35,194 bases of DNA. Source: Pseudomonadota bacterium (GTDB lineage: Bacteria > Pseudomonadota > Gammaproteobacteria > Burkholderiales > Burkholderiaceae_C). Below, in pieces: positions 1 through 35,194 of this stretch. Below the pieces are notes generated by a model. It was not told the origin of the DNA, ran no database searches, and saw only the letters and a program-made list of their open reading frames with translations. Position 1 is the stretch's first letter; each line of letters opens with the position of its first letter. The position numbers were made by a program, and so were the translations under genes. The stretch spans positions 1 through 35,194 of the forward strand of contig JAKCDM010000024.1 of assembly GCA_021841865.1 (NCBI GenBank), read 5' to 3'.

Positions 1-1392
1 CTGGGTCACCGACGACAGCTGCGCGACGGCCTGGTTGATCTGCTGGATCCCGGTGGCCTGTTCCTCCGACGCGGAATTGATCTCCCGCACCAGCTCGGAG
101 GTCTTGCCGATCGCCGGCAGCACCTCGGCCAGCAACTTGCCGGCCGCCTCCGCCTGGTTCACCGACGAGGCCGCGAGCTCGCCGATTTCCCTGGCCGCGG
201 CCTGGCTCTTCTCGGCCAGCTTGCGCACCTCGGCGGCGACCACGGCGAAGCCCTTGCCGTGCTCGCCTGCGCGTGCCGCCTCGATCGCGGCGTTCAGCGC
301 CAGCATGTTGGTCTGGTAGGCGATGTCGTCCACCACCGAAATGCGCTCGGCGATCGACTGCATGGCCGACACGGTTCCCTGCACCGCATCCCCGCCCTGC
401 TGCGCCTGGCGCGCGACCTGCTGTGCCGTGGTGTCGGTCAGGCTGGCGTTGTCGGCATTGCGCCGGATCGACGCGCTGGCCTGCTCCAGCGTGGCCGAGG
501 TCTGTTCCACCGACGCGGCCTGCTCGGAAGCCGCCTGCGACAGGCTTTGCGACGTCGCCGACACCTGCGACGAGGCAGCCAGCAATTGGGCCGCCGACTG
601 GCGCACCGATCCGATCACCGTCGTCAGGCGCTGGGTCATCTGCCCCATCGCACGCAGCAGCTGCCCGGTCTCGTCGCGCGAGCCGGGCGGCACGTGCACC
701 GTGAGGTCGCCGTCGGCGATGCGCTGCACCACGTCGACGGCCTGGCCCAGCGGCCGCGTGATGGAGCGGGTGATGCTCCACGCCAGCGCGACAGCCAGCA
801 CCAGCGCCAGCGCCGCGGTGGCGATGCTGGTGCGCAACGCATGCTGATAGTCGGCCTGGCTGCCCGCGTACATCGCGTCCATGCCGCGCTGCTGGTCATC
901 CAGCAGCCTTTGCATCGCCACCCCCAGTGCGTGCACGTGGGTACGCGACTTCTTCAGCCAGCTGTCGCTGGCGGCGGCGAAGTTGCCGGCGGACATCTCC
1001 CTCAGCACTTCCTGCTCGGCGCCCCGGCTGTCGCGCAGCGCGCCCTTGAGCGCGCGCACGTCGGCGGCCGCGATCGGGTCCAGCTTCATGGCCGACAGCG
1101 CGTGCATCGCGGCGTTCGTCGACAGCTGGTTGACGTGGATCTGCTGCAGCGACGACTGCGGGCAGTTGTACTGCAGCAGGCACACCAGGGTCACGCGGGT
1201 GGTTCCCTGGAAATTCGTGAACGCGGTATTGGCCTGGCGTTCGGCAGCGACGCGGCTGCCGACGATGTCCTTCAGATTGGCCTGGATGTGGCGCGCCTGG
1301 ATCACGCCGAAGGCGCTGGTCGCCAGCAGCAGCAGCATGAGCAGCCCGAAGGCCAGGGACAGGCGCGAGCCGATGCGAAGACGTTGCAGCAT
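1..1392 (-). CDS. Methyl-accepting chemotaxis protein (3' end outside window)
   Basis: Membrane chemoreceptor that passes ligand binding to the CheA/CheW kinase complex. 464 residues are visible on the minus strand and no stop is reached, so the tip of the signalling domain and the C-terminus lie beyond base 1. A first membrane helix covers about residues 11-31. A periplasmic sensor of about 150 residues follows, carrying two cysteines in a VCLLQYNC stretch, then a second helix near 187-205. A HAMP segment comes next ([20 protein letters not shown]). The antiparallel coiled-coil signalling domain includes the hairpin tip [20 protein letters not shown], which is near-invariant in this family. 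The ATG at 1392 starts with [15 protein letters not shown], a normal MCP N-terminus, although no strong ribosome binding site precedes it. The ligand cannot be told from the sequence. No other che gene is in view. Confidence 0.95.
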
Positions 1393-1480
1393 GGTCGATG
1401 AAGACAGTGGGTTCCCGGGGACAGGCCTGGCCGCCACCGAGCGCGGTCGACGCCCGCCCACTGGCCCTACACCGCCAAGC

Positions 1481-1497
1481 TGACACAATTATGACAC
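1481..1497 (-). promoter_or_regulatory. Possible promoter and TGACAC direct repeat upstream of the chemoreceptor
   Basis: The 322-bp gap 1393-1714 holds no gene. Read on the minus strand towards the chemoreceptor it contains TGTCATAAT (1488-1496), which fits an extended -10 element (TGn followed by CATAAT). No good -35 is at the usual distance. The same place carries TGACAC twice, at 1481-1486 and 1492-1497, exactly 11 bp (one helical turn) apart. This spacing is common for regulator half-sites. No flagellar sigma-28 consensus was found. The role is inferred from position only. Confidence 0.3.
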
Positions 1498-1714
1498 TGT
1501 CGCCGTTGCCCACGGCACAATTTCCAATCGCCGGTCGCGCAGGCGAAGCGCCCCGGGCGCCAGGAATCCTGTTGCTGCGCTTGCGCTGGCGCAACTCCAG
1601 ATGCTGGCCACGCAGGGCACGCAGGGCACGCAGGGGCGCTACTACCCCTGCACCTACCCGGTGTGAAGGACCTGATCCGGGCCGGCCGCGCGACGCGGCC
1701 CGGGCCCGCGCCAC

Positions 1715-2596
1715 TCAGGATTCGTACAGCTTGAACAGCGCCTGGGTGCCGTTGCGCCCGAGGCCGCGCTCGGCCATTTGCTCGTACAGCTTGCGCGCCA
1801 GCGACAGGCCGGGCAACTGCAACCCCATCTGCTCGGCCTCGCCCAGCGCGATGCCCAGGTCCTTGAGGAAGTGCTCGATGAAAAAACCCGGTGCATCGTC
1901 GCCGGCGATGATGCGCGGACCCAGCACGTTGAGCTGGAATCCCGACGCCGCGCCGCCGCCGATGGCCTTGAGCACCGTCGCCGGATCCAGTCCCGCGCGG
2001 CGCGCGTAGGCCAGGCCCTCGGTGACCCCGACGATGGTCGAGGCGATGACGATCTGGTTGCACATCTTGGTGTGCTGACCGGTGCCCGGCCCGCCGAGCA
2101 GCACGATGTTGGGCCCCATCAGCGACAACACGGGCAACGCGCGATCCAGGTCCGCCTGCGCGCCGCCGACCATGATCGACAGGCGAGCTTCGCGCGCGCC
2201 GACGTCGCCTCCCGACACCGGCGCGTCGAGCGCGTGGCAGCCGCGGGCGGCAGCCGCGTCGGCGATGCGCCGCGCCAGCGACGGGCTGGAGGTGGTCATG
2301 TCCACCAGCAGGGTTCCCGGTGCCGCGCGCTCGACGATTCCCGCGGGGCCGAGGTAGATCTGCTCGACGTCCGACGGATAGCCGACCATGGTGATCACCA
2401 TGTCGCAGGCCGCCGCCACGTCGCCGGGGCTGTCGCACCAGCGGGCTCCACGCTCGAGCAGCTCGCGCGCCTTGTCGCGCGAGCGGTTGTACACATGCAG
2501 CTCGTGGCCCGCCGCCAGGATGTGGCCGGCCATGCTGCGCCCCATGATGCCCAGGCCGATGAAACCGATGCGGCGGGGCGCTTGATTCGTCCTCAT
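1715..2596 (-). CDS. NAD(P)-dependent 3-hydroxyisobutyrate dehydrogenase / tartronate semialdehyde reductase family
   Basis: Beta-hydroxyacid dehydrogenase of 293 aa, the usual length for the family, oxidising or reducing small 3-hydroxy acids with NAD(P). The N-terminal Rossmann fold shows GFIGLGIMG (residues about 11-19). The substrate-binding segment DAPVSGGDVGAREA follows near residue 120. The catalytic lysine lies in GTGQHTKMCNQIV near residue 170. The C-terminal all-helical domain contains FFIEHFLKDLGIALGEA. The ATG at 2596 is chosen because GGAGAG sits about 9 nt upstream and the Rossmann strand begins right after it; upstream ATGs would add a low-complexity arginine-rich extension. 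MmsB (valine catabolism), GarR/GlxR (glyoxylate route) and GLYR1-type succinic-semialdehyde reductases share these motifs, so the substrate stays open. The gene stands alone, divergent from the Asp-box gene. Confidence 0.93.
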   Translation of the reverse strand: MRTNQAPRRIGFIGLGIMGRSMAGHILAAGHELHVYNRSRDKARELLERGARWCDSPGDVAAACDMVITMVGYPSDVEQIYLGPAGIVERAAPGTLLVDMTTSSPSLARRIADAAAARGCHALDAPVSGGDVGAREARLSIMVGGAQADLDRALPVLSLMGPNIVLLGGPGTGQHTKMCNQIVIASTIVGVTEGLAYARRAGLDPATVLKAIGGGAASGFQLNVLGPRIIAGDDAPGFFIEHFLKDLGIALGEAEQMGLQLPGLSLARKLYEQMAERGLGRNGTQALFKLYES

Positions 2597-2709
2597 GCTT
2601 GGCTCTCCGTGTCGTTGCTCCCGGGGCGCGCCCGGCGATTCGATGCGGCATGTTAGTGGCCCGTCGCCGGCCAGGCCGGGCGCACGTGGCCGGCGCGCCC
2701 GCGCCGCCC

Positions 2710-2715
2710 TACAAT
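2710..2715 (+). promoter_or_regulatory. Candidate -10 element for the Asp-box/MoaD-like operon
   Basis: TACAAT lies in the 233-bp divergent gap 2597-2829, about 115 bp before the ATG at 2830. It matches the sigma-70 -10 consensus in five of six positions, in the CCTACAATCGG context often met in Burkholderiales. No convincing -35 is visible 16-18 bp upstream. The downstream leader is GC-rich and shows no other signal. Confidence 0.3.
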
Positions 2716-2829
2716 CGGGCCGCCGCCGACGCAGCCAGCGCGCCCGGCAAGCGCCCGCGCGGCGGCGCACCACGCCGCGCACAAGCCGAGCCGGCGCCGC
2801 ACGCGGCCCCGGCCAGGGAGGGACGTGGC

Positions 2830-4014
2830 ATGACTCGCCTGATCCTGCTGGGCACGCGCAAGGGAACCGTCATCGTCGACCGCAAGGGCTCGAGCTGGCG
2901 GCCGCGCGCGATCGAACACGCCGGCATTCCCGTTTGCCACGCGATGCGCGACCCGCGCGACGGCACGTTGTGGGCCTCGCTCGACCACGGCCACTGGGGC
3001 CCCAAGCTGTCGCGCTCGCGCGACGACGGTGTCTCGTGGCACGACGTGCTGTCGTTGAAATATCCCGACGGCGCGCGCCATGTCGTCAAGTACCTGCCGA
3101 CCCCGGATTTCGACCCGGGCGCACCGAGCGCGCAGCCCGAATACAAGGATGCCACCGTCTACAAGATCTGGACCGTGGTGGCGGGCAACGCCGGGCAGGC
3201 GGGTCGCCTGTATGCCGGGACGATTCCCGGGGGCCTGTTCATCAGCGACGACGGCGGCGACACCTGGGAGCTGAACCGGCCGTTGTGGAACCACCCGAGC
3301 CGTGGCGGCAACCTGTTCGACGGCGCCGCGACCAGCGAGAACCACTGGCAAGGCACTCCGGCAAGCGTCGACTACGGGGTGTTCGAGCCGGGCATCCACT
3401 CCATCGCCGTCGACCCCCGGGACGACCGGCGCCTGCTCGTGGGTGTATCCACCGCCGGGATCCTCGAGACGACCGATGGCGGCGCCAGCTGGGCCGGGCG
3501 CAACCGCGGCATGACCAACGACTACCTGCCCGACCCCGAGGCCGAATGGGGACACGACGTGCATTGCCTCGCGCTGTGCGCCGGTCAGCCGGAGCAGCTG
3601 TGGCAGCAGAATCACTGCGGGGTGTTCCACAGCAGCGACGGCGCCGCGAGCTGGAGCAAGGTCAGTCGCGCCGAGGCCGGAGTGCATTTCGGGTTCGCGA
3701 TCGCGGCCGACCGGAGCGACGGGAACACCGCGTGGGTGGTGCCGGCACAGGCCGACTCCCAGCGCATGGCGATCGGTGCGGGACTGTTCGTCGCCCGCAC
3801 CGACGACGGCGGGCAGTCGTGGATCGCGCTGCGCAAGGGACTGCCGCAGGAGCATTGCTACGACATCGTGCTGCGCCATGGCTTCGACGCGTCCGGAGAT
3901 CACCTGTGCTTCGGCAGCACCAGCGGCAACGTGTTCGTGTCGGACGATCGTGGAGAGTCGTGGAACTGCCTGGGCAGCCATTTCCCGCCCGTGTATTCGG
4001 TGCGCTTCGGCTGA
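2830..4014 (+). CDS. Asp-box (BNR/sialidase-like) beta-propeller protein
   Basis: 394-aa protein built from sialidase/VPS10-type propeller blades. At least six Asp-box turns (S/T-x-D-x-G-x-x-W) can be read: SRDDGVSWHD, SDDGGDTWEL, TTDGGASWAG, SSDGAASWSK, TDDGGQSWIA and SDDRGESWNC. The start at 2830 follows GGGAGGGACGTGGC, a strong ribosome binding site. No signal peptide is seen (MTRLILLGTRKGTVIV is a beta-strand), so the protein is probably cytoplasmic, which is unusual for secreted sialidases. The catalytic arginine triad of true sialidases cannot be assigned, so a glycosidase activity should not be assumed. The gene is followed after 5 bp by a MoaD/ThiS-like gene, and the two are probably cotranscribed. 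From memory, this pairing recurs in other genomes, suggesting a shared but unnamed function. Confidence 0.88.
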   Translation: MTRLILLGTRKGTVIVDRKGSSWRPRAIEHAGIPVCHAMRDPRDGTLWASLDHGHWGPKLSRSRDDGVSWHDVLSLKYPDGARHVVKYLPTPDFDPGAPSAQPEYKDATVYKIWTVVAGNAGQAGRLYAGTIPGGLFISDDGGDTWELNRPLWNHPSRGGNLFDGAATSENHWQGTPASVDYGVFEPGIHSIAVDPRDDRRLLVGVSTAGILETTDGGASWAGRNRGMTNDYLPDPEAEWGHDVHCLALCAGQPEQLWQQNHCGVFHSSDGAASWSKVSRAEAGVHFGFAIAADRSDGNTAWVVPAQADSQRMAIGAGLFVARTDDGGQSWIALRKGLPQEHCYDIVLRHGFDASGDHLCFGSTSGNVFVSDDRGESWNCLGSHFPPVYSVRFG

Positions 4015-4019
4015 GCGCC

Positions 4020-4298
4020 ATGCCCACCGTCGAGGTCACGCGCCACCTGCACCGGTTCTTCCCGGCCCTGCGGGAGGGGGGTGTCGACGTGCCGGCCGGC
4101 TCGGTCGCCGAGGTCTTGCGGGCGGTGGACCGCATCGCACCCGGCTTCACCGACTACGTGCTGGACGAGCGCGGCGCCGTGCGCCGGCATGTGGCGCTGA
4201 GCATCGACCGGCGGGTCGTGGTCGATCGCCGGACGCTGACCGACCGCGTGCCGGAGGGCGCGGTCGTGCATGTATTCCAGGCTCTCACGGGGGGCTGA
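4020..4298 (+). CDS. MoaD/ThiS-like small ubiquitin-fold protein
   Basis: 92-aa beta-grasp protein. Features of the sulfur-carrier family are the length, the opening strand MPTVEVTRHLHRFF, the VAEVLRAVDRIAPGF helix, and a C-terminal GAVVHVFQALTGG ending in Gly-Gly. In MoaD and ThiS the di-glycine tail is adenylated and converted to a thiocarboxylate. It starts 5 bp after the Asp-box gene stop with no clear ribosome binding site, so it is probably translated by coupling. No molybdopterin or thiamine gene is nearby, which argues against the canonical roles and for a private partner, most simply the preceding propeller protein. Function is inferred; the fold assignment is fairly secure. Confidence 0.85.
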   Translation: MPTVEVTRHLHRFFPALREGGVDVPAGSVAEVLRAVDRIAPGFTDYVLDERGAVRRHVALSIDRRVVVDRRTLTDRVPEGAVVHVFQALTGG

Positions 4299-4326
4299 GG
4301 CGCGCAGGCCGCCCCCCGCCCCGAGC

Positions 4327-4836
4327 TCAATTGAAGGTCACGGTGGCCTCCACGGTGTCGTAGATGTCCTTGCTCAGCGACTTCACCGACGTGGTGATCG
4401 ACGAGCGGTTGGTCCCGATGTTGTAGGTGACGTTGTTCTGGGGAACCTTGGCGCGAAGGGCCCGGGCAGGAGCGCCGGAGCTGCTCGGTGCCGAACTTCC
4501 ACCCGTGTTGTCCGCCCGCGAGATGTTGTCGGTCACCGAATACGCGTGGTCGTTCTGCCAGACCTCGATGTGCGCGCGATCGAACGCGCCCCCGGAGACA
4601 TTCAGGCCGCAGATGCCCGCGCTCTGCTCCACGGCCTCGGTGTACAGCGTGATGCTGCCGTGAGCCGGGACCGTGTTGTTGTTGGCGAAGTCATTGCAAT
4701 ACCAGTGGTCCTGCCCGCCAAAGCTCAGATAGATCGGATAGTCGTTCTTGTTGACGAAAGTCACGTACCAGCCGGTGCCGGCATGGGCGGCGCCCATGCC
4801 GAGCAGCAAGGACAGTGCAAGCAAGTGTTTTTTCAT
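4327..4836 (-). CDS. Secreted protein of unknown function
   Basis: 169 aa starting MKKHLLALSLLLGMGAAHA, a textbook Sec signal peptide cleaved after about residue 19 (AHA before GTGWYV). The mature part looks beta-rich and has two cysteines (HWYCNDF and GICGLN) that could form one disulfide, followed by a serine/glycine linker (TGGSSAPSSSGAP) and a final strand-rich segment. I do not recognise the family. The ATG at 4836 is chosen because the signal peptide begins there; longer versions add arginine-rich sequence. It is convergent with the MoaD-like gene (28-bp gap). The roughly 270 bp upstream (4837-5106) contain nothing I can identify. Confidence 0.8.
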   Translation of the reverse strand: MKKHLLALSLLLGMGAAHAGTGWYVTFVNKNDYPIYLSFGGQDHWYCNDFANNNTVPAHGSITLYTEAVEQSAGICGLNVSGGAFDRAHIEVWQNDHAYSVTDNISRADNTGGSSAPSSSGAPARALRAKVPQNNVTYNIGTNRSSITTSVKSLSKDIYDTVEATVTFN

Positions 4837-5106
4837 GGCCAACCCCGACAGGAAGCAATCGGTTACAGGATGCCGACCATGCGACGCATCGGACGGCGGC
4901 TCCGCGCACACGCGCAGACTCGGAACCCGGCGCACCAGCCCGTGCGCGGGCCGGTTCGCCGGTAGCTGCACTGTAGACAAGGCCTCGACGCCCGGGGGCG
5001 ACGCCTGTCGGGAATAGGTTTATGCGCGATGCACCCTGCGTTTTTCACGCATGAGCCGGGCCCGCACGGGCTGCAGCGTGGGCGGCAGAGGGTGAGCGCG
5101 CCTTGC

Positions 5107-5586
5107 TCAGGCGCTGGGCGGGCGCCGCCTGGCGCGCAGGATGCCCCAGAACAGGTAGCCCGACACGAGCACGAACACCGCCGCCAGCGCGGCCTGACCG
5201 TAACCGGCGAGTCCGCTGGGATTCTTCCATCGATGCCGGATCACCTCGTCGGCCAGCGCCTGCACCTGTGCAGCCGGCGCGAAACCCAGCGCCGGGTCGA
5301 GTCGGCGCGCGCGTTCGAGTTCCTGCTCGGCGAGCGGCCATTTGTGCTCGGCGGCGAGGATTCGTGCGTCGACGTAATGCGCCTGCGCCGAATTCGGCTG
5401 CTCGGCCAGGAATTCGGCCACCGCATGGTCGGCCTGCGTCAGGTGCCCCGCCGCAAGCAGCGCCTCGGCCTGCTCGAGACTCGCCGCCTGCGCAGCGCCG
5501 GCCATCAGCAGGAACCCGAACCCGATCGACACGAAAAGGCGCAAGCAGCGGGAGCGGGACGGCAACGCAATGCAGACAGCGGACAT
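5107..5586 (-). CDS. TPR-like exported protein with C-terminal membrane anchor
   Basis: 159 aa. An N-terminal hydrophobic signal (CLRLFVSIGFGFLLMAGAAQA) ends near residue 34. Two tetratricopeptide-like helical repeats follow: LEQAEALLAAGHLTQADHAV and DARILAAEHKWPLAEQELER with the ARRLDP ending. A C-terminal membrane helix (AALAAVFVLVSGYLFWGILR) leads into a basic tail (RARRRPP). The TPR domain would therefore face the periplasm, held at the inner membrane. TPR proteins are scaffolds, and no partner is obvious from the neighbours. The start is uncertain: ATG 5586 gives a compact signal peptide, while an upstream ATG near 5652 would extend the N-terminus. Neither has a strong ribosome binding site. 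Confidence 0.75.
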   Translation of the reverse strand: MSAVCIALPSRSRCLRLFVSIGFGFLLMAGAAQAASLEQAEALLAAGHLTQADHAVAEFLAEQPNSAQAHYVDARILAAEHKWPLAEQELERARRLDPALGFAPAAQVQALADEVIRHRWKNPSGLAGYGQAALAAVFVLVSGYLFWGILRARRRPPSA

Positions 5587-5895
5587 GGTTCGCGAGAGAC
5601 GGAAAAATGCGGCAAGGCCCTGGACCTTACTACAGCTCGGCGCATCGACCATGCCCCCGGCACGCAAGCCCCGCAGCCATCGGCGCAGTCCAGCGCATCG
5701 ATCCGACGCCCGCGGCGCCTGCGCGCGCGCCCTCCGGCATTTCAACGGCCTGCTAACGACCAGCCCCTGCCGAATTGCCGGCCATTGCACGCGCGGGCGC
5801 CCCGCGACGAACGGCCTGCCGCAAAATGGGACATCTCCCGCAGCCGTGTACCGGCGAGCACAGGCAGCCATGCCTGGAGACCACGAAACAACGCC
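5587..5895. other. Divergent intergenic region, no gene seen
   Basis: 309 bp between two divergently transcribed exported-protein genes. It should hold both promoters, but no convincing -35/-10 pair, operator palindrome or RNA structure was recognised. The open frames crossing it give arginine/proline-rich translations typical of shadow frames in GC-rich DNA. Confidence 0.4.
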
Positions 5896-6333
5896 ATGCG
5901 ACACCTCCGCGCCATCGTGCTGTCGAGCGCCCTGATGGCCGCGTTCGCGGCCGCGCTGCCGCTCGCCCGGGCCGGTGCCTACATGGATGCGGTGCGCGTC
6001 CAGCAAGCCTGCCGCTCGATCGCCGAACTGGGCGCGAGCGCCTTCGCCGCGCGTCCGTCGACCGCCGCGATCATGGACTCGTTCGAGCTGCAGGCGGCCG
6101 CGCGAACCTGGCTGGAGCAGATGAACACGCAGCACCCCATTCCCGCCGGGCGCGAGGGCCAGATCATCCGGGAAACGGCGGTGCACGCGTTCACGCGTGC
6201 CGCGAGCGCGCAAGGCGCCTACGACTACGGCTGGGCCCGCTGCATGGACGAATACGCGCTGCCGCCCTTCGGCACCGTGCAGGTCCAGCCGCGGCCGCAC
6301 CCGACGCCGACTCCCATCGAACGGCCCCGCTGA
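5896..6333 (+). CDS. Small exported protein of unknown function
   Basis: 145 aa beginning with a Sec signal peptide (MRHLRAIVLSSALMAAFAAA, cleavage likely near LARA-GAY at residue 26). The mature protein of about 119 residues is mostly helical, with two cysteines (VQQACRS and WARCMDEY) that could pair, and ends in a proline-rich tail (RPHPTPTPIERPR). I do not recognise a family. The start is placed at the ATG directly before the signal peptide; a weak GGAG lies too far upstream to help. It converges on the MFS gene with a 22-bp gap. Confidence 0.72.
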   Translation: MRHLRAIVLSSALMAAFAAALPLARAGAYMDAVRVQQACRSIAELGASAFAARPSTAAIMDSFELQAAARTWLEQMNTQHPIPAGREGQIIRETAVHAFTRAASAQGAYDYGWARCMDEYALPPFGTVQVQPRPHPTPTPIERPR

Positions 6334-6355
6334 GCCCGCCCGGCAGCCGAGCTGC

Positions 6356-7654
6356 TCAGGCGACGGCGACGGGCGCCTGCGCGGCGCTCGCGCGCACGCG
6401 CAGCACCAGCACCGCGGCGACCAGGCCGAGCACCCCGAAGGCCACCGTCGACAAGGTGTAGCTGCCGTAGCTGCTGCGCAGGATGCCGCCGGTGAGCGCT
6501 GCGAAGGCCGCGCCGATCTGGTGCCCGGCGACGATCCAGCCGAACACGATCGGTGCGTCGCGGCTGCCGAATGCGTCGTGCGTGAGCCGCACCGTGGGCG
6601 GCACCGTGGCCACCCAGTCGAGGCCGTAGAACAGCGCGAACACCGACAGTCCGAGCTGTCCGAGGCCGAAGGAATACGGCAGGTAGATGAGGGCCAGTCC
6701 GCGCAGCGCGTAGTAGAAGAACAGCAGGACCCGGCTGTTGAAGCGGTCGGACAGCCAGCCGGACATCGTCGTGCCCACGAGGTCGAGCGCGCCCATGCTG
6801 GCGAGGATTCCGGCCCCCTGCACCGGGCTCAGGCCATGGTCGCCGCACATGGCGATGAAAAAGGTCCCGATGAATCCGTTGGTGGTCGCGCCGCAAATGA
6901 AAAAACTGAAGAACAACAGCCAGAAATCGCCCACCTTCACCGCGCTGGCGAGCGCGCCGAAGGCCATGGATACCGGGTTGGTGCGTAGCGTGGCGCCCTG
7001 TTGCGGTGCGTCGTCGGCTTCGCCGAAGCGCCGCAGGCCCAGCGATGAAGGCTGCTCCGGCAGCAGCCAGTACACCAGCGGGATCACCAGTGCCGCGCCG
7101 CCGGCCACGGTCCAGATCACGGGTCGCCAGCCCAGGTGCTCGACCACGTAGGCCAGGAGGGGGAGGAACACCAGCTGGCCGGTCGCCGAGCTGGCGGTGA
7201 GCAGGCCCATCGCCAGGCCACGCCTGGCGACGAACCAGCGGTTGACCACGACCGCGCCAAGGGTCATCGCCGTGACGCCCGTGGTGCTCCCGACCACCAG
7301 GCCCCAGATCAGCCACATCTGCCAGCTGTGGCGCATCAGGCTGGACCACAGCACGGCTCCCGCCAGCACCATGAGCGCGCACAGCACGGTCCTGCGCAGC
7401 CCGAAATGCTGCATCGCCGCGGCGGCAAAGGGCCCCATCAGGCCGAACAACGCCAGGTTCAGCGACAACGCGCCGGAAATCGCGGCGAGATCCCAGCCGA
7501 AGGCCCGCTGCAGCGGCACGAGCATCACGCTGGGGGCCGCGCGCGTGCCGGCGGTGACCAGCATGACCAGGAAGGTCACTGCCAGCACGACCCAGGCGCG
7601 ATGGACTCGCAGGCGGCCACGCATCAACGGAGCTTGCACGATCGGATCAGCCAC
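6356..7654 (-). CDS. Major facilitator superfamily transporter
   Basis: 432-aa inner-membrane carrier with about twelve hydrophobic segments split by a central hydrophilic loop (LGLRRFGEADDAPQQGATLR, near residue 215). The pattern resembles the monocarboxylate/oxalate-formate branch of MFS (AWVVLAVTFLVMLVTAG opening, SGWLSDRFNSRVLLFF in the second half). The substrate cannot be read from the sequence. The preferred start is the GTG at 7654, with a GAGG about 7 nt upstream; the alternative ATG at 7624 lacks a ribosome binding site. The GTG overlaps by 8 bp the end of the acyltransferase remnant upstream, suggesting it was once its downstream operon partner. Confidence 0.9.
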   Translation of the reverse strand: MADPIVQAPLMRGRLRVHRAWVVLAVTFLVMLVTAGTRAAPSVMLVPLQRAFGWDLAAISGALSLNLALFGLMGPFAAAAMQHFGLRRTVLCALMVLAGAVLWSSLMRHSWQMWLIWGLVVGSTTGVTAMTLGAVVVNRWFVARRGLAMGLLTASSATGQLVFLPLLAYVVEHLGWRPVIWTVAGGAALVIPLVYWLLPEQPSSLGLRRFGEADDAPQQGATLRTNPVSMAFGALASAVKVGDFWLLFFSFFICGATTNGFIGTFFIAMCGDHGLSPVQGAGILASMGALDLVGTTMSGWLSDRFNSRVLLFFYYALRGLALIYLPYSFGLGQLGLSVFALFYGLDWVATVPPTVRLTHDAFGSRDAPIVFGWIVAGHQIGAAFAALTGGILRSSYGSYTLSTVAFGVLGLVAAVLVLRVRASAAQAPVAVA

Positions 7655-7838
7655 GCGCTGCCTCGCCCGGCTCGAGCTGCCGAACCACCCTGGCCGGTAC
7701 GCCGGCCACGAAGCTGTTGGGCGCAACGTCCCGGGTGACCACGGCCGCCGCCCCCACCACCGAGTTCTCGCCGACGGTGACTCCGCCGAGGATCGTCGCC
7801 GCGGTGGCGATCCACAGCCAGGCGAATGCCGCGCCGGA
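7647..7838 (-). pseudogene. 3' remnant of a hexapeptide-repeat acyltransferase
   Basis: About 63 codons encode the C-terminal part of a left-handed beta-helix acetyltransferase of the maltose/galactoside O-acetyltransferase type. WIATAATILGGVTVGENS, VVGAAAVVTRDVAPNS and FVAGVPARVVRQLEPG match the family ending, then a TGA follows. Reading upstream in the same frame, the similarity stops near 7838 and no ATG, GTG or TTG start gives the missing 120 or so residues; the preceding sequence looks random. A full enzyme is about 180-200 aa. I read this as a truncated gene. The rest of the 406-bp gap up to 8060 shows nothing identifiable. Confidence 0.8.
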
Positions 7839-8060
7839 TGGCGTCTGCCTCGGCAGCCCATTCGGCGCTCGAAGTGGCGATGCGATGCAACGGAGGGTAC
7901 GAGGGGCGGGGTTCCATGCGGTGCTCGAGGTGTCCAGCCGGAAGCATAGCGGCCGCCACGAGCTGCGCGAGCACGCGCCCCCCGGCTATTCCAGCAGCCT
8001 GTTAAGCGTGGGTTCAGCAGCGCCGCCCACAATCGCCGCCGTCCCAGCCCCGCTGCTGCC

Positions 8061-8360
8061 ATGCGCCCCGCCAACCGCGAGCTTGCCGGTCACATCCTGC
8101 CGACCTCGGCAACGATGGTCGGGGTGTGCATGACCGTGGTGTCGATCATCCAGCTGCTGCACCTCGGGCATTTCGCGACCCTGGTCGACCGCTTTCTCGC
8201 GCTCGACAGCCTGCTGTTCCTGCTCAGCGCGCTGCTGTCGTACCTGTCGCTGCGCCGGCGCCCGGCCGAGGCGCTCGAGGCCCAGGCGGACCTGGCCTTC
8301 ATGACCGGGCTGACCATCATGGCGGCGTGCAGCGTGCTGCTTGCGTTCTCGCTGATCTGA
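8061..8360 (+). CDS. Small membrane protein with three predicted helices
   Basis: 99 aa. Hydrophobic stretches are SATMVGVCMTVVSIIQLL (about 16-33), LALDSLLFLLSALLSYLSL (about 46-64) and FMTGLTIMAACSVLLAF (about 80-96). Between them is a basic/acidic loop (RRRPAEALEAQADL). I do not recognise the family. No Shine-Dalgarno sequence is evident before the ATG at 8061, but the coding pattern (third-position G/C) and clean membrane topology favour a real gene. It is convergent with kdpE (55-bp gap) and divergent from the MFS gene; nothing links it to potassium uptake apart from location. Confidence 0.72.
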   Translation: MRPANRELAGHILPTSATMVGVCMTVVSIIQLLHLGHFATLVDRFLALDSLLFLLSALLSYLSLRRRPAEALEAQADLAFMTGLTIMAACSVLLAFSLI

Positions 8361-8415
8361 CAAGGTCCGAGCGAATCCCCGATGCCCGCCCGGCTGCTTC
8401 CTGGAGGCGCCCGCG

Positions 8416-9099
8416 TCAAGGCACCAGCCTGTAGCCGGCGCCGCTCTCGGTGAGCAGATGCCGGGGCCGCGCGGGCAAGTCCTCCAGCTTGTGCCGAAGA
8501 CGCCCCATGTACACGCGCACATAGTGCTCGTTGTCCAGGGCATGGGGCCCCCAGAGCTCCTGCAGCAGGCGCCGGTGCGTGAGCAGGGCCCCCGCGTTCT
8601 GCGCCAGCAGCTCGAGGAGTCGGTACTCCATCAGGGTCAGGTGCACCGTGGCCTCCCCCTTGCGCACCAGGCGCCTGCCCATGTCGACGACCACGTCGCC
8701 GAAGCGCACCACGCTTCCATGCTCGCCGGTCTTGCGACGGCGCAGCGCGGCCCGCACCCTGGCGAGCAATTCGGCGACGCCGAAGGGCTTGGTCAGGTAG
8801 TCGTCGGCCCCCAGGTCGAGCGCCGAGACCTTCGCGGCCTCGTCCTGGCGCGCCGAAAGCACGACGACCGGTGCGTGGCTCCAGGCGCGGAATCCGCCGA
8901 GAAATACCATGCCGTCGGCATCGGGCAGGCCGAGATCGAGCAGCACCAGGTCGGGCCTGCGCGCCGCCGCGTCGGTGAGCGCGCGGGCGCACTGCTGCGA
9001 TTCGTGCACCCGATAGCCCTCGGCTTGCAGCGCCGAGCGCACGAAGCGGCGGATCTCGGCCTCGTCCTCAACCAGCAGGATCAGTGGCTGGCTTGTCAT
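8416..9099 (-). CDS. kdpE: KdpE potassium-responsive response regulator
   Basis: 227-aa OmpR/PhoB-class regulator, the normal KdpE length. The receiver domain shows the acidic pair E11/D12 (LLVEDEAEI), phospho-acceptor D55 in LVLLDLGLPD, switch S82 and K104 in YLTKPF. The C-terminal winged helix-turn-helix includes LTLMEYRLLELLAQNAGALL and HYVRVYMGRLRHKLE and ends GAGYRLVP. The start at 9099 lies inside the end of kdpD (32-bp overlap), so translation is probably coupled to kdpD. In known systems phosphorylated KdpE activates kdpFABC when potassium is scarce or turgor falls; here its gene is the last of the operon, so the system would be autoregulated if transcribed from the kdp promoter. Confidence 0.95.
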   Translation of the reverse strand: MTSQPLILLVEDEAEIRRFVRSALQAEGYRVHESQQCARALTDAAARRPDLVLLDLGLPDADGMVFLGGFRAWSHAPVVVLSARQDEAAKVSALDLGADDYLTKPFGVAELLARVRAALRRRKTGEHGSVVRFGDVVVDMGRRLVRKGEATVHLTLMEYRLLELLAQNAGALLTHRRLLQELWGPHALDNEHYVRVYMGRLRHKLEDLPARPRHLLTESGAGYRLVP

Positions 9100-11812
9100 C
9101 CTCGGGCTCCTCGGGCTCATCGGCGGGGACCCCGCGCGGCGCCCGCAACGGCAATTCGAAAGCAAAGGAGGCTCCGCCCTGCGGTCGGTTGGTCGCGCGA
9201 ATGCTGCCACCGTGGGCCTCGATCACCGATCGGCAGATCGCCAGCCCCAGCCCCACGCCCGGCACAGCCGACTCGGCCTGCCCCCTGGCGAACTTGTCGA
9301 ACAGCTCGCGCTCGCGCCCACGCGGCAACCCCGGCCCCTCGTCCCAGACCGTGACCCGAGCAACCCCATCGGCCGTGCGCGCGCTGACACCGATGCGCGC
9401 GCCCGCCGGCGTGTACTTAAGCGCGTTGTCGAACAAGTTGACGAACACCCTTTCGAGCAGGGGTCCGTCAGCGTAGACCAGCGCGAGATCGGCGGGAACA
9501 TCCATGCACAGCGGATGCAGCGCGAGCTGCTCCTCGTCGAGTGCGCGCAGCGCGCTGCCGACCATCTCCTCCACCGATTGCCAGCGCCTGCGCAACGTGA
9601 CCTTGCCTGCCTGCAGGCGAGCCATCTCCAGCATGTCGTCGACCATCCTGGATACCCGGCGAGCCTGCTTTCCCACGGAACCGACCTGCTCCACCAGCGC
9701 CGGTGCCTCGCCCTGCGCGCGCATGCGCAGCAGGTCGGTGGCACCGATCAACGAAGTCAGCGGTGTGCGCAGGTCGTGGGACAGCGCCGACAGCACCGAA
9801 TTGCGCAGCCGCTCGGCTTCCATCGCCAACAGGGTGCCCTGGGCGACCTCGACGAAGTGCACGCGCTCCAGTGCGATGGCGATCTGCGTGGCGATGGTGT
9901 CGAGCAGTCGACGCTGTTCGGGAACCAGCACATTGCGCTGCGGGCCGGGCGCGACGACCAGCACGCCGCGCACGCGCATCGGCGCCTTCAGCGGCAGGTA
10001 CAGCGATGCCAGCGCAGGCAGGGTGCTGGTGCCGATGCCCGCCGCCTCGCCGTGTTCCAGGCACCAGCGCGCCAGCTCGGCGTCGACCTCTTCGATCGCC
10101 GCGCCGGGCCCGGCGGAGTCGACCTGCCGCAGCCGGCCGTCGTCGTCCAGCAGCAGCAGCGCAACCCGAGCGCGAAAGCCGTCGCGCACGTGCTGCAGGC
10201 CGAACGCGGCCACCTGCTCCGCGGTGAGCGCTCCCGAAAGGTCGCGCGACAAGGCATACAGGTCGCGCGCACGGCCTTCGCGCAGGTTGGCCACCCGCGC
10301 CTGGTAGCGCAGCCCGGCGGTGAGGTGCCCGATGAGCAAGCCGACCCCCAGCATCACGCTGAAGGTGAACAGGTACTGCACGTCGCTGACGGCGAAGGAA
10401 TACCGCGGCGGCACATAGAAGAAATCGAAGGCCAGCACGTTGACGAAGGCTGCCAGCACCGCCGGCCCGCGCCCCAGGCGCCAGGCAGTGAGCACGACTC
10501 CGGCCAGGAACAGCATGACCATGTTCGACAGGTCGAAGTAGCCCAGCAGCGGGCTGGCCAGCAAGGCCACCGCGGCACTTCCGGCGAGGGCCCAGGCATA
10601 GTCCGGCCAGCGCAAGGGCTGGCTCGCGGCGCCTCCGGGCACCGCGCCTGGCGCGGCTGCCGGCGCGTCGGGCTCGGGGGCGAGCAGAACCAGGTCCAGG
10701 TCGGGAGCCAGGGTTCCCAGCGCGCGCGCGAAGGATCCGCGGCGCGCCTCCTGCCACCACCTGCGCCGGCGATGCCGGGCCATGACCACGCGGTTGAGGT
10801 TGTGGCCGCGGGCGTAGGCCAGGACTTCGGCAGCTGCCTGCTGCCCCGCCAGCACCGCGGTGTGCGCGCCGAGGTCGCGGCCCAGCTGCAGCAGCTTGAG
10901 AATCGCCGCGCGGCGCGGTTCGGCGAGCTGCTGCAGCGGCGGCGTCTCGGCGTAGACCACATGCCAGCGTGCGTGCAGCGCCTCGGCCAGGCGAGCCGCT
11001 GCGCGCACCAGCCCGGGCCCGTTGTCGGGTCCCACGCACACCAGCAGGGCCTCGGAGGCACTCCATACCGCGCCGCCCACCCGCGTGCTGCGGTAGCTGC
11101 GCATCTGGCTGTCCACGCGCTCGGCGGTCAGGCGCAGCGCGAGCTGGCGCAGCGCCAGCAGGTTGCCCTTGCGGAAAAAGTTCCTCAGCGCACGAGCCGC
11201 CTGCGCGGCGACGTACACCTTGCCTTCGCGCAGGCGCTGCAGCAGCTCGTCGGGGGGAAGGTCGACCAGCACCACGTCATCGGCCTGCTGGAACAGGCGG
11301 TCGGGTACGGTTTCACGCACCGGAACCTCGGCGATGCTGGCCACGATGTGGCTGACGCTGTCGAGGTGCTGGACATTGAGCGTGGTGTAGACATCGATGC
11401 CCATGCCCAGCAGTTCCTCGACGTCCTGCCAGCGCTTGGGGTGGCGGCTGCCGGTGGCGTTGCTGTGCGCCAGCTCGTCGACCAGCAGCACCTGCGGCCG
11501 GCGCTGCAGGGCGGCGGCGAGGTCGAATTCCTCGAGCATGCGGCCAGCCGAGCCCAGGCGGATGCGCGGCAGCAGCTCCAGCCCCTCGAGCAGGCGTTGC
11601 GTCTCGTGTCGACCATGGGTCTCCACCACGCCGCACACCACGTCGACGCCCTTGGCCCGCAGCTGCTGCGCCGCGGCCAGCATGGCAAAGGTCTTGCCCA
11701 CGCCGGGCGACGCGCCGAAAAAGATCTTCAGCTTGCCTCGCAGCGCCTGGTGCTCCTGTTGTTCGACTTCGCGCAACAGCGCCTGCGGGTCGGGACGTTG
11801 GTCGTCGCTCAT
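9068..11812 (-). CDS. kdpD: KdpD sensor histidine kinase
   Basis: 914-aa membrane sensor kinase (E. coli KdpD is 894 aa). Domains in order: N-terminal KdpD domain with Walker A GASPGVGKT at 33-41; a universal-stress-like domain (about 230-370); four membrane helices near 400-500 (DUF4118-type, including MVMLFLAGVVLTAWRLG); a GAF-like segment with YLPLKAPMRVRGVLVVAPG; HisKA with H679 in ALSHDLRTPLTSL; and the ATPase domain with VNLFDNALKYTPAG, WDEGPGLP and GVGLGLAICRS. It ends in an acidic tail (ADEPEEPEDD). The start at 11812 (MSDDQRPDP) matches the family N-terminus. An in-frame ATG at 11857 is less likely because it lies inside the hairpin that follows kdpC. No strong ribosome binding site precedes either. 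Confidence 0.95.
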   Translation of the reverse strand: MSDDQRPDPQALLREVEQQEHQALRGKLKIFFGASPGVGKTFAMLAAAQQLRAKGVDVVCGVVETHGRHETQRLLEGLELLPRIRLGSAGRMLEEFDLAAALQRRPQVLLVDELAHSNATGSRHPKRWQDVEELLGMGIDVYTTLNVQHLDSVSHIVASIAEVPVRETVPDRLFQQADDVVLVDLPPDELLQRLREGKVYVAAQAARALRNFFRKGNLLALRQLALRLTAERVDSQMRSYRSTRVGGAVWSASEALLVCVGPDNGPGLVRAAARLAEALHARWHVVYAETPPLQQLAEPRRAAILKLLQLGRDLGAHTAVLAGQQAAAEVLAYARGHNLNRVVMARHRRRRWWQEARRGSFARALGTLAPDLDLVLLAPEPDAPAAAPGAVPGGAASQPLRWPDYAWALAGSAAVALLASPLLGYFDLSNMVMLFLAGVVLTAWRLGRGPAVLAAFVNVLAFDFFYVPPRYSFAVSDVQYLFTFSVMLGVGLLIGHLTAGLRYQARVANLREGRARDLYALSRDLSGALTAEQVAAFGLQHVRDGFRARVALLLLDDDGRLRQVDSAGPGAAIEEVDAELARWCLEHGEAAGIGTSTLPALASLYLPLKAPMRVRGVLVVAPGPQRNVLVPEQRRLLDTIATQIAIALERVHFVEVAQGTLLAMEAERLRNSVLSALSHDLRTPLTSLIGATDLLRMRAQGEAPALVEQVGSVGKQARRVSRMVDDMLEMARLQAGKVTLRRRWQSVEEMVGSALRALDEEQLALHPLCMDVPADLALVYADGPLLERVFVNLFDNALKYTPAGARIGVSARTADGVARVTVWDEGPGLPRGRERELFDKFARGQAESAVPGVGLGLAICRSVIEAHGGSIRATNRPQGGASFAFELPLRAPRGVPADEPEEPEDDKPATDPAG

Positions 11813-11847
11813 GATTCGGTGCACGTGGTCTCGCCGGCCGCCCCGCA

Positions 11848-11883
11848 GCCGGGCCATGGCGCGGCACCGGCGCCATGGCCGGC
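11848..11883 (-). terminator. Intercistronic hairpin between kdpC and kdpD
   Basis: A stem of nine perfect pairs (CCATGGCGC at 11854-11862 with GCGCCATGG at 11870-11878, loop of 7) is extended by five more G/C pairs (11848-11852 with 11879-11883) across a one-base bulge. It begins 4 nt after the kdpC stop on the transcribed strand and lies wholly before the kdpD start at 11812. There is no U-run, so it is not a classical intrinsic terminator; it may attenuate read-through or protect the kdpFABC mRNA, giving less KdpD/E than pump. Confidence 0.55.
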
Positions 11884-11887
11884 GTGC

Positions 11888-12478
11888 TCAGGGTACGCGC
11901 CGGGGGCGCATGCCGTCGAGCGCCAGGTTCAGCTCCAGCACGTTCACGCGCGGTTCCCCGAACAGTCCCAGCCAGGGGTGATGCGCCTCGCGCGCGAGCA
12001 AGCGCCTCACGCGCCGCTCGGGCATGCCGCGCGCCCGGGCGACCCGCGCGAGCTGGTATTGCGCCGCGGCAAGACTGATGTCCGGGTCGAGCCCGGAGCC
12101 CGACGCGGTGACCAGGTCCACCGGCACGGGCTTGTCCGCGTCGGCAGGGTCGGCGTCACGCAGCGCACGAATCTCGGCCCGCACGGCGTCGAGCTCGGCC
12201 GGATTGCTCGGCCCGAGATTCGATCCCCCCGAAGCCAGCGCGTCGTAGGGTCGCGGCGAAGTCGCGGACGGCCGCCCCCAGAAATACCCCGGTGCCGTGA
12301 AGTACTGCCCGATCCATTCCGAGCCTACGGCCTCGCCCCGGACCGCGAGCACCGACCCGCCGGCCTGCCAGGCGAAAAGCGTGTGCGCCAGCGCGGTCAC
12401 CGCCAGCGGATAGGCCACGCCGGTCAGCAGGGTGAACGCGAGCAGCAGCACGATGGCCGGACGAAACACTGAGAACAT
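11888..12478 (-). CDS. kdpC: KdpC, potassium-transporting ATPase subunit C
   Basis: 196-aa stabilising subunit of the Kdp pump (E. coli 190 aa). A single N-terminal membrane helix (FRPAIVLLLAFTLLTGVAYP) is followed by the periplasmic domain with hallmarks GSEWIGQYF, FWGRPSAT, YDALASGGSNLGPSNP, the VPVDLVTASGSGLDPDIS signature and a terminal helix pair ending VNVLELNLALD. The ATG at 12478 has AGGAGAGG about 6 nt upstream. It starts 13 bp after kdpB. The subunit helps ATP binding by KdpB and complex assembly; all conserved blocks are present. Confidence 0.97.
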   Translation of the reverse strand: MFSVFRPAIVLLLAFTLLTGVAYPLAVTALAHTLFAWQAGGSVLAVRGEAVGSEWIGQYFTAPGYFWGRPSATSPRPYDALASGGSNLGPSNPAELDAVRAEIRALRDADPADADKPVPVDLVTASGSGLDPDISLAAAQYQLARVARARGMPERRVRRLLAREAHHPWLGLFGEPRVNVLELNLALDGMRPRRVP

Positions 12479-12491
12479 GGGTGCCTCTCCT

Positions 12492-14554
<2,063 letters not shown>

Positions 14555-14558
<4 letters not shown>

Positions 14559-16378
14559 GGCCGGCCCCCGATCACAGCCGCATGTCCGGCCCACGGCGCG
14601 AAATGCTCGGCGATCGGGCCCAGGGCCAGCGCCGGCAGGAAGGTCAGCGCTGCGACCAGCAGCACCGTGCCCAGAAGCAGTGTGATGAACAAGGCCCCAT
14701 GCGTTGGCATGGTTCCGCTGGACGTGGCCAGGCGCTTTTTCGACGCCAGCGAGCCGGCGATGGCCAGCGCGGCGATGATCGACACGAAGCGACCTGCCCA
14801 CATCGCCAGACCGAGCGCGAGGTTGTAGAAAGGGGTGTCGGCGCTCAAACCGGCGAATGCGCTGCCGTTGTTGTTGGCCGCCGACGTGAACGCGTAGAGC
14901 ATTTCCGAGAAGCCGTGCGCGCCGGGGTTGGCCAGCCCGGCCAGCCCGGCGGGCGTGACGGCGGCGATGGCGGTGCCCACCACGATCAGCACGGGCGAGA
15001 TCAACAGTCCCATCGAGACCATCTTCATGTCGAAGGACTCGATCTTCTTGCCCAGGTACTCCGGCGTGCGGCCGATCATCAGGCCGCCGATGAACACCGC
15101 CATGAGAGCCACCATCAGCATGCCGTACAGCCCCGTTCCCGTGCCGCCCGGGGCGACCTCGCCCAGCTGCATCAGCAGCATCGGGACCATGCCGCCGAGC
15201 GGAGTGTTCGAGTCGAGCATGGAATCGACGGCCCCCGTCGACGTACCCGTGGTGGCCGCGGTGAAGATGGCCGTCGACGCGATGCCGAACCGGCTCTCCT
15301 TTCCCTCCATGTTGCCGCCAGGCTGCGAGGGGCCGGCCCTCTGGTCGACGCGCAGCGCGCGAAACGCCGGATTGCCCTGCTGCTCGAAGTGCGCCTCGGC
15401 CGACATGGCCACGCCGAGCATGATGGCCATCGCGGCCAGCAGTGCCCAGCCCTGGCGTCGGTCGCCGACCATGCGCCCGAAGGTGAAGGTCAGCGCCACC
15501 GAGATCAGCAGCAGCGCGAAGATCTCCAGGCCGTTGGTCAGAGCATCGGGGTTCTCGTAGGGATGCGCCGAGTTCGCGTTGTAGAAGCCTCCGCCGTTGG
15601 TCCCCAGTTCCTTGATCGCCTCCTGCGACGCCACCGGTCCGAGCGGCAGGATCTGCTGCGCCGACTGCGAGGCCACCCATGTCGGCCGCCCTTGGGCGTC
15701 CACGACACGATGTCCCTTCGCGTCGGTCGCAGCGAGCCGCAGGCTCACGGGCGCGATCAGGTGCACCGTGCGCTCGGCGCGCAAGGTCTGGGGCACGCCC
15801 TGGCTGACCAGCACGATCGCCAGCACGAAGGAAATCGGCAGCAGGACATAGCTGGTGATGCGGTGCAGGTCGACCCAGAAGTTGCCGATGGTCGACGCGC
15901 TGCGTCGGGCGAAGCCCCGCACCATCGCGAAGGCCACCGCGATGCCGGTGGCCGCCGACAGGAAATTCTGCACGGCCAGCCCCGTCATCTGCACCAGGTT
16001 GCCCATCGTGGTTTCGCCGGCGTAGCCTTGCCAATTCGTGTTGGTCACGAAACTGATCGCGGTGTTGAAGGCGCTGTCGGGGCTGAGCGCGCCGAGATGC
16101 CGCGGATCGAGGGGCAGCATCCCCTGCAGGCGCTGCAGCGCATAGAGCGCGAGCACGCCGAGAAAGTTGAACAGCAGCAGCGCGCGCGCGTATGCGCCCC
16201 ACCCCATTTCCTGCTCCGGTCGCGCGCCGGCCAGGCCGAGCAGCCGAGCTTCCAGCGCGAGCAGCGCCTCGGGCATGCGCCCCTCGGCCAACGCGGCCAT
16301 GTACAGGCCCAGGGGCCGGCCCACGAGCAACAGGGCGGCGAACAATGCCGCCAGCAGCGCCCAGAACGCGGAAGTCAT
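14555..16378 (-). CDS. kdpA: KdpA, potassium-binding channel-like subunit
   Basis: 607 aa (E. coli 557), the SKT-superfamily subunit that binds K+ with high affinity. Selectivity-filter-like loops can be read at [36 protein letters not shown] and [13 protein letters not shown]. The N-terminus [19 protein letters not shown] and the characteristic RPLGLYMA segment fit the family. The extra length over E. coli seems to sit in a loop near residues 205-265 ([32 protein letters not shown]), a feature found in many proteobacterial KdpA proteins. Its ATG shares one base with the kdpF stop (TGATG) and its stop overlaps kdpB. Confidence 0.97.
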
Positions 16379-16467
16379 CAGAAGTCCTCCGCTCGCACCA
16401 GCGCATAGCCCAGGTAGATCACCAGCAGCACCGTGATGATCCCGCCCAACCAGTAGAGCACGCTCAT
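16378..16467 (-). CDS. kdpF: KdpF, small stabilising subunit of the potassium pump
   Basis: 29-aa single-helix membrane peptide, [20 protein letters not shown] followed by YALVRAEDF. The pattern of a hydrophobic helix then Y-L-x-Y-A-L-x-R-x-E-x-F is the KdpF signature (E. coli KdpF is also 29 aa). It stabilises the KdpABC complex in the inner membrane. The stop overlaps the kdpA start (TGATG), and the start lies 1 bp after the preceding small ORF. It is easily missed by gene finders because of its size. Confidence 0.93.
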
Positions 16468-16468
16468 G

Positions 16469-16561
16469 TCAGCGCCCCCGTTGCAGTTTTTCGCAGCCGC
16501 GGACCAGCCAGACCATGGCGAGCCAGCACAGCGATGCGACCCCCAACCACACGAAGTCCAT
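16469..16561 (-). CDS. Unnamed 30-aa membrane peptide leading the kdp operon
   Basis: MDFVWLGVASLCWLAMVWLV followed by RGCEKLQRGR: one membrane helix (about 3-20) with a short basic cytoplasmic tail. GAGGAG lies 8 nt before the ATG, the best ribosome binding site of the operon's front end, and the stop is followed after a single base by the kdpF ATG (TGACATG). Such tight packing and the strong ribosome binding site argue that it is translated. It is not KdpF, which is the next gene. I recall similar short peptides with a C-E-x-L ending before kdpF elsewhere, but cannot name a family. It could be an extra pump subunit or a leader peptide that couples translation. Confidence 0.7.
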   Translation of the reverse strand: MDFVWLGVASLCWLAMVWLVRGCEKLQRGR

Positions 16562-16606
16562 GATGGACACTCCTCGTCGAATCCCGCCTCAAGCCTAGGA
16601 CTCGCG

Positions 16607-16656
16607 GTATCAACGGCGCATAAATTGTTGGCCCCGGCGCATCAACAGGGCATCAA
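16607..16656 (-). promoter_or_regulatory. Phased direct repeats upstream of the kdp operon (possible KdpE sites)
   Basis: Read on the minus strand, TTGATGC occurs at 16650-16656 and 16639-16645 (11 bp apart), and TTGATAC at 16607-16613 (32 bp further, three helical turns). All three face the same side of the helix, 46-95 bp upstream of the first kdp ORF. OmpR-family regulators typically bind direct repeats with 10-11 bp spacing. The middle copy could double as a -35 (TTGATG), with a poor -10 (TATGCG) 17 bp downstream. The 172-bp region also serves the divergent SDR gene. Confidence 0.4.
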
Positions 16657-16733
16657 TCCCAACGCCGCCGGTCGGTCGTTCGGGTGTACGCTGGCCTGGT
16701 CCACGCAAGCGGCCGCATCGCAGGCACGAAACC

Positions 16734-17423
16734 ATGCCCACCGCACTGATCACGGGAGCCGGCCGCGGCATCGGCCGCGAACTGGCCGTCACGCTCGCGG
16801 CGCAGGGCTGGCAGGTGCTGGCGGGGGTTCGCGACCCGCTGGCGGCGCCTGCCGGCACCCGGGCCGAGCGCGTCGACATGGCCGACCCCGAGTCCATCGA
16901 GGCGCTGGCGCGGCGCCTGCGGGACCGCGGCCAGACGCTCGACGCTCTGGTGAACAACGCCGCGGTGTACGAACAGGCTCGGCGCCTGATCTGGGAGGTC
17001 AACGTGCTCGGCCCGTTGCGCCTGACGCTGGCCCTCGAGGGGCTGCTCGCGCCGGGCGCGCGCGTGGTGATGGTCACGAGCGGGCTCGGCAGCTTGTCGG
17101 CGCAGCCCCCGCAGCTGGTCAGGCGCCTGGGCGCGCCGGCGCTGTCGCTCGACGACCTGGACAGCATGGCGCGCGAGGCGCCGGGCGGCTATGGGGCGAG
17201 CAAGGCCGCGCTCACCGCGATGGCGCGCCTGTTCGCCGATCGCCTGCGCGATCGCGGCATCCTGGTCAACGCGATCAGCCCCGGCTGGGTGCGCAGCGAC
17301 ATGGGAGGCGCCAACGCGCCGCGCTCGCTGCGGCAAGGCGCGGCAAGCCTGCTGTGGGGAGTGCAGTTGCCGGCGGGCGGCCCGTCGGGCGGGTGCTTCG
17401 AGGACGGCTTGCCGCTGGAGTGA
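16734..17423 (+). CDS. Short-chain dehydrogenase/reductase
   Basis: 229-aa classical SDR, an NAD(P)-dependent oxidoreductase of unknown substrate. It has the cofactor glycine motif TGAGRGIG (residues 7-14), NNAA in LDALVNNAAVYEQ, the catalytic serine region VVMVTSGLGSLSAQ, the YGASKAAL motif (Tyr-x-x-x-Lys) and the post-catalytic SPGWVRSDMGG. The length is a little short (usually 240-260), with a truncated C-terminal segment as in the carbonyl-reductase/C-factor-like branch. An arginine after GAG favours NADP(H). The ATG at 16734 starts right at the first beta strand, with no strong ribosome binding site. It is divergent from kdp and convergent with the HD-GYP gene. Confidence 0.9.
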   Translation: MPTALITGAGRGIGRELAVTLAAQGWQVLAGVRDPLAAPAGTRAERVDMADPESIEALARRLRDRGQTLDALVNNAAVYEQARRLIWEVNVLGPLRLTLALEGLLAPGARVVMVTSGLGSLSAQPPQLVRRLGAPALSLDDLDSMAREAPGGYGASKAALTAMARLFADRLRDRGILVNAISPGWVRSDMGGANAPRSLRQGAASLLWGVQLPAGGPSGGCFEDGLPLE

Positions 17424-17468
17424 GCGCCGGCGGCCGCCACCCGCGGCGCGCGCATGCGCCGGCGGCCG
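17424..17468. repeat. 13-bp direct repeat in the SDR/HD-GYP convergent gap
   Basis: GCGCCGGCGGCCG occurs at 17424-17436 and 17456-17468, in the 91-bp gap between two convergent genes. The segment is extremely GC-rich and can fold in several ways. It may act as a bidirectional transcription end, but no U-run or single dominant hairpin is visible. Confidence 0.35.
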
Positions 17469-17514
17469 GGCCCCGCCCGCGCAGGCCCGGACGCATTCCC
17501 GCAACGCCGGCTGC

Positions 17515-18423
17515 TCAACCCTGCGGCGCGGATTCGTGCACGTACACCGGCTCCACGACGGCGTTCATTCCGCGCAGGGCTCGCAGCCTCAGCACATTGG
17601 ACTCGGCGAGCAGGGTTCCCTTGGTCAGCAGCACCAGGCCCGCGACGTTCAACAGGTCGCGCGCCAGGCGATGCCCCTCGCGCAACTCGGACAGCGACAG
17701 CGGAATCTCCCCGTCGGGGCGCCTGCGCTCCTCCTCGTGCGGGGAGGCCTCCTCGACGATGCCCAGGAACATGTCCACGACGCGGGGGTCGAACTTGTGC
17801 CCGCGGTGCTGGCGCAGGTGCTCCAGCACCTCGGGTTCGCTGAACTGCGCGGGGGCATCGGCCGGCTTGTTGAGCATCTCGTCGTAGGTGTCGCAGACCG
17901 ACAGGATGCGCGCGCCGATCGGAATGTCCTCGCCGGCCAGTCGCGCGGGGAAGCCGGACCCGTCCCAATGCTCGTGGTGCGCGGCGACCGCAGCGGCAGA
18001 GGCCTCGTACCAGGGAACCCCGCGCAGATGCGATGCGCCGATTTCCGGATGCGACAGGATCAGCCCGCGATCTGTCTCCGACAGCTCGCTCCACGGCGTG
18101 AACAACACCGCGCGTTGCATGCCCAGCATGCCGATATCGTGGAACAGCGCGGCATGGCGCAAGGCCTGATGGGCCGGGTAGGACACCTTGAAGCGCACGG
18201 CCAGCAGATCCACCAGGCGGGCGACGCGACGGCCATGCCCGCCCAGATGCGGGTTGAAGGTGTCGAGCAGGCCGCACAGCATGGCTTCCACGCCCGAGCG
18301 ATTGGCCGTGACCTGCGCCTGCAGGTTCTCGCGATCGTCGGCCAGCGTGCGCACGTCTCGCGCCAGCCGGTTGGCCATCCCGATGACGCCGCCACTGGGC
18401 GGCGAGCCTTGGATCAGGGGCAT
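17515..18423 (-). CDS. HD-GYP-type cyclic-di-GMP phosphodiesterase
   Basis: 302-aa cytoplasmic protein. An N-terminal helical segment (about 1-45) precedes an HD-GYP domain: the early metal ligand histidine in NPHLGGHGRRVARL, the HD pair in AALFHDIGMLG, HPEIGASHL, and the signature HHEHWDGSGFP followed by GEDIPIGARILSVCDTYD. The GYP triplet is GFP here; phenylalanine replaces tyrosine, while the metal-binding histidines and aspartates are present, so activity is likely. A C-terminal extension of about 50 residues (LARDLLNVAGLVLLTKGTLL) resembles the tail found in many proteobacterial HD-GYP regulators. AAGGAG before the ATG is strong. It lies 18 bp after the GGDEF/EAL gene and is probably cotranscribed. 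Confidence 0.92.
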   Translation of the reverse strand: MPLIQGSPPSGGVIGMANRLARDVRTLADDRENLQAQVTANRSGVEAMLCGLLDTFNPHLGGHGRRVARLVDLLAVRFKVSYPAHQALRHAALFHDIGMLGMQRAVLFTPWSELSETDRGLILSHPEIGASHLRGVPWYEASAAAVAAHHEHWDGSGFPARLAGEDIPIGARILSVCDTYDEMLNKPADAPAQFSEPEVLEHLRQHRGHKFDPRVVDMFLGIVEEASPHEEERRRPDGEIPLSLSELREGHRLARDLLNVAGLVLLTKGTLLAESNVLRLRALRGMNAVVEPVYVHESAPQG

Positions 18424-18441
18424 GGGAACTCCTTGGGTCGA

Positions 18442-21400
18442 TCAGTGGGGAAGGGACGCGCCGCGCGGGTCCGCGCCTTCGGAACGCGCCTGCTGCACCA
18501 GCCAGTCCAGCCAGCTGTCGGCCTGCCGATCTTGCAGTCCGCCCCGGGACAGCAGACCGGCATACCACGTGGCCAGCGCGCCTTGCGCCATGCCCCGCTC
18601 GGCCAGGAAGCGCTGCACCGGGTCTTCGTCGCCGCCCGGCGCGGCCGTTCGCAGCGCTTCGCGCAGGTTGGCGCAGCGCGCGAGCATGCCCAGGTAGGTC
18701 GTGATCCTGCCCGGGCGAGCGCAAGGCCGGAAGTCGCGCAGCCAGGACGGGACCATCGCCGCCGGCATCGGGCGTGCGATGCCGTAGCCCTGGCCGTAGC
18801 GCGCGCCGCACTCCAGCGCCGCCTCGATGATGCCCTGGTCCTCGACCCCCTCGACCACCAGCGTGCGCCCGAGTTCGGCGGCCAGGCGAACGATCGATCG
18901 CATCAGACCCAGGGTCTGCAGCGGGTCCTTGCGCATGTTCAGCGAAATGCTCTGGTCGAGCTTGATGACGTCGAAGGGAAGCTGCGCCAGGCGCTGCAGG
19001 CTGCTGTAGCCGGCGCCGAGATCGTCCATGGCCAGGCGCACGCCGAGGGTCTTCAGGTTGTGCAGCGCCGAACTCTGCACCTTGAAGTCGATGTCCTGGG
19101 TCTCCAGCAACTCCAGGGTCAGGCGCCGCGGCGCCACCCCGTGGCGCGACAGCGTGGACTCGACCCAGCGTGCGCACTGCGCATCCAGCAACGACGACGG
19201 CGGCAGGTTGATGGCCGCATCGACCCGCAGACTGCTGTCGTCCCAGGCGCGCAACTGCCTGCACACCTGCTCCAGGCCGCGACGGAACAGACGGTCCAGT
19301 TCGGTCTCGCCGAGCACGGGCAGGAACAGCCCCGGCGGCACCATGCGCCCGTCAGCCAGTTGCAGGCGCGCCAGGGCCTCGACCCTCACGCACTGCCCCG
19401 AATAGAGATCGACCACCGGTTGCATGTGCATCTGCAACCCGCCGTCGAACAGGCGCTCGCGGTAGGTCTGCGCCTGGTCCCGAGGCACCATCAGCGCCGC
19501 CGCCGGCGCGCGCGCGCCACGCCAGGCGTGGCTGGCGCGCGACTGCAGGCCGCGGATGAACTCGCGCATCCACGGCGATTCGAACTGCCCGGGGTGACGG
19601 CCCAGCAGCACGATCACCATCGCGCAGCAGCCGGGATTGGGGGCCACCGGAATCGCCACCGCGCTGCGCGCGCCCAGCACGCGCGCCATTTCCTGCCAGC
19701 GCGCCAGCCTGGCGTCGCGCTGCATGTCGGCCGATGTGTGCACCTGGTGCGTTCGCCACGCCGGCAGCACCAGGCCCGGGCCTTCCAGCCTGTCACACTG
19801 CAGCGGCAGGCTGAGCCTGCCCGATCGCGACAAGGCCACCAGCGCATCCGCGCCGGGCCCGGCCGAGGCCTCGACCTCGAACATTTCCTGCGCGTTGGGG
19901 CGCAGCACCGAGCACGCGACGATGCCTGGCAGCGCTCCCACAGGGTCGATGAGCTCGCGCAGCACGTCGCGCCACGGCGTGCCCGGATCGGGCGTTCCGT
20001 GCAGGGTCAGGGCCCCGAAATAGCCCCCCAGGGTGCGGCTCGCCGCCCGCAGCTGGGCCTGCAGATCGTCCTCCAGGCGCTCCTCGAGCAGGCGCAGCAG
20101 CCGGTAGCGATTGCGCGAGCTCAGGCGCGACGCCAGCGCGCATTCCATGGCCGTGCGCCGCAGCAGCGCCATCGGCGGAATCAGCTCCGCCGCGTCGATG
20201 CCGACCAGCGCCTGCAACTGCCCCAACGGCTCGGCACGCTGCTGCACGGCCTGCGCCGTGAGCCCGGCCGACACCAGGGACCCGAGATGGTCTGCATAGC
20301 GGCGCGCCAGCCTCGGCAGCTCGCCGTCATGCAGGAGGCTCAGTCGATCGGCCCAAGCGGCGTCACGCCCGGCGTGGTCCGCCAGCTCCTGCCGGCACTG
20401 CTCCACGAAGCGAGCGACCGCGTCGCGCAGGATCTCGCCATGGGCTCGCACCAGCGCGTCAGCGTCGGCACCGTAGGCCGGGAACTCGCGCGGCTCGGCC
20501 TCGTCGTCGTCGCGCACGCCGAGCTGCCACCAGTCGGGGCGATCGAGCTTGCGCGCCTTGAGCTGGTACAGCGCGGCATCCGCCTGGCGCAGCAACGAAT
20601 CCGCGTCGCGGCCGTCGCGCGGCCAGGTGGCCAGCCCGAGGGTCATGCCCACGCGCGCAGGCTGTCCGGCGCCGAGCTCGAAGGGCGTTTGCACGGCCTG
20701 GTGCAGGCGAGCGAGGATCGATGCCAGCTGCGCGTGCAGATCGTGCTCATCCAGGCCCTCCAGCACGACGACGAACTCGTCGCCGCCCAGGCGGGCCAGC
20801 ATGTCGGCGTCGCGCATGAGCCCGCTCAGGCGCCGCGCGAAGCGGCGCAGCAACTCGTCGCCCGCCTCATGGCCCAGCGCATCGTTGACCGGCTTGAAGT
20901 CGTCCAGGTCGATCACTCCGACCGCCACCACCTTGCCGGCGCGCTGGGCACGCGCCAGCGCCCTCGGCAGGTGTTCTTCCAGCGCGCGGCGGTTGGGAAG
21001 CTCGCTCAACGCGTCGTGCCGCGCCTCGTAGCGCAGCTCGCGCTGCAGACGAGCCCGCTCGGTGACGTCGACGAAGGTCCAGACCATGGTGCCGGGCACG
21101 CCCCTGCGCACCATGCCGGCGGACACGTCGCACAGCAGCTCGCTGCCGTCGCGGCGACGCAGGCGCACGTCCATCGCGCGCGCCAGGCCCTGCCGCGTGA
21201 GATCGTCGTGCAGGCGGGTCACGCGCGCGTATTCGGCGTCGTCCGGGTACAGCATGCGCGCCGGCTGCCCCTCCAGTTCCCGCGGATCGTCATGGCCGAG
21301 CATCGCGGCGAAACGCCGGTTCAGGCTGACGATTCGCCGCTCGCGCTTGATCAGGATTCCGGCCAGCGTGTGGTCCAGCAGCGTGCTCTGCAACTCGAGC

Positions 21401-22485
21401 AGCTCCTGCTCGCGCTGCTGCGCGTCAATGCGGTCCAGACCCTGCGACAGGTTCAGCGCCAGCTCGAGCAGGATCTCCCGCGCCTCGGCGTCGAGCGCGT
21501 CCGGCTCGCCCAGGTGGGCGCTCAGCGTGGCCCACACCTCGCCGCCGCGGCGTACCGCGACGGTGGCCGTGGACCCCACGCCGAAGCGCCTGAGCTGATC
21601 GCGCCAGGGGGCCAGTTCCCTGGCATCGTCCACGTCGCCCGCGAAAAAGGCCTGCCCCGTTCTCCACACCCGGGACACGGGACCGTTGCCCAGCGCGTTG
21701 CCGGGGTCCAGGTGCCACTCCAGCCCGTCGAGGCAGGCCGAATCGCCGGCACGGGCGAGGAACTCGAAGCGGCCACCGGCGCCAGGGCGGGACACGAAAG
21801 CCAGGCGGATGTCGCCGTGCTGCAATGCGGTGTCGCAGATGGCCTGCAGCATCGGCTGCTCCTCGTCGGCCGTGGCGATGATCTGGCTGGCGCGCGCGTG
21901 CATGGCGTTGAAGGCCACGCGGCGCTCGAGCTTCTCGCGTGCCGCCTGCAGGTGTTGCGTGGCCTGCCGCGCCTCCAGTGCGGCCGACGCCTGGCGCGCC
22001 AGGCGCAGCAGGCCATCGCGCTGCGCGTCATCGAGCCGCCGCGGCTCGTAGGCGACCACCGCGAGAACCCCCACGTTGTGGCCGTCCGACAGCTTCAGCG
22101 GCACGCCGGCGTAAAAGCGTATGGTGCGCCCGCCGGGCAGGCTGATCGCGTCCGCATGCACCCCCGCCTGCAGCGTGTCCTCGATGTGCAGCAGGGCATC
22201 CTGGGCGACCACACGCGCGCACAGCGATCCGGCGCGTGGAATCTGCTTCAGAGGCAGGCCATGCGAGCTCTTGAACCACAGCCGGTCGCGGTCGACCAGC
22301 GAGATCACGGCCGCCGGCGTGCCGCACCAACCCGCCGCCAGCGCCGTCAGGTCGTCGAACACCGTCTCGCCGGACGTGTCCAGCACGCCCAGGCGCCGAA
22401 GGGAGGCGAGGCGTTCGAGCTCGGCCAGCCCGCCAGGCACGCGCACGGGCAGCGACAGGACCTCGGGGCAGGCAGACGCGCTCAT
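18442..22485 (-). CDS. Large GAF-GAF-PAS-GGDEF-GAF-EAL cyclic-di-GMP signalling protein
   Basis: 1347 aa with no membrane segment, so probably cytoplasmic. Domains: GAF near 25-175 (SLVDRDRLWFKSSHGLP, SLCARVV, as in redox/phytochrome-like GAFs); second GAF about 195-350; PAS about 365-485; GGDEF with intact GGDEF at 567-571 and the inhibitory RxxD (RDAD) eight residues earlier; a helical region of unknown type 670-830; third GAF-like domain about 840-1000; EAL with EAL at 1036-1038, ELLET, AMDDLGAGYSS, DVIKLDQ and VVEGVED; and a C-terminal helical tail of about 90 residues. Both synthase and hydrolase sites look intact, so the protein could make and break c-di-GMP. The ATG at 22485 lacks a clear ribosome binding site. 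Confidence 0.93.
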   Translation of the reverse strand: MSASACPEVLSLPVRVPGGLAELERLASLRRLGVLDTSGETVFDDLTALAAGWCGTPAAVISLVDRDRLWFKSSHGLPLKQIPRAGSLCARVVAQDALLHIEDTLQAGVHADAISLPGGRTIRFYAGVPLKLSDGHNVGVLAVVAYEPRRLDDAQRDGLLRLARQASAALEARQATQHLQAAREKLERRVAFNAMHARASQIIATADEEQPMLQAICDTALQHGDIRLAFVSRPGAGGRFEFLARAGDSACLDGLEWHLDPGNALGNGPVSRVWRTGQAFFAGDVDDARELAPWRDQLRRFGVGSTATVAVRRGGEVWATLSAHLGEPDALDAEAREILLELALNLSQGLDRIDAQQREQELLELQSTLLDHTLAGILIKRERRIVSLNRRFAAMLGHDDPRELEGQPARMLYPDDAEYARVTRLHDDLTRQGLARAMDVRLRRRDGSELLCDVSAGMVRRGVPGTMVWTFVDVTERARLQRELRYEARHDALSELPNRRALEEHLPRALARAQRAGKVVAVGVIDLDDFKPVNDALGHEAGDELLRRFARRLSGLMRDADMLARLGGDEFVVVLEGLDEHDLHAQLASILARLHQAVQTPFELGAGQPARVGMTLGLATWPRDGRDADSLLRQADAALYQLKARKLDRPDWWQLGVRDDDEAEPREFPAYGADADALVRAHGEILRDAVARFVEQCRQELADHAGRDAAWADRLSLLHDGELPRLARRYADHLGSLVSAGLTAQAVQQRAEPLGQLQALVGIDAAELIPPMALLRRTAMECALASRLSSRNRYRLLRLLEERLEDDLQAQLRAASRTLGGYFGALTLHGTPDPGTPWRDVLRELIDPVGALPGIVACSVLRPNAQEMFEVEASAGPGADALVALSRSGRLSLPLQCDRLEGPGLVLPAWRTHQVHTSADMQRDARLARWQEMARVLGARSAVAIPVAPNPGCCAMVIVLLGRHPGQFESPWMREFIRGLQSRASHAWRGARAPAAALMVPRDQAQTYRERLFDGGLQMHMQPVVDLYSGQCVRVEALARLQLADGRMVPPGLFLPVLGETELDRLFRRGLEQVCRQLRAWDDSSLRVDAAINLPPSSLLDAQCARWVESTLSRHGVAPRRLTLELLETQDIDFKVQSSALHNLKTLGVRLAMDDLGAGYSSLQRLAQLPFDVIKLDQSISLNMRKDPLQTLGLMRSIVRLAAELGRTLVVEGVEDQGIIEAALECGARYGQGYGIARPMPAAMVPSWLRDFRPCARPGRITTYLGMLARCANLREALRTAAPGGDEDPVQRFLAERGMAQGALATWYAGLLSRGGLQDRQADSWLDWLVQQARSEGADPRGASLPH

Positions 22486-22594
22486 GGCAGTTTGGCAAAT
22501 GGCACAGTTTCGACGGTTCCTGCCCGCCCGATGCCCGCGGTGCGAGCGAAGGGACGGGCCCCCTGGACAAAAACATGGTCCTTGGACTCATTGT

Positions 22595-22608
22595 CGACTC
22601 ATGAGTCG
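22595..22608. promoter_or_regulatory. Perfect 14-bp palindrome upstream of the GGDEF/EAL gene
   Basis: CGACTCATGAGTCG is a perfect palindrome, about 110 bp before the GGDEF/EAL start at 22485 and 250 bp before the GST gene. Additional copies of the half-site flank it (GGACTCAT at 22584-22591 and TCATGGACA at 22609-22617), making an imperfect larger dyad. It is a good candidate operator for a dimeric regulator. The rest of the 372-bp gap 22486-22857 contains no gene; an AT-richer patch near 22700-22740 could hold promoters, but no clear -35/-10 pair was found. Confidence 0.5.
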
Positions 22609-22857
22609 CTCATGGACAGTGCATATTTCACGAAACATGCTGATTCCGTGATGAGAGGGACGCGACGAAACGGCCGATGAAACAGCCGATGTCACGGCGA
22701 CGCTGGCGCTTGTTTTGTACTTTCCATTCCATTACCCTTCCTGCGTTGCGCCGACCAGGCAACCGGGGCAGGCAGGCCGACGGTCGACGGCAAAGCGATA
22801 CCCGGTCGGCGAAGTCTCGCGCGGCCGCTCCGCCATCCACCCGAAGGGATCCCACGC

Positions 22858-23571
22858 ATGAACCCGTCCATCCGCATGTTCGACCTCGCAGGCGCAGACG
22901 ACGAGCTGCGATTCAGCCCGAATTGCTGGCGTACGCGCCTGGCGCTGGCGCACAAGGGGCTGCCGGTCGAGACGGTCGCGTGGCGCTTCACCGAGAAGGA
23001 TCGCATCGCCTCGTCGGGGCAGGGCAAGGTCCCCGTGCTGGTCGTCGGCGATCGCTGGTTGCACGAAAGCTGGGACATCGCCGAATACCTGGAGGACCAC
23101 TACCCGCAGGCGCCGTCGCTGTTCGGCTGCGCCCAGGGGCGGGCCACCGCGCGCTTCATCAACCAATGGTCGAGTTCCGTGCTGCACCCGGCGGTCGCGC
23201 GAGTGGTGGTTCCCGACATCCCGGCGGCATTGCACGAGAAGGATCGCGCCTATTTCCGCTCGACGCGGGAAGCCGCGTTCGGGCGCAGCCTCGACGCCAT
23301 CGCCGGCGAGCGCGAGCAGGCGCTTGCCGCGCTGCGCCAGCTGCTGACGCCGCTGCGCTCCGTGCTCGAGCAGCAGCCCTTCGTGGCCGGCGCATTCCCC
23401 GCGTACGCCGACCACTGCGTGTTCGGCGCCTTCCAGTGGGCACGCGTCATCAGCCCGTTGGCGCTGACCGAACCCGACGACGCCGTGTCCGCCTGGGTCG
23501 AACGCATGCTCGACGCCTACGGCGGCCTGGCCCGCGCCGCCAAGCGCAACCTTCCCCAAAAGGAGTCCTGA
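22858..23571 (+). CDS. Glutathione S-transferase, LigE/beta-etherase-like
   Basis: 237-aa GST-fold protein. The N-terminal thioredoxin-like domain has FSPNCWRTRLALAHKGL, GKVPVLVVGDRWLHES (with the cis-proline in KVPV) and IAEYLEDHYP, closely following the LigE-type GST pattern (S-P-x-x-W-R-T). The C-terminal helical domain includes FVAGAFPAYADHCVFGAFQW. GSTs of this branch cleave beta-aryl ethers or conjugate glutathione to electrophiles; the exact substrate is open. The start at 22858 has AAGGGA upstream. The next gene begins 2 bp after the stop, with its ribosome binding site (AAAAGGAG) inside this gene, indicating an operon with the peroxiredoxin-like and dehalogenase genes. Confidence 0.88.
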   Translation: MNPSIRMFDLAGADDELRFSPNCWRTRLALAHKGLPVETVAWRFTEKDRIASSGQGKVPVLVVGDRWLHESWDIAEYLEDHYPQAPSLFGCAQGRATARFINQWSSSVLHPAVARVVVPDIPAALHEKDRAYFRSTREAAFGRSLDAIAGEREQALAALRQLLTPLRSVLEQQPFVAGAFPAYADHCVFGAFQWARVISPLALTEPDDAVSAWVERMLDAYGGLARAAKRNLPQKES

Positions 23572-23573
23572 TC

Positions 23574-24095
23574 ATGCAGACCACGCCCAAGCTTCATCCC
23601 GGCCAGGCCTTCGCAGCACGGCGCTTCAGGCAGCTCGACGCCGGCGAGTTCGAGTTCGGAGCGGCCGGCTCCTGGCAGGCGCTGTTCGTGCTCAGGGGCC
23701 AGCATTGCCCGATCTGCAAGTCCTACCTGGCGGAGATCGAGCAGCGCCGCGCGGCGTTCACCGAACTCGGTGTATCCCTGGCTGCGGTATCCGCCGACAG
23801 CGAGGCGCAGACCCGCGTGCTTGCGCAAGCGGCCCAACCCGGCTTCCCGATGCTGTACGGAATGGACGAAGCCACGATGCGCGGCCTGGGGCTGTACCTG
23901 TCGCAGCCGCGCTCGGCGCAGGAGACGGATCACGTGTTCCCCGAGCCTGCCCTTTTCGTGGTCAACCCCGAAGGAATCCTGCAGCTGGTCGACGTGGCCA
24001 ATGCGCCGTTCCTGCGACCGGACCTCGATCGCCTGCTGGGCGGTCTGCGCTTCGTGATCCAGAACCACTATCCGATTCGGGGGACCCACGCATGA
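23574..24095 (+). CDS. Peroxiredoxin-like thioredoxin-fold protein (AhpC/TSA family)
   Basis: 173 aa. ALFVLRGQHCPICKSYLAEI gives a CPIC active-site pair in the position of the peroxiredoxin or thioredoxin cysteine. It is followed by VSLAAVSADSEAQTRVL (the AhpC/TSA 'S-x-D' strand) and ALFVVNPEGILQLVDVAN, with the cis-proline region FPEPALF. This is the RGxxCPxC subgroup of unnamed redoxins, probably a thiol peroxidase or disulfide reductase. It is cytoplasmic, with no signal peptide. The stop overlaps the dehalogenase start (ATGA). The GST upstream suggests glutathione as reductant, which is an inference. Confidence 0.88.
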   Translation: MQTTPKLHPGQAFAARRFRQLDAGEFEFGAAGSWQALFVLRGQHCPICKSYLAEIEQRRAAFTELGVSLAAVSADSEAQTRVLAQAAQPGFPMLYGMDEATMRGLGLYLSQPRSAQETDHVFPEPALFVVNPEGILQLVDVANAPFLRPDLDRLLGGLRFVIQNHYPIRGTHA

Positions 24096-24781
24096 AAACG
24101 CTCCAGGGAATTCGCGCCTGTGTATTCGACGCCTACGGCACGCTGTTCGACTTCGCGTCGGCCGCGGCCCGCTGCCCCGGCGTGCCGGACGAGCAACGCG
24201 CGGCGCTGAGCACGCTGTGGCGGGACAAGCAGCTGCAATACACCTGGCTGCGCACGCTGCAGGGGCTGCACGCCGATTTCTGGCAGGTCACCGCCGACGC
24301 CCTCGATTTCGCGCTGGAAAGCCTGGGGCTTGCCGACCCGGCGGTGCGCGAGCAGCTGCTGGGCCTGTACCAGACCTTGCAGGCCTTTCCCGAAGTCGCC
24401 GAGACCCTGCGCCAGTTGCGCGCTGCGGGGTTCAGGACCGCCATCCTGTCCAACGGCACCCCGTCGATGCTCGACGCGGCGATCGAAGCGTCCGGGCTCC
24501 AGGGGCTGTTCGACAAGGTGCTGTCGGTCGAGGCCGTGCAGGTGTTCAAGACCCACCCCAAGGTGTACCAGTACGCACTGCAGGAGCTGGGGCTGCGCGC
24601 CGAGCAGATCTCGTTCCAGTCCTCCAATGGCTGGGATGCCTATGCCGCGTCGGCCTTCGGCATGCGCGTGGTCTGGTGCAACCGCTACGGCCAGCGCCCG
24701 GAACGCCTGCCCGGCGCTCCGGACCACGTGATCGGCAACCTGGCGCAGCTGCCTGCGCTGCTGGGCCCGGTCGCCGCGTGA
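24092..24781 (+). CDS. Type II (S)-2-haloacid dehalogenase
   Basis: 229-aa HAD-superfamily hydrolase that inverts 2-haloacids to 2-hydroxyacids. Family residues are visible: nucleophile D13 in VFDAYGTLFD, ILSNGTPSML (Ser-Asn motif II), the lysine in VFKTHPKVYQ, and the type II signature SSNGWDAYAASAFGM, whose Ser, Asn and Asp match the L-2-haloacid dehalogenase active site, followed by VVWCNRYGQ. Length is as expected (about 225-230). It is translationally coupled to the redoxin gene by a 4-bp overlap. Annotation as a true dehalogenase rather than another HAD phosphatase rests on the SSNGWD block and is fairly strong. Confidence 0.92.
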   Translation: MKTLQGIRACVFDAYGTLFDFASAAARCPGVPDEQRAALSTLWRDKQLQYTWLRTLQGLHADFWQVTADALDFALESLGLADPAVREQLLGLYQTLQAFPEVAETLRQLRAAGFRTAILSNGTPSMLDAAIEASGLQGLFDKVLSVEAVQVFKTHPKVYQYALQELGLRAEQISFQSSNGWDAYAASAFGMRVVWCNRYGQRPERLPGAPDHVIGNLAQLPALLGPVAA

Positions 24782-24786
24782 CGCGA

Positions 24787-24824
24787 TCGACGCCACGCGC
24801 GCCGGGCGGCGCGCCTGGCGTCGA
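24787..24824. terminator. Long hairpin between convergent operons
   Basis: A 17-bp stem with a single mismatch (left arm 24787-24803, right arm 24808-24824, loop GGGC) lies 5 bp after the dehalogenase stop and 36 bp from the end of the convergent metallo-hydrolase gene. There is no T-run on either strand, so it may work with Rho or simply as a strong bidirectional stop and 3'-end protector. A smaller stem (GACGGG with CCCGTC) follows at about 24823-24847. Confidence 0.65.
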
Positions 24825-24860
24825 CGGGACCGGCACAGGCCCCGTCGCCAGGATGGTGCA

Positions 24861-25829
24861 TCACAGCGAGATCAGTCGCTGCTCCCCCGGTTTCATCACC
24901 GATACCTGCAGCGAAGGCGCGATCTGCGCGGCGGCTTGCCGGAATTCGGCGCCCGCCTCGGTTCCCAGCACCAGCCCGTTGTGCGCGTAGTGCACCGGAA
25001 TCGCGTGCCGGATTCCCACCCATGCGCTGGCCCGCGCAGCGTCCTGCGGTCCCATCGTGAAGGGGCCGCCGCCCACGCACACGATGCCCAGGTCGGGCTG
25101 GTAGCGCTCGCCGAGCAGCCGGATGTCGCCGAACAGGTCGGTGTCGCCGCTGAGGTAGACCCGAACCCCGCCGATGTCGAGCATGAAGCCGGCCGCGGGA
25201 TAGGCATGCAGGTTCGAATGCAGCGCCGGGACCAGGTGCGCGCTCATCGCGCCGTGGCTCGACACCCCGCCGAAATTCATCGCGTTGCCGCCGTTGACCA
25301 CGATCTTCGCCGGGTCGAGTCCGGCCTGGCGGAAGTTCGGGATCAGGCCCGCGCGCAGCAGGTCGCTCTGGCCGGTGGTCTTCACCGGCAGGCCGGCATC
25401 GCTCAGCGCCTTGAGCATCTCGAAATAGTCACCCATGTGGTCGCCGTGGTCGTGGGTGAGCAGCACGAACACCGCGTCCGGCTTCTTGCCCGCGACGTAG
25501 GCCGCGAAACCCCTGGCACTGGCGAACTCGGGAGGCTTTTTCACGCCGAATCGATCCCAGCCGGCGTTGTTCCAGATCCAGGCGTCGCCGTAGGCGATCT
25601 GCTTGTAGTCGGGAGTGGCGATCTCGACCACGCCTCCACCCAGCCAGCGCACCAGCAGCTTGCCGCCCGGGCGCGAGGATTTCTCCAAGCCCGCTCCGGC
25701 GGGCTGCGCCGACGCGCTGCGAGCGAGCGCGATCGCTCCCCCCAGCGAGAAGCTGCCGCGAACAAAATCACGGCGCCCGATGCCATCGCCTGCCGAATCC
25801 GGTTCCTGAGTTGTGCCTTGCGAATCCAT
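24861..25829 (-). CDS. Tat-exported metallo-beta-lactamase-fold hydrolase
   Basis: 322 aa. The N-terminus carries a twin-arginine signal (GRRDFVRGSFSLGGAIALA) ending near ARSASAQ, so the protein is exported folded to the periplasm. The MBL core shows the metal motif LLTHDHGDH (HxHxDH), a later histidine in SHGAMSAHLVPALHS, the aspartate in VYLSGDTDLFGD and a final histidine in AIPVHYAHNG. The pattern resembles UlaG/UPF0173-type lactonase-like hydrolases; the substrate is unknown. The ATG at 25829 with AGGGAG upstream is chosen over a longer version (25910) that would bury the Tat signal. The 189 bp before it contain nothing recognised. Confidence 0.9.
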   Translation of the reverse strand: MDSQGTTQEPDSAGDGIGRRDFVRGSFSLGGAIALARSASAQPAGAGLEKSSRPGGKLLVRWLGGGVVEIATPDYKQIAYGDAWIWNNAGWDRFGVKKPPEFASARGFAAYVAGKKPDAVFVLLTHDHGDHMGDYFEMLKALSDAGLPVKTTGQSDLLRAGLIPNFRQAGLDPAKIVVNGGNAMNFGGVSSHGAMSAHLVPALHSNLHAYPAAGFMLDIGGVRVYLSGDTDLFGDIRLLGERYQPDLGIVCVGGGPFTMGPQDAARASAWVGIRHAIPVHYAHNGLVLGTEAGAEFRQAAAQIAPSLQVSVMKPGEQRLISL

Positions 25830-26018
25830 GTCGACTCCCTGGGCTGGTACCGCGGGGCTCCACGATGAAGCCGCCACCACACCCACTATGGCACTGAAAG
25901 GCTCCCGCAACCAAGAGGGGCGGCCCCGGGTCGTGGCGTCATGGACTCACTTGCCGGCCGCATGGGCCCGCGATCGGCGGGCTGCCTCGATCGCATCGCG
26001 ATTCCAGGCTCGGCTCGA

Positions 26019-26543
26019 TCACTTCGGCGCAGGCACCCCGAGGGCTCGCATCAGCGCGATCGTGTCGTTGAGTTGCAGGGACTGGTTGCCCTCGTCGCAG
26101 CTGTGGCGGGCCACCTCCGTCCCCGCCCTGTCCACGAACAGCAACGAGACGCCACGCAACGGGTCGACCAGCGAGTAGCTGTAGGCGCCGATCGAGAAAT
26201 CGACCTCGGCATCGCCGGTGGCGGAATACGCGTAGGCAAAAGCCGACCCTGGAGCACGCAACGGCTCGGGGTAGCGCAGGACGATCCTGCCGTGTCGATC
26301 CTGCGCCCGATACTGGATGTAGCTTGCGGGGCTCAAAGCGCCGCTCGACGCGCACAACGAAAACCTCTGGTGCCGCACCGTGCAGGTCCACAAGGTCACC
26401 TCGTTCGGCCGGCACAACGGGCTCGACGGGAAATCCGACGCATGTTCGACCCACGAACCCGCTGCGTGCGATGCCGGCGCCGCGCAGGCGACCGCCAGCC
26501 ACAGCGACGCAAGCCGCATGCAACTCGACACCCGCTGTGGCAT
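26019..26543 (-). CDS. Exported cysteine-rich protein of unknown function
   Basis: 174 aa with a Sec signal (MRLASLWLAVACAAPASHA, cleavage before AGSWVE). The mature part has four or more cysteines (SPLCRPN, LWTCTV, FSLCASSG, RHSCDEG) and several beta-strand-like stretches (SYIQYRAQD, AFAYAYSATG, YSYSLVDP). The spacing C..C..SLCAS..YIQYR resembles a group of exported hypothetical proteins I remember from Burkholderiales and Xanthomonadales, but I cannot name a function. The start may be ATG 26543, ATG 26519 or GTG 26558; none has a strong ribosome binding site. It lies 18 bp after the methyltransferase gene and is likely in the same operon. Confidence 0.75.
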   Translation of the reverse strand: MPQRVSSCMRLASLWLAVACAAPASHAAGSWVEHASDFPSSPLCRPNEVTLWTCTVRHQRFSLCASSGALSPASYIQYRAQDRHGRIVLRYPEPLRAPGSAFAYAYSATGDAEVDFSIGAYSYSLVDPLRGVSLLFVDRAGTEVARHSCDEGNQSLQLNDTIALMRALGVPAPK

Positions 26544-26561
26544 GAGAGCAGTTCTCACTGG

Positions 26562-27389
26562 CTACACCGCGTCGAACACCGCCATCAGCACGCCCACGCG
26601 GCCTTCGAGCAGATTGCGGGCGTGGTTGCCAGCCTGCAGCGGGAAGTCCGGCCCCATCACCACCCCGAGCCCCGGCGTGGCGGGCGTGGCGGCCGCCGCG
26701 GCGACCTTGAGTTGCGCGGCCCAGCTCCTGGCGGCCGGCGTGTCGTCGAGCCAGGCCCGCACCCGCAGCCCGGCAGCCTCGACGGTCTCGCGCGTGGCCT
26801 GCGCGTCGAGCAGGAAGCTGTCCCGTGCATCGCGTGCCCACGGCGCGGGATAGAGCACCTCGCCGTCGCCGCGCACGACGTCGTAGGTGGCGAAGCGCCC
26901 GCCCCGCGCGAGCAGCCGGCGGATCTGCCGGTACAGGCGGGGGCGATCGGCGATGTTCATCGCCACGTGCTGCAGCAGCACCACGTCGAAGCTGGCGTCG
27001 GCGAAATCCAGCGCCAGCGCGCTGCCGGCATGGAATTGCACGCGTTGCTGCTGCCCCGTGCGCAGGCTCAGGTAGCGCGCGGCCTCGACGAAGCCCTCGC
27101 TGAGATCGACGCCGACGACCCGGCAGCCGCGGCTGGCGGCGATCAGGCGCGCCGGCCCGCCGATGCCGCAACCCAGGTCGAGCACACGGTCGGTGGACTC
27201 GATCCCGGCCAGTTCGGCCAGTTCGGCGGTGGCGGCATGCCCTCGGGTATGGAACTGGTCCATCGTGCCGAGCTCGCGGGGAGTCAGCGGCCGATCTTCC
27301 GGGCCCAGCGACGCCAGCGCGGCGCGAATGCGCTGGACCACGCCCGTGGCCGCATAGTGCTCGCCAACGCCGCTCATGTCCTGCGTCAT
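26562..27389 (-). CDS. SAM-dependent methyltransferase
   Basis: 275-aa class I methyltransferase. Motif I RVLDLGCGIGGPARLIA binds S-adenosylmethionine; the acidic residue after strand 2 is in VVGVDLSEGFVEAA; motif II/III regions are FDVVLLQHVAMNIADR and LLARGGRFATYDVV. The order matches ubiquinone-biosynthesis and sarcosine/glycine methyltransferase-like enzymes (Methyltransf_11). The C-terminal half (ARSWAAQLKVAAAAATPATP) probably shapes the substrate pocket; the substrate is unknown. GGGAGA precedes the ATG at 27389. It lies 74 bp downstream of the DJ-1/PfpI gene on the same strand, so the two may be cotranscribed. Confidence 0.9.
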   Translation of the reverse strand: MTQDMSGVGEHYAATGVVQRIRAALASLGPEDRPLTPRELGTMDQFHTRGHAATAELAELAGIESTDRVLDLGCGIGGPARLIAASRGCRVVGVDLSEGFVEAARYLSLRTGQQQRVQFHAGSALALDFADASFDVVLLQHVAMNIADRPRLYRQIRRLLARGGRFATYDVVRGDGEVLYPAPWARDARDSFLLDAQATRETVEAAGLRVRAWLDDTPAARSWAAQLKVAAAAATPATPGLGVVMGPDFPLQAGNHARNLLEGRVGVLMAVFDAV

Positions 27390-27463
27390 CGCCGTCTCCC
27401 GTCGACAGGCCGCAGCCCGTAGCCCGTAGCCGCAAGCCTACGCCAGATGCGGGACGCGACCGC

Positions 27464-28159
27464 TCAGCCCCGCGCCTGCAGTCGCCGCGCGGCGCGGGCG
27501 ATCGCCTGGTCGCGCTCGGCACGAAGCCCCTGCATGCGGGCCTCCACCGCGGCGAGGACTTGCGCCGGGGCGCGCTCCGGACGCCCGCTGTCGAAAGGCG
27601 GCTGCGGTGCGTACTCGATGGCGAGCTGGACCTGCTGCGCGTGAGCCTCGCCGGCCACCTCGGCCATCACGCTCAGCGCCAGGTCGATGCCCGCGGTGAC
27701 GCCGCCGCCCGTGAACACAGGACCGTCGCGCACCACGCGTGCCTCGTCGGGAATGGCGCCGAAGGCGCGCAGCCCGTCGCGCCAGGCCCAGTGGCAGGCG
27801 GCGCGGCGCCCTCGCAACAGCCCCGCCGCGCCGAGCAGCAGCGAGCCGGTGCACACCGAACTCAGGTAGCGCGCGCCGGCCGCCAGGCGCCGCAATTCGC
27901 CGAGGAACTCCTGGTCCTCCATGGCCTGCACGCAGCCGTAGCCCCCAGGCACGCACAGCAGCGCGCATTCGCGCACCTCGGACAGGCGCTGCAGACCCTC
28001 CAGGCGCAGACCCTGGGGCGTGGCGATTCCCTGTCCCGTGGTGGAGGCGAGCACGCAGCGCGCCCCGGGGAGGCGCCAGAGCACCTCGTAAGGCCCCGTG
28101 AAATCGAGCTGGGTCACTCCGGGGTAGAGGGCGAAAACGACGGGGAAATCCTGGCTCAT
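27464..28159 (-). CDS. DJ-1/PfpI family protein, isonitrile-hydratase-like
   Basis: 231 aa, class I glutamine-amidotransferase-like fold. The nucleophile-elbow cysteine is in SSVCTGSLLLGAAGLL; the preceding conserved segments are YPGVTQLDFTGPYEVLW and LLCVPGGYGC, and ACHWAWRDGL, VFTGGGVTAGIDLALSVM follow. This block order and length match isonitrile hydratase (InhA, 228 aa in Pseudomonas), which hydrates isonitriles to N-formyl amines, though many relatives have untested roles. AGGAGA precedes the ATG at 28159. It is divergent from a GlxA-type regulator whose own N-terminal half is a DJ-1-like domain, the usual arrangement for an enzyme and its regulator. Confidence 0.87.
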   Translation of the reverse strand: MSQDFPVVFALYPGVTQLDFTGPYEVLWRLPGARCVLASTTGQGIATPQGLRLEGLQRLSEVRECALLCVPGGYGCVQAMEDQEFLGELRRLAAGARYLSSVCTGSLLLGAAGLLRGRRAACHWAWRDGLRAFGAIPDEARVVRDGPVFTGGGVTAGIDLALSVMAEVAGEAHAQQVQLAIEYAPQPPFDSGRPERAPAQVLAAVEARMQGLRAERDQAIARAARRLQARG

Positions 28160-28250
28160 GCGGGTCTCCTGGAGCGGCAAGGGATGCATGGCTTGCATGT
28201 TCGCCGCATAATGCCTTGTCATAAAGGACATTGATCCCACGATTTCTGCC
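28160..28250. promoter_or_regulatory. Divergent control region between the DJ-1 gene and its GlxA-type regulator
   Basis: The 91-bp gap must hold both promoters. It contains a short inverted repeat TGTC-N6-GACA (about 28216-28229), a palindromic ATGCATGGCTTGCATG patch (about 28184-28199), and CATAAT/CATTAT at 28205-28210 that could be a -10 on either strand. The AT-richness contrasts with the flanking genes. It is a likely binding site of the AraC-type regulator; the exact promoters cannot be fixed. Confidence 0.4.
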
Positions 28251-29189
28251 ATGCGCACGATCGCCGTGCTGCTGTTTCCGGACTTCCAGATCCTCGACGC
28301 CAGCGGCCCCATCGCAGCCTTCGAGATCGCCGAACGTTACCTGCCGGGAAGCTACCGGCTGCGCACCGTGGCGGTGCAACCCGGCCTCGTACGCAGCTCC
28401 TCCGGCGCGCTGTTGCAGGCCGGCGATGCGCGCGGCCTGCGGGAAGTGCACACCCTGCTGGTCGCCGGAGGCGATGGCGTGGACCGGGCGGCGCAGTGCG
28501 AGACCACGCGCCGGCTGGTGCGCCGCATCGCCGGGCGCGCGCAGCGCGTGGCCAGCGTGTGCTCCGGCGCCTACCTGCTGGCCCGCAGCGGCCTGCTCGA
28601 CGGGCTGCGAGCCACCACCCACTGGGGCCGCAGCCGCGATTTCGTGCAGCGCTTCCCGCGGGTGCGCCTCGAGCCCGACCGCATTTATGTCCGCGACGGC
28701 CGCATCTGGACCTCGGCGGGAATCAGCGCGGGCATCGACCTGGCCCTGGCGCTGGTCGCCGAGGACCTGGGCGAGCAGGTGGCGCGGCGCACCGCGCAGC
28801 AGCTGGTGTTCTATTACCGCCGCCCCGGGGGGCAGTCCCAGTTCTCGGCGCTGCTGGACATGGCGACTCCAGGCGGCCGCTTCGCGCCCCTGCTGGATTT
28901 CGTGCGGGGGAACCTGCACGAGCGCCTGAGCGTGGAACAGCTGGCCGAGCGCTCCCACCTCAGCCCGAGGCAGTTCTCCCGGCTGTTCCACGCCGAGGTC
29001 GGCATGCCGCCGGCGCGCGCCGTCGAAACCCTGCGGGTGGAGGCCGCCAGGGCGGCGCTGGAAAGCGGGGCCGACTCCATCCAGCGTGTCGCGCAGCAAT
29101 GCGGATTCGGCCATCCCGAGCGCATGCGCCGAGCCTTCCAGCGGGTCACCGGCGCGGCGCCGTCGGCGGCCCGGCGCCGCGCCGCCTGA
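28251..29189 (+). CDS. GlxA-family transcriptional regulator (DJ-1-like domain plus AraC HTH)
   Basis: 312 aa. Residues about 1-185 are a DJ-1/PfpI-like sensor domain (LFPDFQILDASGPIAAFE, TLLVAGGDGVD, VASVCSGAYLLARSGLL, SAGISAGIDLALALVAED). Residues about 210-310 form the double helix-turn-helix AraC domain (LSVEQLAERSHLSPRQFSRL, then RVAQQCGFGHPERMRRAFQR). The cysteine-elbow serine-cysteine pair is retained. It probably activates the divergent DJ-1/PfpI gene in response to a small nitrogen compound, as GlxA-family members do; the ligand is unknown. It ends 3 bp from the convergent nitroreductase remnant. Confidence 0.92.
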   Translation: MRTIAVLLFPDFQILDASGPIAAFEIAERYLPGSYRLRTVAVQPGLVRSSSGALLQAGDARGLREVHTLLVAGGDGVDRAAQCETTRRLVRRIAGRAQRVASVCSGAYLLARSGLLDGLRATTHWGRSRDFVQRFPRVRLEPDRIYVRDGRIWTSAGISAGIDLALALVAEDLGEQVARRTAQQLVFYYRRPGGQSQFSALLDMATPGGRFAPLLDFVRGNLHERLSVEQLAERSHLSPRQFSRLFHAEVGMPPARAVETLRVEAARAALESGADSIQRVAQQCGFGHPERMRRAFQRVTGAAPSAARRRAA

Positions 29190-29192
29190 GGC

Positions 29193-29381
29193 TCAGGGCG
29201 TCTCGTCGATCCAGCGCACCTGCGGGTCGTGCCGCAGGTGTGGCGGCTCAGGCGCGCGCGGCCGGCCGACGATGATCGGCACCACCGGAACCCAGCCCTC
29301 GGAAAGGCCCAGCAGCTCACGGCCCGCGGCACTGCGCAGGCAATCCTGGGAGAGCCCGAGCGCGGCGCACGGACCCGCGTA
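29193..29381 (-). pseudogene. 3' remnant of a nitroreductase
   Basis: About 62 codons and a stop match the C-terminus of FMN-dependent nitroreductases: LGLSQDCLRSAAGRELLGLS and EGWVPVVPIIVGRPRAPE, then DPQVRWIDETP. The usual order, a glycine/cysteine-rich turn, a long helix, 'LGLPEG..PVAPIIVGHP' and a 'P-E-I-R-W' ending, is preserved. Upstream of about 29381 the frame has no related sequence and no suitable start, so roughly two-thirds of the gene (FMN-binding N-terminus) is missing. The break sits about 190 bp before the RloA-like gene and probably marks where foreign DNA entered or a deletion ended. Confidence 0.75.
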
Positions 29382-29570
29382 TCGAGTATCGGCGCGTGTC
29401 CGGCACGCGTGCTCCGCGCGATGCGACGCCAGCTGAGCTGCATCGCATGGGGCCGGATCGCTGCGCCAACAAAAAATTGACCCTTGAGTCACATGCGCCC
29501 CCTGCATTTGGATAGACTATTCCAATCTCAGACGATTTTTCGTCCGAAATGCGCCAAGGGACCTATCTCC
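29382..29570 (+). other. AT-richer leader of the RloA/RloB-like pair
   Basis: The gap contains an A-tract followed by TTGACC near 29477, a short inverted repeat TTGGA-N8-TCCAA (29508-29525), and GACG-ATTTTT-CGTC hairpin-like sequence at about 29531-29544. A promoter for the downstream ATPase is expected here, but no -35/-10 pair with proper spacing was found. Composition differs from the flanking housekeeping genes. Confidence 0.35.
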
Positions 29571-30764
29571 ATGCTGCACAGCTACGCGGTCACCAACTTC
29601 CAGTCCTTCCTGGATCGTGTGGAGGTGGATCTGGTCGTCAACCAGCGCGCCCCCGATACGGACTGGATCACGACCTGCGCAACCGGCCAACGCGTCTCCA
29701 AGGTGATGGCTGCGATTGGAGCGAATGGATCCGGCAAGACGGCACTTCTCAAGCCCCTGGCTTTTCTGGGTTGGTTCTTCACTTCCTCTTTCCAGCAGGC
29801 GGCGCCTGGCGCAGAACTCCCGATCCATCCGCATTTCGCGAACACGGCGTCGCCCGTCGAGATCGATTGCACGGCTGACTTCGATGGCCATCTCTGGCGA
29901 TACGTGCTGCGCTGCACGCCGCAGCGCGTGCTGCACGAAGCCCTTTACCGCAAGCACGACCGCTTCCGCTATGTGTTCACGCGGGACTGGAACGAGCTCG
30001 ACGGCGCCTATGCCATCCGGCAGCAAGAGTTTGGCCTTGACCACGCCAAGGCGGCCGAGGTGCGTCCCAACGTCTCCCTGATCTCCTGGGCGGCGCAATA
30101 CGGCGTACCGCTCGCGCTTCGCATGGCCTCAACATCCGTCTACAGCAACGTCGCTTTCTCAGGCCGTGTGAACAAGGGGGACATCGGCGTGCTGGAGGCC
30201 GCCAAGGGCTTCTTCTCGAACCAGGCGTTGCGCTCCGAAATGGAGCGCCTGCTGTGCAGCTGGGACCTTGGGCTGTCGGCCGTCGAAATCCGGGAGACCG
30301 AAGTTGTCCAGAACCTGTTGGCCCCCAACCAGCAGCAGAAGATCTGGATGCCCTTCGGGCACCACAGGAGCCATGGCCAGGAGTACGTCCTGCCACTTCT
30401 ATTGGAGTCCAACGGCACGAAGAGTGCGTTCTCCCTGCTCTCGTTCCTGCTGCCCGCGCTGAACACGGGGGGCCTGGCGGTCGTTGACGAGTTCGAGAGC
30501 GACCTGCATCCGCACATGCTGGACGCGATCCTGGGTCTGTTCGCCAGTGAGAAGACCAATCCGCGCGACGCGCAGCTCGTATTCACCAGCCATGCCCTGG
30601 AGATCCTGAACCTGCTGGACAAGCGCCAGGTCATGCTGGTCGAGAAAAACGAAGATTGCGAAAGCCATGCCATCCGCCTGGATCAGATGGAGGGCGTACG
30701 GCCGGACGTCAGTCTGTACGCCAAATACATGGCGGGCGCATTCGGCGCGGTGCCCAACCTCTGA
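29571..30764 (+). CDS. AAA15/RloA-like ATPase, candidate defence protein
   Basis: 397-aa ABC/OLD-type ATPase (COG1106-like). Walker A GANGSGKT at 50-57 follows a typical opening strand (YAVTNFQSFLDRVEVDL); the signature-like LLESNGTKSAFSLL lies near 277-290; Walker B is LAVVDEFESDLHP with D306/E307; and the switch histidine H341 is in VFTSHALEIL. The start at 29571 has AAGGGA about 10 nt upstream. Its stop overlaps the RloB-like gene by one base (TGATG). ATPase plus RloB pairs occur as AbiLi/AbiLii and as RloA/RloB beside type I restriction genes, where they act or are thought to act against phages. Codon use is visibly less GC-biased than in neighbours, suggesting recent transfer. Confidence 0.87.
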   Translation: MLHSYAVTNFQSFLDRVEVDLVVNQRAPDTDWITTCATGQRVSKVMAAIGANGSGKTALLKPLAFLGWFFTSSFQQAAPGAELPIHPHFANTASPVEIDCTADFDGHLWRYVLRCTPQRVLHEALYRKHDRFRYVFTRDWNELDGAYAIRQQEFGLDHAKAAEVRPNVSLISWAAQYGVPLALRMASTSVYSNVAFSGRVNKGDIGVLEAAKGFFSNQALRSEMERLLCSWDLGLSAVEIRETEVVQNLLAPNQQQKIWMPFGHHRSHGQEYVLPLLLESNGTKSAFSLLSFLLPALNTGGLAVVDEFESDLHPHMLDAILGLFASEKTNPRDAQLVFTSHALEILNLLDKRQVMLVEKNEDCESHAIRLDQMEGVRPDVSLYAKYMAGAFGAVPNL

Positions 30765-31273
30765 TGGCTGCAAGGCGCATGGCTCGCAAGCAGTACGAGA
30801 CGCTGCTGTTGGTAGGCGAGGGCGAGACCGAACAGGCATTCCTGAGTCACGTCAAGGCGCTGTACGCGCCACGCGGCTGCGGACTTGCCGTCAAGGTGAT
30901 TTGCGCAAGGGGCAAGGGAGCGGCACATGTCGTGGATACGGCGATTCGACACAGCCGATCCATTGCCTACGACACCGTGGCGGCGCTGCTCGATACGGAC
31001 ACCGATTGGGGCCCCGGCGTGGAGCAGCGTGCTGCCGCACATGGCGTCCTGGTACTCAAGTCGGACCCGTGTTTCGAGGCCATGATGTCGCGAGCCATCC
31101 AGCAGCCCGCGGAAGGCACCGTCGAGGAATTGAAGAAGCGCTTCCATCCGCACGTCCGGGGGGACGGACTCGTCCCGCGAAACTACGAAGTGACTTTCCA
31201 TGACGCGACCTTGCAGGCAGCTCGCCGCATCGAGACAACGCTCGACCTCCTTCTCCGGCTGCCACGACAGTAG
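30764..31273 (+). CDS. RloB-like TOPRIM-fold protein, partner of the AAA15 ATPase
   Basis: 169 aa. LLLVGEGETEQAFLSHVKAL gives the family's E-G-x-T-E motif (E19, E23), AALLDTDTDWG gives the acidic D-x-D (D77, D79), and LKSDPCFEAMMS corresponds to the RloB 'S-x-P-C-F-E' block. The Glu plus Asp-x-Asp arrangement is that of TOPRIM-type nucleases, so a metal-dependent nuclease effector is plausible. The ATG at 30764 overlaps the ATPase stop (TGATG); an in-frame ATG at 30779 with AAGG just upstream is an alternative. The protein is slightly shorter than typical RloB (about 200 aa) but appears complete. Third-position GC is again lower than in the flanks. Confidence 0.85.
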   Translation: MAARRMARKQYETLLLVGEGETEQAFLSHVKALYAPRGCGLAVKVICARGKGAAHVVDTAIRHSRSIAYDTVAALLDTDTDWGPGVEQRAAAHGVLVLKSDPCFEAMMSRAIQQPAEGTVEELKKRFHPHVRGDGLVPRNYEVTFHDATLQAARRIETTLDLLLRLPRQ

Positions 31274-31336
31274 CTTCATCGTCCGGCTCCCTCCAGCAAC
31301 CAGCACCTGCAACGGCCGGGCCAGAGCCAGCCGCAC

Positions 31337-31537
31337 CTACGCGGTGTGCATCACCGCCGCCCTCCTCCCGGATGCGCAAAAGCCCGAGGGACCGAACATG
31401 CGAATCAGGCTCTTCAGCGACGAGCCGATCTCGGCGCCGAGTCGTTCGAAGCCCGCGGTGGCCTTGATGGAGTCGCGCAGGATCACACGTCGGCTGCCCG
31501 CTTCGCCACTCGGCATGGCTTCGATGCCATCCTCGAG
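31337..31537 (-). pseudogene. Degenerate HTH antitoxin-like fragment
   Basis: The minus frame reads LEDGIEAMPSGEAGSRRVIL then RDSIKATAGFERLGAEIGSS and LKSLIRMFGPSG. This is close to the core of addiction-module HTH antitoxins/regulators ('LRDYINATVGFE.LA..T....KSL.RML...GNP'). The expected C-terminal 'GNP...NL' helix is replaced by unrelated residues and a stop, and the likely N-terminus (GKFPAAL-like) continues in another frame upstream, so at least one frameshift or deletion has occurred. It is read as a dead toxin-antitoxin remnant. The stretch 31274-31691 otherwise has no gene. Confidence 0.6.
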
Positions 31538-31691
31538 CGGCGCGTCCACCGCCCGCCGGCCAGAGCGGCCGGGAACTTCCCGCTGGCGTTCGCGTCCAAC
31601 GCAGCATGCACTCCCGTGTCGAACCCCGGTGTGGCGCAAGCGCGTGCCACGGCGTCGCCGTCGCGGCCAAAGCTGCAAACAGCGCGGCATC

Positions 31692-32462
31692 ATGATCGCG
31701 CCGCAGTTCGTGGTGCGCGTGTCTCTGCGGCGCGACGCCATCGCATCCTTCGATCGCTACCCCTTGTGCATTCCCGCGATTCGATCCCTGGGCGATTGGG
31801 AACTGCACCCCAGGGTCACGTTCGTGATCGGCGAGAACGGCTCGGGCAAGTCCACGCTGCTCGAAGCCCTTGCCGTTTCACTCGGATTCAACCCCGAGGG
31901 AGGCTCGCGAAACTTCCGCTTCGGCACCCGCGCGTCGCACTCCGAACTGCACCGGTTCATGCGCGTGGCCAAGGGCCTTCGCCGCCCCAGGGACGGTTTT
32001 TTTCTGCGTGCCGAGAGCTTTTTCAACCTGGCCACCGAGATCGAGCGCCTCGACTCCGGGCCCGCGTCGGGCCCCCCCGTGATCGCCTCCTACGGCGGGC
32101 GCCCTCTTCACGAACAATCGCATGGCGAATCTTTTCTCGCGCTGATGATGCATCGGTTCCGCGGAAACGGCATCTACATCCTCGATGAACCGGAAGCCGC
32201 GCTGTCGCCTCAGCGCCAGCTTGCGATGCTGTCCCGCATGCATGACCTCGTGCTCGCCGACTCTCAGTTCATCGTCGCGACGCATTCCCCGCTGCTCATG
32301 GCGTACCCCGACGCATGGATCTACGCCTGCTCTGCGGATGGACTGGCACGGATCGAATACGCCGAAACCGAGCACTACCGGATCACGCGCGACTTTCTCG
32401 CCAACCCGGAGCGGATGCTCCGGGTCCTGCTCGATCGCCCGACCCCGCGCCATGGTCCCTGA
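31692..32462 (+). CDS. AAA family ATPase, COG3910 type
   Basis: 256 aa, full family length. Walker A is FVIGENGSGKSTLLEALA, followed by the family-specific GFNPEGGSRNFRFGTRASHS and PRDGFFLRAESFFNLATEIE. The ABC signature is HEQSHGESFLALM, Walker B is YILDEPEAALSPQRQLAML, and the switch histidine is in FIVATHSPLLMAY. The C-terminus (TEHYRITRDFLANPERML) is also conserved. COG3910 ATPases are widespread single genes of unknown role; they resemble the OLD/RecF-like ATPase fold. The start at 31692 gives the normal N-terminus but has no visible ribosome binding site. GC content is back to the chromosomal level, so this gene is probably resident rather than part of the RloA/B insert. Confidence 0.87.
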   Translation: MIAPQFVVRVSLRRDAIASFDRYPLCIPAIRSLGDWELHPRVTFVIGENGSGKSTLLEALAVSLGFNPEGGSRNFRFGTRASHSELHRFMRVAKGLRRPRDGFFLRAESFFNLATEIERLDSGPASGPPVIASYGGRPLHEQSHGESFLALMMHRFRGNGIYILDEPEAALSPQRQLAMLSRMHDLVLADSQFIVATHSPLLMAYPDAWIYACSADGLARIEYAETEHYRITRDFLANPERMLRVLLDRPTPRHGP

Positions 32463-32514
32463 CGCCCGGGCCGCGATGTCGCACATCAGACGGGATGGGG
32501 CGTAGCTGCCGCCG

Positions 32515-33534
32515 CTAGGGGTCGATGCATCGGCCGCCGGCCGCGGCAAGGGCGCGCAGCGCGTCGATCTCCCGCGCAAGCGCGACCGATTCCCGATGGG
32601 GCATGCAGGCACTCTCGATCTGTCCGTCGCGGATGCAGCGCATGGCCTCCTCGATCTGGTATTCGAATCCATTCACCGCGTGCGGCAGGTGCAGGATCTC
32701 GCGCCGGCCGTCGGCGGCGATCCATTCGGCGCACTGCGCCGCCCAGAAATCCCGCGGCACCCACACACTGCCGCGGGTTCCATGCAGCTGCAGGCCGTTG
32801 GCGGCGACGCGGTCGAAGGCGCAGACGAACTGGGCAACCGCGCCGCCGGCGAAGCGCAGGCTGCCGACGTCGGCCAGATCCACGCCATCGGGTGCGCACA
32901 GGCTGCCGAGGCTGCGCTCGACCACCGGCTCGTCGGTCCCGCCGACGCTTTGCACGGCCCAGCGCGCCATCGCCACGTTGTAGACCCCGATGTCCAGCAG
33001 CGCGCCGCCGGCGCGCGCCGGGTCGAACAGCCGGCTGCGCGCGTCGTAGGGAACGACACAGCAGAAACTCGAGCTCATCGACCGCAACTCGCCGAGTTCC
33101 CCATGCGCGAGCCGGCTGCCGAGCGTGCGGTACAGCGCGAGCATGCGCGTCCACAGACCTTCCATCAGGAACACGCGGTGGGCGCGTCCGAGGGCGCAAA
33201 GCGCCCGGGTGTCAGCCTCGCACAACGTCAGGGGCTTCTCGCACAACACCGGTTTGCCGGCAGCCAGCGCGCGCGCGGCCAGTGCGGCATGTGCATCGTG
33301 GGTGGTCGCGACATAGACGGCGTGAACCTTCGGGTCGCCGAGCACGGCGTCGAGGTCTTCGACCACGCAGCGCGCGTCCAGGCCGTGCCGCAGCGCGAAG
33401 GCGCGCGCGCGACCCGCGTCACGACCCCAGACGGCCTGCAGCCGTGCCGCCGGCACCGCGCGCATCGCGGCGACGAAGGTCGCCGCGATGGCGCCGGGCC
33501 CGATGACGGCCCAACCGAACTTCGCCGATTGCAC
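32515..33534 (-). CDS. Gfo/Idh/MocA-family oxidoreductase
   Basis: 339 aa, NAD(P)-dependent. The N-terminal Rossmann fold shows FGWAVIGPGAIAATF and LQAVWGRDAGRARAFA; the family motif with catalytic lysine is AGKPVLCEKPLTL; the C-terminal alpha/beta domain carries GGALLDIGVYNVAMARWA. Relatives include trans-1,2-dihydrobenzene-1,2-diol dehydrogenase and glucose-fructose oxidoreductase-like enzymes, so a sugar or diol substrate is likely. The start is the GTG at 33534, with an excellent GGGGAGGAG about 5 nt upstream; the ATG at 33579 would add residues before the Rossmann strand and has no such site. No operon partner. Confidence 0.92.
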   Translation of the reverse strand: MQSAKFGWAVIGPGAIAATFVAAMRAVPAARLQAVWGRDAGRARAFALRHGLDARCVVEDLDAVLGDPKVHAVYVATTHDAHAALAARALAAGKPVLCEKPLTLCEADTRALCALGRAHRVFLMEGLWTRMLALYRTLGSRLAHGELGELRSMSSSFCCVVPYDARSRLFDPARAGGALLDIGVYNVAMARWAVQSVGGTDEPVVERSLGSLCAPDGVDLADVGSLRFAGGAVAQFVCAFDRVAANGLQLHGTRGSVWVPRDFWAAQCAEWIAADGRREILHLPHAVNGFEYQIEEAMRCIRDGQIESACMPHRESVALAREIDALRALAAAGGRCIDP

Positions 33535-33592
33535 AGGGCTCCTCCCCGAACGGCATCGATCGACCGCCCATGAACGCATGGTATTGCAAGGT

Positions 33593-33706
33593 CCGTACGG
33601 CGCCGACGCGTTCCCTGGCCAACTCCGTGTCGTAGTGAGCCTGCAGGTTCATCCGGTTCTGCGCGTCGGTCCCGAAGAACGCCGCCAGGCGCACCGCCGT
33701 GTCGGC
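33593..33706 (-). pseudogene. HigA-like antitoxin remnant
   Basis: In the 348-bp gap 33535-33882 the minus frame reads ADTAVRLAAFFGTDAQNRMN then LQAHYDTELARERVG. This matches the C-terminal half of HigA-family antitoxins ('I-T-A-D-T-A-L-R-L-A-x-x-F-G-T-x-x-x-F-W-x-N-L-Q-x-x-Y-D-L-x-x-A'). The helix-turn-helix N-terminus is absent, the FW is changed to NR, and the frame runs on without a stop at the family position. I take it as a decayed fragment. No intact HigB toxin is nearby. Confidence 0.6.
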
Positions 33707-33882
33707 CTTTCGTGCCGCTGGACAGTGCCCCTCACGATCGCCATGGAACTTCTGAACGATCGCGTGTCTCCAAGTAGTTTTTGCCCGCGTCAACCCGGGC
33801 GATGCGTTGCGCGAGGAACCGAAAACCTGCCTTGCAGAGGATGCATACGGGAAGCGCAGCACCTGCTTGCAACGGTTGAGAA

Positions 33883-34914
33883 GTGGAACTGAAAACCATC
33901 CTCACCGGCATCACGCCATCCGGCACGCCACACCTTGGCAATTACATCGGCATGATCGAGCCCGCGGTCGCCATGAGCGCCGAGGACGGCCGGAACTGCT
34001 ACTACTTCATCTCCGACCTTCACGCGCTGGTCAAGTGCCACGACGCCGAGCACGTCCAGCGTTTCACGCTGGAAATCGCCGCGGCATGGCTCGCGCTCGG
34101 CCTCGACCCGCAGCAGGTCCTGTTCTATCGTCAGTCCCGCGTTCCGGAAATCGCCGAGCTGCACTGGATGCTCAGCTGCGTCACTCCGAAGGGATTGCTG
34201 AACCGCGCGCACGCCTACAAGGCCCTGCGCGAGCGCAACACGACCGGCGGCGCGGACCCGGACACCGACGTGTCGCTCGGCCTGTTCTCCTACCCGGCGC
34301 TGATGGCGGCCGACATCCTGCTGTTCGACGCGGACTTCGTTCCCGTGGGCAAGGATCAGGTGCAGCATGTGGAAATCGCACGCGACATCGCGGGCTCCTT
34401 CAACGCCCGCTACGGAGTGCAGTTTCGTCTTCCCCGCGCGATGGTCGGCGACGCGCAGAGCCTTCCGGGCCTGGACGGCCGGAAGATGAGCAAGAGCTAC
34501 GGCAACACCATTCCGATCTTCTGTCCGGTCGACGAGTTGCGCCGATCCATACGCAAGATCAAGACCAGCTCCCTGCCGCCGGGAGAGCCTAAGGACTGGC
34601 GCTCCTGCACGCTGTTCGAACTCTACCGCGGCTTCGCCGAGGCGGACGAGATCTCATCGATGATGCGCCGCTACGAGGCCGGCATCGGGTGGGGCGAGAT
34701 GAAGGACATCCTCGTCGGCACCATCGAGCGCCACCTGGCCGGCCCAAGGACTCTGTACCGGGATTACCTGGAGCATCCCCAACGCATCGAGGCTGTCCTG
34801 GAACAGGGCGAAGAGCGCGTTCGCCGCATCGCCCATGCGCGCATGCAGGGGATCCGGCGAGCCGTTGGCTTGCGCCACCCTGTCTGCGCGGCACCCGCCG
34901 CCATTGGTCGCTGA
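33883..34914 (+). CDS. trpS: Tryptophanyl-tRNA synthetase
   Basis: 343-aa class I aminoacyl-tRNA synthetase charging tRNA-Trp. The HIGH-type motif is TPHLGNYIG in ILTGITPSGTPHLGNYIGM; the KMSKS loop is DGRKMSKSYGNT; GKDQVQHVEIARDIA and LFSYPALMAADILLFDADFV complete the tryptophan pocket. It is of the short type common in Xanthomonadales and some Betaproteobacteria (about 335-345 aa) rather than the 400-aa type. Translation starts at GTG 33883, preceded only by TTGAGAA, a weak site. Upstream, 33720-33882 shows no T-box or leader peptide. Its place among accessory genes raises the possibility that it is a second copy, which the window cannot decide. Confidence 0.95.
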   Translation: MELKTILTGITPSGTPHLGNYIGMIEPAVAMSAEDGRNCYYFISDLHALVKCHDAEHVQRFTLEIAAAWLALGLDPQQVLFYRQSRVPEIAELHWMLSCVTPKGLLNRAHAYKALRERNTTGGADPDTDVSLGLFSYPALMAADILLFDADFVPVGKDQVQHVEIARDIAGSFNARYGVQFRLPRAMVGDAQSLPGLDGRKMSKSYGNTIPIFCPVDELRRSIRKIKTSSLPPGEPKDWRSCTLFELYRGFAEADEISSMMRRYEAGIGWGEMKDILVGTIERHLAGPRTLYRDYLEHPQRIEAVLEQGEERVRRIAHARMQGIRRAVGLRHPVCAAPAAIGR

Positions 34915-34928
34915 CCTTCGGCCTGCCC

Positions 34929-35156
34929 TCACCGGCTCGCGGTTCCCTTCGCATCCAGCCGATCCAGTATGGCCAGGGCCTGGCCCGCGTCACCGCGTGC
35001 GGCCAAGGCCTTGAAACGCACTTCCACATCGGCGGCCGTGATCGCCTGGATGCTCATTTCCTCGATGAGCTTGTTCACACTCAGCTTGCGCGAGCGGGCC
35101 AGGGTCTTCAGTCGTTCGGCCGTGTCGTCCGGCAGTCGAATGGTGAGGGTACTCAT
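34929..35156 (-). CDS. Ribbon-helix-helix antitoxin
   Basis: 75 aa. STLTIRLPDDTAERLKTLAR and RKLSVNKLIEEMSIQAI form a CopG/Arc-type ribbon-helix-helix DNA-binding domain (residues about 2-40). The C-terminal part (EVRFKALAARGDAGQALAIL) would wrap the toxin. GGAG lies about 9 nt before the ATG, which overlaps the stop of the upstream reading frame (ATGA), the classical coupling of a toxin-antitoxin operon. It converges on trpS with a 14-bp gap. The pairing with a PIN-type protein and the SVNKLIEE pattern suggest the antitoxin accompanying COG1569 PIN toxins. Confidence 0.87.
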   Translation of the reverse strand: MSTLTIRLPDDTAERLKTLARSRKLSVNKLIEEMSIQAITAADVEVRFKALAARGDAGQALAILDRLDAKGTASR

Positions 35157-35194
35157 GGGTAGCGCTCCAGGAAATGGGCCGGTGTCAGGACCTC
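35153..35194 (-). CDS. C-terminal tail of a probable PIN-domain toxin (cut by window edge)
   Basis: Only 13 residues and the stop are visible: EVLTPAHFLERYP. The 'V-L-T-P-x-x-F-L' ending is what PIN-family toxins of the COG1569 type commonly show, and the stop overlaps the antitoxin ATG by 4 bp. PIN toxins are Mg-dependent RNases. The assignment depends on a short tail and on the neighbour, so it is a reasoned guess. Confidence 0.5.
   Translation of the reverse strand, partial: EVLTPAHFLERYP

Follow-up and report, generated by a model that had tools for sequence, protein, structure and literature searches.

A probable AbiL-type ATPase and RloB gene pair in a toxin-antitoxin-rich variable region of a Burkholderiales genome

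What kind of system is encoded by two overlapping genes, one for an ATPase and one for an RloB-like protein, that lie between the remains of other genes in a Burkholderiaceae_C genome, and how did it come to be there? AbiL is a phage-abortive system, and RloA/RloB, in the original sense, are R-linked ORFs of type I restriction-modification (R-M) operons. A first-pass annotation of the locus described a stand-alone defense pair, related to AbiL or RloA/RloB but possibly a distinct subtype, inserted between broken genes. We analyzed the whole stretch of 35,194 nucleotides on which the pair lies (contig C29, hereafter the window), together with its source genome (3.45 Mb in 212 contigs, 92% complete) and related loci elsewhere. 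We conclude that the pair is probably an AbiL-type (RloA/RloB-like) two-gene anti-phage system that was gained horizontally and now resides in a toxin-antitoxin-rich variable region. The features of the locus are as follows.

29202..29360, minus strand: 3' remnant of a nitroreductase gene, residues 129-181 of a 183-residue reading
29360..29444, minus strand: sequence found upstream of the nitroreductase in relative G012; the last left-flank homology before the pair
29445..29570, plus strand: presumed 5' region of the pair, without homology to the compared relatives
29571..30764, plus strand: AbiLi/RloA-like AAA (OLD/ABC-type) ATPase, 397 aa (Pfam AAA_21, PADLOC AbiLi)
30764..31273, plus strand: AbiLii/RloB-like predicted TOPRIM nuclease, the effector, 169 aa (PADLOC AbiLii, Pfam RloB)
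31337..31741, minus strand: decayed HTH antitoxin-like fragment (type named by eye), homologous core 31382-31546
31692-32462: small AAA protein of the right flank
33598-33707: antitoxin C-terminal fragment of the right flank

Layout and family assignment of the pair

Both ORFs are complete and lie on the same strand, and base 30764 belongs to both the TGA stop codon of the ATPase gene and the ATG start codon of the RloB-like gene, which gives the one-base overlap that had been described for them. The motif residues named in the first-pass annotation are likewise in place, with Walker A at 50-57, D306/E307 and H341 in the ATPase, and E19 and D77-x-D79 in the effector. The ATPase also has E279-S280-x-G282-T283, which we take to be a signature-like motif. 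The GC content of the pair is 62.7%, whereas 1.7-kb stretches of the window have a median of 69.5%, confirming that it is lower than in the flanks; no part of the window is poorer in GC, and the twelve lowest 1.7-kb stretches all overlap the pair. A promoter scan of positions 29200-31800 revealed no sigma-70-like promoter. The source genome has a single effector match, which is the window copy.

When the two proteins were compared with profile collections, the ATPase matched Pfam AAA_21 (1.3e-24) and, under that model's cut-off, AAA_15 (1.8e-5), and in PADLOC it matched AbiLi PDLC02335 (3.1e-68, protein residues 1-397) and AriA (1.8e-36). The effector matched Pfam RloB at 5.1e-6, its 27.2 bits lying below the 31.5 cut-off, and the PADLOC AbiLii models PDLC02337 (4.5e-8) and PDLC02338 (1.1e-5). 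It also matched the GajA model (5.9e-5), at model positions 367-453 only, which we take to be the TOPRIM domain of GajA. No NCBIfam model matched the ATPase or the effector over its cut-off. Among 38 aligned effectors, PDLC02338 matches all 38, Pfam RloB and PDLC02337 match 37 each, and the GajA model matches 30; hhalign aligns the effector profile with five RloB proteins, one from a phage and four from plasmids, with 99.9% probability. In PDB sequence searches, PtuA proteins were the best matches of the ATPase, over its C-terminal part, and the effector gave no credible match to a solved structure, so a putative TOPRIM fold is assigned to it from profiles and motifs. The conserved metal residues, E and DxD, are present, and the effector is predicted to be a TOPRIM (OLD-type) nuclease.

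Judged by these matches, the pair belongs to AbiL, in that an AbiLi-type ATPase gene is accompanied by an adjacent, same-strand gene for an AbiLii/RloB-type effector, and the proposed kinship to AbiL or RloA/RloB is thereby upheld. Effectors of about 165-180 aa form a short-RloB branch that, by the same profile and alignment comparisons, is real but already covered by PADLOC's AbiLii models, and the window pair is, as far as its sequence tells, an ordinary system of the AbiL kind on this branch. Of the suggestion that the pair might be a distinct subtype, the branch thus stands. The claim to distinctness does not, given that PDLC02338 already matches every aligned effector and that pairs of an AAA protein and an RloB-domain protein are described as AbiL-like in the available part of PMC10440598.

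Pairing, conservation and breakage of the effector

A contig scan with the ATPase alignment yielded 72 genome loci, which were thus collected by their ATPase. An effector profile match lies downstream of the ATPase in 68 of the 72; two of the other four (L108 and L110) are cut inside the ATPase by contig ends, L055 has only a short effector remnant (by eye), and no effector was seen in L103. All four viral-contig loci have an effector, split over two frames in L112. The scores of L111 and L112 are those of L085 and L089, and these may be the same sequences. We also counted both genes in 399 genomes of the order, including the source genome, and took ATPase matches of >300 bits to be full-length. 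Effector and full-length ATPase each occur at 25 places, spread over 24 genomes in either case; the two lie side by side at 24 places, an RloB gene adjoining 24 of the 25 full-length ATPases. The only full-length ATPase without an effector in the 399 genomes is that of G381, whose start coordinate is the same as that of L055, and the effector of G383 adjoins a weakly matching ATPase. This count omits 23 weaker ATPase matches (75-212 bits), which are probably other AAA families, since only the one in G383 adjoins an effector match.

Conservation was examined in an alignment of 58 members, comprising the window pair and 57 complete pairs; the viral loci were dropped, as were loci in which the effector is cut, broken or only partly matched. 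K56, D306, E307 and H341 of the ATPase are each found in 58 of 58 members, and E19, D77 and D79 of the effector in 56, 57 and 56 of them, respectively, making the motif residues near-invariant. The distance matrices of the two proteins are correlated across the 58 members with a rho of 0.90, a value reached by 0 of 500 permutations. The two proteins co-evolve, and their pairing is near-obligate. The dN/dS values are 0.10 for the ATPase and 0.14 for the effector when compared with G009, and 0.10-0.15 and 0.14-0.22, respectively, when compared with four same-genus copies; dS is over 1 in these comparisons, so the values are rough. The pair is under purifying selection.

Breakage among the relatives falls on one of the two genes. 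Judged by eye, the effector is split or partial in L044, L048, L070, L071, L082, L089 and L094 and is reduced to the remnant in L055, giving 8 of the 72 loci, and the ATPase is whole in all 69 of the 69 loci where it is not cut by a contig end. In this count L070 and L071 are maybe one event, L094 is close to the end of its contig, some breaks may be MAG errors, and the loci are those collected by ATPase. Broken effectors beside whole ATPases are the pattern expected of a toxic effector under the guard of its ATPase, for which we take them as weak evidence.

Insertion site and apparent horizontal spread

The genes on either side of the pair are broken, as the first-pass annotation had recognized. 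On the left, the 3' third of the nitroreductase is kept. The nitroreductase of G012 matches Pfam at 1.1e-32. Twelve same-genus loci have the same AraC-type gene, and in 4 of them (L023, L025, L027 and L029) the nitroreductase aligns next to it over nearly its full length; in L030, the nitroreductase is 4-5 kb from the AraC-type gene. The deletion junction of the nitroreductase is at 29359/29360, beyond which left-flank homology resumes at 29360-29444 with G012 and at 29376-29444 with G005, ending at 29444. Insertion of the pair into the nitroreductase gene was rejected because the deletion junction and this homology edge differ. Furthermore, the loss of the nitroreductase need not stem from the pair, because G005, whose AraC-type gene makes it the closest relative (97% protein identity), likewise lacks the gene at this position. 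The pair itself is beside the AraC-type neighbor in 0 of the 12 same-genus loci, among which L031 carries little weight, its contig ending about 0.45 kb past the AraC-type gene. The idea that arrival of the pair broke its neighbors is not supported for the left side.

On the right, the HTH antitoxin-like protein is whole in L149, L151 and L152, and only its middle is left in the window, with both ends broken; a Pfam search of the 31337-31741 fragment gave no match. In L149, the homologue of the fragment at 33598-33707 is an HTH_3 protein with a HigB-like toxin next to it. Further genes of this flank encode a Gfo/Idh-type oxidoreductase, a TrpRS-like protein and an RHH protein. Pieces of the right flank reappear, differently arranged, in several genomes of the genus, and we therefore describe it as a toxin-antitoxin-rich variable region.

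Outside the source genome, the distribution is sporadic, with the effector present in 5 of 59 relatives: 4 of the 27 same-genus genomes (G009, G010, G014 and G015) and, from elsewhere in the order, G049. Within the genus, these pairs too have a lower GC content than their flanks. The tree joins the window copy to copies from Trinickia and from the ZJ4 and YS1 MAGs of the same genus in a supported set (96/95), and the copies from G014 and the DX2 MAG fall outside this set. The surroundings differ as well: the pair is near a tRNA-Arg gene in G009 and G010, beside type III R-M-like ORFs, an OLD/UvrD-like pair and conjugation genes in G014 (L036; by eye), and beside TIR-like and type I R-M-like ORFs in L038 (by eye). 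Stand-alone copies annotated as 'RloB domain-containing' or 'RloB family' occur in Stenotrophomonas phage BUCT708 and on plasmids of Vibrio, Photobacterium, Klebsiella and Sphingobium, some of these plasmids being 5-kb; a viral scan and a plasmid search using the window effector alone gave no match. The pair was apparently gained by horizontal transfer.

A more elaborate account of this spread would make the short-RloB branch a separate AbiL subtype, with a tRNA-cutting, translation-blocking toxin held by the ATPase as its effector, travelling in this genus as a module of toxin-antitoxin arrays, with a genus-specific structured repeat of roughly 100 nt, in one orientation, punctuating the arrays; it would be cassette-like and not a classical integron. 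We consider this account distinctly improbable. Immediately to the right of the pair there is half a copy of the repeat (31360-31391, minus strand, E 0.011), and a chance-level match lies just to its left (29495-29518, minus strand, E 1.1). With a covariance model of the repeat, even the best window match (E 0.17, at 25660-25734) is not credible, and the source genome has no copy at E 1e-4; with only weak part matches flanking the pair, the repeat was rejected as its carrier. The integron integrase model TIGR02249 is matched over its cut-off in 3 of 28 same-genus genomes, counting the source genome, and has no match over the cut-off in the source genome itself (92% complete). By eye, the repeat is without GTTRRRY/RYYYAAC, which we take to be the ends expected of cassette repeats. 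With neither seen, an integron cassette is unsupported for the pair.

Mechanism, alternative readings and known systems

Drawing on AbiL, PARIS and AAA:TOPRIM toxin-antitoxin work, we infer that an oligomer of the ATPase would bind and restrain the TOPRIM nuclease, that a phage trigger would change the ATPase and free the nuclease, that the freed nuclease would cut RNA (most likely tRNA, by analogy only) or possibly DNA, and that translation and growth would stop before phage release. The available part of PMC12409363 describes a PARIS ATPase hexamer that holds AriB until a phage trigger frees AriB to cut tRNA. In the available text of PMC3985639, Fusobacterium AbiLii is toxic to E. coli, Lactococcus AbiLii shows no toxicity there, and AbiLi of Fusobacterium does not rescue the toxicity of AbiLii. 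The available text of PMC10440598 presents AAA:TOPRIM pairs, one of them with an RloB-domain toxin, as toxin-antitoxin pairs, and a legend on toxicity neutralization assays lists the RloB-domain (D44) pair of C. algidicarnis among the AAA-neutralized pairs. That text offers a defense (Abi) role of AAA pairs as speculation, and one AAA pair, whose toxin is of another kind, was screened with phage without any hits.

Could the pair instead be an R-M accessory (RloA/RloB as first meant) that has been separated from its R-M operon? Some relatives point in this direction. An HsdM-like gene lies in the flank of 8 of the 76 related loci (72 genome and 4 viral loci, searched with one HsdM query in flanks of at most 6 kb, many of them shortened), 6 of these 8 also have an HsdS-like match, and a Mod query matches in 2 of the 76; in L063 and L065, about 100 bases separate the end of HsdS from the start of the ATPase that follows it, and L036 has its type III R-M-like neighbors. 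However, 68 of the 76 loci are without the tested HsdM in these often short flanks, stand-alone copies exist on phage BUCT708 and 5-kb plasmids, and PF02384 (HsdM-type) has no match in the source genome (92% complete), where the single PF01555 methylase match lies on contig C114 and not on C29. The earlier statement that no R-M genes accompany the pair is in agreement with this, and the link to a type I R-M operon that defines RloA/RloB in the strict sense is absent from the window pair. We regard an orphaned R-M accessory as quite unlikely. Because an HsdM-like flank is found in 8 of the 76 loci and others are stand-alone, the AbiL-like family occurs with and without R-M genes, and the absence of R-M genes is not a defining trait of the pair's family.

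A plain toxin-antitoxin (addiction) module without a defense role is unlikely, though it keeps some weight: the pair is located among toxin-antitoxin remnants, effectors break while ATPases stay whole, and AAA:TOPRIM pairs are reported as toxin-antitoxin pairs in the available part of PMC10440598. Against it, the best-matching profiles are those of the phage-abortive AbiL, and the addiction and defense readings overlap, with no clean line between them. That both flanking genes are remnants might suggest that the pair is itself a decayed, non-functional acquisition like its neighbors, but both ORFs are whole, the motif residues are conserved, and the dN/dS values of 0.10-0.22 against the four same-genus copies make decay very improbable. 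A PARIS (AriA/AriB) variant, which the AriA match of the ATPase would favor, is hardly credible, since the AbiLi match is far better and the effector matches the RloB/AbiLii models. PARIS was rejected, as no AriB model is among the matches of the window effector or of the 38 aligned effectors; the profile comparison thus came out in favor of RloB and AbiLi/AbiLii, with AriA but without AriB. An AbiL-type anti-phage system is the reading that we carry forward.

As an AbiL-type system, the pair would bear on wider questions. AbiL/RloAB-type pairs occur on chromosomes, plasmids and phage, and the literature, in its available parts, gives toxicity and neutralization data. Its near-invariant active sites, and the broken effectors of several relatives, make this compact pair a convenient test case, suited to asking whether RloB proteins cut tRNA as AriB does and whether the ATPase acts as both antitoxin and sensor.

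Among known systems, AbiL of Lactococcus (AbiLi and AbiLii) likewise has an AAA ATPase gene followed by an RloB-like gene, and its PADLOC models match both window proteins; the likeness is one to these models, and the window effector is on the short branch. RloA/RloB resembles the pair through the Pfam RloB domain found in 37 of 38 members and through the relatives that lie beside hsd genes, but the window pair has no adjacent R-M gene. By its description in the available part of PMC10440598, the NetFlax pair of an AAA (D29) and a TOPRIM_OLD/RloB (D44) protein from C. algidicarnis has the same domain pairing, in a different phylum from that of the window. PARIS shares separate genes for an ATPase matching the AriA model and a TOPRIM-type nuclease, whereas the window effector is RloB-like and matches no AriB model. 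Gabija and OLD nucleases share the logic of an ATPase plus TOPRIM, and the window effector weakly matches part of the GajA model; unlike in Gabija, the two are separate genes here, and the Pfam-identified neighbors are AraC-type, AAA and Gfo/Idh-type, none of them UvrD-like. Finally, among sequences of solved structures, the PtuA proteins of Septu and retron systems come closest to the ATPase, with matches that cover its C-terminal part, but PtuB is an HNH nuclease according to the available part of PMC10440598, whereas the window partner is RloB-like.

Genes to the right of the pair

A short way to the right of the AbiL-type pair lies a further gene, and the toxin-antitoxin region of the window, the variable stretch on that side, holds a TrpRS-like gene.

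31692-32462: another small protein of AAA_21/AAA_15 type, 256 residues
33883-34914: TrpRS-like gene, Pfam tRNA-synt_1b

The gene of the small AAA protein has a 75% DNA match in the relative G002 (G002:C22) and is probably a separate, ordinary gene. The TrpRS-like gene was found again, complete or partial, in seven same-genus genomes (G002:C44, G006:C137, G018:C19, G010:C9, G013:C65, G017:C140 and G015:C129). Some of these genomes carry a further, more diverged match elsewhere (~70%), which may be the housekeeping copy, and the gene in the window is perhaps an accessory TrpRS.

A structured repeat and integron integrases in the genus

A structured repeat of ~100-150 nt was observed 3' of differing toxin-antitoxin genes.

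L149:5496-13182 (G002:C44), L150, L151, L152, L153 and L022: loci with the structured repeat

It has two hairpins, one of them terminator-like; the single copy that was folded gave z -4.9. Copies share one orientation inside each contig inspected. The repeat is present in 12 of the 28 same-genus genomes, with up to seven copies per genome (E 1e-4); under stricter filters, a family sample of 200 genomes contained it in one, of the same genus as the window. A plasmid search for the repeat gave no match. The repeat could be a cassette boundary. By eye, it was judged not to be a classical attC.

Integron integrase (TIGR02249) scored above the curated cut-off in three of the 28 genomes (G014, G001 and G023), and the matches in two others (G006 and G026) are split or stop-bearing.

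Homologues of the pair elsewhere

In eight loci of the 72-locus ATPase-based collection (L044, L048, L055, L070, L071, L082, L089 and L094), the effector gene is disrupted or almost lost next to an intact ATPase gene. These broken genes are possibly natural variants or, alternatively, MAG errors.

Inspected by eye, L036:1659-9452 in G014 is a conjugation-type stretch in which the pair homologue is adjoined by type III R-M-like ORFs and by an OLD/UvrD-like (Gabija-like) ORF pair.
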